A stretch of DNA of 64,000 bases, from positions 7,254,001-7,318,000 of the forward strand of contig NZ_CP107785.1 in the NCBI RefSeq assembly GCF_036345915.1, given 5' to 3'. Positions 1-64,000 of the stretch are shown one piece after another. A program made the position numbers and the translations under genes. Positions within the stretch are counted from its first letter, which is position 1. Each line of letters starts with the position of its first letter. The notes beneath the pieces are model-generated. The model made no database searches and was not told where the DNA came from. It saw only the letters and a program-made list of their open reading frames with translations. Origin of the DNA: Nocardia sp. NBC_00565. Its GTDB lineage: Bacteria > Actinomycetota > Actinomycetes > Mycobacteriales > Mycobacteriaceae.

Positions 1-629
1 ACCACGACCAGATGGAGCGGATGCGCGCCAACCTGACGAATATGGTCGCCGGCTGGGACGTCGAGCAGGTGAAATCCATTGTGGCCGAGACACTCCACGA
101 ACTCGTCGACCCGCTGATCTACGCCGAGGCCGCCGATCTCATTGCCGACCACAAGATTCGGGGCCACGATGTGGTGATCGTCTCGGCCTCGGGCGAGGAG
201 ATCGTCGGCCCGATCGCCGAGGTGCTCGGCGCCTCGCATACCGCGGCGACGCGGATGGTGGTCGAGGACGGCCACTACACCGGCGAGGTGGAGTTCTACT
301 GCTACGGGACCGGCAAGGTGACCGCGATCGAAAAGCTCGCCGCCACTGAGGGTTACGACCTCTCGCGGTGCTACGCGTACTCCGATTCGGTGACCGACGT
401 GCCGATGCTGAGCGCGGTGGGGCATCCGACCGCGGTGAATCCGGATCGCAATCTGCGACGCGAGGCGGTGGCCAAGGGTTGGCCGATCCTCACCTTCTCC
501 AACCCGGTATCGCTGTGGGCGCGTTTCCAGACGCCGTCGTCGACCACCCTTGCCGCGACCGCGGCGGTCGGGTTGAGCGCGGTGGTGGCCGGAGCGATCA
601 GTTACCGGTTGCTGCGGCGACGCCGCTGA
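1..629 (+). CDS. HAD-IB family phosphatase, 5'-truncated by the window edge (Rv3661-like)
   Basis: The frame is open to the first base (HDQ precedes the first Met), so the gene begins outside the window. What is visible is the second half of a SerB-like HAD-IB hydrolase: VIVSASGEEIV carries the motif-II serine, GTGKVTAI the motif-III lysine, and YSDSVTDVPML the motif-IV acidic pair that binds Mg. The nucleophile motif DxDxT must lie upstream. The C-terminus has a hydrophobic stretch (TLAATAAVGLSAVVAGAI) followed by RLLRRRR, which looks like a single membrane anchor with a cytoplasmic basic end. Gene order matches M. tuberculosis Rv3661. Family phosphatases act on small phosphoesters such as phosphoserine; the substrate here is unknown. 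Confidence 0.88.
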   Translation, partial: HDQMERMRANLTNMVAGWDVEQVKSIVAETLHELVDPLIYAEAADLIADHKIRGHDVVIVSASGEEIVGPIAEVLGASHTAATRMVVEDGHYTGEVEFYCYGTGKVTAIEKLAATEGYDLSRCYAYSDSVTDVPMLSAVGHPTAVNPDRNLRREAVAKGWPILTFSNPVSLWARFQTPSSTTLAATAAVGLSAVVAGAISYRLLRRRR

Positions 630-790
630 GCCATTGCTGACCCGTTCGCGGCCGGCTGCCGAGGCTGTTCGCCGGGCGCGGCGGGCAGCTTGCGGGAGCG
701 TTTGCTGACATAACGCGGAGGGCGTCGCGACCAGGGATTTAACCACGAAACGCCGGTAGACACGCCGTTTATTGAATGTTTTCCCAAGCC

Positions 791-819
791 TTGATGTGAG
801 GGCTGTCACAGTGTAAAAA
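791..819 (+). promoter_or_regulatory. Predicted SigA-type promoter of the Ms1-like small RNA
   Basis: TTGATG (791-796) and TAAAAA (814-819) are separated by 17 bp, giving a start near 826. An alternative -10 is TAACTA at 822-827. No protein-coding gene follows on this strand before the hairpin at 1082-1119. Confidence 0.5.
795..810. promoter_or_regulatory. Perfect CRP-type palindrome TGTGA-N6-TCACA
   Basis: TGTGA at 795-799 and TCACA at 806-810 are separated by six bases, an exact match to the cAMP receptor protein consensus also used by the mycobacterial CRP Rv3676. It overlaps the -35/spacer of the predicted promoter of the small RNA at about 827. A crp gene is encoded at 16.6 kb. A position over the core promoter fits repression, or activation if the true start lies further downstream. 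Binding is inferred. Confidence 0.65.
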
Positions 820-826
820 GGTAACT

Positions 827-1125
827 ACGGAAGGACGGAAGGCCTGAGCGGAACCAGAAGAGAAGGTTCAGCTCCCCGACCCACCCTTCCCAGCACGGGC
901 ACCAGGTACCCACGCGGAGCGCGCCGCGACAAGGGCAGAAGCGTTGTGGGCCTGCGAAATACGGGTTTTCGACGGCGAGGGCCTCGCACAGGTTGCGGGG
1001 ATGAACCGCCGGAGTCCGGATTATCGCCGAGGCCGCAGAACACAACCCACCCAGCACGCTTGGTAACCCGGTATCCGTGCTAGCGGGCGGTGAGGTCGTC
1101 AACGACAACGCCGCCCGCTTTGATG
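827..1125 (+). ncRNA. Ms1 (MTS2823-like) RNA polymerase-binding small RNA
   Basis: This roughly 300-nt stretch has no credible ORF. It lies between the HAD hydrolase and the convergent Rv3662c-like gene, which is where Ms1/MTS2823 (about 300 nt) is encoded in mycobacteria. It has a plausible promoter upstream and ends in a strong hairpin (1082-1119) followed by a short T-rich run. ACGGA near the 5' end (827-831) can pair with TCCGT at 1074-1078, a closing helix like that of 6S-type RNAs. Ms1 is known to bind core RNA polymerase in stationary-phase M. smegmatis. Both ends are approximate. Identification rests on position, size and structure, not on an alignment. Confidence 0.72.
1082..1122 (+). 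terminator. Terminator hairpin of the Ms1-like RNA
   Basis: AGCGGGCGG (1082-1090) pairs perfectly with CCGCCCGCT (1111-1119), with a smaller hairpin inside the loop, followed by TTTGATG. It may also serve the converging gene ending at 1140. Confidence 0.65.
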
Positions 1126-1139
1126 TGTGCTGGCCCCCT

Positions 1140-1889
1140 TTACGACCCCGACGCCGCCTCGGCGATCGATGTGGCCTCCCGCGCACCATCCTCGAAGGCG
1201 CCGCAGCACAGGATCACCCAGCTGCCCACCGCATCCGGAGCCCCCGAGCCGAACCCGGCCGCCGCATCCAGATACTGCTGACGCCGCCGCAACCAGAACA
1301 CTTCCGGCACACCGAGGCTGTGCGGGTCCAGCCCACTGGACGCCGCGACCAAGCGAGAGGCCGCCCGCGCGACGATGCCGTCGGCCGTACCGAACGGCCG
1401 CAACGCCAGCAGCTCGCCGTGCACGACCGCCGCGATGACCGGCGCGGGCGCACTGGATCCGAGCACCGTCTGCGCCAGCAGGTCGAGCCGTTCGGCCACG
1501 CCACCGTCTCCACGCGGCCGCCCGAGCAGGGTCTCGTCGGTCACCAGATCGGCCGCGGCGAGCAGATGCAGCCGGGCCAGCGCCTGCAGCGGCGCCCGCT
1601 GCCAGGTGCCGACCAGATTCCGCAATGCATCGCCATCGAGCGCCTGCCCGACCCGCAGCGACCCGGCCAGGATCGGGTCCGCGACCCGGCCGTCGGCGGG
1701 CAGCTCGGTACTGGCGCCCTCGATCGCGGCCGATGACCTGGCCGCCCGCACCGCCGCCTCGGCCGCTGTAGTCGGCCAACCCCGCCGGTTCGCCTTGTGC
1801 CGATGCACCGCGGCGAGCGCGTCGCGCGCCTTATCAGCGGCTTCGCGCACACCGGGCAGATCGACAAGCGGCTTCAACGGATCGGTCAC
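1140..1889 (-). CDS. Fic-like fold protein with degenerate active site (Rv3662c-like)
   Basis: This 249-residue protein has two marks of a Fic domain. SSAAIEGAS at 52-60 resembles the conserved N-terminal IEGN region, and RPFGTADGIVARAASR at 164-179 sits where Fic enzymes have HPFxxGNGRxxR. The catalytic His is Arg and the GNGR core is lost, so AMP transfer is unlikely. The gene occupies the Rv3662c position, convergent with the small RNA and downstream of dppD on the same strand (117-bp gap). It may be a non-catalytic binding protein. The Fic relationship is my reading of the motifs, not a profile hit. Confidence 0.7.
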   Translation of the reverse strand: MTDPLKPLVDLPGVREAADKARDALAAVHRHKANRRGWPTTAAEAAVRAARSSAAIEGASTELPADGRVADPILAGSLRVGQALDGDALRNLVGTWQRAPLQALARLHLLAAADLVTDETLLGRPRGDGGVAERLDLLAQTVLGSSAPAPVIAAVVHGELLALRPFGTADGIVARAASRLVAASSGLDPHSLGVPEVFWLRRRQQYLDAAAGFGSGAPDAVGSWVILCCGAFEDGAREATSIAEAASGS

Positions 1890-2006
1890 CGTGCTGATTT
1901 TGCCGGGCCTGCGGCGCGGCGTGTTCGCGGCCCCCTGGTGTCTCGCGTCCGAGCCGTCGAGACTCGCTCCGTTGTTGTGCCCGGGTAGGTCCGTTCGGGA
2001 CCTTGG

Positions 2007-3698
2007 TCACCCCGCCAACAAATCCCGGCCCGGGATGGCGTCGAGCAGGCGGCGGGTGTACTCCTCTCGGGGGTTCTGGAAGACATCGTCGGTGGTGGCC
2101 GCTTCGACGATTTTGCCGGTCTGCATGACGAGGACGTCGTCGGCGATCTGCCGGACGACGGCCAGGTCGTGGGTGATGAACAGATAGGAAAGACCGAGTT
2201 CGGCTTGTAAGTCGTTGAGCAGCTTGAGGATTTGGGCCTGGACGAGTACGTCCAGCGCCGAGACCGCCTCGTCGCAGACCACGACCTCTGGAGCGAGGGC
2301 CAGGGCGCGCGCCACCGCGACGCGCTGACGCTGGCCGCCAGAGAGCTCATTGGGGTAGCGGCGCATCACCGAGGACGGCAATGACACCTTGTCCAGCAGA
2401 TCGCGCACCGTCGCTTCGCGTTCCTTGGCGGTGCCGATCCGGTGGGTGCGCAGCGGCTCCTCGATGGTGCGGTAGATCGAGTACATCGGATCCAGCGAAC
2501 CGTAGGGATCCTGGAAGATCGGCTGCACCCGGCGGCGAAAGGCGAACGCGCCCTTGCGATCCAGCCGCGCCACTTCTTTGCCGTCGAAGGTCACCGATCC
2601 CGAGGTCGGTTCGAGCAACCCCAGAACCATCTGCGCCACAGTCGACTTGCCCGATCCGGACTCGCCGACGATGGCCGTGGTGGTGCCGCGTTTGAGCCGG
2701 AACGACACGTCGTCGACCGCGATGAAATCGGTCGACTTCCACGGCGTACTGCCGCGAATCTTGAACGCCTTGGTCAGATTCCGCGCGACCACGACGTCAT
2801 CGGATACCACCGCGAGTTCGGTATCGGCCGCCGCGACCTCCTCGGCGACCTGCACGGCCTGCTTACGCACCTCGATGCGCTCGCGTACCGAGGAGAGTCG
2901 CTGCGAGGCCAGCGAGGGCGCCGAATTCACCAGCTTCTTGGTGTACAGGTGCTGCGGTTCGCGCAGGATCTGCAGTGCCGGACCGGATTCCACCACTTTC
3001 CCGCGATACATCACCACCAGATGCTCGGCCCGCTCGGCGGCCAGGCCGAGGTCGTGGGTGATCAGCAACACCGCGGTGCCGAGTTCGCTGGTGAGTCCAT
3101 CGAGGTGGTCGAGGATCTGGCGCTGCACGGTGACGTCCAGGGCCGAGGTCGGCTCGTCGGCGATCAGCAGTTTGGGGCGGCAGGCCAGTCCGATGGCGAT
3201 GAGCGCGCGCTGGCGCATACCGCCGGAGAATTCGTGCGGATACTGGTTGACCCGGCGTGCCGCATCGGACATTCCGGCTTCCTCGAGCAACTCGATGGCG
3301 CGCTGTTTGGCCGCCTTGCCCTTGGCAATCCCGTTGGCCTCCAACGTCTCCCGGATCTGGAACCCGACCTTCCACACCGGGTTCAGATTCGACATCGGAT
3401 CCTGCGGGACCAACCCGATGCCGCTGCCGCGGACCGCGACGACATCCTTCTTCGACGCCTTCGCCAGATCCCTGCCGTCGAACATGATCGAGCCGGAGGT
3501 GACCTGCCCGGTGCCGGGCAGCAGGTCGATGATGCTGTGTGCGGTCGTCGATTTCCCGGAACCGGATTCACCGACGATCGCGACCGTCTGGCCCGGATAG
3601 ACCGACAGGCTGACGTCGCGAACCGCCGGAATCTTCTTGCCCTCGGAAGAGAAGCAGACGTTGAGATCCTCGATCTCGAGCAATGGTCTATCGGACAT
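2007..3698 (-). CDS. dppD: Dipeptide/oligopeptide ABC transporter, fused double ATPase
   Basis: The protein is 563 residues with two complete ABC ATPase domains in tandem. Both halves carry Walker A GESGSGKST and a signature motif (FSGGMRQR, LSGGQRQR), with Walker B LLIADEPTSALD and VVVCDEAVSALD. This equals a DppD-DppF fusion, as in M. tuberculosis Rv3663c. It powers peptide import through DppBC. I chose the ATG at 3698 because a GAAGAGG ribosome site lies about 10 nt upstream; an in-frame GTG at 3710 overlaps the dppC stop (GTGA) but would sit on that site. It is the last gene of the leftward operon dppA-dppB-dppC-dppD. Confidence 0.95.
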   Translation of the reverse strand: MSDRPLLEIEDLNVCFSSEGKKIPAVRDVSLSVYPGQTVAIVGESGSGKSTTAHSIIDLLPGTGQVTSGSIMFDGRDLAKASKKDVVAVRGSGIGLVPQDPMSNLNPVWKVGFQIRETLEANGIAKGKAAKQRAIELLEEAGMSDAARRVNQYPHEFSGGMRQRALIAIGLACRPKLLIADEPTSALDVTVQRQILDHLDGLTSELGTAVLLITHDLGLAAERAEHLVVMYRGKVVESGPALQILREPQHLYTKKLVNSAPSLASQRLSSVRERIEVRKQAVQVAEEVAAADTELAVVSDDVVVARNLTKAFKIRGSTPWKSTDFIAVDDVSFRLKRGTTTAIVGESGSGKSTVAQMVLGLLEPTSGSVTFDGKEVARLDRKGAFAFRRRVQPIFQDPYGSLDPMYSIYRTIEEPLRTHRIGTAKEREATVRDLLDKVSLPSSVMRRYPNELSGGQRQRVAVARALALAPEVVVCDEAVSALDVLVQAQILKLLNDLQAELGLSYLFITHDLAVVRQIADDVLVMQTGKIVEAATTDDVFQNPREEYTRRLLDAIPGRDLLAG

Positions 3699-3706
3699 CG
3701 TCGCGG

Positions 3707-4660
3707 TCACCTCTTCCTCGCCTTCGGATCGAGCGCGTCCCGCAATGCGTCGCCGAGCAGGATGAAACTCAGCACGGTGAGCGCCAAAGCCGTTGCGGGA
3801 TAGAACAAAATCGGTGATCCGCCGCGCAGCTCGTGCTGATTGGTGTTGATATCGGAGCCCCAGGACACGATCGTGCGCGGCAGTCCGACACCGAGGTAGG
3901 ACAGTGTCGCCTCGGTGACGATGAACGCGCCGAGCCAGATCGTGGTGACCACGATCAGCGGTCCCGCCGCGTTCGGCAGTACATGGCGCAGCAGCGTGCG
4001 TATTCGGGATACGCCCAATGCCTTTGCCGCCGTGACGTATTCGCTGTTCTTCGCCTCGATCACCGCACTGCGCGCGATGCGCGCCGCCTGTGGCCAGGTG
4101 AACGCGGCCAGGATCAGGATGACGGTCCAGATGGTCCGCGAATCGAGCAGCTGCATGATGACGATCGCGGCCAGCATCAGCGGAATCGCGTAGAAGATCT
4201 CCGCGACGCGCGAGACCACCGAATCGAGCAGCCCGCCGTAGAAGCCCGCGAGCGCCCCGAGCGTGCCACCGACCAGCAGGAACACGGTCGTCGCACCGAG
4301 CCCGGCCATGACGGAAGCCCGTGCGCCGTAGACGGTTCGGGTGTAGACGTCGCAGCCCTGTTTGTCGAAACCGAAGGGGTGCCCCGGCCCGCGCGGATCC
4401 ATACTGAAATCGCCGTTGCAGTAGCGCGGATCCTGATCGGAGAACAGGCCGGGCCACAGCACCACGATGGCGATGAACAGGATCAGCACCGTGGCGATGA
4501 TGAAGATCGGATTGCGGCGCAGCTGACGCCACGCGTCCTGCCAGATGCTGGTCGGCGAGCCGGTGTCGACGACCTGGTCGGTGGCGAGCACCTCGACCTC
4601 ATCGGGCGGTGCGACGAAGTGCGGCTGCCTGTCCGGAGCTTTCTTTTCGAGGTCAGGCAT
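3707..4660 (-). CDS. dppC: Peptide ABC transporter permease DppC
   Basis: This 317-residue inner-membrane permease has a long charged N-terminal tail, one membrane segment (IFIIATVLILFIAIVVLWPG), an extracellular loop, and five more segments forming the BPD_transp_1 core. The EAA-type loop that docks the ATPase is visible around VTAAKALGVSRIRTLLRHVLP. It pairs with DppB to form the pore. Its start overlaps the end of dppB by 8 bp and its end abuts dppD, so translation is probably coupled. Confidence 0.95.
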   Translation of the reverse strand: MPDLEKKAPDRQPHFVAPPDEVEVLATDQVVDTGSPTSIWQDAWRQLRRNPIFIIATVLILFIAIVVLWPGLFSDQDPRYCNGDFSMDPRGPGHPFGFDKQGCDVYTRTVYGARASVMAGLGATTVFLLVGGTLGALAGFYGGLLDSVVSRVAEIFYAIPLMLAAIVIMQLLDSRTIWTVILILAAFTWPQAARIARSAVIEAKNSEYVTAAKALGVSRIRTLLRHVLPNAAGPLIVVTTIWLGAFIVTEATLSYLGVGLPRTIVSWGSDINTNQHELRGGSPILFYPATALALTVLSFILLGDALRDALDPKARKR

Positions 4661-5579
4661 ATCGGATCCTCGGGTCGAGCGCGGCGTAGAGCAGGTCGAT
4701 GATCAGATTCGAGATCAGGAAGATCACGATCAGCACGGTGACGAACGAGACCACCGTCGGTGGTTCACCGCGGGTGATCGCCTGGTACAACGTCCCACCG
4801 ACGCCGGGAATGTTGAAGATGCCCTCGGTGACGACCGCGCCGCCGATCAACGCACCAAGATCGGCGCCGAGGAAGGTGATCACCGGGATCATCGAGTTGC
4901 GCAGAATGTGTACGGTGACCACGCGCGGGCGGCTCAGCCCTTTCGCGGTGGCGGTCCGCACGTAATCGGCGGACATGTTCTCCGCCACCGAGTTTCGGGT
5001 CAGTCGCAGCACATAGGCGAACGACAGCGACCCGAGGACGAACGCGGGCACGAGCAGTTCACCGACGCTCGCCTTGCCGGTCACGGTCACCGGGGCGATA
5101 CCCCATTTCACGCCGAGTACGAACTGGGCGAGAAAGCCGATCACGAAGATCGGCACGGCGATGATGATCAGGCTGACCACCAGCAGCGTCGAATCGAACA
5201 GTTTGCCCTTGCGCAGACCCGCGATCAGACCGAATACAACACCGAAGACGCCTTCGATGAGCACCGCCATGAAGGCCAGTTTGATCGTGATCGGGAAGGC
5301 ACGGGCCAGCTCGTCACGCACCGGGCGGCCGGAGAAGGCCGTGCCGAAGTCGAGGGTGAAGATGCCCTTGAGATACAGCAGGTACTGCACGAAGAACGGG
5401 CGGTCCAGGTGGTACCGCGCACGGAGTTGGGCTTCCACCGCGGGCGTCATCGGCTTGTCGCCGGCCAGTGCGTGGATCGGATCGCCCGGAACTAGGAAGA
5501 CCAGTGCATAGATGAGCAGCGTCGCCCCGAGGAATACGGGGATCATTTGAAGCAGACGCCGCAAGACATACCAGGCCAT
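4653..5579 (-). CDS. dppB: Peptide ABC transporter permease DppB
   Basis: This 308-residue permease matches DppB (Rv3665c has the same length). An N-terminal helix (MIPVFLGATLLIYALVFLV) is followed by the conserved PGDPI segment and five further membrane helices. The ATPase-docking loop YVRTATAKGLSRPRVVTVHI is present. It forms the translocation pore with DppC. It follows dppA after 64 bp that contain a strong hairpin, so it is probably expressed below dppA. Confidence 0.95.
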   Translation of the reverse strand: MAWYVLRRLLQMIPVFLGATLLIYALVFLVPGDPIHALAGDKPMTPAVEAQLRARYHLDRPFFVQYLLYLKGIFTLDFGTAFSGRPVRDELARAFPITIKLAFMAVLIEGVFGVVFGLIAGLRKGKLFDSTLLVVSLIIIAVPIFVIGFLAQFVLGVKWGIAPVTVTGKASVGELLVPAFVLGSLSFAYVLRLTRNSVAENMSADYVRTATAKGLSRPRVVTVHILRNSMIPVITFLGADLGALIGGAVVTEGIFNIPGVGGTLYQAITRGEPPTVVSFVTVLIVIFLISNLIIDLLYAALDPRIRYA

Positions 5580-5601
5580 TTCGTCTCCTGGGTGAGCGGC
5601 G

Positions 5602-5634
5602 CGGTCGTGCCGTCAGGTCATGACGGCACGACCG
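5602..5634 (-). terminator. Intercistronic hairpin between dppA and dppB
   Basis: A perfect 14-bp stem (5602-5615 with 5621-5634) has a 5-nt loop. It lies between the binding-protein gene and the first permease gene on their transcript and lacks a T run. Such structures commonly act as partial terminators or 3' stabilizers that raise the level of the binding-protein message; that role is inferred. Confidence 0.6.
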
Positions 5635-5643
5635 GCCGAGCGG

Positions 5644-7242
5644 CTACTTCTCGATGTTTTCGAAGTCGAACAGACCGTTCCACGCGAGATCGGCCTTCTT
5701 CACCTTGTCCGAACGACCCGCGGCGGCAAGATAATCGAGCACCGGGATGTCGGCCATATCCTTGATCAGCAACGCCTGCGCCTGCGCCACGATCTTGTAC
5801 GACTCTTCCAGCGTCGGCGCGGCCAGCGCGGCGTCGAGCAGGTGGTCGAATTCGGGGCTCTTGTAGTCGACGTTGTTGGTATCGGAGTAGCTGTAGTACT
5901 GCGAGGTGAGGAACTGCAGCATGGTCGGGTAGTCACCCTGCCAGCCGTAGCGGAACGACTTGCCGATGGTCTTCTGGTTCACCAGATCCCGGATGTTCTT
6001 GAAGGTCGGGTACGGCGTGCCGACGGCGTCGATACCGAGGGTGTTCTTGATGCTGTTGGCCACGGCCTCGATCCACGCCTGGTGGCCGCCGTCGGAGTTG
6101 TAGGCGATCTCGTAGCGACCCGACCACGGCGAGATGGCGTCGGCCTGCGCCCAGACCTTCTTGGCTTCGTCGGGGTTGTAGTTCAGCACCTCCGAACCCG
6201 GCAGGTTGCCGTTGAATCCGGGCAGGGTGCTGGAGGTGAAGTCCCGGGCCGGGATCTTGGTGCCGTTGAAGATGGTGTCGCAGATCTGCTGGCGGTTGAT
6301 CGCCATCGAGATGGCCCGGCGCCGCAGCAGACCCTCCTCACCACCGAAGTGCGCGACGTTGGCCTGGACGCCGATGTGCTGGTTCTGCGCGGACGGCTCG
6401 AGGATCGCGCGATCGCCGAGGTCCTTCTTGTAGGAGGTCAGCGCGCTATCCGGAATCGTGTCGAGGGTATCGAGATTGCCCGCCTGCAGATCCGAGTACG
6501 CCGTGTCGAAGGACTGGTACATGACGAAGCGCAGGCCCTTGTTCTTGGGCGGGCGGCCGCCCTTGTATTCCGGGTTGGGCACCAGGTCGATCTTGACGTT
6601 GTGCTCCCAGGTCTGGAACTTGTACGGGCCGTTGCCGATCGGGTTCTCACCGAAGGCCTTCATATCCTTGAAGGCGGCCTCGGGCAGCGGGTAGAACGGC
6701 GCGTAGCCGAGTTCGGTCTCGAAGTCGATGGACGGCGTCTTCAATTCGACGGTGAAGGTCCGGTCGTCGACCACCTTCAGCCCCGCCATCGTCTGTGCCG
6801 TCGGCTTTTCCGCCGACACCTCGTCGAAGCCGACGATCGGGGTGAACACATAGCTCTGCAACTGGCCATTGGTGCCGAGGGCGCCGTAGTTCCAGGCGTC
6901 GACGAACGACTTCGCGGTCACCGTGGTGCCGTCGGTGAACTTCCAGTCCGGCTTGATGGTGATGGTGTAGTTCTTGCGATCGGTCGTCTTGATCGACTCG
7001 GCCATCTCGTCGTGCGAGACGCCCTTGCCGTCGTAGTACTTCAGACCCGCGAACAGTCGGTCGACGACGCGGCCACCCATATTCTCGTTGGTATTGGTGG
7101 GCACCAACGGATTCTGCGGCTCACCGGCGTTCGTGGTGACGATGTCGGCATCGGCACTATCGCTCGACGAACATGCGGACAGTCCCAGGCTTGTGGCCAG
7201 CAGTACTGCCGCGGTCAACGCTGTAGCTCTGTTGAATCTCAA
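5644..7242 (-). CDS. dppA: Peptide-binding lipoprotein of the Dpp importer
   Basis: This 532-residue solute-binding protein of family 5 (SBP_bac_5) has a lipoprotein signal: RFNRATALTAAVLLATSLG then lipobox LSAC, so it is anchored outside the membrane. I chose the TTG at 7242 because GGGAGAA lies 6 nt upstream and the peptide then begins as a proper signal sequence; the ATG at 7287 would add 15 unlikely residues. The family fold is seen in MAESIKTTDRKNYTITIKPD and later SQYYSYSDTNN. It captures peptides for DppBCD. In M. tuberculosis the orthologous system imports tetrapeptides and has also been linked to heme. Confidence 0.94.
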   Translation of the reverse strand: MRFNRATALTAAVLLATSLGLSACSSSDSADADIVTTNAGEPQNPLVPTNTNENMGGRVVDRLFAGLKYYDGKGVSHDEMAESIKTTDRKNYTITIKPDWKFTDGTTVTAKSFVDAWNYGALGTNGQLQSYVFTPIVGFDEVSAEKPTAQTMAGLKVVDDRTFTVELKTPSIDFETELGYAPFYPLPEAAFKDMKAFGENPIGNGPYKFQTWEHNVKIDLVPNPEYKGGRPPKNKGLRFVMYQSFDTAYSDLQAGNLDTLDTIPDSALTSYKKDLGDRAILEPSAQNQHIGVQANVAHFGGEEGLLRRRAISMAINRQQICDTIFNGTKIPARDFTSSTLPGFNGNLPGSEVLNYNPDEAKKVWAQADAISPWSGRYEIAYNSDGGHQAWIEAVANSIKNTLGIDAVGTPYPTFKNIRDLVNQKTIGKSFRYGWQGDYPTMLQFLTSQYYSYSDTNNVDYKSPEFDHLLDAALAAPTLEESYKIVAQAQALLIKDMADIPVLDYLAAAGRSDKVKKADLAWNGLFDFENIEK

Positions 7243-7675
7243 CGCGTTCTCCCGATTTCGAGACAGGCGAAGGGGATCCGCGACCACGCATGCGCAACTG
7301 CCCAGCGCGCCTCGACTCGATCCGCCTTGGAATGCCTGGGACGTTAGCTATTCGAAGCAGAATTGTCACCGGATTGACCGAGGTTCGTTCCACTTGTTAC
7401 CAATCCGGCAACATCGTCGAAACACGCTAAACATTCATGGAAAAACGGACATACGCCGGAACTATGCCTCCGTTGGGCTTCCGGTATCCGAAGCTGGCAG
7501 ATCAATAACGATAGCGACCGAAGGGCCGGTTTGTCAGGGGATCGCGCAGCATACCCGGCGCGGTGACCGGATGGAAACCCGTTGGACACACCGGCCGCAG
7601 TGCGGGTCACAGTTGGTTACTGTCGAATTCGACTGCGACTGCCAGCACCACCGGCTACGTGAAGGAAGAGACGAG
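7243..7675. other. Divergent dppA / acs regulatory region
   Basis: These 433 bp separate dppA (leftward) from acs (rightward). I found no ORF with a convincing start and no full TGTGA-N6-TCACA site, only a shortened GTG-N5-CAC around 7600-7610. The acs ribosome site GAAGGAAGAG is at 7661-7670. Both promoters must lie here but I cannot place them with confidence. Confidence 0.5.
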
Positions 7676-9631
<1,956 letters not shown>

Positions 9632-9655
9632 GGTAGCACAGCTGAGCGCGACATC

Positions 9656-9690
9656 GTAGGGCCGGTGACGGAATCCGTCACCGGCCCTAC
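9656..9690 (+). terminator. Terminator after acs
   Basis: A perfect 16-bp stem (9656-9671 with 9675-9690) and 3-nt loop lie 24 bp after the acs stop. There is no long T run, as is common in high-GC actinobacteria. Confidence 0.8.
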
Positions 9691-9807
9691 CCGTTAGAAT
9701 TGCGCAAGGTGTGCCGGGAAGTCTGGTCGGCATGCGGTCGTGTACCCGAAAGCCGAAGCGGTGGGATGTGCGTCCGCAGCCCTGACCACCCTGCCGGAAG
9801 GTTTCCC

Positions 9808-11070
9808 GTGATCACCCAAGTGCGGTCGGAGCTGACGCGCTACCTACGCACCGAAACCGTCGGCGGCGCGATCCTTCTGGTCGCGGCCGCGGCGGCATTG
9901 CTGTGGGTGAACTCGCCGTGGGGCGACAGCTACTTCACCGTCACCGAAACCGTGCTGCCCATCAAGGCGCTGCATCTGGATCTCACCGCCGCGGACTGGA
10001 CCAAGGACGGTCTGCTGGCCATCTTCTTCTTCGTCGCCGGACTCGAACTCAAACGCGAGCTGGTGGTCGGTGAGCTCGCCGATCCCAAACGGGCCGCGCT
10101 GCCGATCATCGCGGCGGTCGGCGGCGTGGTCACGCCCGCGCTGATCGCGCTGGCCGTCGGATTCGGCGCGGCAGGCATGGACCGGGGGTGGGCCATCCCG
10201 GTGGCGACCGATATCGCGTTCGCGCTGGCTGTGCTCGCCATGACCGGCTCCCGGATTCCGGCGAGCGCGCGGGTGTTCCTGCTCAGCCTCGCGGTGGTCG
10301 ACGATCTGCTCGCCATCATCCTGATCGCGGTGCTGTTCACCACGACGCTGTCGGCGCTGTGGCTGTTGGCGGCGGCGGCCTGTTTCGCGGGGTGGGCGCT
10401 GGCCCAGCACAAGCGGATCGCCACGCCCCTGGTCTATCTGCCGCTGGCGCTGATCTCCTGGTACGCGCTGCACGAGGCCGGTATCCATCCGACCCTGGCC
10501 GGTGTCGCACTCGGCCTGCTCACCAGGGTGCGCAAGGACCCGGGTGAGGACCGGGCGCCCGCGACCCGGCTCGAGCATCTGATCCAGCCGATTTCGGCGG
10601 GCTTGTGCGTGCCGCTGTTCGCGTTGTTCGCCTCCGGAGTTCCATTGGACGGCAAGGTCTTCCAACAGCTGTTCAGCGACAGGGTGTCGCTGGCGGTAAT
10701 TCTCGGACTACTGCTCGGCAAGACCATCGGTATCTTCGGGATCAGCTGGGTGGCAATCCGATTGGGCATCGCGAAGCGGCCGGCGAGTCTGGGCTACCGA
10801 GACATCTTCGCCCTCTCGGTGCTCGGCGCGATCGGCTTCACGGTTAGCCTTCTCGTGGCAGAACTCGCGTTGGCCGACGTCGGCGACGGCTCGGCCGCCG
10901 AATTGGCGAAGGCCGCGGTGTTGGTGACATCAATGGCGGCGTCGCTCGCGGGTTCGGCGCTACTGTTGCGACGTGGGCGTGTCCACCAGGCGCGACAGCA
11001 CGCGCGTGCGCTAGAACGAGAGACTGAGGCGGAAGCAGTGCAGGGACAGGGAGAAGGGTCGACCAAGTGA
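9808..11070 (+). CDS. nhaA: Na+/H+ antiporter NhaA
   Basis: This 420-residue, roughly 12-helix antiporter exports Na+ in exchange for protons. NhaA marks include the segment TDGLLAIFFFVAGLELKREL-type helix near the N-terminus, WAIPVATDIAFALAVLAM with the paired ion-binding aspartates nearby (VVDDLLAI), and the C-terminal LGAIGFTVSLLVAELA. The GTG at 9808 has GGAAGG 6 nt upstream; the earlier ATG at 9700 lies beside the acs terminator. M. tuberculosis has a protease gene (Rv3668c) at this point, so nhaA is a local replacement. It overlaps the next gene by 4 bp (GTGA). Confidence 0.94.
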   Translation: MITQVRSELTRYLRTETVGGAILLVAAAAALLWVNSPWGDSYFTVTETVLPIKALHLDLTAADWTKDGLLAIFFFVAGLELKRELVVGELADPKRAALPIIAAVGGVVTPALIALAVGFGAAGMDRGWAIPVATDIAFALAVLAMTGSRIPASARVFLLSLAVVDDLLAIILIAVLFTTTLSALWLLAAAACFAGWALAQHKRIATPLVYLPLALISWYALHEAGIHPTLAGVALGLLTRVRKDPGEDRAPATRLEHLIQPISAGLCVPLFALFASGVPLDGKVFQQLFSDRVSLAVILGLLLGKTIGIFGISWVAIRLGIAKRPASLGYRDIFALSVLGAIGFTVSLLVAELALADVGDGSAAELAKAAVLVTSMAASLAGSALLLRRGRVHQARQHARALERETEAEAVQGQGEGSTK

Positions 11071-11567
11071 GCTTCACAAACGGTGGTAACGGGGACGAGT
11101 CGCGTCGTGACCGCACTGTCACCTCGATTCCCCTCTCGGATGCCAACCCGACCGGATCGGCGAGCTTCGGCACCCTGGTCCGCGACGCCACCGAGCAGAT
11201 GTCGACGCTGGTGCGCGCCGAGGTCGAACTGGCCAAGGCCGAGGTGACCGGGGAGATCAAGAAGGGGCTGCAGGGCAGCGTCTACTTCATCCTCGCGCTG
11301 ACCGTCCTGCTGTTCAGCACGTTCTTCTTTTTCTTCTTCCTCGGCGAACTGCTCGATGTCTGGCTGGCGCGCTGGGCGGCCTTCCTGATCGTGTTCCTGT
11401 TGATGATCGTCGCGACGGCGGTGCTGGCACTGCTCGGCTATCTGCGAGTCAAGAAACTGCGCGCGCCGGAGAAGACGATCGATTCACTGAAACAGGCGCG
11501 CACGGTACTGCCGAGCGGATTCGGCTCGCACGAAGAACACCTCGTGCTCGAGAAGCCGTCGACGTAA
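11067..11567 (+). CDS. Actinobacterial holin-X-type membrane protein (Rv3669-like)
   Basis: This 166-residue protein has an amphipathic N-terminal half (LVRDATEQMSTLVRAEVELA) and two membrane helices, one very Phe-rich (LLFSTFFFFFFLGELL) and one FLIVFLLMIVATAVLALLGYL, then a charged tail. This is the layout of the phage-holin-X (DUF1469) family found next to ephE in mycobacteria. GTG start overlaps the nhaA stop, implying coupled translation. Its function is unknown; the name holin reflects topology only. Confidence 0.85.
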   Translation: MSFTNGGNGDESRRDRTVTSIPLSDANPTGSASFGTLVRDATEQMSTLVRAEVELAKAEVTGEIKKGLQGSVYFILALTVLLFSTFFFFFFLGELLDVWLARWAAFLIVFLLMIVATAVLALLGYLRVKKLRAPEKTIDSLKQARTVLPSGFGSHEEHLVLEKPST

Positions 11568-11638
11568 CCGGCACCGGTCACTCGGCACGGCTGCGTCGAC
11601 TAGGCGGCGAGGCACGCCCCCCAGTAGGCTCGATCGGC

Positions 11639-12574
11639 GTGTCGTCCAACTCGTTTCCCGATCCGTCCAGCGTCCGTTACGACGGTCCGTGGACGCATCG
11701 GGACGTGCATGCCAACGGCATTCGCTTCCACATCGTCGAAGCGGCGCCGGACCGCGCGGACGCACCACTGGTGGTGCTGTTGCACGGCTTCGCCGACCTC
11801 TGGTGGTCCTGGCGGCATCAGCTGACCGGACTCGCCGAACTGGGCTACCGCGCGGTCGCGGTGGATCTGCGCGGTTACGGCGACAGCGATAAACCGCCGC
11901 GCGGCTATGACGGCTGGACGCTCGCGGGCGATATCGCCGGGCTCATCCGCGCCATGGGCTATTCCGAGGCCACACTGGTCGGGCACGCCGACGGCGGCCT
12001 GGTCTGCTGGACGACCGCGGTGCTGCACCCACGGCTGGTGCGGTCGATCGCGCTGGTGAGCTCGCCGCATCCGGCCGCGCTCAAGAGCGCGGTACTGCGC
12101 GACCGGCGTCAGCGTCACACCTGGCTGCCGAATTTCCTGCGTTATCAGCTGCCCCGGTACGGCGAACATCTACTCACCTCCGGTGACGGCTTCGAGGTGG
12201 AGCGGCTGCTGCGCCTGCGGGTGAGCCGCGCCTGGTCGGGTACCGCCGAATTCATCGAGACGGCCAATCGGATGCGCTCGGCCATCCAGATACCCGGTGC
12301 GGCGCACTGTGCGCTGGAATACCAGCGCTGGGCCTTCCGCAGCCAATGGCGGCCGGACGGTCGGCGGTTCATGGCCACCATGCGCCAGCCGATCCGCATT
12401 CCGGTGCTGGCCATGCGCGGTGAGCTCGACGGCTACATCCTGCCCGCGACCTTCCAGCGCGGCCGCCGGTTGTCGCCGCAGCGGCGGCAGGTGGTGATTC
12501 CGGGCGCGGGTCACTTTGCGCATCAAGAGAATCCGGACGCCGTCACGACCGAGTTGGCCAAGCTGCTCACGTAA
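11639..12574 (+). CDS. ephE: Epoxide hydrolase-like alpha/beta hydrolase
   Basis: This 311-residue alpha/beta hydrolase has the oxyanion segment LLHGFADLWWSWRHQL, then GHADGG at the nucleophile elbow with Asp in place of Ser, which is diagnostic of epoxide hydrolases and haloalkane dehalogenases. RGELDG and GAGHFAHQENP supply the distal acid and the catalytic His. Epoxide hydrolases open epoxides to diols through a covalent Asp ester. It holds the Rv3670 position, next to marP. GTG start. Cytoplasmic; the natural substrate is unknown. Confidence 0.9.
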   Translation: MSSNSFPDPSSVRYDGPWTHRDVHANGIRFHIVEAAPDRADAPLVVLLHGFADLWWSWRHQLTGLAELGYRAVAVDLRGYGDSDKPPRGYDGWTLAGDIAGLIRAMGYSEATLVGHADGGLVCWTTAVLHPRLVRSIALVSSPHPAALKSAVLRDRRQRHTWLPNFLRYQLPRYGEHLLTSGDGFEVERLLRLRVSRAWSGTAEFIETANRMRSAIQIPGAAHCALEYQRWAFRSQWRPDGRRFMATMRQPIRIPVLAMRGELDGYILPATFQRGRRLSPQRRQVVIPGAGHFAHQENPDAVTTELAKLLT

Positions 12575-12640
12575 TCCCGGTCCCGCTGGGGCCCAACTGA
12601 CCGGGGGCGACAGGGCTGGATGCCCCGTCGCCCCGACGTA

Positions 12641-13834
12641 TCAGCTGAGTACGCAGGCTCCGGTCTGGATCGCGGTGTTGGCCCCGGCAGCGGCTTCCAG
12701 CTGTGCCCGAACCTCGTTCAGGGTCAGCACATAACCGGTGTCGTCGTCGGTGACGGCGGCGCCGAAGACCACGCCGAGCACCTGACCCTCCGTATCCACC
12801 AGTGGCCCACCGGAATTGCCTGCCCGCACCAGACCGCGGACGGTGTAGACCTCGCGCTCCACGGTGCCGTTGCGGTAGATGGTCGGTCCGGTCAGATCCA
12901 GGGTTTCGCGCACGCGCGCCGCGCTGGCCGTATACGGCCCACCACCCGGATACCCGAGCACGATGGCGCTGTCGCCGGAGTGCGCGGACGAGGGGGCCTG
13001 CGGCACGATCGGGGCAGTCAGGCCGGGCACCGCGAGCACCGCGACATCCTTGGACGGATCGAACAGCACCACCGTCGCCTCCAGCGGACCGCGCGCCGTG
13101 TCCACGCTGACGCTGGTCGTACCGGCGACCACGTGCGCGTTGGTCATCACCCGCTCGGGCGCGATCACGAAGCCGGAGCCCTCCAGCGCGCGCTGGCAGC
13201 TCGGCGCGACGCCGCGGATGCGCACCACGCTCTGCTGCAGCGAGGCCGCGACCGGGCTGGCGAGCACGCTGGGATCCGGCGGCTCGACCGCCGCGATCGG
13301 CGCACGGCCGAACGGTCCGATGACGTCCGGCAGCCCAGAAGTGTTGAGCAGCCTGGAGAATTCGTTGGGCAGCCGCCGCAACCAGTTCGGCGAGACATCG
13401 TTGACATCGGCGAGCACCTTCGAGCCGTTGATGGCCGAGGCGATGGCCGGCTGCGACGAGGTGGCCAGCGGCAGCGCCAGCAGCCAGGCGGTGACCAGCA
13501 CCGCGACCGCCTGCAACACCGCGCCGACGACGCTGTCCACACTGCGGGTGAACGGATGCCGCATCCCGCCGCGCGCGGCGCGGCCCAGGACCATGCCCGC
13601 GACCTCACCGACGATCACCAACAGCACGATCAGCAGCACGCCGGTGAGCACCCGGGGTCTGCCCTCGTTGACGTGGATCAGAATGTGCGGCGCGATGAGG
13701 ATGCCGGCGACCGCGCCGAGCACCACGCCGAGGAAGGCCAGTGCGGAGGCCACCGCGCCCTGCCGCCAGCCGGAGGAGGCGGCGAGCAGCGCGAGCAGCA
13801 CCACCGCGATATCGAGCCAAGCCGATGAACTCAT
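12641..13834 (-). CDS. marP: Membrane-bound serine protease MarP
   Basis: The protein is 397 residues, the same length as M. tuberculosis MarP (Rv3671c). Four membrane helices fill about residues 6-125 (CvpA-like), followed by a periplasmic chymotrypsin-fold protease. The triad is visible as TNAHVV (H234), SKDVAVLAV (D263) and RAGNSGGPL (S341), each within two residues of the mycobacterial positions. Two cysteines flank the catalytic domain (PSCQRALEG and the C-terminal GACVLS). MarP is required for acid resistance and activates a peptidoglycan hydrolase in mycobacteria. Its ATG overlaps the Nudix stop (ATGA). It ends the operon nth-trx-nudix-marP. Confidence 0.95.
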   Translation of the reverse strand: MSSSAWLDIAVVLLALLAASSGWRQGAVASALAFLGVVLGAVAGILIAPHILIHVNEGRPRVLTGVLLIVLLVIVGEVAGMVLGRAARGGMRHPFTRSVDSVVGAVLQAVAVLVTAWLLALPLATSSQPAIASAINGSKVLADVNDVSPNWLRRLPNEFSRLLNTSGLPDVIGPFGRAPIAAVEPPDPSVLASPVAASLQQSVVRIRGVAPSCQRALEGSGFVIAPERVMTNAHVVAGTTSVSVDTARGPLEATVVLFDPSKDVAVLAVPGLTAPIVPQAPSSAHSGDSAIVLGYPGGGPYTASAARVRETLDLTGPTIYRNGTVEREVYTVRGLVRAGNSGGPLVDTEGQVLGVVFGAAVTDDDTGYVLTLNEVRAQLEAAAGANTAIQTGACVLS

Positions 13835-14550
13835 AACGTCATCCCAACGGCCGCGAGCGCGGACTCTAGATCACGAACATCGCCGCGGTCCCAATCCCGT
13901 TCCCATCCGGCGGATTTGCAGATGCCGGCCAGAATGCCGCCGGTCAGTCCCCACACCAGCATCCCGTCCACCTGGAACGCGGGGCTTTGATAGCCGAGGC
14001 TGCCACGCACCATGAACCGGTTCGCCGGATCGAGCAACTCGGCCAGTGGTACGCGCACCACGCGTTCGGTCTCGCTCTGATTGACCACTCGGACCTTCCT
14101 CGGGGTGTGCCAGTAGGCCACCACCGGGGTCACATCGAATCGGGACGGGGGGACGAACAGTTTCGGCAGTACGGCGAAGGGTTCGACGCCTTCGCGCGCC
14201 AGCCCGGTCTCCTCACAGGCCTCGCGCAGCGCGGTATCGATCGGCCCCGCGTCGCCCGGATCGACCGCACCGCCGGGAAAGGCGACCTGGCCGCGGTGCT
14301 GGCGCATGGTGGACGCGCGCTGGGTGAGCAGCACGTCCGCATTGGCGGGCAGCCCGCCCGGCGCCTCGGGATCCGATTCGGGCGAACCGCTGAACAACAC
14401 CAGCACGGCCGCCTGGCGCGGTGTCGTGCTGATGGATATGGCCCGGCGCATCGCCCGCGCGATGGTGAGCGTGTCGGAGCCGTCGGTATTGGGATCGGCC
14501 GCTCGACGCAGCCACCGCGGGATGCTGCCCGGCGTGGCGATCTCGGTCAT
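13831..14550 (-). CDS. Nudix hydrolase, probable CoA pyrophosphatase type (Rv3672c-like)
   Basis: This 239-residue protein has a Nudix box in PGGAVDPGDAGPIDTALREA followed by CEETGL. The REACEETG part is canonical; the first Glu of the box is replaced by the Asp-rich VDPGDAG, as is common in the CoA-diphosphatase subgroup. QRASTMRQHRGQVAFPGG upstream of the box matches the LLTKRS...G(E/Q)ISFPGG signature of that subgroup. It would hydrolyse CoA or related dinucleoside diphosphates. It lies between a thioredoxin-like gene and marP and is translationally coupled to marP. Confidence 0.88.
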   Translation of the reverse strand: MTEIATPGSIPRWLRRAADPNTDGSDTLTIARAMRRAISISTTPRQAAVLVLFSGSPESDPEAPGGLPANADVLLTQRASTMRQHRGQVAFPGGAVDPGDAGPIDTALREACEETGLAREGVEPFAVLPKLFVPPSRFDVTPVVAYWHTPRKVRVVNQSETERVVRVPLAELLDPANRFMVRGSLGYQSPAFQVDGMLVWGLTGGILAGICKSAGWERDWDRGDVRDLESALAAVGMTL

Positions 14551-14623
14551 GCGGCATCCGTTTCTGCAAGCCCGAGGGGCCCTACGTGGTTACGCACGCT
14601 GCCTCCTCCGGGCCCTGACTCGG

Positions 14624-15259
14624 TCATGCGGCGACTCCCAGATTGTTCTCGACCGTGTCGGCGATGTCCTCGACACCGTTGAAGGCGCGCACCACCACCT
14701 CGGCGACCGATCCGTCCGCACGCAGCAGCACCGACACCGGCAGCACCGCTGGCGCACCGACCGCGGTACGCACCTTGGCGCGCGCGTCGAGCACGCCCGG
14801 CAACGTCACCTTCAACTCGGTCAGCAGCGCAAGCGCCCTTGCCTCATCCGGATCGCTGTGCACCGTCAGCACGGTAATCGCGTTTCCGGCGCGTCGCGCG
14901 TACTCCTGCACAAACGGCAACTCTTTGGCACACGGCCCACACCAGTACGCCCACAGGTTCAGCAGTGCCGGTTTGCCCGCGAGCGCGGTGGCCAGATCGA
15001 CCGGTTTTCCGTCCGCCAGACAGTCGACGCTGATCCCCGTCAGCGGCCCGCCGCCGATCGCGTCCGGCGTCGGTATCGGACATGGCGAGAGCCGGGCGGC
15101 GGTGCGCGCCTCGACCGAGGCCGTCGCGACGGAATTCGCCGGATGATCGCCGCCGGCGGCGGTGTCGTCGTGGGTGCGGGGCCACAGCGCGACCGCCAAG
15201 GCCACCACGGTGATCAACCCTGCCAGCGCCAAGCGCGCCGCGACAGGTATCCGTCTCAC
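14624..15259 (-). CDS. Membrane-anchored thioredoxin-like protein (Rv3673c-like)
   Basis: This is a 211-residue protein with an N-terminal anchor ([19 protein letters not shown]) and an extracytoplasmic thioredoxin fold with the active site [15 protein letters not shown] (CGPC). An extra Cys pair (LSPCPIP, SVDCLAD) precedes the domain. The GTG at 15259 overlaps the nth stop (GTGA); an ATG at 15382 lies within nth and gives an unlikely leader. It is probably an envelope thiol-disulfide protein of the ResA/TlpA type. The partner is unknown. Confidence 0.9.
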
Positions 15260-16110
15260 CGGCCCACCAGCTCGAGCAGGTGCTCCGCCTCCGGCCCCTT
15301 CACGAGCTTGGCCGCGGTATCCGGATCGGTCGGCCCGGTTCCGAACGAGGGGCAGTCCTTGGCCAGGATGCAGACACCGCATGCGGGTTTACGGGCATGA
15401 CAGACCCGGCGCCCGTGAAAAATCACGCGATGGGACAGCATCGTCCATTCCTTGCGCTCGATCAGCTCACCGATGGCGTGTTCGACCTTCACCGGATCTT
15501 CCTCGGTGGTCCACGCCCAGCGGCGCACCAGACGACCGAAATGGGTGTCGACTGTGATGCCGGGCACCCCGAAGGCGTTGCCGAGGATGACGTTGGCAGT
15601 CTTGCGGCCGATGCCCGGCAATTGCACGAGTTCGTCGAGGGTGTGAGGCAATTCACCGTCATAGCGCTCGACCAGTGCCTGCCCGAGCCCGATCAGAGAA
15701 CTGGTCTTGTTCCGGAAGAAGCCGGTCGGCCGGATGTATTCCTCCAGCTCGGCGCGGTTCGCACCGGCGTAGGCGCGGGCGTCCGGATACTTGGTGAACA
15801 GTGCCGGTGTGGTCAGATTCACTCGCCCATCGGTGCACTGCGCGGAAAGTATTGTGGCGACCGCCAATTCGAGTGGCGTGGTGAAGTCGAGCTCACAGTG
15901 CGCGTCCGGGAATGCCACCGCGAGTACACGGTTCATCCGGCGGGCCCTTCGGGTAAGGCCGAGCTGGGTTTCCGCTTGTCGCGCTCGGGATTTACGTTTC
16001 GGAACGGGGACCGCGGCGGGTTGCGCATCGGTCGCCTCGGCGGCAGGCGAAGACCCGCCGATGGCGGCTGTGGAGGGGGAGACACGCACGCGTCCACCAT
16101 ACGGAATCAC
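15256..16110 (-). CDS. nth: Endonuclease III (DNA glycosylase/AP lyase)
   Basis: This 284-residue base-excision repair enzyme removes oxidized pyrimidines and cleaves abasic sites. The helix-hairpin-helix is [18 protein letters not shown] with the catalytic Lys, the catalytic Asp is in VDTHFGRL, and the 4Fe-4S cluster ligands are C-X6-C-X2-C-X5-C in [18 protein letters not shown]. The N-terminus has about 40 more residues than the 245-residue mycobacterial protein, low-complexity and basic (PKRKSRAR). The GTG at 16110 is preceded by an odd two-codon ORF; starts further in are possible. Confidence 0.93.
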
Positions 16111-16129
16111 CCCATAACGTTGCCCTCCT
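16107..16129 (-). promoter_or_regulatory. Start-stop mini-ORF (ATG-GGG-TGA) with strong ribosome site before nth
   Basis: AGGAGGG (16129-16123) stands 7 nt before ATG (16115-16113), which is followed by GGG and TGA (16109-16107). The TGA overlaps the GTG start of nth as GTGA. Ribosomes loading here would stop at once and could re-initiate on nth. A sequencing or start-choice explanation is possible. Confidence 0.5.
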
Positions 16130-16180
16130 AGATCTCTTGCCGTGTTCCATCTGAGACCTAGACCGTGTTTACTGCTCGTC

Positions 16181-16423
16181 ATGCAAGGACTCGCTGTGGT
16201 GCTCTTCCCAGTGGTGCTGATGCTTTTTGCACTGGGCATGGAGCGGGTCGAGAATCGGCTCCGCAAACTTCTCGAACCCGACGAAGAGGTTCAGCAGTAC
16301 CTGGACAAGGCAAGTAACGCCGAAGTGAAGGAGCTGACGAAGCTCGGACTACCCGCCGCGGTGGCACGGATGCGCAAGCGCCGGTCCCGTGGCGAAGAAT
16401 TGGACGTCGCACGCGCGAGCTGA
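16181..16423 (+). CDS. Small membrane protein (Rv3675-like)
   Basis: This 80-residue protein has one hydrophobic helix ([17 protein letters not shown]) followed by a charged cytoplasmic tail ([27 protein letters not shown]). I chose the ATG at 16181 because it starts directly at the helix; the ATG at 16142 is possible. It lies between nth and crp, as Rv3675 does. No function is known. The tail length and charge suggest a peripheral protein contact. Confidence 0.75.
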
Positions 16424-16503
16424 AACCCAATTACACATGACCTGATTCTTTCGAGCGACCTGCGCGCAGCCGCTAGGGGCGCAGCGCGCAATCCACTCGT
16501 TAC

Positions 16504-16517
16504 GTGGTGTCTGTCAC
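16504..16517. promoter_or_regulatory. Candidate CRP site upstream of crp
   Basis: GTGG-TGTCTG-TCAC has the GTG-N8-CAC core of the CRP consensus with one mismatch in the inner positions, about 87 bp before the crp start. It would allow autoregulation. It is weaker than the site at 795-810. Confidence 0.4.
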
Positions 16518-16603
16518 TACGCTGTCGTAATGCCGCGTAGACTGCGCTGTTGGCCGAATCGCTTCGGTCCAGGACAGAGCCATTTCCCATAAGGAGCACA
16601 TTC

Positions 16604-17278
16604 GTGGACGAGGCCCTCGCCAGAGCAGGCATCTTCCAAGGCGTAGAGCCCACCGCGGTGGCGGCTCTCGCCAAACAACTGCAGCCCGTGGATTTTCCGC
16701 GCGGCCATGTCATCTTCAACGAGGGCGAACCCGGCGACCGGTTGTACATCATCACCTCCGGCAAGGTGAAGATCGGACGGCGTTCCCCGGACGGCAGAGA
16801 GAACCTGCTGACCATCATGGGTCCGTCGGACATGTTCGGTGAGCTGTCGATCTTCGACCCGGGTCCGCGCACCTCCACCGCAACCACCGTGACCGAGGTT
16901 CGCGCGGTCACCATGGACCGAGACGCACTCAAGTCCTGGATCGACCAGCGGCCCGAGATCGCCGAGCAGTTGCTCCGCGTTCTCGCCCGTCGTTTGCGCC
17001 GTACCAATAACAACCTGGCCGATCTGATCTTCACCGATGTCCCCGGCCGGGTCGCCAAGGCGTTGCTGCAGCTCGCGCAGCGGTTCGGCACCCAGGAGGC
17101 CGGTGCGCTGCGGGTCACCCACGACTTGACCCAGGAAGAGATCGCCCAGCTGGTCGGCGCCTCTCGTGAAACCGTGAACAAGGCCCTTGCCGACTTCGCG
17201 CATCGCGGCTGGCTCCGGCTGGAGGGCAAGAGTGTGTTGATCTCCGACTCCGAGCGCCTGGCCCGCCGCGCGCGCTGA
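16604..17278 (+). CDS. crp: cAMP receptor protein Crp
   Basis: At 224 residues it has the same length as Rv3676, and the sequence read here is close to it throughout. The cyclic-nucleotide pocket is [17 protein letters not shown] (PBC motif with the phosphate-binding Arg-Thr/Ser), followed by the long dimer helix and a winged HTH ([19 protein letters not shown]). The GTG at 16604 has AAGGAG 7 nt upstream; the ATG at 16550 would add residues absent from the family. It is a global cAMP-responsive regulator recognizing TGTGA-N6-TCACA. A perfect copy of that site lies at 795-810. Confidence 0.97.
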
Positions 17279-17291
17279 ATAAATACGCGAA

Positions 17292-17331
17292 AGCACGCTG
17301 AGTTCAAGCGTTCCAATGAACTCAGCGTGCT
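17292..17331. terminator. Bidirectional terminator between crp and the MBL hydrolase
   Basis: A perfect 15-bp stem (17292-17306 with 17317-17331) and 10-nt loop lie between two convergent genes, 14 bp after the crp stop. Confidence 0.85.
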
Positions 17332-17353
17332 GGCGTGTTCCCAGGTCAGATGG

Positions 17354-18148
17354 TCAGTTGGTCGCGGACCGCAGATACTCCAATTGCGCCTGCACCGAAC
17401 TGCGCGCGGCCGGCCACAGCCGCTTGTCGACATCGGCGTAGACCTTGCGCACCACCGCCATCGCACCCGCGTCCGGGCCGAGTACGCGTAGCGCTTCGCG
17501 TACCTGCTCGAGGCGTTCTTGCCGGTGCGCGATGTAGTAGCGGGCGATCGGCTCCAGATCGGGATGATCCGGACCGTGCGCGGGCAGCAGTGCCCGTCCC
17601 GCACCCACCTCGACCAGCTTGTCCAGCGATGCCAGGTAATCGGCGAGGGTGCCGTCGCTGGAGTCCAGCACGGTGGTCCCGAAGCCGAGGATGGTGTCAC
17701 CGGTCAATACCGCGTCGTCGAGGACGAAGCTCACCGAATCTTTGGTGTGGCCCGGGGTGTCGAGGACGGTGATCCGGAGACCGGCCGCCTCGATCACCTC
17801 GCCGGCGGCCAGCGGCGCCTCGGAGCCGCGCAGGAATTCGGCGGTCCTGGCCCGCACCGGCGTCCCCGTCAGCTCGACCAAGCGGTCGATACCGCCGGTG
17901 TGATCGTGATGCCGATGGCTGATCAGGGTGAGCGCGATATTGCCGTCGGTGGCGCGGGCGATCGCCGCGCTGTGCGCCTTGTCCTTCGGTCCCGGATCGA
18001 CGACCACATAATCCGATTCCCCGGGTGCGCGCAGCAACCAGGTGTTGGTGCCCTCCAGCGTCATCTGGCCGGGATTGTCCGCGAGCAGGACCGCCGCGGT
18101 CGGCGTGACCTGCCGCAGCTGGCCGTAGGCGGGATGGGTGAGCGTCAT
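17354..18148 (-). CDS. Metallo-beta-lactamase fold hydrolase (Rv3677c-like)
   Basis: This 264-residue protein equals Rv3677c in length. Metal-binding motifs are SHRHHDHTGG (HxHxDH), the LDTPGHTKDS histidine, the Asp in LTGDTILG, and LPAHGPDH. The N-terminal substrate loop MTLEGTNTWLLRAP resembles LACTB2/glyoxalase-II-like hydrolases, which include endoribonucleases and thioesterases. The ATG at 18148 was chosen over 18184 on family length. Substrate unknown. It begins 69 bp after the RidA gene and is likely in the same leftward transcript. Confidence 0.9.
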   Translation of the reverse strand: MTLTHPAYGQLRQVTPTAAVLLADNPGQMTLEGTNTWLLRAPGESDYVVVDPGPKDKAHSAAIARATDGNIALTLISHRHHDHTGGIDRLVELTGTPVRARTAEFLRGSEAPLAAGEVIEAAGLRITVLDTPGHTKDSVSFVLDDAVLTGDTILGFGTTVLDSSDGTLADYLASLDKLVEVGAGRALLPAHGPDHPDLEPIARYYIAHRQERLEQVREALRVLGPDAGAMAVVRKVYADVDKRLWPAARSSVQAQLEYLRSATN

Positions 18149-18216
18149 CGGATTACCCCAGTCGATCGAAAACCTTGGCCGCAAGTGACTGTCGCTCGAA
18201 CAGTCCGTGATCCTGT

Positions 18217-18675
18217 CTAGCGCACTTCGGCGATCAGTTCGACTTCGACCGGAGTATTGCGTGGCAGTTCGGCGACGCCGACCGCGGAGCGCGCGTGCAC
18301 GCCCGCATCACCGAAGACCGCGCCGAGCAGCTCCGAGGCGCCATTGATGACCTGCGGCTGATCGGTGAATCCCGGTGCGGAGGCGACGAATCCGACGACC
18401 TTGACGATCCGCACGACGGCGTCGAGCCCGACCAGGTCGTGCACCGCGGCGATCGCGTTGAGCGCACAGAGCTTCGCGGCTTCCTTGGCGTCTTCGAGCG
18501 AGACCTCCGCGCCGACCTTGCCGGTCGCCGAGAGCTGACCGTCCACGAACGGCAACTGTCCGGAGGTATAGACGAGCGAACCGGTGCGGATCGCCGGAAT
18601 GTAGGCCGCGACCGGCGCCACGACCGGCGGTAGGGTCAAACCGAGCTGGGCGAGGTTCTTCTCCCACTGGGTCAT
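18217..18675 (-). CDS. RidA/YjgF family protein (Rv3678c-like)
   Basis: This 152-residue protein of the RidA (YjgF/YER057c/UK114) fold has the family features [11 protein letters not shown] and a C-terminal [20 protein letters not shown], including the Arg that binds the imine or keto-acid carboxylate in RidA. RidA proteins deaminate reactive enamine/imine intermediates. This longer subgroup may act on other substrates. It is followed by the MBL hydrolase and preceded by a 53-residue DUF4177-like protein, all leftward. Confidence 0.88.
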
Positions 18676-18691
18676 TGGCGAAGTCCCTTCT

Positions 18692-18853
18692 CTACTTGGG
18701 GCGCTTGAGGTAGGCGACGTGCTGCTCGCCGGTCGGGCCCGGAAGCACGGTCACCAGCTCCCAGCCGTCGGCGCCCCACTGGTCGAGGATCTGCTTGGTC
18801 GCATGCGTCAACAGCGGAACGGTCGCGTACTCCCACAGTGTCGAATCACTCAT
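18692..18853 (-). CDS. Small DUF4177-like protein (Rv3678A-like)
   Basis: This 53-residue protein begins at the ATG at 18853 (MSDSTLWEYATVPLL) and ends LKRPK. WEYATVPLL...LDQWGADGWELVTVLPG is the usual DUF4177 pattern of a short beta-alpha-beta unit. It sits 16 bp before the RidA gene and is probably the first gene of that transcript, divergent from the ATPase pair. Function unknown. The same frame stays open far upstream on this strand but that part is only a shadow of the ATPase gene. Confidence 0.8.
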   Translation of the reverse strand: MSDSTLWEYATVPLLTHATKQILDQWGADGWELVTVLPGPTGEQHVAYLKRPK

Positions 18854-19015
18854 ACGCCAGAGCGTATAGAGGTCGGGGTTCATCCGTACCCGCGGCATGT
18901 CAGCGGCGGTGTCCACAGCGTCTCGCCGCACTGTCTGGGACGGAATGTCCGCGAAAATGAACCAGTAACCATATCCCCGGGGCGCGATCTCAGCACGGGT
19001 TATAGGCTCGCGATC

Positions 19016-20053
19016 GTGGGAGTACCAACAGCAGTGCCCATTTCGGCGGAGCCGGGGCTGGAAACGGGGTGGCCGGAGCGCGCGGATAAGGCCCGCTTGC
19101 ACTATGTTTCCGGCAAAGGGGGAACCGGCAAGTCGACGGTCGCCGCGGCGCTCGCGCTCGCGCTGGCCGCGGGTGGACGGCGGGTGCTGTTGGTGGAGGT
19201 GGAGAGCAGACAGTCCATTGCCCAACTGTTCGATCTGCCGCCATTGCCACCCACCGAGACCAGGATCGCCACCGCGGATGGCGGCGGTGAAGTGGTCGCG
19301 TTGGCACTCGATATCGAGCATGCCTTCCTCGAATACCTCGACATGTTCTACAACCTCGGCTTCGCCGGGCGGGCGATGCGCCGGGTCGGGGCGGTCGAAT
19401 TCGTCACCACGATCGCACCTGGTCTGCGCGACGTCATCCTGACCGGCAAGATCAAGGAATGCGCGGTCCGGGTGGACAAGCAGGGCAAACCCGCCTTCGA
19501 CGAGATCGTTGTCGACGCACCGCCGACCGGACGGATCGCCAGCTTCCTCGATGTCACCCAGGCGATGGTCGAGGTAGCCAAGGGTGGGCCGATCGCCGCG
19601 CAGGCCGAGGGCGTCTCGCGGCTGCTGCACTCCGACCAGACCATGATCCATCTGGTCACGCTGCTGGAGGCACTGCCGGTGCAGGAGACCGCCGACGCGG
19701 TCGCCGAACTCACCGCCAACGACTTGCGGATCGGCACCGTAATCGTGAACCGGGCGACCAAGAGCCAATTGCCCGCCGAGGTGCGCAGTAAGGCCGCGCG
19801 CGGCGATATCGACCGCGACACCCTTCGCGCCGGACTCACCGAGGCCGGAATCTCGTTGTCGGACCAGGACTTCCAGGGGCTGATCACCGAAACCGTCGAG
19901 CACTCGGCCACTTTGCAGGCACAGGACGACAGCGCCACCGAACTCGCGAAAGTGGATGTGGCGCGGATGTATCTGCCCGCCCTCGCCGACGGTATGGATC
20001 TCGGCGGGCTCTACGAACTGGCGGAACATCTAAGTAAGCAGGGGGTTCGATGA
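19016..20053 (+). CDS. ArsA/GET3-family ATPase, first subunit (Rv3679-like, BagA)
   Basis: The protein is 345 residues. The deviant Walker A is [17 protein letters not shown], followed by the switch and effector regions [18 protein letters not shown] and [16 protein letters not shown]. It is close to Rv3679 over the whole length. In mycobacteria the Rv3679-Rv3680 pair forms the heteromeric ATPase BagAB, related to eukaryotic Get3 and ArsA but not an arsenite pump. GTG at 19016 chosen; a GTG 18 bp downstream is possible. It overlaps the partner gene (ATGA), fitting a 1:1 complex. Confidence 0.92.
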
Positions 20054-21189
20054 CCGCTCCGAATGTGGCCGCGCCACTGGATATTTCGAGGATCATCGAG
20101 GATCGCACGGCGCGTGTCGTGGTCTGCTGCGGCGCCGGTGGCGTCGGCAAGACGACCACCGCGGCGGCCATCGCATTGCGCGCGGCCGAGCGGGGTCGCA
20201 AGGTCGTGGTGCTCACCATCGATCCGGCGCGCCGGCTGGCTCAGTCACTCGGTGTCGCCGATCTGGACAACGCGCCGCAGCGGGTGGCGCTCGGTCCGGA
20301 GGCCAAGGGTGAACTGCACGCGATGATGCTCAATATGCGCCGCACGTTCGACGATATGGTGCTCGAGCACACCAGTGCGGACAAGGCGGAGCAGATTTTC
20401 GCCAACCCCTTCTATCAGACCGTCGCCTCGTCCTTCGGCGGCACCCAGGAATACATGGCGATGGAGAAGCTCGGCCAGTTGGCCGGGCGCAAGGAGTGGG
20501 ACCTCATCGTGGTCGACACTCCCCCGTCGCGCAACGCGCTGGACTTCCTCGACGCGCCCAAGCGTCTCGGAAACTTCTTGAACGGTAGGATGATCCGGGT
20601 CATCATGGCCCCCGGCCGCGGCGTCACCCGGCTGGTGACCGGTGCGATGAGCCTGGCGGTGCGCGGTGTGTCGACCATCGTCGGCGGTCAGATGCTCAAG
20701 GATGCGTCGAACTTCCTGCAGTCACTGGACTCGCTGTTCGGCGGTTTCCAGGATCGAGCGGACCGGACCTACGCGATGCTCGCCAAGCCGGGCACGCACT
20801 TTCTGGTGATCGCGGCCGCCGAACCGGATGCCCTGCGCGAGGCCTCGTTCTTCGTCGACCGCCTCTCGACCGAACGGATGCCGCTGGCCGGACTGGTACT
20901 GAATCGGACGCATCCGGTGCTCAGCTCGCTGCCCGCCGATCACGCGCAGACCGCCGCAGATCAGCTGGCCGAATCCGATCCGCTGACCGCCTCGGTGCTG
21001 CGCATTCACGCCCAGCGAGTCGCCACCGCGAAGCGTGAACAGCATCTGCTGCACCGGTTCACCGGTGCGCATCCACGGGTGCCGATCACCTCGGTGACCG
21101 CGCTGCCCTTCGAGGTCTCCGATCTGGATGCGCTGCGGGCGGTCGGTGATCAACTCACCGATGCGCACGCGGTCGATGTGACCGCCTGA
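20050..21189 (+). CDS. ArsA/GET3-family ATPase, second subunit (Rv3680-like, BagB)
   Basis: The protein is 379 residues. The P-loop is [20 protein letters not shown] and the switch region is [17 protein letters not shown]. It is the longer partner of the preceding gene, with a central insertion ([20 protein letters not shown]) that could form membrane or client-binding helices. ATG overlaps the first gene's stop. The next gene downstream, whiB4, is convergent. In mycobacteria the pair has been linked to envelope and redox stress. Confidence 0.92.
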
Positions 21190-21275
21190 TCGGTGGTCGC
21201 CCGAGCCGAAATCATCTGGGCCGAAATCGGCTGGGCCACCGTGTCATTCTGATATCGGATTGATATAGCCCCATT

Positions 21276-21313
21276 AACGGACTCGAGCCCGCAATCGCGG
21301 GCTCGTTTCCGTT
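21276..21313. terminator. Terminator between Rv3680-like gene and whiB4
   Basis: CGAGCCCGC (21284-21292) pairs with GCGGGCTCG (21297-21305) around a 4-nt loop and is followed by TTT. Outer AACGGA/TCCGTT extends the fold to 21276-21313. Convergent genes on both sides. Confidence 0.75.
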
Positions 21314-21322
21314 CTATCCGAG

Positions 21323-21646
21323 TCAGATGGCGACCTGATGCTGACGCTGGGCCTGGAAGAAGTCGGCCCACGAGGTCACCTCCGGGTGCTGCTTCAGCAG
21401 CGCGCGACGCTGCCGTTCGGTCATACCACCCCACACTCCGAACTCCACTCGATTATCGAGAGCATCGGCCCCACACTGCATCAGCACCGGGCAGTGCCTG
21501 CAGATCGTCGCCGCCTTGCGCTGCGCCGCGCCGCGGACGAACAGTTGATCAGGGTCTACTTCCTTGCATCGGGCCTGGGCTACCCAGGCGATCCTTGCTT
21601 CGGCCTGCTCTACGTCCAATCGAGCGATGGGGGTTGTCATGTGCAT
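21323..21646 (-). CDS. whiB4: WhiB-family iron-sulfur regulator WhiB4
   Basis: This 107-residue protein has the four cluster cysteines (ARCKE, ICRHCPVLMQC), the turn EFGVWGGMTERQRR and a basic C-terminus (LLKQHPEV) that contacts DNA. It matches WhiB4 (Rv3681c) closely across the domain. The ATG at 21646 follows AAGGGGC by 8 nt; an ATG two codons later is an alternative. In M. tuberculosis WhiB4 senses O2/NO and represses antioxidant genes. Its promoter faces ponA2 across the 34-bp repeat array. Confidence 0.94.
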   Translation of the reverse strand: MHMTTPIARLDVEQAEARIAWVAQARCKEVDPDQLFVRGAAQRKAATICRHCPVLMQCGADALDNRVEFGVWGGMTERQRRALLKQHPEVTSWADFFQAQRQHQVAI

Positions 21647-21975
21647 TTGGTGTGCCCCTTTGCAGTCCGAACACCGGGTCAACGGCGCTCCAGAATCGCG
21701 TGTCAGTGTCGCAGCAACCCAATCCCCGCTGCGAACTGCACCACATTCCACTTTGAGTGTTAGCTCTATCACACTGGGTTCTCAATCTAGGTAAAGGTAT
21801 GGCTTCTGCGCAAGACCGTTCCGAGACTTTTTGGTACGTCCGTCCCTGCAAACGTGATAGAGAACCGGGCGGTTGACTCGACATGCGGCTCGCCCTCCGA
21901 CGACACGCCGCATCAAGTCCCGCGACACGCCCATTCGGGCGCTCGAAGCGCAAGTTCTGGCGGCCGTAGCGGACT

Positions 21976-22332
21976 GCTCGCACATCGCTCGAAAGGGCTG
22001 CAGCGGCGCTTGCAGGTCACTCGAAAGGGCTGCAGCGGCTGCTTGCGGATCGCTCGACATGGTCATAGCGACTGCTTGCAGATCGCTCGCAAGGGTCGTC
22101 GCGACTGCTTGCAGGTCGCTCGAAATGAGCCGTAGCCACTGCTTGCAGGTCGCTCGAAAAGAGCCGTAGCCACTGCTTGCAGGTCGCTCGAAAAGAGCCG
22201 TAGCCACTGCTTGCAGGTCGCTCGAAAAGAGCCGTAGCCACTGCTTGCAGGTCGCTCGAAAAGAGCCGTAGCCACTGCTTGCAGGTCGCTCGAAAAGAGC
22301 CGTAGCGACTGCTTGCAGGTCGCTCGAAATGA
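21976..22332. repeat. 34-bp tandem repeat array between whiB4 and ponA2
   Basis: Eleven head-to-tail units begin at 21976, 22008, 22041, 22074, 22107, 22141, 22175, 22209, 22243, 22277 and 22311 (last one partial). The core reads GCTTGCAGGTCGCTCGAAAA. Four full copies, from 22141 to 22276, are virtually identical at exactly 34 bp; the first four units are 32-33 bp and diverged. The array occupies half of the 739-bp divergent whiB4-ponA2 region and ends about 53 bp before ponA2. There are no unique spacers, so it is not CRISPR. It is a likely variable-number repeat. Confidence 0.95.
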
Positions 22333-22372
22333 TCAGCACAAACACACCCGAGAGAGCCGAATCGGCACCCCG

Positions 22373-22386
22373 TAGTCTGGGGTCCG
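22373..22386 (+). promoter_or_regulatory. -10 element of a probable leaderless ponA2 promoter
   Basis: TAGTCT (22373-22378) is followed by 7 nt and then the GTG start at 22386, the spacing expected if transcription starts at or next to the start codon. No ribosome site precedes the GTG. Confidence 0.5.
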
Positions 22387-24758
22387 TGCCGATCACACAT
22401 ACGCTCGCGAGGCTGTGCGGCAGCTGCGCGCTGGCCGCCGTGCTAGTCGCCGGGTTGTTGTTCCCTCTCGCAGGCGGTTTCGGGTTCGTCTCCAACCGAG
22501 CCGCGGACGCCGTCGACAATGTGTCCGCGGAGTTGGTCGAGGGCACCGCCCCCGCCGTCTCGACCATGCTCGACGCGAATGGAACACCCTTCGCCTGGCT
22601 GTACGAGCAGCGCCGCTTCGAGGTATCAAGCGACCAGATTTCCAACGATATGAAGTTGGCGATCGTCTCCATCGAGGACCGGCGCTTCGCCTTACACGAG
22701 GGCGTGGACTGGCAGGGCACACTACGCGCGTTCCTCACCAATACGACCAGCGGTGAGGTCCAGCAGGGCGCGTCCACCCTCGATCAGCAGTATGTGAAGA
22801 ACTTCCAGCTGCTCGTTGTCGCCAAGACCGACGCCGAGCGCCGGGCCGCCATCGAGACCACCCCCGCGCGCAAGCTGCGCGAGATCCGGATGGCGCTCAC
22901 CCTGGACCGGGAGCTGACCAAGGACGAGATCCTCACCAGGTATCTGAACCTGGTCCCGTTCGGTAACTCCTCCTATGGCATCCAGGACGCGGCGCGGACA
23001 TATTTCGGTATCGACGCGGTCAACCTGAACCTGTCGCAGTCGGCGATGCTGGCGGGCATGGTGCAGTCCAGCTCGAAGCTGAATCCCTACACCAACCCCG
23101 AGGGCGTGCTGCAGCGGCGCAATACCGTGCTGGACACCATGATCCAGAACATTCCGAGCCGGGCCGAGGAGTTCCGCAAGGCCAAGTCCGAACCGCTCGG
23201 CGTGCTGCCCGAGCCCAACGGCCTGCCGCGCGGTTGTATCGCCGCCAACGATCGCGGCTTCTTCTGTGATTACGCGATGCAGTACCTGGCCAACGCGGGT
23301 ATCAGCCGCGAACAGCTCAACACCGGCGGCTACAAGATCAAGACCACCCTCGATCCGGCGGTGCAGGATTCGACGAAGCGTTCGGTCTCCGAGGCCGCGA
23401 ACCCGAACCTCGACGACATCGCGCAGGTGATGTCGGTGGTCGGGCCGGGCCAGGATTCGCATCCGGTACTCGCCATGGCGAGCAGCCGCACCTACGGCCT
23501 CAATCGGGAGGCCAACGAAACCGTGCAGCCGCAGCCGTATTCGATGGTCGGTGACGGCGCCGGCTCGATTTTCAAGCTCTTCACCACCGCCGCCGCCATG
23601 GAGAAGGGCATGGGCATCAACGCCCAGCTCGATGTGCCGGGCCGGTTCGAGGCCAAGGGCATGGGTAACGGTGGTGCGCGCGGCTGCCCGCCGGCCACCT
23701 ACTGCGTGCAGAACGCGGGCAACTACAAGTCGCCGATGTCGGTGACCGAGGCGCTGGCCACCTCGCCGAATACGGCGTTCGTGAAGCTGATCCAGGCCGT
23801 CGGCGTCACCCCGACCGTCGATATGGCGGTGCGCCTCGGCATGCGCTCCTACACCGAGGCGGGCACCTCGGGCCACGGTAACCAGAGCCTGGCCGACATG
23901 ATCAAGGAGCAGAACCTCGGCTCCTTCACCCTCGGCCCGGTCGCGATCAACCCGTTGGAGTTGTCGAATGTGGCCGCCACCTTGGGTTCCGGCGGCCGCT
24001 GGTGCCCGCCCTCGCCGATCAAGGAAGTGATCGACCGCTACGACCGGCCGGTGCCGCTGACCCAGCAGGCCTGCGAACAGGTCGTCGAGCCCGGACTGGC
24101 GAACACCCTGGCGAACGCGATGAGTAAGGACGACATCAGCGGTACCGCGGCCGGTGCGGCGCAGGCCTCCGGCTGGAACCTGCCGCTGTCGGCCAAGACA
24201 GGCACCACCGAGAGCCACCGCTCCTCGGCGTTCGTCGGCTTCACCAACTCGCTGGCGGCCGCGGCCTATGTCTACGGCGACAGCCCGACGCCCGGCGAGA
24301 TCTGCTCGTTCCCGCTGCGCAGCTGCGGTGACGGCAATCTCTTCGGTGGTAACGAGCCCGCCAGGACCTGGTTCAACGCGATCAAACCGGTGACCGGGAA
24401 CTTCCCACCGCCCGGGTTGCCGCCGTTGGACGATAAATACGTGCGCGGGTCGAACCAGGCCCAGGTCCCCGACGTCACCAACATGACTCAGGGGCAGGCG
24501 ACCGCCGCGCTGGTGGCTGCGGGCTTCCAGGTGTCACCGGTGAACGGGGCGGGTGCGCCGCCGAAGGGGACCGTCATGGGGACCGCACCGAACGGATCGG
24601 CGATTCCCGGGTCCGTGATCACCATCTATATCAGTGACGGAACCCAACGGGTGCCGACACCGGCGCCCGGACCCGCGCCGGCGCCCGGCATTCCACTTCC
24701 GAACATTCCCGGAATCCCCGGATTCCCGAGTATCCCGGGGTTCCCGGCCCCTCGATAG
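22386..24758 (+). CDS. ponA2: Bifunctional class A penicillin-binding protein PonA2
   Basis: The protein is 790 residues. A membrane anchor (CALAAVLVAGLLFPLAGGF) is followed by a GT51 transglycosylase with the catalytic Glu in IVSIEDRRF and a second in STLDQQYVKN, then a transpeptidase with SxxK (GSIFK), SPN and KTGTTE. A PASTA domain (VPDVTNMTQGQATAALVAAG) and a Pro-rich tail follow. It polymerizes and crosslinks peptidoglycan. GTG at 22386 starts at the anchor as in Rv3682; the ATG at 22329 lies in the repeat array. PonA2 supports survival in stasis and acid stress in mycobacteria. Confidence 0.95.
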   Translation: MPITHTLARLCGSCALAAVLVAGLLFPLAGGFGFVSNRAADAVDNVSAELVEGTAPAVSTMLDANGTPFAWLYEQRRFEVSSDQISNDMKLAIVSIEDRRFALHEGVDWQGTLRAFLTNTTSGEVQQGASTLDQQYVKNFQLLVVAKTDAERRAAIETTPARKLREIRMALTLDRELTKDEILTRYLNLVPFGNSSYGIQDAARTYFGIDAVNLNLSQSAMLAGMVQSSSKLNPYTNPEGVLQRRNTVLDTMIQNIPSRAEEFRKAKSEPLGVLPEPNGLPRGCIAANDRGFFCDYAMQYLANAGISREQLNTGGYKIKTTLDPAVQDSTKRSVSEAANPNLDDIAQVMSVVGPGQDSHPVLAMASSRTYGLNREANETVQPQPYSMVGDGAGSIFKLFTTAAAMEKGMGINAQLDVPGRFEAKGMGNGGARGCPPATYCVQNAGNYKSPMSVTEALATSPNTAFVKLIQAVGVTPTVDMAVRLGMRSYTEAGTSGHGNQSLADMIKEQNLGSFTLGPVAINPLELSNVAATLGSGGRWCPPSPIKEVIDRYDRPVPLTQQACEQVVEPGLANTLANAMSKDDISGTAAGAAQASGWNLPLSAKTGTTESHRSSAFVGFTNSLAAAAYVYGDSPTPGEICSFPLRSCGDGNLFGGNEPARTWFNAIKPVTGNFPPPGLPPLDDKYVRGSNQAQVPDVTNMTQGQATAALVAAGFQVSPVNGAGAPPKGTVMGTAPNGSAIPGSVITIYISDGTQRVPTPAPGPAPAPGIPLPNIPGIPGFPSIPGFPAPR

Positions 24759-24770
24759 CTCGACACAATA

Positions 24771-24811
24771 CGAAACCGCCGACCCGGAGGTGATCCGAGT
24801 CGGCGGTTTCG
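24771..24811. terminator. Bidirectional terminator after ponA2
   Basis: CGAAACCGCCGAC (24771-24783) pairs with GTCGGCGGTTTCG (24799-24811), a 13-bp stem between two convergent genes. Confidence 0.85.
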
Positions 24812-24831
24812 TTTGTTCCGGGATGAGATCG

Positions 24832-25296
24832 CTACAGGCGCGCCTTCACCGCGGCCGAGATGCGGGAACCGTCGGCCTTTCCCGCGGCGATCGCGGTGGC
24901 GGCCTTCATGACCTGGCCCATCTGCCGCATGCCCGGCCGCTCGCCGAGATCCTGGGCGACCTGCGCGATCGCGGTGTCCGCGACGTCGGCGACCTCGGCG
25001 TCGGTGAGCTGGGTCGGCAGGTACTCGTCGATGATGCGGGCCTCGGCGTGCTCGTTGGCGGCCAGCTCGCCGCGCCCGGCCTGGGTGTAGACCTCGGCAG
25101 ACTCGCTGCGCTTCTTCGCCTCCTTCTGCAGGACGGCAATGACCTCGGCGTCGGAGAGTTCCTTGGCCTGCGCACCCGCGACCTCGGCGGTCTGGATGGC
25201 GGCCAGCAGCATCCGGAGCGTGGCCAGGCGCAGCTTGTCCTTGGCTTTCATCGCGGCGGTCATATCCGCCCGCAGCTGCGATTTGAGTTCCGACAT
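24832..25296 (-). CDS. GatB/YqeY domain protein (Rv3688c-like)
   Basis: The protein is 154 residues, the length of Rv3688c. It starts MSELKSQLRADMTAAMKAKD and ends with GMRQMGQVMKAATAIAAGKA, the tail-domain fold shared with GatB that binds tRNA. Standalone YqeY proteins may interact with tRNA or aminoacyl-tRNA pathways, without proven function. The ATG at 25296 was chosen over 25305 on family length. It faces the metallophosphoesterase gene divergently. Confidence 0.88.
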   Translation of the reverse strand: MSELKSQLRADMTAAMKAKDKLRLATLRMLLAAIQTAEVAGAQAKELSDAEVIAVLQKEAKKRSESAEVYTQAGRGELAANEHAEARIIDEYLPTQLTDAEVADVADTAIAQVAQDLGERPGMRQMGQVMKAATAIAAGKADGSRISAAVKARL

Positions 25297-25449
25297 GTGC
25301 CACACGGTAGCCGCTTCCCTGTTTCGGGCCCACTACATTTGCCTCGCTGTCCGAATTCGACGGGGCAACACCGCCGACGATTGCCGGCGGGCGGGAAAGA
25401 ACCTGCCGCTTGTGCGGAAACACACTCGGCGTTCCTAACCGGGGTCACC

Positions 25450-25462
25450 TATGCTGGGCAAA
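25450..25462 (+). promoter_or_regulatory. -10 element of a probable leaderless metallophosphoesterase promoter
   Basis: TATGCT (25450-25455) is followed by 6 nt and the ATG at 25462. No ribosome site is seen. Confidence 0.5.
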
Positions 25463-26424
25463 TGCCCGTAATCTCGACCTCCGCTATCCGACGAACCGCG
25501 TTGGGAGCCGCCGGGGCCGCGGTGGCCGGTATCGGCTACGCCTCGCTGATCGAACGAAACGCCTTCGTCCTGCGCGAGGCCACGATGCCCGTGTTACAGC
25601 CGGGCTCGTCGTCGCTACGGGTGCTGCACATCAGCGATCTGCACATGATGCCCGGTCAGAAGCTCAAGCAGCAGTGGCTGCGGGAGCTGGACCGGCTGGA
25701 GCCGGATCTGGTGATCAATACCGGTGACAACCTGTCGCACCAGAAGTCGGTGCCCGCGGTGGTCCAGGCCCTCGGCGGATTGCTTTCCCGCCCGGGCCTT
25801 TTCGTTTTCGGCAGCAATGACTACTTCGCGCCGGTGCCGAAGAACCCGGCGAAGTACTTCAAGAAGGATCACCGCCGGGTATACGGCGCGCCGCTGCCGT
25901 GGAAGGACCTGCGCGCGGCCTTCACCGAGCGCGGCTGGCTCGATCTGACCCACGTCCGCCGCGACGTCGAGGTCTCGGGCATTCGGATCGCGAGCGCGGG
26001 CGTCGACGATTCGCACCTGCAGCGCGACCGCTACGACACCATCGCCGGCGCGCCGAACCCGCTCGCCGATCTGCGCATCGGCCTGACCCACTCGCCCGAA
26101 CCACGGGTCCTGGATCGTTTCGCCGAGGACGGCTACGACCTGGTCATGGCCGGACATACGCACGGCGGACAGCTGTGCCTGCCCGGATACGGTGCGCTGG
26201 TCACCAACTGCGGTATCGACCGCTCCCGGGTGAAGGGCTCCTCGAAGTGGGGCGCACACACCCAACTGCACGTCTCCGCCGGACTCGGCACCTCACCGTG
26301 GGCGCCCTACCGGTTCTGCTGCCGCCCGGAGGCGACGCTGCTGAGCCTGGTCGCCGCGCCGCCCAAGCGCCCCAATGCCGATAGCGGCCATGGCGTTTCA
26401 CCCTCGGAAGCCATCGCACGCTGA
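25462..26424 (+). CDS. Calcineurin-like metallophosphoesterase (Rv3683-like)
   Basis: The protein is 320 residues. Dimetal motifs appear in order: HISDLHMMPG, NTGDNLSH, FGSND (in place of GNHD), and AGHTHGGQLCLPG. The N-terminus has a short hydrophobic segment (RRTALGAAGAAVAGIGYASL) that could anchor it in the membrane. Relatives hydrolyse phosphoesters such as UDP-sugar lipids or act on the envelope; the substrate is unknown. It lies just after ponA2 in the conserved block. Confidence 0.9.
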   Translation: MPVISTSAIRRTALGAAGAAVAGIGYASLIERNAFVLREATMPVLQPGSSSLRVLHISDLHMMPGQKLKQQWLRELDRLEPDLVINTGDNLSHQKSVPAVVQALGGLLSRPGLFVFGSNDYFAPVPKNPAKYFKKDHRRVYGAPLPWKDLRAAFTERGWLDLTHVRRDVEVSGIRIASAGVDDSHLQRDRYDTIAGAPNPLADLRIGLTHSPEPRVLDRFAEDGYDLVMAGHTHGGQLCLPGYGALVTNCGIDRSRVKGSSKWGAHTQLHVSAGLGTSPWAPYRFCCRPEATLLSLVAAPPKRPNADSGHGVSPSEAIAR

Positions 26425-26472
26425 GTTCGGCTAAGGTCCCTTGCCGAGACTGATGTCAGGCAGGGGATAAGC

Positions 26473-27774
26473 GTGAATGATTTCGACGACCGGCCCGAAC
26501 CAACTCGATCCGGTGCGCCGTCTCAGCAACAGCCTTACGGCGCAGGGCAATTCGGTCCTGCGCTGGGACCGTCCGAATTCGGGCAGTCCGATCCCACCGA
26601 TCATGCGCAGAGCCCCAGCGCTCAGGCACAGAACACCTTCGGCGCACCGGTGGATCTCGACTCCGCCGCAAGCCCGCCGTTCGGCGGCGCGCCGGAACCC
26701 ACGCTGCAATGGCAACCCGGGGTCATCGGATCGACCCGAACATCAAGCGCACCAGGACAACTCGATCCCACCACGGCGTGGGCACCTCGATCGGCCGGGT
26801 CCGCACAACACGAGCCATCCGCGCAGTGGGCACCGGCCGCGTCCGCGCCCTACCAACCCAGTGTGCAATGGGAGCCGGTTCCGCGGCGGCGAACCAGGCA
26901 ATTCCAGTCGGGCGCAACGACACCCGAACAGGCGGGTGCGCCGCCCGCGGACGGCGGGCTGAGCGCACTCTACGGCGGCCAACGCTCACCGGGCTTTCCG
27001 ACCGGCTCGAACGGCCGCCCCGGCCGCGGTCGGGGTGCGGCGTGGGTGGCGGCAGCGGTGGCCGCGCTGGTGGTCGCCGGCGGGGCGACAGCGGCGATCG
27101 TGGCGGCCGACCGCGGGTCGGACGAGACCACCGCGCAGGACACCCCACCGTCCATGGTGAGCGCGTTGACGACCACCGGTGGCTCGCACACCGCGCCGCC
27201 GACTACTACGCCCGAGCCGACCCAGGCCAATAACGAAACCCCGGTCGTGCCCGGGTACAAAGTGGTCGTGGCATCGGATCTAGGGGCCGCCTACGACGTC
27301 CCGGCCGACTGGACCGTTGCCCCCGACGGCAAGGTCGGCGGTTTCGGTGCGCCGCCGAACGCCGTCACCGGCAAGGGACTAGCCACCGATGGCAAGAGCT
27401 ACTGCCCCGGCTCGACCCGCACCGTGGCCTTCCTGACCGGCTCCAAGGACAACGATTCGGCGATAGCCGCAACCGAACTCGGCACCAGGACCGCCGAGGC
27501 CGCGTACACGAACTCACCGGGCGGCATGCCGAGCCCGGCACAGCCGCTCAATTCGCTCGACGGCGCCCAGCAGGGGATGTTCGTGGAGACCAAGGGCATC
27601 GCCACCAAGGTCAACCCCGGCTGCGCCACGAACTACTCGGTCTATACCTTCGCCACCCCCACCGATAACGGCAGTTTCGTCATGGTGATCGCCGCCGACA
27701 CCGGCGTCCCCAACGCCGTCGACGCGGATACCGCGAAGCGGATCTTCACCAGCATTCGGCCCCACAAAGAGTAA
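26473..27774 (+). CDS. Single-pass membrane protein with Pro/Gln-rich cytoplasmic half
   Basis: The protein is 433 residues. Residues 1-185 are low-complexity (Pro, Gln, Ser, Ala) with recurring QW-containing motifs (TLQWQPG, SAQWAPA, SVQWEPV). A helix near 190-210 (AAWVAAAVAALVVAGGATAAI) crosses the membrane, then a Thr-rich linker and a globular outer domain of about 170 residues begin with VVPGYKVVVASDLGAAYDVP. The outer domain has two cysteines (SYCPGST, NPGCATN), probably disulfide-bonded. This architecture is common in Nocardia and Rhodococcus (DUF8017-like). Function unknown. GTG start at 26473. Confidence 0.82.
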   Translation: MNDFDDRPEPTRSGAPSQQQPYGAGQFGPALGPSEFGQSDPTDHAQSPSAQAQNTFGAPVDLDSAASPPFGGAPEPTLQWQPGVIGSTRTSSAPGQLDPTTAWAPRSAGSAQHEPSAQWAPAASAPYQPSVQWEPVPRRRTRQFQSGATTPEQAGAPPADGGLSALYGGQRSPGFPTGSNGRPGRGRGAAWVAAAVAALVVAGGATAAIVAADRGSDETTAQDTPPSMVSALTTTGGSHTAPPTTTPEPTQANNETPVVPGYKVVVASDLGAAYDVPADWTVAPDGKVGGFGAPPNAVTGKGLATDGKSYCPGSTRTVAFLTGSKDNDSAIAATELGTRTAEAAYTNSPGGMPSPAQPLNSLDGAQQGMFVETKGIATKVNPGCATNYSVYTFATPTDNGSFVMVIAADTGVPNAVDADTAKRIFTSIRPHKE

Positions 27775-27831
27775 TTGACCTGCCGGTTTAACGTCTGGAC
27801 CCGAGCTGTTGTAAGCTACTCCAGGTTCGAT

Positions 27832-28092
<261 letters not shown>

Positions 28093-28422
28093 CGTTACCT
28101 CCCGAGACTTCTCGTAGGTGCACCCGGCGCCGGGGGCGGTCGCCACCGACCGGCGGCACTCGACGGGCGGTGTGCCTGGAATACGGGCATCAACCCGGCG
28201 CCGGGGCTGGTTCAAGCCTGCTGTGGCGATATGTCCGGCGATAGCACGGCGGCGTTGCCAGGTGTTGCTGTCTGCTCCTCAACACTGTGCACCCGAGGTG
28301 AGAACATTCCGAAGGAGGCGCGCCGGGAAAAACCCGACACGTCCAGCGCGGTGAGCAGACTCTTACCGCTTGCTAACTTGTGGTCATCTCGATGAAACGC
28401 GAGGTCCATAGCGTATACACGC

Positions 28423-29130
28423 ATGTCGACACGAGTGGCCACACTGGCGGACGCGGCGGGACGGCCGCTACGAGACGTGGTTTATACGACGTTGCGTGGC
28501 GAGTTGATGAACGGGGATATCAGGTTCGGGGAGCGCCTGACCGAGCCCAAGTTATCGGCTCGGTTCGGTATCTCCCGGACACCGATCCGGGAGGCGCTGA
28601 CGGTGCTGTGCTCGGACGGGCTGTTGCAGCGCGAGGAGTACGGCTTCACTCCGGTGCGGCCGAGCATCCCGCTGATCCGGGATCTGTATGAGCTGCGAAT
28701 CACCTTGGAGCTCAGTGGTATTCAGCGAGCGATCGATAATCCGGCGGTCGTGCACGACCACGGGCTGCTGGCGGTGGAGCGGGCGGCCTGGCTGGTCTTG
28801 CGGGCGGATCCGCCCGAACAGGAGCCCGGTTTCGTGGTTCGGGACGAGGAGTTCCACGTCACACTGCTGACGGCGGCGGGCAATGCCGAGCTGGTGCGGT
28901 CACTGAAGGCGGTGAACTCGCGGATCCGGCATGTGCGGATGTACGACTTCATGGTCAACAACCGGATCGAGACCACCATCGCCGAGCATCTGGGAATTCT
29001 GGATGCCGTACTGGCGCAAGATCTCCCGCTGGCCTACCGCCTGCTGCACACCCATATCGGCGAATCGCTGGATGTCGTCCTCGATCGGGTCACGCGGGCC
29101 ATCGCCGCGATGTCCCTGGCAACTGACTAG
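28423..29130 (+). CDS. GntR-family (FCD) transcriptional regulator of the urea genes
   Basis: This 235-residue regulator has an N-terminal winged helix (LTEPKLSARFGISRTPIREAL is the HTH with the family's SRTPVREAL signature) and a C-terminal FCD ligand domain with metal-type His residues (EEFHVTLL, EHLGILDAV, HTHIGES). It is followed after 10 bp by urea carboxylase and is the likely local regulator. A GTATAC palindrome lies just before its start. The ligand is unknown. Confidence 0.9.
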   Translation: MSTRVATLADAAGRPLRDVVYTTLRGELMNGDIRFGERLTEPKLSARFGISRTPIREALTVLCSDGLLQREEYGFTPVRPSIPLIRDLYELRITLELSGIQRAIDNPAVVHDHGLLAVERAAWLVLRADPPEQEPGFVVRDEEFHVTLLTAAGNAELVRSLKAVNSRIRHVRMYDFMVNNRIETTIAEHLGILDAVLAQDLPLAYRLLHTHIGESLDVVLDRVTRAIAAMSLATD

Positions 29131-29140
29131 GGAGTTCGCG

Positions 29141-32100
29141 GTGACGCTGGAGTTCGATACCGTCCTGATCGCCAATCGTGGCGAGATCGCCTGCCGGATC
29201 ATGCGCACGGCACGTGCGCTCGGGTTGAAGACAGTCGCGGTCTACTCCGATGCCGACGCGGGTGCGGCACACGTCGAAATCGCCGATATCGCAGTGCATC
29301 TGGGGCCGAGCCCGGCGGCCGAGTCTTATTTACGCGCCGACCGGGTGATCGAGGCGGCGCTGTCGGCCGGCGCCGGCGCGATCCATCCCGGATACGGATT
29401 CCTTTCGGAGAACGCGGATTTCGCGACCGAGGTCATCGCAGCCGGAATCAGGTTCGTCGGTCCGACACCGGAGCAACTGCGCATCTTCGGCGACAAACAC
29501 ACCGCCCGTGAGACAGCGAGATCCGTTGGGGTGCCGCTGATTCCGGGCAGCGGATTGCTGGAATCCGCGGAGCACGCGGTGGCGGAGGCCGAGCGCATCG
29601 GCTATCCGGTGATGCTCAAGGCAGTCGGTGGCGGCGGCGGTATCGGCATGCAGGCCTGCGGCACCGCCGATGAGCTGCGGTCGGCCTATCTGCGGGTGCA
29701 GCGGCTGGCCGCGACCAACTTCTCCTCGACCGGGGTCTTCCTGGAGCGGTTCGTGGCGCGGGCCAGGCATATCGAAGTGCAGCTGTTCGGTGACGGTCGC
29801 GGCCGCGTGGTCAGCCTGGGCACCAGGGACTGTTCGCTGCAGCGGCGCAATCAGAAGGTACTCGAGGAGGCGCCCGCGCCGGGGCTCACGCCGGATCTGT
29901 CGGGGCAGCTGCTGGCGGCGTCACGGGAGTTGGCCAGGTCGGTCGGGTACCGATCGGCGGGCACGGTCGAGTTCGTCTACGACGTCGAGCGCGGTGCGGC
30001 CTCGTTCCTGGAGATGAATACCCGGCTGCAGGTCGAGCATCCGGTGACCGAGGCGGTGACCGGGGTCGATCTGGTCGAGTGGATGCTGCGGCTGGCCGGC
30101 GGGGACACCTCGATGGTGGACGAGCAGCCCGAACGCGGACCGGAGATCACCGGATGGGCCGTCGAGGCGCGGGTCTACGCCGAGGATCCGGGGCATGACT
30201 ACCGGCCGAGTGCCGGACTGATCACCGCGGCGACATTTCCAGCGAAATCCGAATCCGGCGTTCGGGTCGATACCTGGATCGCCACGGGGACCGAGGTCAG
30301 CCCCTATTACGACCCGCTGCTCGCGAAGGTCATCACCGCCGGGGCCACCCGCGACGCCGCCTTCGCCGGACTCAGCGACGCGCTCGCCACGACTCGGATC
30401 CACGGCGTCCAGACGAATCTGCCCCAGCTGCGGGCGGCCGGTGCCGATGCCAGGGTGCTCGGCGCCGAACATGTCACGACCACGCTGGCCGATATCCGAT
30501 CCGCCGGGCATCGCATCGACGTGCTGCGTGGCGGCACGATGACCACGATTCAGGATCACCCGGGCCGAATCGGGTTGTGGCAGGTCGGAATTCCGCCGTC
30601 GGGTCCGATGGATGATCTGTCGTTCACACTCGCCAATGCCGCCGTCGGGAACCCGCTGGGCGTGCCCGCGCTGGAGTGCACGCTGCAGGGTCCGCAGCTG
30701 CGCTTCGCCGATGCCGCCGTGGTGTGTGTGACCGGTGCCGAGACACCGGTCACGGTGGACGGGTGGCCGGTCCCGATGTGGCAGCCGGTCACGGTCGGGG
30801 CTGGTTCGGTGCTCGATATCGGCGCACCGGCCGACGCCGGATTGCGTACCTATCTCGCGGTGCGCGGCGGCATCGACGCACCGCTGTATCACGGGAGTGC
30901 CGCCACGTTCACCCTCGGCGGCTTCGGCGGTATCACGGGCAAGGCGGTTGTCGCGGGAGATGTGCTCGGCATCGTCACGGATCGGCCGGAGCTCAGCGAA
31001 CCGCGCGCGGTGCCGATCGACGAGCAACCGGAATTCACGCATATCTGGAAGCTGGCCGTCGGCGTCGGCCCGCAGACCTCGCCCGCCTATTTCACCGCTG
31101 CCGATATGGACCAATTCTATTCGCACCCTTGGCAGGTCGGCAGTCACGCGAATCGCACCGGCATCCGGCTGGATGGTCCGAAGCCGACCTGGTCGCGCAC
31201 CGATGGCGGTGATGCGGGGCTGCATCCCTCGAACCTGCACGACAACCCGTACAGCGTCGGGACATTGAACGTCTCCGGCGATACTCCGATCCTGCTCGGA
31301 CCGGACGGGCCGAGCCTGGGCGGCTTCGCCTGCCCACTGACCGTCATCTCGGCACACCGCTGGAAGCTCGGCCAATTGCGCCCCGGCGACACCATCCGCT
31401 TCGTCCCCGTCGACGACGACCGGGCGACCGCGCTGCGCCGTTCGAATATCGCACGCTCTCGCGCCGAGATCCCCGAAGCCACAGTGGATCTCACCGCAGC
31501 ACACAGTGTGCTCACCGGTTCGGGCGAAACCGTAGATGACCGTGGCGTTCTCGCCACTGTGGCCGCGGGTGCGGATCGGCCTGGGGTCGCCTATCTGCGC
31601 GGCGGCGACGACAACATCCTGGTCGAATACGGTGAGATGGTGCTGGATCTCGGCCTGCGCATGCGGGTGCACGCACTCGCCGAGGCGCTGGCCGGTACCG
31701 GGCTGCCCGGCATCATCGACGTGACACCGGGTGTCCGTTCGCTGCATATCCACTTCGATCCCGATGTGCTCCCGCAGTATCGGCTGCTCGGCGCACTGAC
31801 CGAGCTCGAGCCGGCGCTGCCGGCCACCCACGATCTGGTGGTGCCGAGCCGCACCATTCGGTTGCCGCTGTCGTTCGACGATCCGTCCATCACCGAAGCG
31901 ATCGATCGTTATCGCAGCGGTGTCCGCGATAGTGCGCCGTGGCTGCCCTCGAATACCGAATTCATCCGCCGCATCAACGGACTCGACAGCGTCGACGAGG
32001 TGCGCGCCGCGGTCTTCGATGCCGAGTATCTGGTGCTCGGACTCGGCGATGTGTATCTCGGTGCGCCACTGGCGGTTCCGCTCGACCCGCGACATCGTCT

Positions 32101-32809
32101 GGTCACCACGAAGTACAACCCGGCGCGCACGTGGACGCCATCGGATGCGGTCGGCATCGGCGGCAAGTACCTGTGCGTATACGGCATGGCGTCACCGGGC
32201 GGCTATCAGCTGATCGGGCGGACCGTGCCGATCTGGTCCAGCTACCGGCAAGCCGCGCCGTTCGAGCGGGGCACCCCGTGGTTGTTCCGGTTCTTCGACC
32301 GCATCGTCTGGGAACCGGTGACGCCCGAGCAGTTGCTCGAGCAGCGCGCGGCCGCCGCGGCCGGACGTTTCGACGCCGAGGTCAGCGAGGGCACTTTCGC
32401 GCTCGCCGACCACCTGCGGATGTGTACCGAAAACGCCGAATCCATCGCGGAATTCGAGACGAAACAGGCCGTCGCCTTCGATGCGGAGAAGCAGGCCTGG
32501 CGCGCCGCAGGGGAATTCGAGCGGAGCGCGACGGTCGAGAGCACGCCGGAACCGGTTTCCGATCCACTCGCGGGTCTGCCCGCGGATGCGACCGTGGTCA
32601 CCGCGCCGATGATCGGCAATGTCTGGCGGGTGGAGATAGCGGTGGGCCAGCGGCTCGGCGCCGGCGACCCGGTGGCCATCCTGGAAGCGATGAAACTCGA
32701 ACTGCCGGTGCACAGCCCGGGCACCGGCACGGTATTGAAGGTGCTGGCCACCCCCGGCGCCAAAGTGGAACCGGGAACCCCGCTAGCAGTGATCGGAGCC
32801 GCCGAATGA
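29141..32809 (+). CDS. Urea carboxylase (biotin-dependent)
   Basis: The protein is 1222 residues. A biotin carboxylase part comes first (LIANRGEIACRIMRTARALG; MLKAVGGGGGIGM; EMNTRLQVEHPVTE), then the CT_A_B/KipA-like domain (IQDHPGRIGLWQVGIPPSGP), the KipI-like domain (TPGVRSLHIHFDP) and a C-terminal biotinyl domain with EAMKLE. It carboxylates urea with ATP and bicarbonate to allophanate, which the next gene cleaves. GTG at 29141 has AGGGAG upstream. Coupled to the next gene by ATGA. Some relatives act on guanidine; the absence of carboxyguanidine deiminase genes nearby favours urea. Confidence 0.93.
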   Translation: MTLEFDTVLIANRGEIACRIMRTARALGLKTVAVYSDADAGAAHVEIADIAVHLGPSPAAESYLRADRVIEAALSAGAGAIHPGYGFLSENADFATEVIAAGIRFVGPTPEQLRIFGDKHTARETARSVGVPLIPGSGLLESAEHAVAEAERIGYPVMLKAVGGGGGIGMQACGTADELRSAYLRVQRLAATNFSSTGVFLERFVARARHIEVQLFGDGRGRVVSLGTRDCSLQRRNQKVLEEAPAPGLTPDLSGQLLAASRELARSVGYRSAGTVEFVYDVERGAASFLEMNTRLQVEHPVTEAVTGVDLVEWMLRLAGGDTSMVDEQPERGPEITGWAVEARVYAEDPGHDYRPSAGLITAATFPAKSESGVRVDTWIATGTEVSPYYDPLLAKVITAGATRDAAFAGLSDALATTRIHGVQTNLPQLRAAGADARVLGAEHVTTTLADIRSAGHRIDVLRGGTMTTIQDHPGRIGLWQVGIPPSGPMDDLSFTLANAAVGNPLGVPALECTLQGPQLRFADAAVVCVTGAETPVTVDGWPVPMWQPVTVGAGSVLDIGAPADAGLRTYLAVRGGIDAPLYHGSAATFTLGGFGGITGKAVVAGDVLGIVTDRPELSEPRAVPIDEQPEFTHIWKLAVGVGPQTSPAYFTAADMDQFYSHPWQVGSHANRTGIRLDGPKPTWSRTDGGDAGLHPSNLHDNPYSVGTLNVSGDTPILLGPDGPSLGGFACPLTVISAHRWKLGQLRPGDTIRFVPVDDDRATALRRSNIARSRAEIPEATVDLTAAHSVLTGSGETVDDRGVLATVAAGADRPGVAYLRGGDDNILVEYGEMVLDLGLRMRVHALAEALAGTGLPGIIDVTPGVRSLHIHFDPDVLPQYRLLGALTELEPALPATHDLVVPSRTIRLPLSFDDPSITEAIDRYRSGVRDSAPWLPSNTEFIRRINGLDSVDEVRAAVFDAEYLVLGLGDVYLGAPLAVPLDPRHRLVTTKYNPARTWTPSDAVGIGGKYLCVYGMASPGGYQLIGRTVPIWSSYRQAAPFERGTPWLFRFFDRIVWEPVTPEQLLEQRAAAAAGRFDAEVSEGTFALADHLRMCTENAESIAEFETKQAVAFDAEKQAWRAAGEFERSATVESTPEPVSDPLAGLPADATVVTAPMIGNVWRVEIAVGQRLGAGDPVAILEAMKLELPVHSPGTGTVLKVLATPGAKVEPGTPLAVIGAAE

Positions 32810-34539
32810 CCTCAGGCGTCCTAGGCAATACCGAAGTCCATGGCACGCCCACCGAACGCGTCGCCGCCGCATATCGGCGGATCGCCGAGGTCGATCGGCC
32901 CGAGGTATGGATCACGCTGCGCGCACAGAGCGATGTCGCCGCCGATGCGGCGGCCGTCGAGCAGCGGCTCGCCGAGGGCGCTTCCTTGCCGCTGGCCGGG
33001 ATATTGGTCGCGGTCAAGGACAATATCGACGTGGCCGGATTGCCGACCACCGCGGCCTGTCCGGAATTCGCCTACACCCCAGAGGTCACCGCGGCGGCGA
33101 TCGAACGCCTGGTCGCGGCGGGTGCGGTGGTGCTCGGCAAGACCAATCTGGATCAGTTCGCCACCGGTCTGGTCGGCACGCGCAGCCCGTACGGCGCGGT
33201 CCGCCATGCGCACGACCCGGAGTTGATCTCCGGCGGGTCCAGTTCCGGATCGGCGGTCGCGGTGGCATTGGGTATCGCGGATATCGGAATCGGCACCGAC
33301 ACAGCGGGTTCCGGGCGAGTCCCGGCCGCGCTGCACGGAATAGTCGGCATCAAGGCCACTTTGGGCATCATCCCGGCACACGGAGTACTTCCGGCATGTG
33401 CGGACTACGACGCCGTAACGGTTTTCGCGACCGATCTGGACCGTGCGATCGCGGCGGCCGCGGTGATGGCCGGTCCGGAGGCGCGCGATCCGCGTAGCCG
33501 GAACTGGCCCGCCGATGTGCGGCTCGCCGCGCCGCAGGCGCCTCGGCTGGCGATACCCCGCGCCGAAAATCTGGCCGCGCTCAGCGAACCGTATCGAGAT
33601 GCCTTCGCCCGCACCGTATCCGCGGTCACGAGTGCGGGGATGGCAACCGAAGAGATCGATATCTCCGGGCTGCTCGATGCCGCGCTGCTGCTGTACGACG
33701 GCTCGATCGTCGCACAACGCTATGCGGCGGTCGGCGCGTTCCTGGACACCGCGCCCGCGGGTGCCGACCCCACCGTGACGGCGATCATCAATTCCGCGCG
33801 GGCGACGACCGGCCCCGGCTTCGCGGCCGATCTGGATACCATCGCCAGGGCGAAAGCCGCGGCGGCGGCGACCTTGTCCGGGTTCGACGGACTGCTGCTG
33901 CCGACGACCACCGAGCATCCGAGTATCGCCGCGGTACAAGCGGATCCGCTGGGGATCAACCGCCGGATGGGCACCTACACGAACTTCTGCAATCTGCTGG
34001 ATATGGCGGCCGTAGCCGTCCCCGGCCGACCCACCGCTGCTGGAGCTCCGTTCGGGGTGATGGTCGTGACACCGGCCTTCGCCGATCAGGTCGCGATCGA
34101 TATCGCCGCCCGCATCATCGGCAAGGACACCGCGCCCGTCCTGATCGAAAGTGGGGTTGAGCTCGCCGTTTTCGGCGCGCACCTGCGCGGTCAGCCGCTG
34201 CACTGGCAACTGGAGGAGATCGGCGCGCGGTTCACCGGCGAGATCCGCACCACCGATGCGTACCGCCTGACCGCCCTCGACACCGCACCCCCGAAGCCGG
34301 GGCTGGTGCGCCACGGTGCCGGACTCGGTGCGCCGATCCTCGGCGAACTGTTCCGGGTGTCGACGGCAGGGCTGGGCAGTTTCCTCGCCGCACTGCCCGC
34401 GCCGATGGCGTTGACCAGCATCGAATTATCCGACGGTCGTGCGGTTATCGGTTTCGCCTGCACCTACGACGCCGCCGGCGCCGCCACCGATATCACCTCG
34501 TTCGGTGGCTGGAAGGCCTATCTGCAAAGCCAGAACTGA
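32806..34539 (+). CDS. atzF: Allophanate hydrolase
   Basis: The protein is 577 residues. An amidase-signature domain holds the Ser-cisSer-Lys triad: Lys in VAVKDNIDV, serines in SGGSSSGSAVAV and TDTAGSGRVPA. The C-terminal part (VFGAHLRGQPLHWQLEE) is the extra domain of AtzF/DUR1-type allophanate hydrolases. It converts allophanate to two ammonia and two CO2, completing urea breakdown without nickel urease. ATG overlaps the carboxylase stop. Its last 47 bp overlap the reading frame of the TetR-like remnant on the other strand. Confidence 0.93.
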   Translation: MTSGVLGNTEVHGTPTERVAAAYRRIAEVDRPEVWITLRAQSDVAADAAAVEQRLAEGASLPLAGILVAVKDNIDVAGLPTTAACPEFAYTPEVTAAAIERLVAAGAVVLGKTNLDQFATGLVGTRSPYGAVRHAHDPELISGGSSSGSAVAVALGIADIGIGTDTAGSGRVPAALHGIVGIKATLGIIPAHGVLPACADYDAVTVFATDLDRAIAAAAVMAGPEARDPRSRNWPADVRLAAPQAPRLAIPRAENLAALSEPYRDAFARTVSAVTSAGMATEEIDISGLLDAALLLYDGSIVAQRYAAVGAFLDTAPAGADPTVTAIINSARATTGPGFAADLDTIARAKAAAAATLSGFDGLLLPTTTEHPSIAAVQADPLGINRRMGTYTNFCNLLDMAAVAVPGRPTAAGAPFGVMVVTPAFADQVAIDIAARIIGKDTAPVLIESGVELAVFGAHLRGQPLHWQLEEIGARFTGEIRTTDAYRLTALDTAPPKPGLVRHGAGLGAPILGELFRVSTAGLGSFLAALPAPMALTSIELSDGRAVIGFACTYDAAGAATDITSFGGWKAYLQSQN

Positions 34540-34990
34540 CTCGCGGATCGGCAGCGCCCGCGCTCGGCGGGCGCTGCCGGTTTCCGACCGTCAGTGCGCG
34601 CAAGGCGGTGGCGAAGTCGTCGCCGGTGGGCAGACCGCCGTCGGGATCATTGAGCCACTGCAGCGAAAGCCCGTTCAGGAGTGCGAAATACAGCCGCGCC
34701 ACCGCGTCTGTCTCGGCCCTCGACAGATCGGGATGCACCGCACCGAGAATGGCCGCGATTTGCGTGACGGCCTCCTCGTTCATTCGTTCCACATACCGTC
34801 GCTCATCCGACGAACGATGCAGGCGGATCAGATTCTCCGCCTGCGCGACCATGCCTTCTCGGTGGCGCCGAAAGATGGTGGCGATGCCCGCCCAGGTGGG
34901 CGCGAAGGCCTCGGCGAGCGAGCGGCCGGTCCCCGCGCTGCGAATCAGCCGTTCGAGATCGTCACCGATCTGTACGACCGTCTTACACAT
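34493..34990 (-). pseudogene. TetR-like ligand-binding domain lacking its DNA-binding domain
   Basis: From the ATG at 34990 (MCKTVVQIGDDLERLIRS) the frame reads as the C-terminal part of a TetR regulator: helices with FRRHREGMVAQAENLIRLH and a typical end LYFALLNGLSLQWL. The 45-50 residue N-terminal HTH is absent, and there is no ribosome site before the ATG. The space where the HTH should be holds only 72 bp before the monooxygenase. It is probably a 5'-deleted regulator; a sensor without HTH is less likely. Confidence 0.6.
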
Positions 34991-35036
34991 TTGTACTAGA
35001 CAAACGTGCAAGCCGTCTGTTAGACATATGTGCAAG
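34982..35036. promoter_or_regulatory. Three-copy operator-like element before the monooxygenase
   Basis: CTTACACATTTGT (34982-34994) is an imperfect inverted copy (11/13) of ACAAACGTGCAAG (35000-35012), and ACATATGTGCAAG (35024-35036) is a further direct copy. The arrangement suggests a regulator site controlling the monooxygenase at 35063 and the truncated TetR. Confidence 0.6.
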
Positions 35037-35062
35037 ACATTCGAGTCAGTGAGGAACAGATC

Positions 35063-36301
35063 ATGAGCACCAACCACTCGGCCACCAGCCAGCCCCGGAT
35101 CCTCGTGTGCGGCGGCGGCATCGGCGGCAATGCTGTTGCCCTGCAACTGCTTCGGGCCGGGATCCGGGCCACCGTCGTCGAGCGCGCGGACGCACCCCGC
35201 CCGGGTGGGCAGGCCGTCGATCTGCGCGGCCCGAGCGTCGAGGTGGCGCAGCGGATGGGGCTGATGCCGGGCATCCGCAAATCCCAATTGGACGAGCGCG
35301 GCATGGTTTTCGTGGACAGCGAGGGCAAGGAGCTGCTGCGCATGGCCGCGGAGGTCTTCGAGGGTAAGGGCACGGTCGCCGAGATCGAGATCACCCGCGG
35401 CGATCTGAATGAGGTGCTGCTCGATCTGCTCGCCGAGGCGGGTGGGGTGGATTATCGCTACGGCGAATGGGTTACCGAGATCAGCCAGGACGGCGCGGGC
35501 GCGGATGTCACATTCGCCTCCGGTGCGACCGAGCGATTCGACATCGTGATCGGCGCGGACGGACTGCATTCCACGACCCGGCGGCTGGTGTTCGGCCCGG
35601 AGGAACAGTTCTCCACCTACCTCGGCGGCTACATGTCCTTCTTCACGCTGCCGACGCCCGCCTACGCGGAACCGCATTGGATCGCGATGAACTCGCTGGT
35701 CGGCGCCACCGGTGTCGGGCTGCGACCCGATGCCGACCCGAGCACCTGCAAGGCGCTCGTGGTCATTCGCGACGCGGCGAATCCGGCGCTGCGCCGCGAT
35801 ATCGCGGCCCAGCAGCAGCTCATCGGCGAGCGTCTGAACGACGGCGGCACCATCGCCGACACCGTCCGCAACGCCATGGCCGAGGCCACGGACTTCTACT
35901 TCGACGAACTGGCCCGCATCGACGTCCCGAACTGGTCCAAGGGCCGGGTGGTCCTGCTCGGCGACGCGGGCTACTGCGGCTCGCCGCTCACCGGGCAGGG
36001 CACCGCGATGGCCCTGGTCGGCGCGTACGTCCTGGCCGGTGAAATCGCCTCGCACGCAGCCGATCCCGAGCAGGCGCTGGCCCGCTACGAAGAGGTGCTG
36101 CGCCCGTTCGTCGCCACCGCACAAGAACTGCCGCCCGGTGGGTTGCGATCGATGACGCCCAAGTCCCGGTTCGGGATCCGCGCGGGCCTGTTCGTGAGCA
36201 AACTGATGACCACCAAGGTGATGAAGCCGCTGGTGATGAAGATGCTCACCAAGACCGAGAGCTACGAGCTGCCCGACTACGCGGCCCAGACCGTCGGGTA
36301 A
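35063..36301 (+). CDS. FAD-dependent monooxygenase (PHBH/TetX-like)
   Basis: The protein is 412 residues. The FAD fingerprint is LVCGGGIGGNAVALQLLRAG ending in an acidic residue (VVERAD), the middle DG motif is IGADGLHSTTRRLVF, and the GD motif is LLGDAGYCGSPLTGQGTAMA. These define class A flavoprotein hydroxylases, which use NAD(P)H and O2. The TetX-like subgroup includes antibiotic-inactivating enzymes and polyketide hydroxylases; I cannot tell the substrate. The ATG at 35063 has GAGGAACA upstream. It is divergent from the TetR remnant and has a terminator right after it. Confidence 0.9.
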   Translation: MSTNHSATSQPRILVCGGGIGGNAVALQLLRAGIRATVVERADAPRPGGQAVDLRGPSVEVAQRMGLMPGIRKSQLDERGMVFVDSEGKELLRMAAEVFEGKGTVAEIEITRGDLNEVLLDLLAEAGGVDYRYGEWVTEISQDGAGADVTFASGATERFDIVIGADGLHSTTRRLVFGPEEQFSTYLGGYMSFFTLPTPAYAEPHWIAMNSLVGATGVGLRPDADPSTCKALVVIRDAANPALRRDIAAQQQLIGERLNDGGTIADTVRNAMAEATDFYFDELARIDVPNWSKGRVVLLGDAGYCGSPLTGQGTAMALVGAYVLAGEIASHAADPEQALARYEEVLRPFVATAQELPPGGLRSMTPKSRFGIRAGLFVSKLMTTKVMKPLVMKMLTKTESYELPDYAAQTVG

Positions 36302-36313
36302 CCGCGCTTCGCG

Positions 36314-36346
36314 ACTACCGGCACCGGCCATATCGGTGCCGGTAGT
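36314..36346 (+). terminator. Terminator after the FAD monooxygenase
   Basis: ACTACCGGCACCG (36314-36326) pairs perfectly with CGGTGCCGGTAGT (36334-36346), loop 7 nt, followed by GGCGTTTTCG. Confidence 0.85.
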
Positions 36347-36528
36347 GGCGTTTTCGGGGCTCGTATGGTGCCCGGTGGCGATAACCGAGTCGTGATGAGC
36401 GCCCTCGGCATTTGGGCACGCTTCCCGAAATCGCCAGTGTGGTCACCTTTTTTGGCGAGTGCTGCGACGGGTTGGGCTACCGCGCAGGACATTCGGGGCG
36501 ATGGCGATACTGCCCGGCCGCTAGCGGC

Positions 36529-36768
36529 GGCCGGGCCGGTCCCCTCTCGTGAACCGGCCCGGCCCATACCTCTGGGTGGGATCGTCGGCGTGCACCGAAT
36601 GGTTACCTTCGGCAGTGGCGGACTGCGCGTTCGCCGGTCAGCTCCGGGAAGAGCCATCCGAAGTGGTTGCCCCCGATAAAAGCTCCAGCCGGGACGGTCA
36701 CCCCTCGTGGACCGGCCCGGCTGGCGCTACCCCCGTGACGCGACCTGCTACCCCTCGTAAACAGGTCG
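36529..36768 (+). ncRNA. Candidate C-rich-loop hairpin RNA
   Basis: Three hairpins with different stems present nearly the same loop. Stem 36529-36540/36553-36564 is a perfect 12 bp with loop CCCCTCTCGTGA. Stem 36685-36699/36710-36724 pairs 14 of 15 with loop ACCCCTCGTG. Stem 36741-36747/36762-36768 is 7 bp with loop containing ACCCCTCGTAA. A weaker fourth copy with CCCCCGTGA lies at 36724-36741. No protein gene fits here. Conserved loops on unrelated stems suggest a structured RNA; C-rich loops could pair with G-rich ribosome sites. Strand, ends and promoter are not established. Confidence 0.35.
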
Positions 36769-37007
36769 AGCCCGGTTCCCCACCCCGGTGGTGGCTTACT
36801 CCCGTAGCGTTCCGGGTTGTTCTCCCGTGTGCTCCGGTGTTGACACAAACAATGCCGCCACGGGCTTGTTGGGCACTTAAGAAGACCTTGCAGGAGCCAA
36901 GCCCCAGGTAGCGGTATTTTTTCGGCGGGATCCAGCCGAGTTTGCGGCGGGGCGGCGCGAATCGGCGGATGATGGACCGTGAGGGCGCCAAGGAGATGGG
37001 AGCGGCG

Positions 37008-37067
37008 ATGGAAACCGTGGTTGTCTGGATGCTGGCCTGCCTGCTGTATTGGTGGGGCCTGTTGTAG
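37008..37067 (+). CDS. Possible 19-residue hydrophobic peptide
   Basis: METVVVWMLACLLYWWGLL is preceded by GGGAG 5 nt before the ATG and followed 34 bp later by a strong T-tailed terminator, so the strand is likely transcribed. In-frame ATGs at 36996, 36972 and 36969 could lengthen it to 23-32 residues with a charged N-terminus. It would be a bare membrane helix like type I toxin or small regulatory peptides. No homolog is recognized. Confidence 0.35.
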   Translation: METVVVWMLACLLYWWGLL

Positions 37068-37100
37068 TTCCGAAGCCTGGGGCCCGTCGAAACCTGCCCC

Positions 37101-37158
37101 CGAAAAACGAAACAGCTCCGCCCCCAACCGAAACGGTGAGGGGCGGAACTGTTTTTCG
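37101..37158 (+). terminator. Strong intrinsic terminator in the gene-poor stretch
   Basis: ACAGCTCCGCCCC (37112-37124) pairs with GGGGCGGAACTGT (37140-37152, one G-T pair), extended by CGAAAA/TTTTCG, with a T5 run at 37152-37156. It marks the end of a rightward transcript that contains no conventional gene. Confidence 0.75.
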
Positions 37159-37501
37159 AACCACCGCCGATCGGGGACAGCATCGCCCTGCGGATGGGCT
37201 AAGCGATCATGGGAATGGCCGGGGTGGCGATCGCGGTGCCCGAAGGAGGCGGCTGCGGAATAGATCCGGACGAGAGGCGGTTGACCACCCTGTCGGCGTC
37301 CGGACAGCCCCGGGCCTCACCCCATTTGTCGCTTCGAGCGACCACCCGCCGAGAGGCGCTTGTGGGACGTCGGCACCCGAGTCGTGACGCTGGCGTAGCG
37401 TCCGGCGGCTCAGCGTGGCCAGGTTCACCCCCGGACCTGGCGGCGTTTCGCATGTCGGCCCACGATTCGTGGTCTGCGGCGGCGTGGTCGATGATGCAGT
37501 C

Positions 37502-38740
37502 ATGGCGGAGGCGCTCCAGCGCAGGCTCGGGCTGACGGATTCGGTGCTCATCGGGCTCGGCTCGATGATCGGGGCGGGCATCTTCGCGGCGCTCGCCCCG
37601 GCGGCGGCCGCGGCGGGCAGTTGGCTGCTGCTCGCATTGGCGGTGGCCGCACTGCTCGCGTACTGCAACGCGACCTCCTCGGCACGGCTCGCGGCGCGTT
37701 ATCCGGTGTCGGGCGGGACGTACGTGTACGGGCGCGAGCGGCTCGGGGCGTTCTGGGGATATCTGGCCGGATGGGGATTCGTCGCGGGGAAGACGGCCTC
37801 GTGTGCGGCCATGGCGCTGACGGTCGGCAATTATGCCTGGCCCGAACAGTCCCGTGCGGTTGCCGTCGCGGCCGTTGTCGTGATCACCGCGATCAACTAC
37901 ACCGGCGTACAGAAGTCGGCGCTGGCCACCAGGCTCATCGTGGCGGCGGTGCTGGCCGTGCTCGCGCTGGTCGTGGCGGTGGGGTTGTTCGGAACGCATT
38001 CCGCGGCAACGACGCTGCCGGATCGGATCGGGGCGCGCGGAGTGCTGCAGGCGGCCGGATTGCTGTTCTTCGCATTCGCCGGATACGCCCGCATCGCCAC
38101 TCTCGGTGAGGAGGTGCGCGAACCCCGACGCACGATTCCGCGGGCCATCATGATCGCGCTCGGGCTGGCGTTGGCGGTCTACGCACTGGTGGCGGTGACC
38201 GCGCTGGAGGTGCTCGGGTCCGCGGGTCTGGCCCATGCGACCGATCCGCTGGCCATGGTCGTATCCGCCGCCGGGGCACCGGGTTCGGCTCCCGTCGTCC
38301 GGATCGGCGCGGTGCTCGCGGCCGCCGGATCGCTGCTGGCATTGATTCTCGGGGTTTCGCGCACGGCGCTGGCCATGGCGCGCGATCGCTATCTGCCGGG
38401 TGCGCTGGCCGCGGTGCATCCGCGCTTCGGTGTGCCGCATCGGGCGGAACTGGCGGTCGGCGCGGTGGTGGCGGTGGTCGCCGGCACCTTCGATCTGCGT
38501 GCGGCCATCGGCTTTTCGTCGTTCACGGTGCTGGTGTACTACCTGATCGCGAATGTCTCGGCGGCGACTTTGACGCTCGAGGAAGATCGACCGGCTCGCT
38601 GGGTCCCGATTGTCGGTGCGGCCGGGTGCGTGATCGTCGGGATATCGCTGCCCATCGGGTCGGTGCTCACCGGGCTCGCGGTGCTTGCCATCGGCGCGGT
38701 CTTCCACCTCCGACGGCTACGGCGCCGCCCTCGTCGTTGA
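37502..38740 (+). CDS. APC-family amino acid permease
   Basis: This 412-residue transporter has about 12 helices. The APC signature in helix 1 is LIGLGSMIGAGIFAALAP, whose unwound GSMIGAG binds the amino-acid backbone; YPVSGGTYVYGRERLG and the conserved loop FAFAGYARIATLGEEVREPRRTIPRA are also typical. It imports amino acids or polyamines by proton symport. ATG at 37502 chosen at the start of homology; a GTG at about 37484 is possible. No ribosome site is evident. Confidence 0.9.
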   Translation: MAEALQRRLGLTDSVLIGLGSMIGAGIFAALAPAAAAAGSWLLLALAVAALLAYCNATSSARLAARYPVSGGTYVYGRERLGAFWGYLAGWGFVAGKTASCAAMALTVGNYAWPEQSRAVAVAAVVVITAINYTGVQKSALATRLIVAAVLAVLALVVAVGLFGTHSAATTLPDRIGARGVLQAAGLLFFAFAGYARIATLGEEVREPRRTIPRAIMIALGLALAVYALVAVTALEVLGSAGLAHATDPLAMVVSAAGAPGSAPVVRIGAVLAAAGSLLALILGVSRTALAMARDRYLPGALAAVHPRFGVPHRAELAVGAVVAVVAGTFDLRAAIGFSSFTVLVYYLIANVSAATLTLEEDRPARWVPIVGAAGCVIVGISLPIGSVLTGLAVLAIGAVFHLRRLRRRPRR

Positions 38741-38914
38741 CCTGGCACGTCGCGGGTTGGCGGACTGACCCACCGACAGCGGATCCGGTCGGTCGCCGCG
38801 CCATCGCGCGTGTCGAAGGTTCCGGTTCCGGTGCGAGTCGGTCCGAACGCAATCGGTGGGTACCGCCCAGCCTGTTGAACGATCTCGCAGCGCATTGCGC
38901 GATAGCCTCATCGT

Positions 38915-40264
38915 ATGGGGCGCATCTACGGAGTGCTGGCCGCGGTCGCGGCCGTATCACTGGTGACAGGGAGCGTTTTCGCGGGGAACGCGCGCGCCGA
39001 GGCGGTCGACCAGGTGACGTGCGGGGTGTCGTCAGGGCGGGAGCCCGAGCGGGCGGCACCGGAGCAGGTGGGGTTGGATTCGGGGCTGCTCGCGCAGGCG
39101 TTGGCGTTCGCGAGCGAGCGTAATCGGTTGAATGTGCAGGTCTTCCGGGACAACTGCCTGGTCGGCGAGGGGCCGACCGATGAGCAGACCGGGAATGTCG
39201 CCTGGAATATCTGGAGTGCGACCAAGAGCGTTGTTTCGGTATTGGCCGGAATGGCTTGGGATCAGGGCAAACTGGATCTCGAGGCGCCGATCGCTCAATA
39301 TCTGCCGCCGGGGCTCGGTGACGAGCAGCATCGGTCGATCACCGTGGAGAATCTGCTCACCGAGACCTCCGGAATGAAGGTGGGCGTGCTCACCGAGGGT
39401 GTCACCGGGGTGATTCCGCTCGATCCGAACAGTGCCGTGCAGGCGCTCGGGGTGCCATTGGACAACCCGCCGGGCGCGGTCTTCAGCTACAGCCAGCGCA
39501 ATGTCGATCTGCTCGCGTATGTCATCGAATTGGCCATCGGGGAACCGCTGCAGCAGTTCGCGCAGCGTGAGCTCTTCGATCCGCTCGGCATCGAGCGCGG
39601 CGATTACTACTGGGCTCGCGATCGCGCCGGACATACCTATGGGTACGCGCATCTGATGATTCCGCCGAACGATTTCGCCAAACTCGGTCTGCTGGTGAGC
39701 AATAACGGGCGGTGGGGCGCACAGCAAATCGTCTCCGCGACATATCTGCACAAGGCACGCCAGCCGTCGCCGGCGAATCACTGCTACGGCTATCTGTTCT
39801 GGCTCGGGCCCGGATGTGCGGAGACCCCCGACTTTCTGTCCGAGGACGTCTACTCGATGGCCGGACTCGGCATGCAGAACGTCTTCATCGTGCCGAGCCT
39901 GAATTTGACGGTGGTGTGGACCGGGGTCTTCGGAAATGTCAGCAGCCAGGGCGTTTCCGGAATCGTGCAGAACACCGCGGAGCTGCCGTGGGAGTTCTTC
40001 CGCCGTTTGTTCGCGGCGTTCGAGGACCATCCGGTGCCCGATCCCGGTCCGTATGTGGAGCCGCCGCTGCGCTTGGACCCGAGCCGATTCGTGGATACGA
40101 ATATCTTGCTCGCGGTATTCGGCATCGGCCTATCGGCATATCCGGGCTGCAATGTCTTCAGCTGTCTGAATTACCCATTGGCTCCGCCCTTCGCGGACAC
40201 CGCACCAGGCTGCGCCATTCTGGTCTGCCTCGGCCCGGACCCCCGCACACCCGGCATCCGCTGA
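38915..40264 (+). CDS. Secreted serine hydrolase of the beta-lactamase/class C PBP family
   Basis: The protein is 449 residues. A signal peptide (VLAAVAAVSLVTGSVFAGNARA) precedes a beta-lactamase-like domain with SxxK in WSATKSVVSV and a YSQ motif in FSYSQRNVDLL in place of YxN. These enzymes include esterases, D-amino acid amidases and carboxypeptidases. TAGCCT ends 6 nt before the ATG, fitting leaderless transcription. The C-terminal 60 residues contain Cys pairs (PGCNVFSCLN, PGCAILVCLG), unusual for the family and probably disulfide-bonded outside the cell. Confidence 0.88.
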   Translation: MGRIYGVLAAVAAVSLVTGSVFAGNARAEAVDQVTCGVSSGREPERAAPEQVGLDSGLLAQALAFASERNRLNVQVFRDNCLVGEGPTDEQTGNVAWNIWSATKSVVSVLAGMAWDQGKLDLEAPIAQYLPPGLGDEQHRSITVENLLTETSGMKVGVLTEGVTGVIPLDPNSAVQALGVPLDNPPGAVFSYSQRNVDLLAYVIELAIGEPLQQFAQRELFDPLGIERGDYYWARDRAGHTYGYAHLMIPPNDFAKLGLLVSNNGRWGAQQIVSATYLHKARQPSPANHCYGYLFWLGPGCAETPDFLSEDVYSMAGLGMQNVFIVPSLNLTVVWTGVFGNVSSQGVSGIVQNTAELPWEFFRRLFAAFEDHPVPDPGPYVEPPLRLDPSRFVDTNILLAVFGIGLSAYPGCNVFSCLNYPLAPPFADTAPGCAILVCLGPDPRTPGIR

Positions 40265-40419
40265 ATCGTGCCGCCTGCGCCGCACGGCGAATGTTGTTCA
40301 TGATCCGGTCTTTTCGGCGCATCGCGGCGATGCGGGTAGTGGTGCGCAGCGCCGGTGGTAGCAGCGTTGGGCCGCGGCGCGTTCGGAAGGTCCGGCCAGT
40401 AATGCGGTCTGTGCGGGAA

Positions 40420-41334
40420 CTAACCGAGATCGGTGACCCAGCCGTGCGATTCGTCGGTGCGGAGTGCGGCGGCGTGGCGTTTACGCAGGGTCTGGGAGAT
40501 CGGGCCGGGTCGGCCGTCGGCGACCAGGCGGCCGTCGACCTCGGTGACCGGGGACGTTCCGGATGAGGTGCCGGTGACGAAGACCTCGTCGGCGATGTAG
40601 AGCTCGGTCAGGTCGATGGTGCGTTCGACGAACGGGATGCCGTCTTCCGCCGCGAGAGTCAGGATCGTGCGGCGGTTGATGCCGTCGAGGATGTCACAGG
40701 ACACGTCCGGGGTGATCAGGGCGCCATTGCGGACCAGGAAGATATTGGCGGCGCTGAGTTCACAGACGTGGCCGTTGCCGTCGAGGAAGACGCAGTCGTC
40801 GTAGCCGCTGTCGATGGCATCCTGCTTGGCCAGCACCGAATTCACATATGCGCCATTGACCTTCGCCCGCGAGGGAATCGCGTTATCCGGAATGCGACGC
40901 CACGGACTGGATTTCAGCCGCATTCCGTCCTGCGGCACGATCGGCACGGCGTCGTAGACGAATATGCTGACCTGGATCGCACACCCACGAACTCGGGTGC
41001 CCGGAATCGATTCGACGACATGCACTGTGGCCCGGACGAATACGTCGGTAGTCGGCGCATTGGCCCCGATCAGCTCGACCACCGCCGCCCGGAATCGCGC
41101 GAAATCCCATTCGGCGGCGAACCGGTCGATACCGATGATCTTGCAGGACTCCTCGAGCCGTCGGAAGTGATCGTCCAAGCGAAACGCGGTGCGCGCCGAA
41201 CCATCCGCATGCACCGGGAACACCGTGTACACACTCAGGCCGTACAGCACCGCGGAGGATGCGACACTCACCGATGCCTGACCGGCAGCCACTATCCGAT
41301 CCCCGAAGTACACCTGTGCATAAGGTTGCGCCAT
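40420..41334 (-). CDS. Class IV PLP aminotransferase (branched-chain type)
   Basis: This 304-residue enzyme has the fold-type IV pattern: the catalytic Lys in SRAKVNGAYVNSVLAKQDA, then DCVFLDGNGHVCELSAANIF with the Glu that protonates PLP, and LDGINRRTILTLA. The closest annotated groups are branched-chain aminotransferases (IlvE) and D-amino acid or aminodeoxychorismate enzymes. Branched-chain use would fit leuA in the same window but is not proven. It is the only gene in its transcript. Confidence 0.87.
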   Translation of the reverse strand: MAQPYAQVYFGDRIVAAGQASVSVASSAVLYGLSVYTVFPVHADGSARTAFRLDDHFRRLEESCKIIGIDRFAAEWDFARFRAAVVELIGANAPTTDVFVRATVHVVESIPGTRVRGCAIQVSIFVYDAVPIVPQDGMRLKSSPWRRIPDNAIPSRAKVNGAYVNSVLAKQDAIDSGYDDCVFLDGNGHVCELSAANIFLVRNGALITPDVSCDILDGINRRTILTLAAEDGIPFVERTIDLTELYIADEVFVTGTSSGTSPVTEVDGRLVADGRPGPISQTLRKRHAAALRTDESHGWVTDLG

Positions 41335-41382
41335 CGGCGCAGGCTAGCAGCCGGGACTGTCGTGGGGCGAGCCTATTTCGGC

Positions 41383-41436
41383 GCTCGCGCGACCGGCGCA
41401 CCGCTCGCGCGACCGGCGCACCGGTCGCGCGACGGC
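41383..41436. repeat. 20-bp tandem repeat, 2.7 copies
   Basis: GCTCGCGCGACCGGCGCACC occurs at 41383-41402 and 41403-41422, with a partial third copy to 41436. It lies between the aminotransferase and SnoaL genes. A small slippage-type repeat. Confidence 0.85.
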
Positions 41437-41443
41437 TCGACGA

Positions 41444-41863
41444 TCAGCTTTCGGCGATGCGGGCGAACCGCGCCGTATCCATGTAATCGCGGAACAGCAC
41501 CACTTTCCCGTCCCGCACCCGAACGACATTGACCGAGGTGCGAACTCGCGCCCGCTCGGCACCGGGCACGGTCATATCCACCTCGTTCTCCACCAGCACC
41601 ACCTCGGGATCGGTGGTTTCGTACACCTCGGGATAGATCCCGTGCACCTCGATGCCCGATATTCCCGACCACCGCTGCGCGAGATGGGCCCGGATCTCGT
41701 CGCGACCGACCAGCCGCGTCGGCATGCCGGGAATCACGAACGGAATCTCGAACACCGCATCCGGAGCCAGCAGCGCGACAAATGCGTCGGCGTCGCGGGC
41801 AGGCAGCTCGTGGAACATTTGTTCGACCAGCTCACGAGGGGTTTTCACCGAACTCTCCACCAT
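41444..41863 (-). CDS. SnoaL-like (NTF2-fold) protein
   Basis: This 139-residue protein has the small alpha+beta NTF2/SnoaL fold: N-terminal helices LVEQMFHELPARDADAFVAL, then LLAPDAVFEIPF, and the strand set VVRVRDGKVVLFRDYMD. Members are cyclases, isomerases or binding proteins with no fixed chemistry. It is divergent from a TetR regulator 91 bp away, which probably controls it. Confidence 0.83.
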   Translation of the reverse strand: MVESSVKTPRELVEQMFHELPARDADAFVALLAPDAVFEIPFVIPGMPTRLVGRDEIRAHLAQRWSGISGIEVHGIYPEVYETTDPEVVLVENEVDMTVPGAERARVRTSVNVVRVRDGKVVLFRDYMDTARFARIAES

Positions 41864-41954
41864 GAAACACCTTCTTCAGTTAAGCGGAACGTAGACCCCG
41901 TTTATGATCCGGAACGATCGCCCCGCTTGTCAATGCCTCCAGTAAACTCAACCC

Positions 41955-42521
41955 GTGACCGATCGCGAGGAACCGCGCCCACTGCGCGCCGACGCACGCC
42001 GCAACCGCGACCGCGTCCTCGCCGCCGCTCAAGAGGCGTTCGCCGCCGAGGGGATCGGGGTACCGCTCGATGAAATAGCCCGCCGCGCGGGCGTCGGCGC
42101 GGGCACCGTCTACCGCCACTTCCCCACCAAGGAAGCCCTCTTCGAGGCCGCGATCGTCGACCGCGTCGAGCGCATGATCGCCAACGCCCGCGACCTCGCC
42201 ACCGCCGCCGACCCCGGTGCCGCCTTCTTCGTGTTCCTCGACAGCATGGTCGCCGAGGGGGGCGTCAAACGCGACCTGGCCGACGCCGTCGGCGGCCACG
42301 ACTCCCCCGGCTATCTCCGGCCGGTGCACGAACTGAATGCCGCTATCAGCGAATTACTCACCCGCGCACAACAATCCGGTGCGGTGCGCCCCGATATCGA
42401 CATCAACGACCTGATGCGCGTCATCAAGGGCACCTTCCTCGCCACGCGCGACACCGGCGCCACCGCCGAACAACGCAAGCGCACCTTCGCCATCGTCTTC
42501 GACGGTCTGCGTCCCCGCTAG
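41955..42521 (+). CDS. TetR-family regulator
   Basis: This 188-residue regulator has an N-terminal HTH (VPLDEIARRAGVGAGTVYRHFPTKEALFEA) and the C-terminal domain type with FLDSMVAEGGVKRDLADAV (TetR_C_33-like, often called SbtR-type). GTG start. The space to the divergent SnoaL gene holds two CGGAACG direct repeats and an AACG-N7-CGTT inverted repeat, candidate operator parts. Confidence 0.9.
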   Translation: MTDREEPRPLRADARRNRDRVLAAAQEAFAAEGIGVPLDEIARRAGVGAGTVYRHFPTKEALFEAAIVDRVERMIANARDLATAADPGAAFFVFLDSMVAEGGVKRDLADAVGGHDSPGYLRPVHELNAAISELLTRAQQSGAVRPDIDINDLMRVIKGTFLATRDTGATAEQRKRTFAIVFDGLRPR

Positions 42522-42661
42522 CAAATCGACATCGCTACCGCGCTACAGCAGGACTAGGCGGCACGAATGGTTGCGCGGCCACACCGGTTGTCGATGTTCA
42601 CAGTGAATGCGACGACGTAATGAATATGACCGTCGGGATAGCGCGGGCGCGGGAATGACAA

Positions 42662-42699
42662 ACGGGCCGTTCGGATCCGGCGCGGATCGAACGGCCCGT
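42662..42699 (-). terminator. Terminator after asd
   Basis: ACGGGCCGTTCG (42662-42673) pairs with CGAACGGCCCGT (42688-42699) and the stem continues through GATCC/GGATC with one bulged base. It lies 11 bp beyond the asd stop. Confidence 0.85.
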
Positions 42700-42709
42700 G
42701 AGGTTGGCG

Positions 42710-45012
<2,303 letters not shown>

Positions 45013-45096
45013 GACAGGGTCCTCCAAGATCGACAATCAGCTGCTAACAGCACCCCAGCGTACCGGCCGACGTCCAGCCGATTTGTTCCTACCTCC

Positions 45097-45222
45097 TCAG
45101 CCCGCGAGTACCGAAGGGGCGGTTCGTGAATCGAACTTGGCCGAAACCGATTCCAGCAACCAGTGGTGTTCGGTGTTCGGAAAGGCGGCGATCAGCCATT
45201 CGCCGTTGTGCCGAACGGCCGC
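45097..45222 (-). pseudogene. C-terminal fragment of a SgcJ/SnoaL-type protein
   Basis: The last 41 codons read AAVRHNGEWLIAAFPNTEHH and so on to a stop at 45097. RxxGEWLIAAFxNT is the hallmark end of the SgcJ/EcaC (NTF2-like) family. Upstream of 45222 the homology stops abruptly and the frame runs into other sequence. No start codon or ribosome site is available. Confidence 0.55.
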
Positions 45223-45335
45223 TGTCGGCCGACTACACCGAGGAGCAACTCGAGCTGATCCTCGAACTGTTCGAGCGCCTGCACGAGACCTCGCTGCGGG
45301 TGACCGCCCTGCTGCGCGACGGCGCGTCCGGTTGA
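45222..45335 (+). pseudogene. C-terminal fragment of a MarR-type regulator
   Basis: From 45222 the frame reads LSADYTEEQLELILELFERL HETSLRVTALL in two parts and ends at 45335. This is the usual last helix of MarR regulators. The winged-helix domain is missing, and the fragment begins exactly where the fragment on the other strand ends. Confidence 0.55.
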
Positions 45336-45366
45336 GCGATATCGCCACCGCCAGCACGATGGAGCC

Positions 45367-45780
45367 ATGCAGAGCAGCGTTTTCCAGGTGCACACCGGGC
45401 GCGGTGAAGTCGTGCACGACATCACCCCGCAATGCGCGGCGTTCGCGCGCGAGGCGGGCGACGACGGACTGCTGCACGTCTTCGTACCGCACGCCACGGC
45501 CGGGATCGCGATCATCGAACTCGGCGCGGGCAGCGATGACGACCTGCTCGCCGCACTGCGCGACCTGCTGCCCGCCGACGACCGGTGGCGGCACGCGCAC
45601 GGTTCACGCGGACACGGACGCTCGCATGTGATGCCCGCGCTGATCCCGCCCTATGCCACGATTCCGGTGATCGGCGGCGCGCTCACCCTTGGCACGTGGC
45701 AATCGATCGCACTGGTCGATCTGAATGTCGACAACCCGGATCGCCAAGTGCGCCTGTCATTTCTGCGCGACAGCATGTGA
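45367..45780 (+). CDS. YjbQ (UPF0047) family protein
   Basis: This 137-residue protein shows the family's conserved features: FVPHATAGIAIIELG with the metal His, HGSRGHGRSHVMPALIPP, and WQSIALVDLNVDNPDRQ. YjbQ proteins show weak thiamine-phosphate synthase activity in vitro; their cellular role is unknown. It starts 31 bp after the MarR fragment. Confidence 0.9.
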   Translation: MQSSVFQVHTGRGEVVHDITPQCAAFAREAGDDGLLHVFVPHATAGIAIIELGAGSDDDLLAALRDLLPADDRWRHAHGSRGHGRSHVMPALIPPYATIPVIGGALTLGTWQSIALVDLNVDNPDRQVRLSFLRDSM

Positions 45781-45810
45781 TCCTCGAACAGCCGGGCTCG
45801 AGATTGGGCC

Positions 45811-46386
45811 TCAGGTCCTGGTGAGCCAGGTGGCCTGAGCGCCGTTGGCGAATTCCGTGCGCTTGCTCGGCGTGAACAGCGTCGGGTTGAACTCGCCCGC
45901 GAAGGCCGGGGTTCCGGTTCCGGCCACCACCGGATAGCTCTTGATGACGAGTTCATCGATCTCGCCGAGCAGTTGCGCGGCCAGGTTGCCGCCGCCCGCC
46001 AGCCAGATGTCCATGCCGTCCTCCTGCTTCAGTCGGCGGACCAGACCGATCGGATCGCCGTCGACCAGTTCGACGGTCGGATCGTCGATGCGGCCGAGCG
46101 AGCTCGACACGACATATTGCCGCATATGGGCGTACGGGCTGGTCATACCGATGGCCAGGGCCGGGTCATAGGTGCCTCGGCCCATCACCAGGGTGTCGAA
46201 CTTCTGATTCGGCGCATCGACCGCCAGTCCGATATGCGGGCGCACATGGGTGGGCAGGGTCTCCGGATACTCCGTCCTCATCCAATCCCACATGTCTTCG
46301 CCGATCGGATAGAAGCTGATGTCATCGCCGGGGCCCGCGATGTAGCCGTCGAGGGACATGCCGACGAAGTAGACGAGTTTTCGCAT
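45811..46386 (-). CDS. RibD C-terminal/DHFR-like reductase
   Basis: This 191-residue protein has the dihydrofolate reductase fold typical of the YwjB/RibD-C family: MRKLVYFVGMSLDGYIAGPG at the start, TLVMGRGTYDPAL, and the NADPH-binding DIWLAGGGNLAAQLL. It is a probable NADPH-dependent reductase, substrate unknown. It is divergent from a TetR regulator with a clear inverted repeat between them. Confidence 0.88.
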   Translation of the reverse strand: MRKLVYFVGMSLDGYIAGPGDDISFYPIGEDMWDWMRTEYPETLPTHVRPHIGLAVDAPNQKFDTLVMGRGTYDPALAIGMTSPYAHMRQYVVSSSLGRIDDPTVELVDGDPIGLVRRLKQEDGMDIWLAGGGNLAAQLLGEIDELVIKSYPVVAGTGTPAFAGEFNPTLFTPSKRTEFANGAQATWLTRT

Positions 46387-46400
46387 ATCAATACCGCCCG

Positions 46401-46446
46401 ATTCGTTGTACTCTGATCGAAGTGGTCTGAAGGTAGTACTACGAAT
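46401..46446. promoter_or_regulatory. Inverted-repeat operator between the reductase and TetR genes
   Basis: ATTCGTTGTACT (46401-46412) and AGTACTACGAAT (46435-46446) are inverted copies matching at 11 of 12 positions, separated by 22 bp, in the divergent region. It is the probable target of the adjacent TetR regulator. Confidence 0.65.
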
Positions 46447-46459
46447 GGAGTGGTGTCAA

Positions 46460-47035
46460 GTGCGGACCAACCCGGAGCGACGGCAAGCGCTGCTCGACGC
46501 GGCAATCGAGGTGCTCGCCAAGGAGGGAGCGCGCGGTCTCACCTTCCGCGCGGTGGACAAGGAGGCCGCCGTGCCCGCAGGCACGGCGTCGAACTACTTC
46601 GCCAACCGTGACGACCTACTGACCCAGGCGGGCGGCCGGTTCTACGAGCGGCTACAGCCGAGCGCGGCGACCATGGCCGAACTCGCCACGGGTCCGAAGA
46701 CCCGCGCGCACATCATCGAGCTGCTGAAGGAGACGGTCGGTCGCATCGAGGCGTTCCGCACCGGATATCTGGCGATGCTCGAGTTGCGCCTGGAGGCGAC
46801 CCGGCGACCGGAATTGCGCGCGGTCATGACCAAGGCCGTGCGCGCGGACCTCGATTTCAATGTGCGCAACCACCTCCAGGCCGGGCTGCCCGGTGACGAG
46901 AACTCGGTGATCCTGCTGTATCTGGCGCTGAATTGGCTGATCGTGGACCGGCTCACACTGCCGGAGATTTTCACCGAGGCGCAGAGCCAAGAGTTGATCA
47001 GGGCCGCGGTCGACCGACTGGTCGGACAAGAGTGA
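46460..47035 (+). CDS. TetR-family regulator
   Basis: This 191-residue regulator has the HTH LTFRAVDKEAAVPAGTASNYFANRDDLLTQ and a C-terminal domain of the TetR_C_6/BetI-like type (LEATRRPELRAVMTKAVRADLD). The GTG at 46460 has GGAG upstream and starts just before homology; ATGs at 46445 and 46406 are alternatives, but 46406 lies in the operator. Likely controls itself and the divergent reductase. Confidence 0.9.
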   Translation: MRTNPERRQALLDAAIEVLAKEGARGLTFRAVDKEAAVPAGTASNYFANRDDLLTQAGGRFYERLQPSAATMAELATGPKTRAHIIELLKETVGRIEAFRTGYLAMLELRLEATRRPELRAVMTKAVRADLDFNVRNHLQAGLPGDENSVILLYLALNWLIVDRLTLPEIFTEAQSQELIRAAVDRLVGQE

Positions 47036-47095
47036 AATATCGTCGAATATCTCGATTCCTTGTGATGCGCGCCACTGCCATTCGATAATGGTGCG

Positions 47096-47284
47096 ATGAT
47101 GGCGAATGTTGGAGACCGGCTCCTCGTGCACGGGCACAGTGTGGGACAAGGTGATCGCCACGGCGAAATCGTCGAAGTCCGCGGACCGGAAGGCACGCCA
47201 CCCTACGTGGTGCGCTACGACGACGGGCACGAATCGCTCGTCTTCCCGGGCCCGGACGCGATCATCGAGCACCCGACGACCTGA
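47096..47284 (+). CDS. DUF1918 domain protein
   Basis: This 62-residue protein is a complete DUF1918 unit: VGDRLLVHGHSVGQGDRHGE then IVEVRGPEGTPPYVVRYDDG, a small beta-barrel common in actinobacteria. Function unknown. ATG at 47096 or 47099. It stands alone. Confidence 0.88.
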   Translation: MMANVGDRLLVHGHSVGQGDRHGEIVEVRGPEGTPPYVVRYDDGHESLVFPGPDAIIEHPTT

Positions 47285-47637
47285 GCCGCGCGGGCGCGAT
47301 CGTCCCGTGGTCCGAGATGGCCCGCTGCCTGCGGGCCCGCCGCTCGATGCGCAGCCGGGCCCGGGTCGGTAACTCGTGATATTTCGGCCCGATCGACCGG
47401 GCCCGCACTTCGCCCCGATCTCACCCAATGGCAAGTCCACTGGATCCGACGATATCGCCGCTCGATCGACCCCGAATCGGAACACGTTCTCGCAGTTCAT
47501 GATCGATCGTTATCGGTCGGTGATATGCGCTCGCGGTCATCCGATGTGGCTCCGAGCACTGAACCGCTCGGTTGACTTACGAATGTGTCGCTGGGCACAA
47601 TTTGCCGATGTAGTTGGGCGGGGGGCGGAGGTATGGA
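47285..47637. other. Intergenic region
   Basis: About 350 bp between DUF1918 and the SRPBCC gene. Short frames on both strands have no recognizable product. GGCGGAG at 47624-47630 is the ribosome site of the next gene. I see no other feature. Confidence 0.5.
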
Positions 47638-48096
47638 ATGCGTACGAAAACCGATATCCGCTTCGTCGTCGACGCCGATCCCGAGCAGGTAATGGATGCG
47701 CTGGCCGCGGTCGAGATGCTTCCGCAGTGGTCGACGTCCTACACCGACGCTCGGGTGGCGAGCCGCGATGACGAGCTACGCCCACGGCGGGTATTCGTCA
47801 AAACGGAGCTGATGGGCAGCTCGGATCTGCAGGTGCTGGAGTACGACTGGACCGATATCCGGTCCTCCTGGGAGGTCACCGACAGCACCCGCGGCGTCAA
47901 GGGGGGCTGTTGGTTCGAGGTCACCGGCGGCAATGATGGCACCGACGTCTGGTACCACCAGGACATCTACGTCCCGATCCCGATCCCGGGCATGCTGTTG
48001 CGCCGGACCATGCGGCGCTTGAACGAGACCATGGCGCAGAACTTCATCGAGTTCGCCGAAGGCTTCACCGAGAACGAGAACTATCAAGCCGTGTAG
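47638..48096 (+). CDS. SRPBCC (START-like) family protein
   Basis: This 152-residue protein has the polyketide cyclase/dehydrase fold: DIRFVVDADPEQVMDALAAV at the start, MLPQWSTSYTDARV, and a long C-terminal helix RRLNETMAQNFIEFAEGF. It is a hydrophobic ligand-binding or lipid-handling protein of unknown role, close to mycobacterial paralogs. ATG at 47638 follows GGCGGAG. Confidence 0.87.
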   Translation: MRTKTDIRFVVDADPEQVMDALAAVEMLPQWSTSYTDARVASRDDELRPRRVFVKTELMGSSDLQVLEYDWTDIRSSWEVTDSTRGVKGGCWFEVTGGNDGTDVWYHQDIYVPIPIPGMLLRRTMRRLNETMAQNFIEFAEGFTENENYQAV

Positions 48097-48144
48097 CTGG
48101 CACGGGCCGAATCCGGTACGCGCCTGTCGTATCCGGATGCGACT

Positions 48145-49365
48145 ATGTGCACCATGATCGGTTCCAAACGAGCTCGACTCCTACCGACGGCCGCGGATGC
48201 GTCGGTAACTCAGCTCGAGTTGTTCTTCGACCTGGTGCTCGTCTTCGCGTTCACCATGGTCACCGACCTGGCCGCACATGAGACCAGCGCCAAGAACATG
48301 TTGCGCGCCGCCCTCGTGCTCGCGGTCATGTGGTGGCTGTGGATCGCCTACTCCTGGCTGGGCAATACGGTGCGCGCGGACGAGGGCATCGCCCGGGTCG
48401 GCATGTTCCTCGCGATGGGCGGTGGTTTCCTCGCGGCGCTCACCATCCCGGAAGCCTTCAAAGATATGGATGGCGGCTGGCCCGGCCCATTGGTCTTCGC
48501 GATCGCGTATCTGATCGTGCGCCTCGTGCACCTGGGCATGTACCTGCTGGCCAGCGCCGAGGATGCACAACTGCGCAACCAGGTACTGAAATGGAGCCTC
48601 GGTTCCATCACCATCGGCACCTCGCTGCTCGTCATCGCCGCCACGACCACCGGGACCGTACAGATCGTGCTGTGGATCGCCGCGATCGTCGGGGATATGG
48701 GCTGGACTCTGCTGGCAGGTGAGGACTGGCGGGTGAATTCGCCCAGTCACTTCTCCGAGCGCTACGGGCTGATCATCATCGTCGCGCTGGGCGAATCGAT
48801 CGTCTCGATCGGCATCGGCGTTGCCGGACTGCCCATTTCGTGGCCGATCGCGGTCGGGTCACTGCTCGGCCTCGCGGTATCGGGTCTGCTGTGGTGGGCG
48901 TACTTCGATGTGGCGGCGCTGGCGGTGGAGCACGAACTACGGCACGCCGAGGGCGAGCGGCAGGTCAAGATCGCCCGTAACTCCTACACCTTCTGGCATT
49001 TTCCGATGATCGCCGGGATCATCGGCATCTCGCTCGGGTTGAAGAAGGTGCTCTACTACGTCGGCGACGAATCGGCGCACAGCCTGAAGGACGCGTTGTA
49101 CGGGATTCCGCTGTTCGCGCTGTACGGCGGCGTGGTGCTGTATCTGGTCGCGCTGGTCGGGTTCAAGCACTACGCGACCGGCAATGTCACGGTGGTCCGG
49201 TTGGTGGCCGCGGTGCTGCTGCTCGCGCTGATCCCGGCGGCCTGCGCGCTGCCCGCGCTGGCCGCGCTCGGGCTGCTGTGCGGTGTGCTGGTGCTGTTGA
49301 TCGTTTGGGAGACAATGCGATACGCGCAGCCGCGCGACGAGATCAGGCACGCGACACACGAGTGA
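48145..49365 (+). CDS. LtrA-like (low temperature requirement A) membrane protein
   Basis: This 406-residue protein has about 10-12 helices. The LtrA signature is VTQLELFFDLVLVFAFTMVT near the N-terminus, and SHFSERYGLIIIVALGESIV in the centre. The family was named for a Listeria mutant unable to grow in the cold; function is not known. ATG at 48145 or the third codon later (48154). Its 3' end overlaps the next gene, on the other strand, by 23 bp. Confidence 0.9.
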   Translation: MCTMIGSKRARLLPTAADASVTQLELFFDLVLVFAFTMVTDLAAHETSAKNMLRAALVLAVMWWLWIAYSWLGNTVRADEGIARVGMFLAMGGGFLAALTIPEAFKDMDGGWPGPLVFAIAYLIVRLVHLGMYLLASAEDAQLRNQVLKWSLGSITIGTSLLVIAATTTGTVQIVLWIAAIVGDMGWTLLAGEDWRVNSPSHFSERYGLIIIVALGESIVSIGIGVAGLPISWPIAVGSLLGLAVSGLLWWAYFDVAALAVEHELRHAEGERQVKIARNSYTFWHFPMIAGIIGISLGLKKVLYYVGDESAHSLKDALYGIPLFALYGGVVLYLVALVGFKHYATGNVTVVRLVAAVLLLALIPAACALPALAALGLLCGVLVLLIVWETMRYAQPRDEIRHATHE

Positions 49366-50203
49366 GGTGGTGGCGCACGCTCGCCTCCGGCGGCGTCGGG
49401 CCGTACGCGGACGCCTCGACCCGCACCCCGGCGTGCACCGCGTCCCGGATCTGATCCACGTTCTCCCGAATCATGTCCGAGACCAGTTCGTCGGTGCGTG
49501 GATCCGCCAGCACCTGGAACACGATGCGGAAGGTCGTATCGGCGATCAGCCGGATGATCTCGTCGTGGAACGGGATGTAGCGGACCCGCCCGGCCTGCGG
49601 ATCCTTCTTGATCAGTTCGAGGATCATCTCGTCCATTTCGGCGCGATTCTCCTCGAGCGCCGACGCGATATTGCGGGTGTAGTGGCCCGCGCGCAGCACA
49701 TGCGCGACCTCGTCCAGCACAGCGATCGTCATGGGCCGCTTGATCACATCGACGATGGTGCGCACGAACCGGTTCACCACCGCGGCGGTCACGCGATCGC
49801 CCAGCGCGCGATCGGCGACGCGACCGACACGGACCGCGATCACCACGATCCGCAGCAACCGGAACCCGCGGAAGAACGGGCTGGTCACCGGGACCATGCC
49901 GAGCACCTCGTACCAATAGATGAACGGGAACGTCCACGGCCAGCCCGCCCGGCGCCAGCGCCAGAGGAATTCGACGGCGAATATCGCGCAGACCGAGTAG
50001 TCCAGGACCACGATCACCCGGTACGTGTGGGTGGATACGTCGAAGAAGCTGACCCAGGTGACCAGTACGACGGACACGATGGCCAGCGCCAGCATCACCA
50101 GGTCCGACCACAGCGCGGGCGGTTTGCGTGGGAAATCCAGCTCCGGTGCTTCATCGAAGCCCGATGCGGTGGTCGGACCCGACCGGGTGGTTGGAGTTGC
50201 CAC
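49343..50203 (-). CDS. Voltage-sensor-like membrane protein without a pore domain
   Basis: The protein is 286 residues. After a 30-residue tail come four hydrophobic segments: LVMLALAIVSVVLVTW, VIVVLDYSVCAIFAVEF, the short PFIYWYEVLGMVP, and an S4-like helix RGFRLLRIVVIAVRVGR with Arg at regular spacing. No selectivity filter or S5-S6 pair follows; the rest is a 165-residue cytoplasmic helical domain. GTG at 50203 follows GAAGGGA. Annotated relatives are called ion transporters. It may be a stand-alone sensor or proton channel, or a scaffold. Confidence 0.72.
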   Translation of the reverse strand: MATPTTRSGPTTASGFDEAPELDFPRKPPALWSDLVMLALAIVSVVLVTWVSFFDVSTHTYRVIVVLDYSVCAIFAVEFLWRWRRAGWPWTFPFIYWYEVLGMVPVTSPFFRGFRLLRIVVIAVRVGRVADRALGDRVTAAVVNRFVRTIVDVIKRPMTIAVLDEVAHVLRAGHYTRNIASALEENRAEMDEMILELIKKDPQAGRVRYIPFHDEIIRLIADTTFRIVFQVLADPRTDELVSDMIRENVDQIRDAVHAGVRVEASAYGPTPPEASVRHHLTRVSRA

Positions 50204-50323
50204 GTGAGGATCCCTTCGACGCCGAACGGTCCCGCCGACAGTAATACGCTGCGCGGTGGCGAGCACTGAGGTCGGTTCGCCACCGTTGGCGTTACGACGC
50301 GCCTGCGCCGAATTCCTGGTGAA

Positions 50324-51946
50324 TTATTTTCCGGCGCGGATGATCGCCTCGATATTGCGTTCGGCCAGCGCCGTGATCGTGAGCGACGGATTGACCGTGC
50401 CGGTGCTGCCGGGGATGGCCGCGCCGTCCATCACGTACAAACCCGGGTGACCGTGCACGCGGCCGTTGCCGTCGGTGGCCCGCCCGAGCACCGCGCCGCC
50501 CAGCGGGTGCGCGGTGAACAGCGCGTTCGCGTCGTAGCCGAGCGCGCCGTATTCGACCATGGCATTGGAGCGTTCGGCGATCCGGTGATCGACGGCACGC
50601 GCGGCGGCCACGATATCGTCGCGGTTCCTGGACGACCAGGACAACCCGACCGTATTGCGGCCGCGGTCGTAACCGAAGCGCGCGCGAGCCGGATCGAGCA
50701 CCATGCCGAGCGAGGCGAGCGCACCGGTTTCGAACGGAACGCCTGGGATGTACCAACTTTCGAGTGTGAGCGGTACCGCGGATTCGTCGAGGATCCGGCT
50801 CACACTCGGCACACCCTGCCCGAAACCGGCCAACTGGCTCGCGCCGCGGGCGAGCACCACGTCACCGTTGGTGCCCCAGCCGTCGCCGATGTGCTCGTTG
50901 AGGTTCGACAGCGCGCCGGTCGACTGGGCGCGCACCAGCAGTTCCGAGGTGCCGATCGAACCTGCGCCGAGGAACAGTCGGTCGCAGGTGAGGGTGCGCG
51001 TGCAGATCACATCACCGGTCGGCGCGAGCTTGGTGACGGTGACCGAATAGCGGCCGCCGGATTCCTGTGCGATGGCCTCGACGCGGTGACCGGGGTAGAT
51101 CGCGGATTTGCCGGTGTCCTCGGCGTAGCGCAGATAGTTCTGGTTGAGATCGAACTTCGCGCCATTGGAATTGCCCAGGTTGCTGCGCGCCACCGTCGCG
51201 GAAGGTCTTGTGGTGCCCGCGATTTCGCCGCGCACGATATCCCAGTTGAAGATCGAGTCATTGGCCTGCGGTTGGTAGCCCGCGCGGCGCGCCTGCTCGT
51301 CCCAGGCCCGGGAATGCGCGAACGCCGACGCGCCGTAGAGGTCCGCCGGAATCGAGCTGAGCCGCAACATCTCTCGCACGCGCGGGTAGTAGACGCGCTC
51401 CATTTCGCCGTAATCGACGGTGCCGCCGAAGACGTGGTCGAAGAAGCGGCGCTCGGGCGCGACCATTGCGCCGGAGAAAATCACCGAGCCGCCGCCGACG
51501 GCCGCCGCCCGCCAGACGTCGATGCCCGGATACTGCGTGCAGTCGAGTACTCCGCCGAAGCTGGCGAAATGCATCGGCACCTTGGTGACCCCGGTGAAGT
51601 TGGTGCGATGCCAGAAGCCACGCCCGTCGGGCAGATCGTCACCGGTGAAGATTTCGCGCCACGGATCATTGGGCCAGCGCGAGCCGCGTTCCAGCACAGT
51701 ATTGGCGACTCCGGCCGCGGCCAGGCGCAGTGCGGTGACCGCCGCGCCGAAGCCGGAGCCGATCACGATCGCGGGCGAATGCTCGGGCGGATCAGGAAGT
51801 GGCGCAAAGATTTCCGGTACCCACATGCGGAAAAGGTTGTCCCAGACCGGATCCGCGGCACCAGAAGTGCCCGCACCCAATGCGGTACCCGCGACTCCGA
51901 ACATCGCGGCCGCACCAGCTGCCTTGAAAAAGGCACGTCTATGCAC
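50324..51946 (-). CDS. choA: Cholesterol oxidase, Tat-exported (GMC/class I type)
   Basis: This 540-residue flavoenzyme has a twin-arginine signal (HRRAFFKAAGAAAMFGVAGT), FAD motif VIGSGFGAAVTALRLAAAG, and family active-site segments FTAHPLGGAVLG (catalytic His) and GTVNPSLTITALAERN (Asn). RAAAVGGGSVIFSGAMV is typical of Streptomyces/Rhodococcus cholesterol oxidase. It oxidizes and isomerizes cholesterol to cholest-4-en-3-one outside the cell. GTG at 51946 follows GGGAGG; the ATG seven codons upstream overlaps that site. Confidence 0.92.
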   Translation of the reverse strand: MHRRAFFKAAGAAAMFGVAGTALGAGTSGAADPVWDNLFRMWVPEIFAPLPDPPEHSPAIVIGSGFGAAVTALRLAAAGVANTVLERGSRWPNDPWREIFTGDDLPDGRGFWHRTNFTGVTKVPMHFASFGGVLDCTQYPGIDVWRAAAVGGGSVIFSGAMVAPERRFFDHVFGGTVDYGEMERVYYPRVREMLRLSSIPADLYGASAFAHSRAWDEQARRAGYQPQANDSIFNWDIVRGEIAGTTRPSATVARSNLGNSNGAKFDLNQNYLRYAEDTGKSAIYPGHRVEAIAQESGGRYSVTVTKLAPTGDVICTRTLTCDRLFLGAGSIGTSELLVRAQSTGALSNLNEHIGDGWGTNGDVVLARGASQLAGFGQGVPSVSRILDESAVPLTLESWYIPGVPFETGALASLGMVLDPARARFGYDRGRNTVGLSWSSRNRDDIVAAARAVDHRIAERSNAMVEYGALGYDANALFTAHPLGGAVLGRATDGNGRVHGHPGLYVMDGAAIPGSTGTVNPSLTITALAERNIEAIIRAGK

Positions 51947-52052
51947 CCAGGCCACCTCCCTCATCACGCATGGCCGAGCGCAGACTACCGGGATTCGGGG
52001 ACGCTGAACAGTCGTCGAGGAAGATCACCGACTGCTCGTCGAACGGCGGTGC

Positions 52053-53630
52053 TCAGTCGGCGAACGGCGTCCCATCCGGTTTGCAGGTCGCGCCGGGTGC
52101 GGGCAGCTGCAGATCGACGAGGTAGTGCTCCTGCAGACGACCCGCGCAGTCACTCAGCACGTTGTGGCCGTAGCCGCCCTCGACGATCACCAATCTGGCG
52201 TTGACCAGCTCCTGCTGGGCGCGCCGGGCCGCCGTCAGCGGGGTCACCGGATCGAAGCGGTTGTTGAACAGCAGCGCGGGCTTATCCGAGCGCAGGATCC
52301 ATGGGCCGGTGATGCGCTGCGGGTAGCCCTTGGCCGGTACCGGCCAGGCCGCACACGCCTGCCGCAGGTACAGCCACATCGCCCCGTAATGCGGTGCCGT
52401 GCTCGCGAGTTCGCTCGCCAGCGCCGGCCATTGCTCCGGTTCACGGCTGAAACTGCTGTCCGCGCAAGTTATAGCGGTGAAAGCGTCGAGGAAGTCATCG
52501 GTGAAACCGCCCGCGGCCAGAATCTGTTGCACGACATCGGGATTGCCCGCCGGGCCGCGCTCCAGCTCGGTGAGCAGTTCGGCCAGCGCGGGCCACCCCT
52601 GCTTCGGGTCGTAGAGCATGGTGGCGTGCGCGGGCAGGACTTCGGTGAGAGTCACCGTGCGGGTGCGCTCACCCTGTCCGATCACGATGGATCCCTGGCG
52701 CAGCCGGTCCAGCACGGCGTCGTTGCGGGCGCGCAGCCCGGCGGCGTCACCCTTGGTCGCCCCCGCGAACGCGCAATGTTGTTGTCCCACTTCGGCACAC
52801 AGCCGCAAGAACTCCGAAAGCACCTCCTCGGTGCCCGCCGCGGAGTCGGCGATCTGGGCGCGCGAATCATTGGTGTAGGCATCCGGGTCGATCATCGAGC
52901 CGAGTTGCAGCGCGCGGACCCGATCGCCGAAGAGCGCGCCGTACACCTCGCCCAGATAACTCGCATAGGACCCACCCTCGAAGGTCATCGACGGATCACC
53001 CACCGCGCGACGCAGCAGATCCAGATCGCGGGCGGCATCCACGGTGGTGAGATGCGGTAGCAGCTCAGGGCTGTTCGCGGCGCATCCCGCGGCCAACGCA
53101 CGGGCATTGCGCGCGGCGGCGCTCTCTTGCTCGGCCGTCGTCGGTGGAAGCACGAAACCGGACCAGAACCGGTGCTGCTCTTCGGCATTCGAGAAGCAGC
53201 GGACCTGTCCGCTGCGGCCGATACCGCGCTGATCGAAGGTGATCACGTCGAATCGGCGGGCCACCTCACCGGCGAACAGTTCGCCGTGGCCGGCCCATTT
53301 GAATCCCGAACCGCCGGGTCCGCCGACCGCGGTGAACAGGGTGCCGATGCGGCGATCCCGTTCGCCGGCGGGCTGTTTGATGATCGCCAGCGACAGCGTG
53401 GGGCCGTTCGGTTGGGCGTAGTCGATCGGGACAGCCGCGACCGCGCACTGGTATCGACTCAATTCGGTTTCGGCGCACGGCTTCCAGTCCAGCCGCGGAG
53501 TCGGCGCCGCATCGGCCTGTGCGACCAGTTCGGCGATCTGGGATACCGACTCATCGTTTCGGGTGCAGGAACTCAGCGACGGCGCCAACGCGACCACCAG
53601 CACCGACACCACGATCTTCCACCCGCGCAT
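52053..53630 (-). CDS. Lipoprotein alpha/beta hydrolase, tripeptidyl aminopeptidase-like
   Basis: The protein is 525 residues. A lipoprotein signal (WKIVVSVLVVALAP then LSSC) is followed by an alpha/beta hydrolase of the Tap/SCO family: oxyanion region VGGPGGSGF, nucleophile GGSYASYLG, Asp in NNRFDPVTP and His in GYGHNVLSD. The C-terminal TAP-like domain (CADSSF onward) is present. It cleaves peptides or esters at the cell surface. ATG at 53630 or 53639; the longer frame to 53777 is not a signal peptide. Confidence 0.9.
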   Translation of the reverse strand: MRGWKIVVSVLVVALAPSLSSCTRNDESVSQIAELVAQADAAPTPRLDWKPCAETELSRYQCAVAAVPIDYAQPNGPTLSLAIIKQPAGERDRRIGTLFTAVGGPGGSGFKWAGHGELFAGEVARRFDVITFDQRGIGRSGQVRCFSNAEEQHRFWSGFVLPPTTAEQESAAARNARALAAGCAANSPELLPHLTTVDAARDLDLLRRAVGDPSMTFEGGSYASYLGEVYGALFGDRVRALQLGSMIDPDAYTNDSRAQIADSAAGTEEVLSEFLRLCAEVGQQHCAFAGATKGDAAGLRARNDAVLDRLRQGSIVIGQGERTRTVTLTEVLPAHATMLYDPKQGWPALAELLTELERGPAGNPDVVQQILAAGGFTDDFLDAFTAITCADSSFSREPEQWPALASELASTAPHYGAMWLYLRQACAAWPVPAKGYPQRITGPWILRSDKPALLFNNRFDPVTPLTAARRAQQELVNARLVIVEGGYGHNVLSDCAGRLQEHYLVDLQLPAPGATCKPDGTPFAD

Positions 53631-53808
53631 ACCGATCATCCTGCGGTGCCGACCCAGCCCCCGTCGTCCTCCTTTTGGACCAATCCCGCTCCGTAACAAC
53701 CCCGATCGCACTGCAGGGGTCGCATCTCGAGTGCCACGTGCTTCCTCCATCTCCCAACGAACCGCGCTGGCCGACAAGACTATTGCGTCCGCACGCGCCG
53801 GCTCCGAG

Positions 53809-54576
53809 CTACGTCATGAGCAACCGCACGACCGCGATACTGCCGACCACGACGATCACCGCGCGCAACGCGGTGGGCGGCATCCGCCGGCCCATCTTCG
53901 CGCCCAATTGCCCACCGATGACCGAACCGACGGCGATCAACGCGACCACCCGCCAGTCGACGTCGGCGATCAAGGTGAAGATCACCGCGGAGACCGCGTT
54001 CACCAGCAGGCCGAGCACATTCTTGACCCCGTTCAGGCGCTGGATGTCCTCGTGCACGAAAACCCCGAGCAACCCGATCAACAGCACGCCCTGCGCCGCG
54101 CCGAAATAACCGCCGTAGATGCCGCAGGCGAAAATCGCGAGGAACAGGATCAGGCCGCCGTGTTCGGGCGCCGGGCCGGTATCGGCCGCGCGGCGCTGTT
54201 TCACCCAGTTCGCCAGTCGCGGCTGGACCACGACCAGGATCAGGGCCGCGATGATCAGCACCGGCACGATCGCCTTGAAGGCCGAGGCCGGAAGGGTGAG
54301 CAGCAGGATCGCGCCGGTGGTGCCGCCGAGCAGGGACGCGGTGCCGAGCCGGAGCAGTCTGGCGCGCTGGCCCGCGAGTTCGCGCCGATATCCGTGCGCC
54401 CCGCTGATCCCGCCGGGAACCAGGCCGATGGTGTTCGAGACATTCGCCGTGACCGGCGGGATGCCGAAGGCGAGCAGCACCGGGAAGGTGATCAGAGTGC
54501 CCGAGCCGACAATGGTGTTGATGCCGCCCGCCGCGATACCCGCACCGAAGACGGCCAATTGTTCCAGCCAAGTCAT
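53809..54576 (-). CDS. TauE/SafE-family permease
   Basis: This 255-residue protein has about 8 helices in two repeats, each starting with a conserved Gly-rich motif (FGAGIAAGGINTIVGSGTLI and FACGIYGGYFGAAQGVLLI). Family members move sulfite, sulfonates or related anions. It is divergent from leuA with the attenuator between; no functional link is evident. Confidence 0.92.
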   Translation of the reverse strand: MTWLEQLAVFGAGIAAGGINTIVGSGTLITFPVLLAFGIPPVTANVSNTIGLVPGGISGAHGYRRELAGQRARLLRLGTASLLGGTTGAILLLTLPASAFKAIVPVLIIAALILVVVQPRLANWVKQRRAADTGPAPEHGGLILFLAIFACGIYGGYFGAAQGVLLIGLLGVFVHEDIQRLNGVKNVLGLLVNAVSAVIFTLIADVDWRVVALIAVGSVIGGQLGAKMGRRMPPTALRAVIVVVGSIAVVRLLMT

Positions 54577-54722
54577 ATGAAGTCCTCAATTACGTCCCGT
54601 CGGACCTGCCCCTCGTAGGATGAGGTCCGTACAAGCGTGTACCAGCCGGTCGGAACGCTATCCGGTTAGGTCGGATGACCGGACGATGGGGACCGGGCTT
54701 TCGGGACTGTATTGCGGCACGG

Positions 54723-56654
<1,932 letters not shown>

Positions 56655-56707
56655 GTCCCGAATCGATCCGATCCCGGCTTGGCGATTGGTACGTCGGAGT
56701 ACGGTGG

Positions 56708-56758
56708 GAGCCGGACGCCCGTCCGCGACGCGATGTCGCGAACCTGGGCGTCCGGCTC
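56708..56758 (+). terminator. Terminator after leuA
   Basis: GAGCCGGACGCCC (56708-56720) pairs perfectly with GGGCGTCCGGCTC (56746-56758); an inner CGCGAC/GTCGCG hairpin folds inside the loop. It lies 53 bp after the leuA stop. Confidence 0.85.
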
Positions 56759-56923
56759 TCGATCTTGCTGTAGGACACGAACAATCGGTGTCGCAAGAAG
56801 CGGCGTGTCACCCGGCGCGTCCGCCGTCCACACCACGGCGCGGGCCCAAGAACCCCGTGCTAGCGTTGATTCGCATTCAAGCGCCGAGCTCTCTGCTCGA
56901 ATTCCCGAGCAGATGGGGGAACT

Positions 56924-58738
56924 GTGACAACTAACGACCACAACCCGACTTCTCCGCCCTGGCTGCAGAGTCATTCGGTGGACACGGCCGAGGTCACCAC
57001 CGAGTCCTCGAGTCAGCACACGGCGCAGGACGAGGCCGAGTCGTTGCCTGGCGAGGTGACGTCCGAGCAGTCCGGCGACGAGCAGGAGATCGGCGCGGCG
57101 GAGCAAACGGACGCCGAGGAGCCGGGCCAGTACGCCGGATCCCCGGTCGGGGCGATGGAGCAGACCACCGCGTACCCGCAGGCCGGAATGCCGCAGCCGC
57201 AATACGGACCGCCGGATGGCTTCGCGCCGCCCGCCGCGCCAGCGCAGTTCGCGCCGTACAACTCTGGTCAGTTCGCGCAGTCGCCGTATTCGCCTGAGCC
57301 GTATTCGCCGTCGCCTGAGCTGTATTCGCCCGAGCCGTATCAGCCGGGTCCGTACCAGCCCGGCCCGGGCCACAGCGGTAGCCACCCGGTGCAGCCCGCG
57401 CCCGAGCAGCACGGCGGGTCCTATGGGGAGTTCCGGCAGGAGATCGGGCCCGATGGTCTGGTCCGGCGGGTGCCCCAGGATGGTCCGGGCGATCAGCAGA
57501 GCGGACCGATCTACAGCTGGGCGCCGCCACCGCCGGTGCAGCAGCCGCCGATGCCGCAGCCGCCGATGTATCAGCAGCCGCCCATGGGGCAACAGCCGCC
57601 GCCACATGGCGGTCAACAGCCCTATGCGGAGCAGGGACCGCCGCCCGGCCAAATGCCTTATGCCGAGCAGGGGCCCAATACCGGTCAGCTGCCCTATCTC
57701 GAACAGGGCCCACCGCCCGGATGGCATGGGGGACCGCCGAATACGCAGCAGCCGTTCCAGCCGCAGCATGTGCCACATCCCGGCCAGCCGGGGCATTCGG
57801 TCAACGACCTGAACCTGCTCAAGCGGGCCCGCAAGGCGCCGCGCGGTGGTTGGCGGCGGGCCGTGCACAAGGCCTCCGGCGGCATGATCAATCCGGGTGA
57901 GTCCGCGGCCGATGTCGTCTTCCGCGATCTCGCCGAGCGGGTGAATCAGCCGGTGCGCGGTGACTATCGGATCGCGATCCTCTCGCTCAAGGGCGGCGTC
58001 GGCAAGACGACGACCACCGTCGGGCTCGGATCGACGTTCTCCTCGGTGCGCGGCGACCGGGTCATCGCGATCGACGCCAACCCGGACCTCGGCACCCTGG
58101 CGCATCGGGTGCCGCGCCAGACCCGCTCCACTGTGCGCAACCTGCTCGAGGATCAGCACATCACCAGGTACTCCGATGTCCGGGCGCATACGTCCCAGGC
58201 GCCGAGTCGACTGGAAGTGCTTGCCAGCGAACAGGATCCGGCCGTCTCCGAGGCCTTCAGCGAGGCCGACTACCGGCAGGCCATCGGCATCCTGCAGTCG
58301 TTCTACAACATCATCCTCACCGACTGCGGCACCGGTCTGATGCATTCGGCCATGGCCGGTGTGCTGGATATGGCCAGCTCACTGGTGCTGGTCACCTCAC
58401 CCGCCATCGACGGCGCCCGCAGCGCCTCGGCCACGCTGGACTGGCTGGACCATCACGGCTACAGCAAGTTGGTCGAGCGAACCGTGGTGGTGGTCAACGC
58501 ATCCCGGCGCGGCGCCTCCACCATCGACCTCGACCAGTTGCGCAAGCTGTTCCTGGACCGCACCCGCGCCGTCCAGGTCGTCCCCTTCGACGACCACCTC
58601 GCCGAGGGCGCCGAAATCGACCTGGAACTGGTGAGCAAACCCACCCGCCGCGCCCTCCTGGAACTGGCCGCCATGGTCGCCGACGACTTCGGCTACATGG
58701 GCTCCCACCAATACCGCCCAGGCCCCTCCAGACACTAA
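56924..58738 (+). CDS. EspI-like ParA/MinD ATPase with Pro/Gln-rich N-terminus
   Basis: The protein is 604 residues. About 290 residues are low-complexity with repeats such as YSPEPYSPSPELYSPEPYQP and three copies of a PYxEQGPxxGQ unit, then a ParA/MinD domain with Walker [21 protein letters not shown] and an Asp pair (AIDANPDLGTLAHR). This is the layout of EspI, the ESX-1-linked ATPase Rv3876, and related proteins near type VII systems. No ESX gene is in this window. It may position or gate an envelope complex. GTG start at 56924. Confidence 0.88.
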   Translation: MTTNDHNPTSPPWLQSHSVDTAEVTTESSSQHTAQDEAESLPGEVTSEQSGDEQEIGAAEQTDAEEPGQYAGSPVGAMEQTTAYPQAGMPQPQYGPPDGFAPPAAPAQFAPYNSGQFAQSPYSPEPYSPSPELYSPEPYQPGPYQPGPGHSGSHPVQPAPEQHGGSYGEFRQEIGPDGLVRRVPQDGPGDQQSGPIYSWAPPPPVQQPPMPQPPMYQQPPMGQQPPPHGGQQPYAEQGPPPGQMPYAEQGPNTGQLPYLEQGPPPGWHGGPPNTQQPFQPQHVPHPGQPGHSVNDLNLLKRARKAPRGGWRRAVHKASGGMINPGESAADVVFRDLAERVNQPVRGDYRIAILSLKGGVGKTTTTVGLGSTFSSVRGDRVIAIDANPDLGTLAHRVPRQTRSTVRNLLEDQHITRYSDVRAHTSQAPSRLEVLASEQDPAVSEAFSEADYRQAIGILQSFYNIILTDCGTGLMHSAMAGVLDMASSLVLVTSPAIDGARSASATLDWLDHHGYSKLVERTVVVVNASRRGASTIDLDQLRKLFLDRTRAVQVVPFDDHLAEGAEIDLELVSKPTRRALLELAAMVADDFGYMGSHQYRPGPSRH

Positions 58739-59025
58739 TTCGCCCAGTTGCGGCCGGGTTGCAACCCGTGCGAGGTGCTCAAACGGTGTGCACCAGCCGA
58801 TTCGGTCGCTATCCGGTGCCTGGGGATGTGAGCCAGGCGCAGGGCTGTGAGCTGGTAGCTCACTTTGAGTGGTAAAAGCTCAGCGACGGGATTTCAAACC
58901 AGAAGATGGCTGGCCCGAGATTGAACGAACCGACGACATAGATCAATGCGAGTACAACCGGACGTTCCAGGAGCTTCACCAAACGTACCGTAGTTCGCCT
59001 CCAGCAGTGGAGATCCCACGGATGG
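58739..59025. other. Intergenic region with an atypical reading frame
   Basis: A 7-bp hairpin GTGAGCT/AGCTCAC is at 58847-58863. From a GTG at 58869 a rightward frame reads VKAQRRDFKPEDGWPEIERT, acidic and less GC-rich than the surroundings, but then runs into the antisense of the LysR gene (to 59198). It may be the remains of an unrelated gene. I do not recognize it. Confidence 0.4.
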
Positions 59026-59958
59026 TTACTCGGCTGACACCTGGTGGGCGGCGGTGCGGAAAGCGTCGAGGACGGTGGCGATGGCGGGGCGGGTTTCGGG
59101 GTGGGGGCGGGTGGCGAGTTCGTAGAGGCGGGCGGCGCGGACGCCGGTTAGGCGTAGGACGGCGAGGGCGGGGTGGGCCACGGCCCAGCGGGGCATGAGG
59201 GCTACTCCGTAGTTGGCGGCCACCAGGGTTTCGATGACGCGGAAGTCGTTGAGACGCTGGGCAATACGGGGTTGGACGCCGGTGAGGGTGGCGATGGAGC
59301 GCAGGACGTCGTCGACCGGGAAGCCGCCGCGGACGCTGAGCCAGGTTTCCTCGGCGAGTTCGGCGGGGGTGACCTCGGTCCGGCGCGCGAGCGGATGTGT
59401 TGGTGCGACAACGACATCGGTGGGTTCACGCATGATCACAGTGGTGTCGACGCGGGGGCCCGCGATGCCGGGGGCGCGTTCGTCGCGGTGGGTGAGCACG
59501 ATGTCGTAGTCGGCGAGCAGCCGCGGGACTTCGGTCGGCGGCAGGTCCACATCACTGGCGACGACCTCGACGCCACTGTTCGCCAGCGCGGGCAGCACCC
59601 GCGGCAGCAGCAGCGCCGCTCCCGAAGGAAACAGAGCGACCCGAACGCGGCCGCGCGGTGAGCCGCGATAGTGCGCCATCTCGGCGACCGCGCGGTCCAT
59701 GGCGGCGAGCACGTCATCGGCGCGCACCACCAGGGCTCGGCCCGCATCGGTCAGTCGGACTCGGCGGCCGTCTGGCTCGAGCAGGTCGACACCCGCCTCC
59801 TTGGTCAGGACCTTCAGCTGCTGCGATACCGCCGACGGCGTCATCGACAGCGCCGAGGCAACGGCCGCGACAGTGCCGCGGTCGGCGAATTCGCGCAGCA
59901 CCCGCAGGCGTTCGATCGTCATCGACGGCCCGACCCGCTGACCATCCGGTGAAACCAT
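59026..59958 (-). CDS. LysR-family regulator
   Basis: This 310-residue regulator has an N-terminal HTH (TVAAVASALSMTPSAVSQQL KVLTKE) and a LysR substrate-binding domain. It is divergent from the EamA transporter and probably regulates it. At the ATG 59958 a TAGTAT stands 6 nt upstream, fitting a leaderless message; the ATG at 59922 (MTIERLRVLREF) is the classical family start, but has no ribosome site. The effector is unknown. Confidence 0.9.
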   Translation of the reverse strand: MVSPDGQRVGPSMTIERLRVLREFADRGTVAAVASALSMTPSAVSQQLKVLTKEAGVDLLEPDGRRVRLTDAGRALVVRADDVLAAMDRAVAEMAHYRGSPRGRVRVALFPSGAALLLPRVLPALANSGVEVVASDVDLPPTEVPRLLADYDIVLTHRDERAPGIAGPRVDTTVIMREPTDVVVAPTHPLARRTEVTPAELAEETWLSVRGGFPVDDVLRSIATLTGVQPRIAQRLNDFRVIETLVAANYGVALMPRWAVAHPALAVLRLTGVRAARLYELATRPHPETRPAIATVLDAFRTAAHQVSAE

Positions 59959-60030
59959 TAAGCAATACTACAATGATATTCCATATTTATTCGATTGTTC
60001 TTATCAGTTTCATTACCCACGATAAAGAAC
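59959..60030. promoter_or_regulatory. AT-rich divergent promoter region of lysR/eamA
   Basis: 72 bp of strikingly AT-rich sequence in a GC-rich genome. It contains TAGTAT (minus strand, 59970-59965) for the LysR gene and GATAAAG just before the transporter GTG. Likely carries the LysR binding site. Confidence 0.6.
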
Positions 60031-61017
60031 GTGACCAATCGCGACCGCCTGCTCGGCCTCACCGTTGTCCTGCTCTGGGGCCTGAACTTCATCGCCATCC
60101 GGGTGGGGCTCGACCACTTCCCGCCCTTGTTCTTCGCCGCACTGCGCTTCGCGGTGATCGCGGTCCCGGTCATGTTCTTCGTCCCGCGCCCACAGGTGCC
60201 GCTGCGCTGGTTGCTCTTGTACGGCATCGGATTCGGCATCCTGCAATTCGCTTTCCTGTTCACCGCGATGCGCACGGGGATGCCGACCGGATTGGCCTCG
60301 CTGGTACTGCAGTCCTCCGCGCCGTTCACCGTTGTCCTCGGCGCGCTGTTCCTGCGGGAACGGCTGCGGGCGACACAGTTGCTCGGCATCGCCGTCGCCG
60401 TTGCGGGCATCATGGTGATCGGCCTGGACCGCGCGCAGCACGCCGCGCTGCGGCCGGTGCTGCTGACGCTGGCCGGCGGGCTCGGCTGGGCCTTCGGCAA
60501 TATCGGCTCCCGGCTGGCCACCGCGTCCGACGGTGTGAATCCGCTGCACCTCACCCTGTGGATGGCCGTGGTGCCGCCGATCCCGATGTTCGCGCTCTCC
60601 GCACTCACCGAGGGGCCGACCACCGGCCTGCACGCACTGACCGACGTCTCCTCCCCCAGCGGCTGGCACGCGCTGCTCGGCCTCGCCTACATCGTCGCCC
60701 TCGCCACCATCGTGGGCTCGGGCCTGTGGACCTACCTGATGAGCCGCTACCCGGCCAGCACCGTCGCACCCATGTCTTTGCTCGTACCCGTGGTCGGCAT
60801 CCTCGCCGCGTGGGCCGTGTTCGGTGAGCAGCCCACACCGTTGTCGCTGATCGGCGGGCTGATCGTGATCGGCGGCGCCTTCGCCGCTACGACGGCTGGT
60901 CGCCGGGCCGCCAAACCTGTCGACATCGCCGATGATGCCGAGACGGAATCGATGCCGGCCGTCCGCGCGGCATCGGCCCCAGCTCTCGGCGGACCGGCCC
61001 GACTGGTCGAAGTCTGA
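60031..61017 (+). CDS. EamA/DMT-family transporter
   Basis: This 328-residue protein has ten helices in two EamA repeats (LLGLTVVLLWGLNFIAIRVG starts the first; LGWAFGNIGSRLATA starts the second). DMT exporters move amino acids, metabolites or drugs. The GTG at 60031 is directly at the first helix; the ATG at 59995 lies in the promoter. The C-terminus adds a 35-residue polar tail. LysR regulator divergent. Confidence 0.9.
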   Translation: MTNRDRLLGLTVVLLWGLNFIAIRVGLDHFPPLFFAALRFAVIAVPVMFFVPRPQVPLRWLLLYGIGFGILQFAFLFTAMRTGMPTGLASLVLQSSAPFTVVLGALFLRERLRATQLLGIAVAVAGIMVIGLDRAQHAALRPVLLTLAGGLGWAFGNIGSRLATASDGVNPLHLTLWMAVVPPIPMFALSALTEGPTTGLHALTDVSSPSGWHALLGLAYIVALATIVGSGLWTYLMSRYPASTVAPMSLLVPVVGILAAWAVFGEQPTPLSLIGGLIVIGGAFAATTAGRRAAKPVDIADDAETESMPAVRAASAPALGGPARLVEV

Positions 61018-61510
61018 CGCGGACGTCGCGATAGACGGCCCGACTCGTCGAAGCACGACCCAAACGTCACGATGGGCGCCCCGGCCGCAGGGCGTGCATC
61101 GTCCGAGCCACGCTCGACACACTCTGCGACGAGCCACCCGGTTCGAGTGCGGGCGTACCGACCGCTTGACGTAGACGTCCGTCAACCCAGCAGATACCCC
61201 GTGATCTGCATAGAAACTGTCCATGGTCGGCTCACATCGGTCACCGCGACGTACCAACTGGCAGCGGGCGGTTCGTCACGGCTCGCACTTGCGAAGGTTG
61301 CGAACGGCCCGAATCGTCAACGCGTCGTTGAACATCCAGGAAGTTGCTCGCGGGCGCGGGCGGACCGGTAATGTCTGCCCCGCTGTAATCGCAGACCGGT
61401 CGAGGTGGCATACCGACCGCGCGGCAGCGACCGTATCTAGGGTGGATCGGATTGCCCGGGAGCAGTCGCTTTACAGTGTTCGGCGTGGAACAGGGTCCGG
61501 AGGCTTGAAC
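61018..61510. other. Intergenic region
   Basis: About 490 bp with frames open on both strands but no recognizable domain or good start. The ribosome site of the next ORF (GGAGG at 61499-61503) is near its end. Nothing else seen. Confidence 0.5.
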
Positions 61511-61741
61511 GTGTCGAGAAACTTGTCGGTGCTTATCCGTAAGGCAGCTCCCATATCGGGAACGATGCCCCAGACGCCCAAGCGGGGGGCCGGGTCACCA
61601 ATGCCTGTGGAGATTTCGGCGCTGACCAGCCCACTACTCGGACTGGCGAAACCGGTAACGATGAAGCAAGAACCTGCACCAACACCGGTGCGGGAACACC
61701 CGAGACGGGTGGTGCCGGACAGTTTGTTCGGCACGCTGTAG
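61511..61741 (+). CDS. Hypothetical 76-residue protein
   Basis: The GTG at 61511 has a good ribosome site (GGAGG, 7 nt upstream). The peptide starts SRNLSVLIRKAAPISGTMPQ and is Pro/Thr-rich, without a membrane helix. It ends 14 bp before the FAD oxidoreductase and may be co-transcribed. I do not recognize it; an opposing frame is also open, so it could be spurious. Confidence 0.4.
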   Translation: MSRNLSVLIRKAAPISGTMPQTPKRGAGSPMPVEISALTSPLLGLAKPVTMKQEPAPTPVREHPRRVVPDSLFGTL

Positions 61742-61755
61742 GCACAAACAAGCGC

Positions 61756-63531
61756 ATGGCAGATCAGCGATGGACGGTGTCGCGAAGAGCAATGCTCCGC
61801 AGCACTGTCGCGGCGGGGGTAGCAACGGCGGGGACACTGACGGCCGGTGCGCTGAGACCGGCGCCTGCCGCGGGCAGTCCCGGCGGCAGGCGGGTCGCGG
61901 TACTCGGCGGTGGGGTCGCGGGCCTGACCGCGGCGCACGAACTGGCCGAGCGTGGATTCCAGGTCACCGTGTACGAGAGACGCGCGCTCGGTGGTAAAGC
62001 GCGCAGTATCGCGGTGCCGGGCAGCGGGTCGGGTGGACGACCGGAATTACCCGGCGAGCACGGTTTCCGATTCTTTCCCGGCTTCTACCAACACATTCCG
62101 GATACGATGCGGCGAATTCCGTTCGCGGGCAACCCGGATGGTGTCTGGAACAATCTGATCGGCGTACCGGAGGCACGTTTCGCCCGCCGCGACGGCGATG
62201 ATTTCCGACTCCCGCTGAGCCCGAAGACCCGCACGAATTTCACCCCGGACGCCTTCCGCGAGACCGTCGGCGCGGTAATTTCGACGGCCTTGAAAATGCC
62301 GGCCAACGAAGGCGCCTACTTCGCCGATCGCCTGCTGGTGTTCTACTCCAGTTGCGACGCCCGCCGCTTGGGACAGTGGGAACACACCTCGTGGCGCGAC
62401 TATGTCGGCGGCCATCAGCGTTCGCACGAATTCCGCGCCCTGCTCTCGCGCACGCTGACCAGCATCATGGTCGCCGCGAAGGAGGATATCGCCAGTGTCC
62501 GAACCATTGGCACCATGGGCGAACAGTTCCTCGGTAATCCTTTCGAAGTCGGCAACGACGGCGCGCTGGATCGGGTGCTGAACGGTCCGACCAATGCGGT
62601 GTGGATCGATCCGTGGGTGCGGCGGCTGGGCGAACTCGGCGTGCAATTCGCGCTGGGAGCCGAGGTGCGCGGGCTCGACATGCGCGATCGGCGGATCGCC
62701 TCAGCCCGCATCGTCGACGAGTCCGGCATCCAGCGCAGCGTCGACGCGGACTATTTCGTGGTGGCCCTGCCCGCCGAACAGGCCCGCACCCTGTGGTCGC
62801 CCGACGTGCTCGAGGTGCGCCCAGAACTGGCCGCGATGGATCGGCTCTTCGTCGACTGGATGAACGGCATCCAGTTCTATCTGCGCAGGCCGATGGATAT
62901 TTCGCGCGGCCACACCGCCTATATCGACGCGCCGTGGTCGCTCACCTCGATCACCCAGAATCAAATGTGGACGCGCAAACTCACCGAATTCGGCGATGGC
63001 ACTGTGCAGGACTGTCTTTCGGTCGACATCTCCGACTGGAACACACCGGGCATGCTCTACGGCAAGCCTGCCAAGGAATGCACGCACGAGGAGATCGCCC
63101 GCGAGGTATGGGCCCAGATGACGGCGCATCTCAACGACCGCGGCGAGGTGTTGCGCGCTGACGATCTGCACTCCTGGTTCCTCGATCCCGGCATCAGCTG
63201 GCAGGAGTCCGAGCGGCGCAACGCCAATGCCGATCCGCTGCTGATCAATACCGCCGGCTCGTGGGACTGTCGGCCCGAATCACGGGGTGCGCTCGAAAAC
63301 CTCTTCCTGGCAGGTGATTACGTGCGCACAAACGTGGACTTGGCGACCATGGAGGGCGCGAACGAGGCGGCCCGCGACGCGGTGAACGCCATCCTGGATG
63401 CCTCCGGGTCGAATGCCGAACGCTGTCGCAAATTCACGCTGTACCGCGCAACCGAATTGGAGCCCTTGCGCCGCATCGACGCCGACCGCTACGCCGCAGG
63501 CCAACCCAACCTGTTCGACGTACGACTGTGA
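61756..63531 (+). CDS. Tat-exported FAD-dependent amine-oxidase-like oxidoreductase
   Basis: The protein is 591 residues. A twin-arginine signal (SRRAMLRSTVAAGVATAGTL) is followed by an FAD motif AVLGGGVAGLTAAHELAERG ending in VYERR, then GGKARSI as in phytoene desaturases and hydroxysqualene dehydroxylases. ENLFLAGDYVRTNVDLATME is the C-terminal FAD segment. Export by Tat with bound FAD is plausible. It probably desaturates or oxidizes a hydrophobic substrate in the envelope; which one is unknown. Confidence 0.87.
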   Translation: MADQRWTVSRRAMLRSTVAAGVATAGTLTAGALRPAPAAGSPGGRRVAVLGGGVAGLTAAHELAERGFQVTVYERRALGGKARSIAVPGSGSGGRPELPGEHGFRFFPGFYQHIPDTMRRIPFAGNPDGVWNNLIGVPEARFARRDGDDFRLPLSPKTRTNFTPDAFRETVGAVISTALKMPANEGAYFADRLLVFYSSCDARRLGQWEHTSWRDYVGGHQRSHEFRALLSRTLTSIMVAAKEDIASVRTIGTMGEQFLGNPFEVGNDGALDRVLNGPTNAVWIDPWVRRLGELGVQFALGAEVRGLDMRDRRIASARIVDESGIQRSVDADYFVVALPAEQARTLWSPDVLEVRPELAAMDRLFVDWMNGIQFYLRRPMDISRGHTAYIDAPWSLTSITQNQMWTRKLTEFGDGTVQDCLSVDISDWNTPGMLYGKPAKECTHEEIAREVWAQMTAHLNDRGEVLRADDLHSWFLDPGISWQESERRNANADPLLINTAGSWDCRPESRGALENLFLAGDYVRTNVDLATMEGANEAARDAVNAILDASGSNAERCRKFTLYRATELEPLRRIDADRYAAGQPNLFDVRL

Positions 63532-63661
63532 ATCACATCCCGACGCCGATTGCCTTAGAATGCACAAGCAATCACTGATTTCGTGAGCACATGGGTAACT
63601 CGTCGGGCACGCCCAAAGGTGGTCCGGTGCGTATCCGACGGCCCGGAACGGGAGTCTCAAC

Positions 63662-64000
63662 ATGCTCGACGACCGGCAAAAGTTCCGGGGAGGCGGGAGA
63701 GCGATCACCGATCCGGCAGACCTGCGGAAGTTGCTCGGGGAAGTCATGCCGCGAGCCGCGGGCAAGGAACGCGTCGCACTCCATCCCCGCGACCGCGACT
63801 GGATCGCCGCCACCCCGTTCATCGCCCTGAGCACCAGCGATGCCGAGGGCAACTGCGATACCTCCCCGAAGGGCGATCCGGCCGGTTTCGTGCGGGTGCT
63901 CGACGACACCACCCTGGCCATCCCGGAGCGACCGGGCAACCGCAGGGCCGACGGCTATCTCAATATCCTCAGCAATCCGCACGTCGGGCTGCTGTTCATC
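63662..64000 (+). CDS. PPOX-class FMN flavoprotein (MSMEG_1061-like), cut by the window end
   Basis: 113 codons are visible from the ATG at 63662 (GGGAG upstream) to the end of the window, with no stop. The sequence has the split-barrel flavin reductase pattern: DWIAATPFIALSTSDAEGNC followed by DTSPKGDPAGFVRVLDD, then LAIPERPGNRRADGYLNILS and NPHVGLLFI. This is the pyridoxamine-phosphate-oxidase fold of F420/FMN proteins common in mycobacteria. Substrate unknown. Frames on the other strand here are shadows. Confidence 0.88.
   Translation, partial: MLDDRQKFRGGGRAITDPADLRKLLGEVMPRAAGKERVALHPRDRDWIAATPFIALSTSDAEGNCDTSPKGDPAGFVRVLDDTTLAIPERPGNRRADGYLNILSNPHVGLLFI

Follow-up and report, generated by a model that had tools for sequence, protein, structure and literature searches.

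A conserved predicted Crp operator in the promoter of the core polymerase-binding RNA Ms1 in Nocardia

What keeps the Ms1 RNA low in growing cells and raises it in stationary phase? In Mycobacterium smegmatis, Ms1 was found to bind core RNA polymerase and to rise in stationary phase, and its discoverers considered even its sigma factor unclear (PMC4191392, cited from excerpts like all papers given here by PMC number). We analysed a stretch of 64,000 nucleotides from Nocardia sp. NBC_00565, called the window below, in which a Crp-type palindrome lies within the Ms1 promoter. A conserved predicted Crp operator at this place offers a direct test of the question. If our reading is true, it would couple carbon and energy signalling to how much free RNA polymerase is in stock.

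The Ms1 gene and its promoter

The initial annotation had placed an Ms1-type RNA at this locus, and a search of the window with Infernal bore this out. The Ms1 family RF02566 matched at 827-1126 on the forward strand with 167.2 bits (E 1.1e-42), above its gathering score of 162, and the alignment covered the full length of the covariance model (positions 1-304 of 304). The model sets A827 as the first base of the RNA and its 3' hairpin is present. No terminator was listed on the Ms1 strand by a terminator scan of the window. Ms1 is expected beside a HAD-IB family hydrolase gene, and such a gene was found upstream on the same strand (3..629, truncated by the window edge; NCBIfam TIGR01490, 174.6 bits against a cut-off of 98.3). 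The full-length match, the upstream hydrolase and the 5' A, which is also the published 5' base of M. smegmatis Ms1, are shared with the known Ms1/MTS2823 RNA (PMC4191392, excerpt). LexA binding has been noted at the Ms1 locus in the same paper.

Downstream of Ms1, an open reading frame on the opposite strand (1140-1889) had no NCBIfam match, and beyond it an ABC-transporter-like operon was named by reading the open reading frames. Besides Ms1, one tRNA was the only Rfam match at gathering score, and 6S RNA gave no Rfam match at gathering score within the window. A tRNA-Pro at 27835 was called by both ARAGORN and Rfam, and a tRNA-Ala of 92 bases at 27025-27116 was called by ARAGORN and was below the Rfam gathering score. 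Just beyond the window, a 6C RNA (RF01066, 67.1 bits) is encoded on the opposite strand, upstream of Ms1 and beyond the hydrolase gene, at genome positions 7253454-7253527; ncRv13660c of M. tuberculosis is presumably a 6C RNA as well. A Crp site upstream of ncRv13660c was seen by ChIP in M. tuberculosis (PMC4117774), and a 6C RNA upstream of the Ms1/hydrolase locus is a mycobacterial arrangement too (PMC6582537). When the stretch with the 6C RNA was searched for Crp sites, the Ms1 site and one site with two mismatches were found, which is not above chance.

The Ms1 promoter was read as a -35 hexamer TTGATG at 791..796 and a -10 hexamer TAAAAA at 814..819, both on the forward strand and separated by a 17-bp spacer. 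A strict sigma-70 consensus scan found no promoter at Ms1; the two hexamers match 8 of 12 consensus letters and the -10 is without the final T. Conservation, together with the 5' A published for M. smegmatis Ms1 (PMC4191392, excerpt), is the basis of the promoter call. An exact CRP-type consensus over the -35 and spacer had also been claimed for this locus, and rightly so: the palindrome TGTGAGGGCTGTCACA at 795..810 is an exact TGTGA-N6-TCACA that shares its first two bases with the end of the -35 and otherwise lies within the spacer. Its centre is at -24.5 relative to A827.

Most of the loci read had an Ms1 -10 that ends in a letter other than T (the usual form is TAnnnT), and this atypical -10 may reflect dependence on CarD or RbpA. 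CarD depletion has been reported to affect Ms1 in stationary M. smegmatis (PMC12709188, excerpt). Upstream of the -35, 17-20 bases before the palindrome, an AATG stretch (775-778) was fairly conserved in the genus, with A at -19 in 90% of 90 genus windows.

Crp as the proposed repressor

We propose that 795-810 is a Crp operator in a sigmaA-type Ms1 promoter, that Crp represses Ms1 at high cAMP and that falling cAMP releases it. To this reading we assign a probability of roughly 0.74, and we infer all three of its elements, namely Crp as the binder, repression, and falling cAMP as the signal. What the analysis itself shows is the RNA family, the palindrome and its position on the promoter, and that the palindrome is conserved and is lost in lineages in which the promoter persists. 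At high cAMP, a Crp dimer would occupy the -35 end and the spacer, so that sigma would be kept off the -35 and Ms1 would stay low. On starvation or entry into stationary phase cAMP would fall, Crp would leave and the promoter would fire, and the accumulated Ms1 would hold core RNA polymerase.

The likely regulator is encoded in the window itself. The longest open reading frame of crp spans 16550..17278 on the forward strand, with homology to solved chains from 16607. The best solved match of its product is 3h3u (E 4.7e-133, 91.5% identity over 223 residues, with an identical recognition helix), which we take to be M. tuberculosis Crp. The title of 3h3u in the PDB is that of a probable Crp/Fnr-family regulator. 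The best NCBIfam family for the protein was CRP, at 103.8 bits and below the curated cut-off of 266. Five class III cyclase domains in the genome would provide a source of cAMP. The initial annotation had pointed out that crp is 16 kb away with acs in between. As positions these statements hold, since crp lies about 15.8 kb from the Ms1 site and an acetyl-CoA-synthetase-like open reading frame, named by reading, stands between them (7088-9631, forward strand). The nearness of crp and acs is no evidence of regulation and was given no weight.

HTH_Crp matched 18 times in the genome, mostly with weaker scores; crp reached 65.4 bits and the second strong match 61.4 bits. A second full-length Crp-like protein, C1:1723857, carries the helix GASREAVSKAL. 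If the palindrome is real but is read by another Crp/Fnr-family protein, such as this paralogue, Ms1 would be tied to another signal. We regard this as unlikely: the paralogue matches HTH_Crp strongly, its helix is similar and weaker matches exist too, but 795-810 has the exact consensus for Crp, and the window Crp shares its recognition helix with 3h3u.

Class I or class II activation by Crp involves a site centred near -61.5 or -41.5, and a centre at -24.5 corresponds to neither. The overlap with the -35/-10 region that is typical of Crp-repressed promoters was found, as 795-810 takes in the end of the -35 and the greater part of the spacer. The initial annotation gave no sign of the control; the centre at -24.5 predicts repression and not activation, because a Crp dimer bound there would lie over the end of the -35 and the spacer. 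Crp-repressed promoters with the site over the core promoter are a close likeness, here with an exact consensus at -24.5, and they differ from our case in that the target is an RNA polymerase-binding RNA. For M. tuberculosis Crp, repression tends to go with sites near the start and activation with upstream sites, and both cAMP and Crp binding drop in starvation (PMC4117774, excerpt). According to the same source, regulation occurs at only a subset of the Crp-bound sites, and the authors' table holds exceptions to the position rule: the mutant shows lower expression for a site at -0.5 and higher expression for one at -76.5. None of the 29 M. tuberculosis genes listed in the excerpt has a Crp site near -24, and the three small RNAs named there with upstream Crp sites do not include the Ms1 homologue.

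Crp could also bind the palindrome and activate Ms1, for example by bending the spacer in the way of MerR-type regulators. A weak -10 without the final T could need such help, and Crp is needed for the M. tuberculosis small RNA MTS0997, where the site lies 107 bp upstream (PMC3207917, excerpt). This seems to us distinctly improbable: in the genus the palindrome is centred between -23.5 and -25.5, far from -41.5 or -61.5, and a dimer would cover the -35. Moreover, no distortion would be needed because the spacer mostly has 17 bp already.

Published expression data were compared with repression by Crp as the preferred reading. In stationary phase M. smegmatis raises Ms1 about 130-fold (PMC4191392), and this is the largest induction among the reports compared though the M. 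smegmatis-type site is imperfect (8/10). In growing M. tuberculosis only rRNA already exceeds the homologue in abundance, and the homologue increases from 6748 to 43600 RPKM, which is called ten-fold in the text (PMC3207917, excerpt). For M. mucogenicum, the exponential-phase bands are shown overexposed according to the figure legend (PMC6582537). Low cAMP was reported in non-culturable M. smegmatis kept in resuscitation medium without fatty acid (PMC3871856). These expression contrasts, which come from different species and methods, fit the direction and prove nothing. There must be a second control or signal, because stationary-phase induction of Ms1 is still seen in the slow grower M. marinum and in M. 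tuberculosis (PMC13354803 and PMC3207917, excerpts).

No report of Crp control of Ms1/MTS2823 was found among the matches listed from the open-licence literature searched for Crp, cAMP and promoter. Spot 42 RNA of E. coli is encoded by a small RNA gene that is repressed by cAMP-Crp, and it pairs with mRNAs. Repression by cAMP-Crp would thus be common to the Spot 42 and, as proposed, the Ms1 gene, whereas Ms1 binds core polymerase and Spot 42 pairs with mRNAs. 6S RNA is likewise an abundant polymerase-binding RNA of stationary phase, and differs in binding the holoenzyme with the primary sigma factor. MTS0997, which we take to be Mcr11, is another small RNA for comparison. Crp control of small RNAs is already known from Spot 42 and MTS0997, and Ms1 is an unusual target for it. 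MTS0997 resembles the proposed case as a mycobacterial small RNA under Crp, and differs in that its expression falls without Crp, that its site is the distant one given above and that the RNA is unrelated to Ms1 (PMC3207917, excerpt). For Ms1/MTS2823, Crp control is not described in the excerpts of PMC4191392, PMC9130861, PMC11077062 and PMC12709188.

Conservation of the palindrome within the genus

Ms1 was matched at E 0.001 or better in 145 of 148 genomes of the genus and in none of the 14 control genomes. The covariance scores of most relatives were under the Rfam cut-off, which was exceeded in 33 of the 148 genus genomes and in 28 of 161 genomes of the family. For the promoters, we read the 30 best Ms1 matches in the genus (our own locus included), 60 mostly taken at every second place further down the list, and two from another survey. 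In these 92 promoters the -35 TTG was present in every case, and the full TTGATG in 62. The palindrome was scored as the number of the ten half-site letters that agree with the consensus, taking the best of five registers for promoters and control TTG places alike. It reached at least 8/10 in 92 of 92 and 10/10 in 67, counts that are not independent as the species are related. Conservation in close relatives had been expected from the outset, and it was found throughout the genus set. In comparison, only 2 of 2147 other TTG places, taken from 198 loci of all genera, reached 8 or more.

The constancy of the palindrome alone cannot tell it from the promoter, because the -35 TTG is equally constant (92/92). 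What maintains the inverted repeat might be the promoter itself or a dimeric regulator of another kind, with Crp having no role. The left half-site overlaps the -35, and the TTG is as constant as the half-site cores. We nevertheless find this very unlikely. When 90 distinct genus windows were aligned on the palindrome, the cores GTG and CAC were invariant in all 90, and the N6 occurred in 43 versions. Since CAC lies in the spacer, where no fixed letters are needed, its invariance separates the palindrome from the promoter. The same is indicated by shifts of register: the palindrome was displaced by one base towards the TTG in eight loci and by one base away from it in three, while every one of these 11 loci kept its TA-type -10 at 17 bp. 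The TTG and a TA-type -10 can in turn persist where the palindrome is absent. Overall the centre of the palindrome was at -24.5 in 76 of the 92 loci, at -25.5 in 12 and at -23.5 in four. TA at 17 bp was missing in seven of the 92, six of which had it at 18 bp and one lacked TA.

A chance match, which a short motif in a 64-kb window with about one expected one-mismatch site might produce, is already refuted by the conservation in 92 of 92 genus promoters against 2 of 2147 control places. The window by itself is less telling: it held three sites with at most one mismatch, compared with a mean of 1.13 in shuffled sequences, and nine of 100 shuffles reached three. The exact site was found at 795-810 alone. 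Across the 9.7-Mb genome, TGTGA-N6-TCACA occurred 20 times and the reversed control pattern once, which suggests that exact sites, taken together, are under selection. The two other one-mismatch Crp-like sites of the window are at 15642-15657 and 21758-21773, where about one is expected by chance.

The site in other genera and its loss in mycobacteria

A link between carbon and energy signalling and polymerase availability had been suggested for this genus. The site is indeed conserved there, but it is not special to the genus, being found in 19 of 30 family genera and in a second family and absent in others. Ms1 was matched in 146 of the 161 family genomes; two genera had weak matches, at loci without the TTG. 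The loci of other genera were those listed by the family survey together with 60 hand-picked places, covering all 30 genera with a match. From the resulting 198 rows we removed two duplicates as well as four second copies of Ms1-like matches, which left 192. In six of these the TTG was absent from its expected position, and they were counted as misses, although in one of the six the model start is shifted and the palindrome lies next to it.

A score of at least 8 was found in 140 of 182 family loci, belonging to 19 of the 30 Ms1-bearing genera read, and no locus with such a score was found in the other 11. Among the remaining family loci, eight scored 7, 28 scored 6 or less and six were unscorable. 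In the second family of the order, nine of ten loci scored at least 8; these ten were the best of 15 genomes with a match, and several are near-copies. A TA at 17 bp was present in 166 of the 176 family loci with a -35 TTG. The 28 family loci with a score of 6 or less, for which the TTG was required for scoring, had TA at 17 bp in 25 cases and at 18 bp in three. From the counts in both families, we conclude that the palindrome is old and dispensable, and that this type of promoter can outlive it.

A relocated site, with a score of at least 8 between -250 and +30, was found in only two of the 65 loci scoring 6 or less (28 of the family, one of the second family, two second copies and 34 named mycobacterial loci). 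Extra sites of this score numbered seven in the 228 loci that themselves scored at least 8. A second Ms1-like match, of shorter length, occurs in some genomes. In all four of these second copies that were read the palindrome was absent at the promoter place, two of them scoring 2 and 3 and two being without the TTG.

In mycobacteria, a pattern for the promoter of the mycobacterial genus matched in 168 of 248, and the score counts were drawn from a named set that overlaps with the other mycobacterial loci. The search of the named collection, with a pattern leaving the palindrome free, gave at least 118 stretches, and seven of 118 were set aside as cut or as not being Ms1 promoters. Among the matches listed, the 111 named Ms1 promoters fell into 65 with a score of 9 or 10, 12 with 8 and 34 with 4 to 6. 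High scorers among the matches listed included M. peregrinum, M. septicum, M. vaccae and M. wolinskyi, which like M. mucogenicum we take to be fast growers, and M. tusciae, presumably a slow one. Low scorers among them included M. scrofulaceum, M. colombiense, M. szulgai, M. interjectum and M. triplex, presumably all slow growers, and M. vulneris. The last was the sole Mycolicibacterium among the low scorers listed and in our understanding belongs with the M. avium group. We take the 34 low-scoring named loci to represent the main slow-growing mycobacterial clade. The Ms1 promoter of Mycolicibacter, whose members we believe to be slow or intermediate growers, scored 8 and its site is not degraded. 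The loss thus marks a clade and not slow growth as such, because Mycolicibacter and M. tusciae keep the site.

A quick tree of 99 loci was made with the promoter columns removed; 12 of the 111 named loci had too little flank and were left out, and long branches were flagged. On this tree the three score classes needed four changes, compared with 35.3 in shuffles, and the low scorers needed two. The published M. smegmatis Ms1 primer was found in two of 396 mycobacterial genomes, and both carry TGTGACCCGGGACACG, which scores 8/10.

Beyond the repression proposed for Nocardia, we tentatively raise a wider history, which on present evidence is doubtful: cAMP-Crp repression of Ms1 might be ancestral in the order, and the operator might have been broken, with the promoter kept, in the ancestor of the main slow-growing mycobacterial clade. 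Ms1 would then be high even in growth, and this may be part of the physiology of the clade. If true, the ancestral circuit would make the amount of stored polymerase depend on a second messenger. The natural loss of the site in some lineages provides a ready comparison. Mycobacterial loci with a degraded palindrome share a conserved spacer of their own, often CTAGGGGTCTAG or CTAAGGGTCTAG, which is near to an inverted repeat and may be a site for another regulator.
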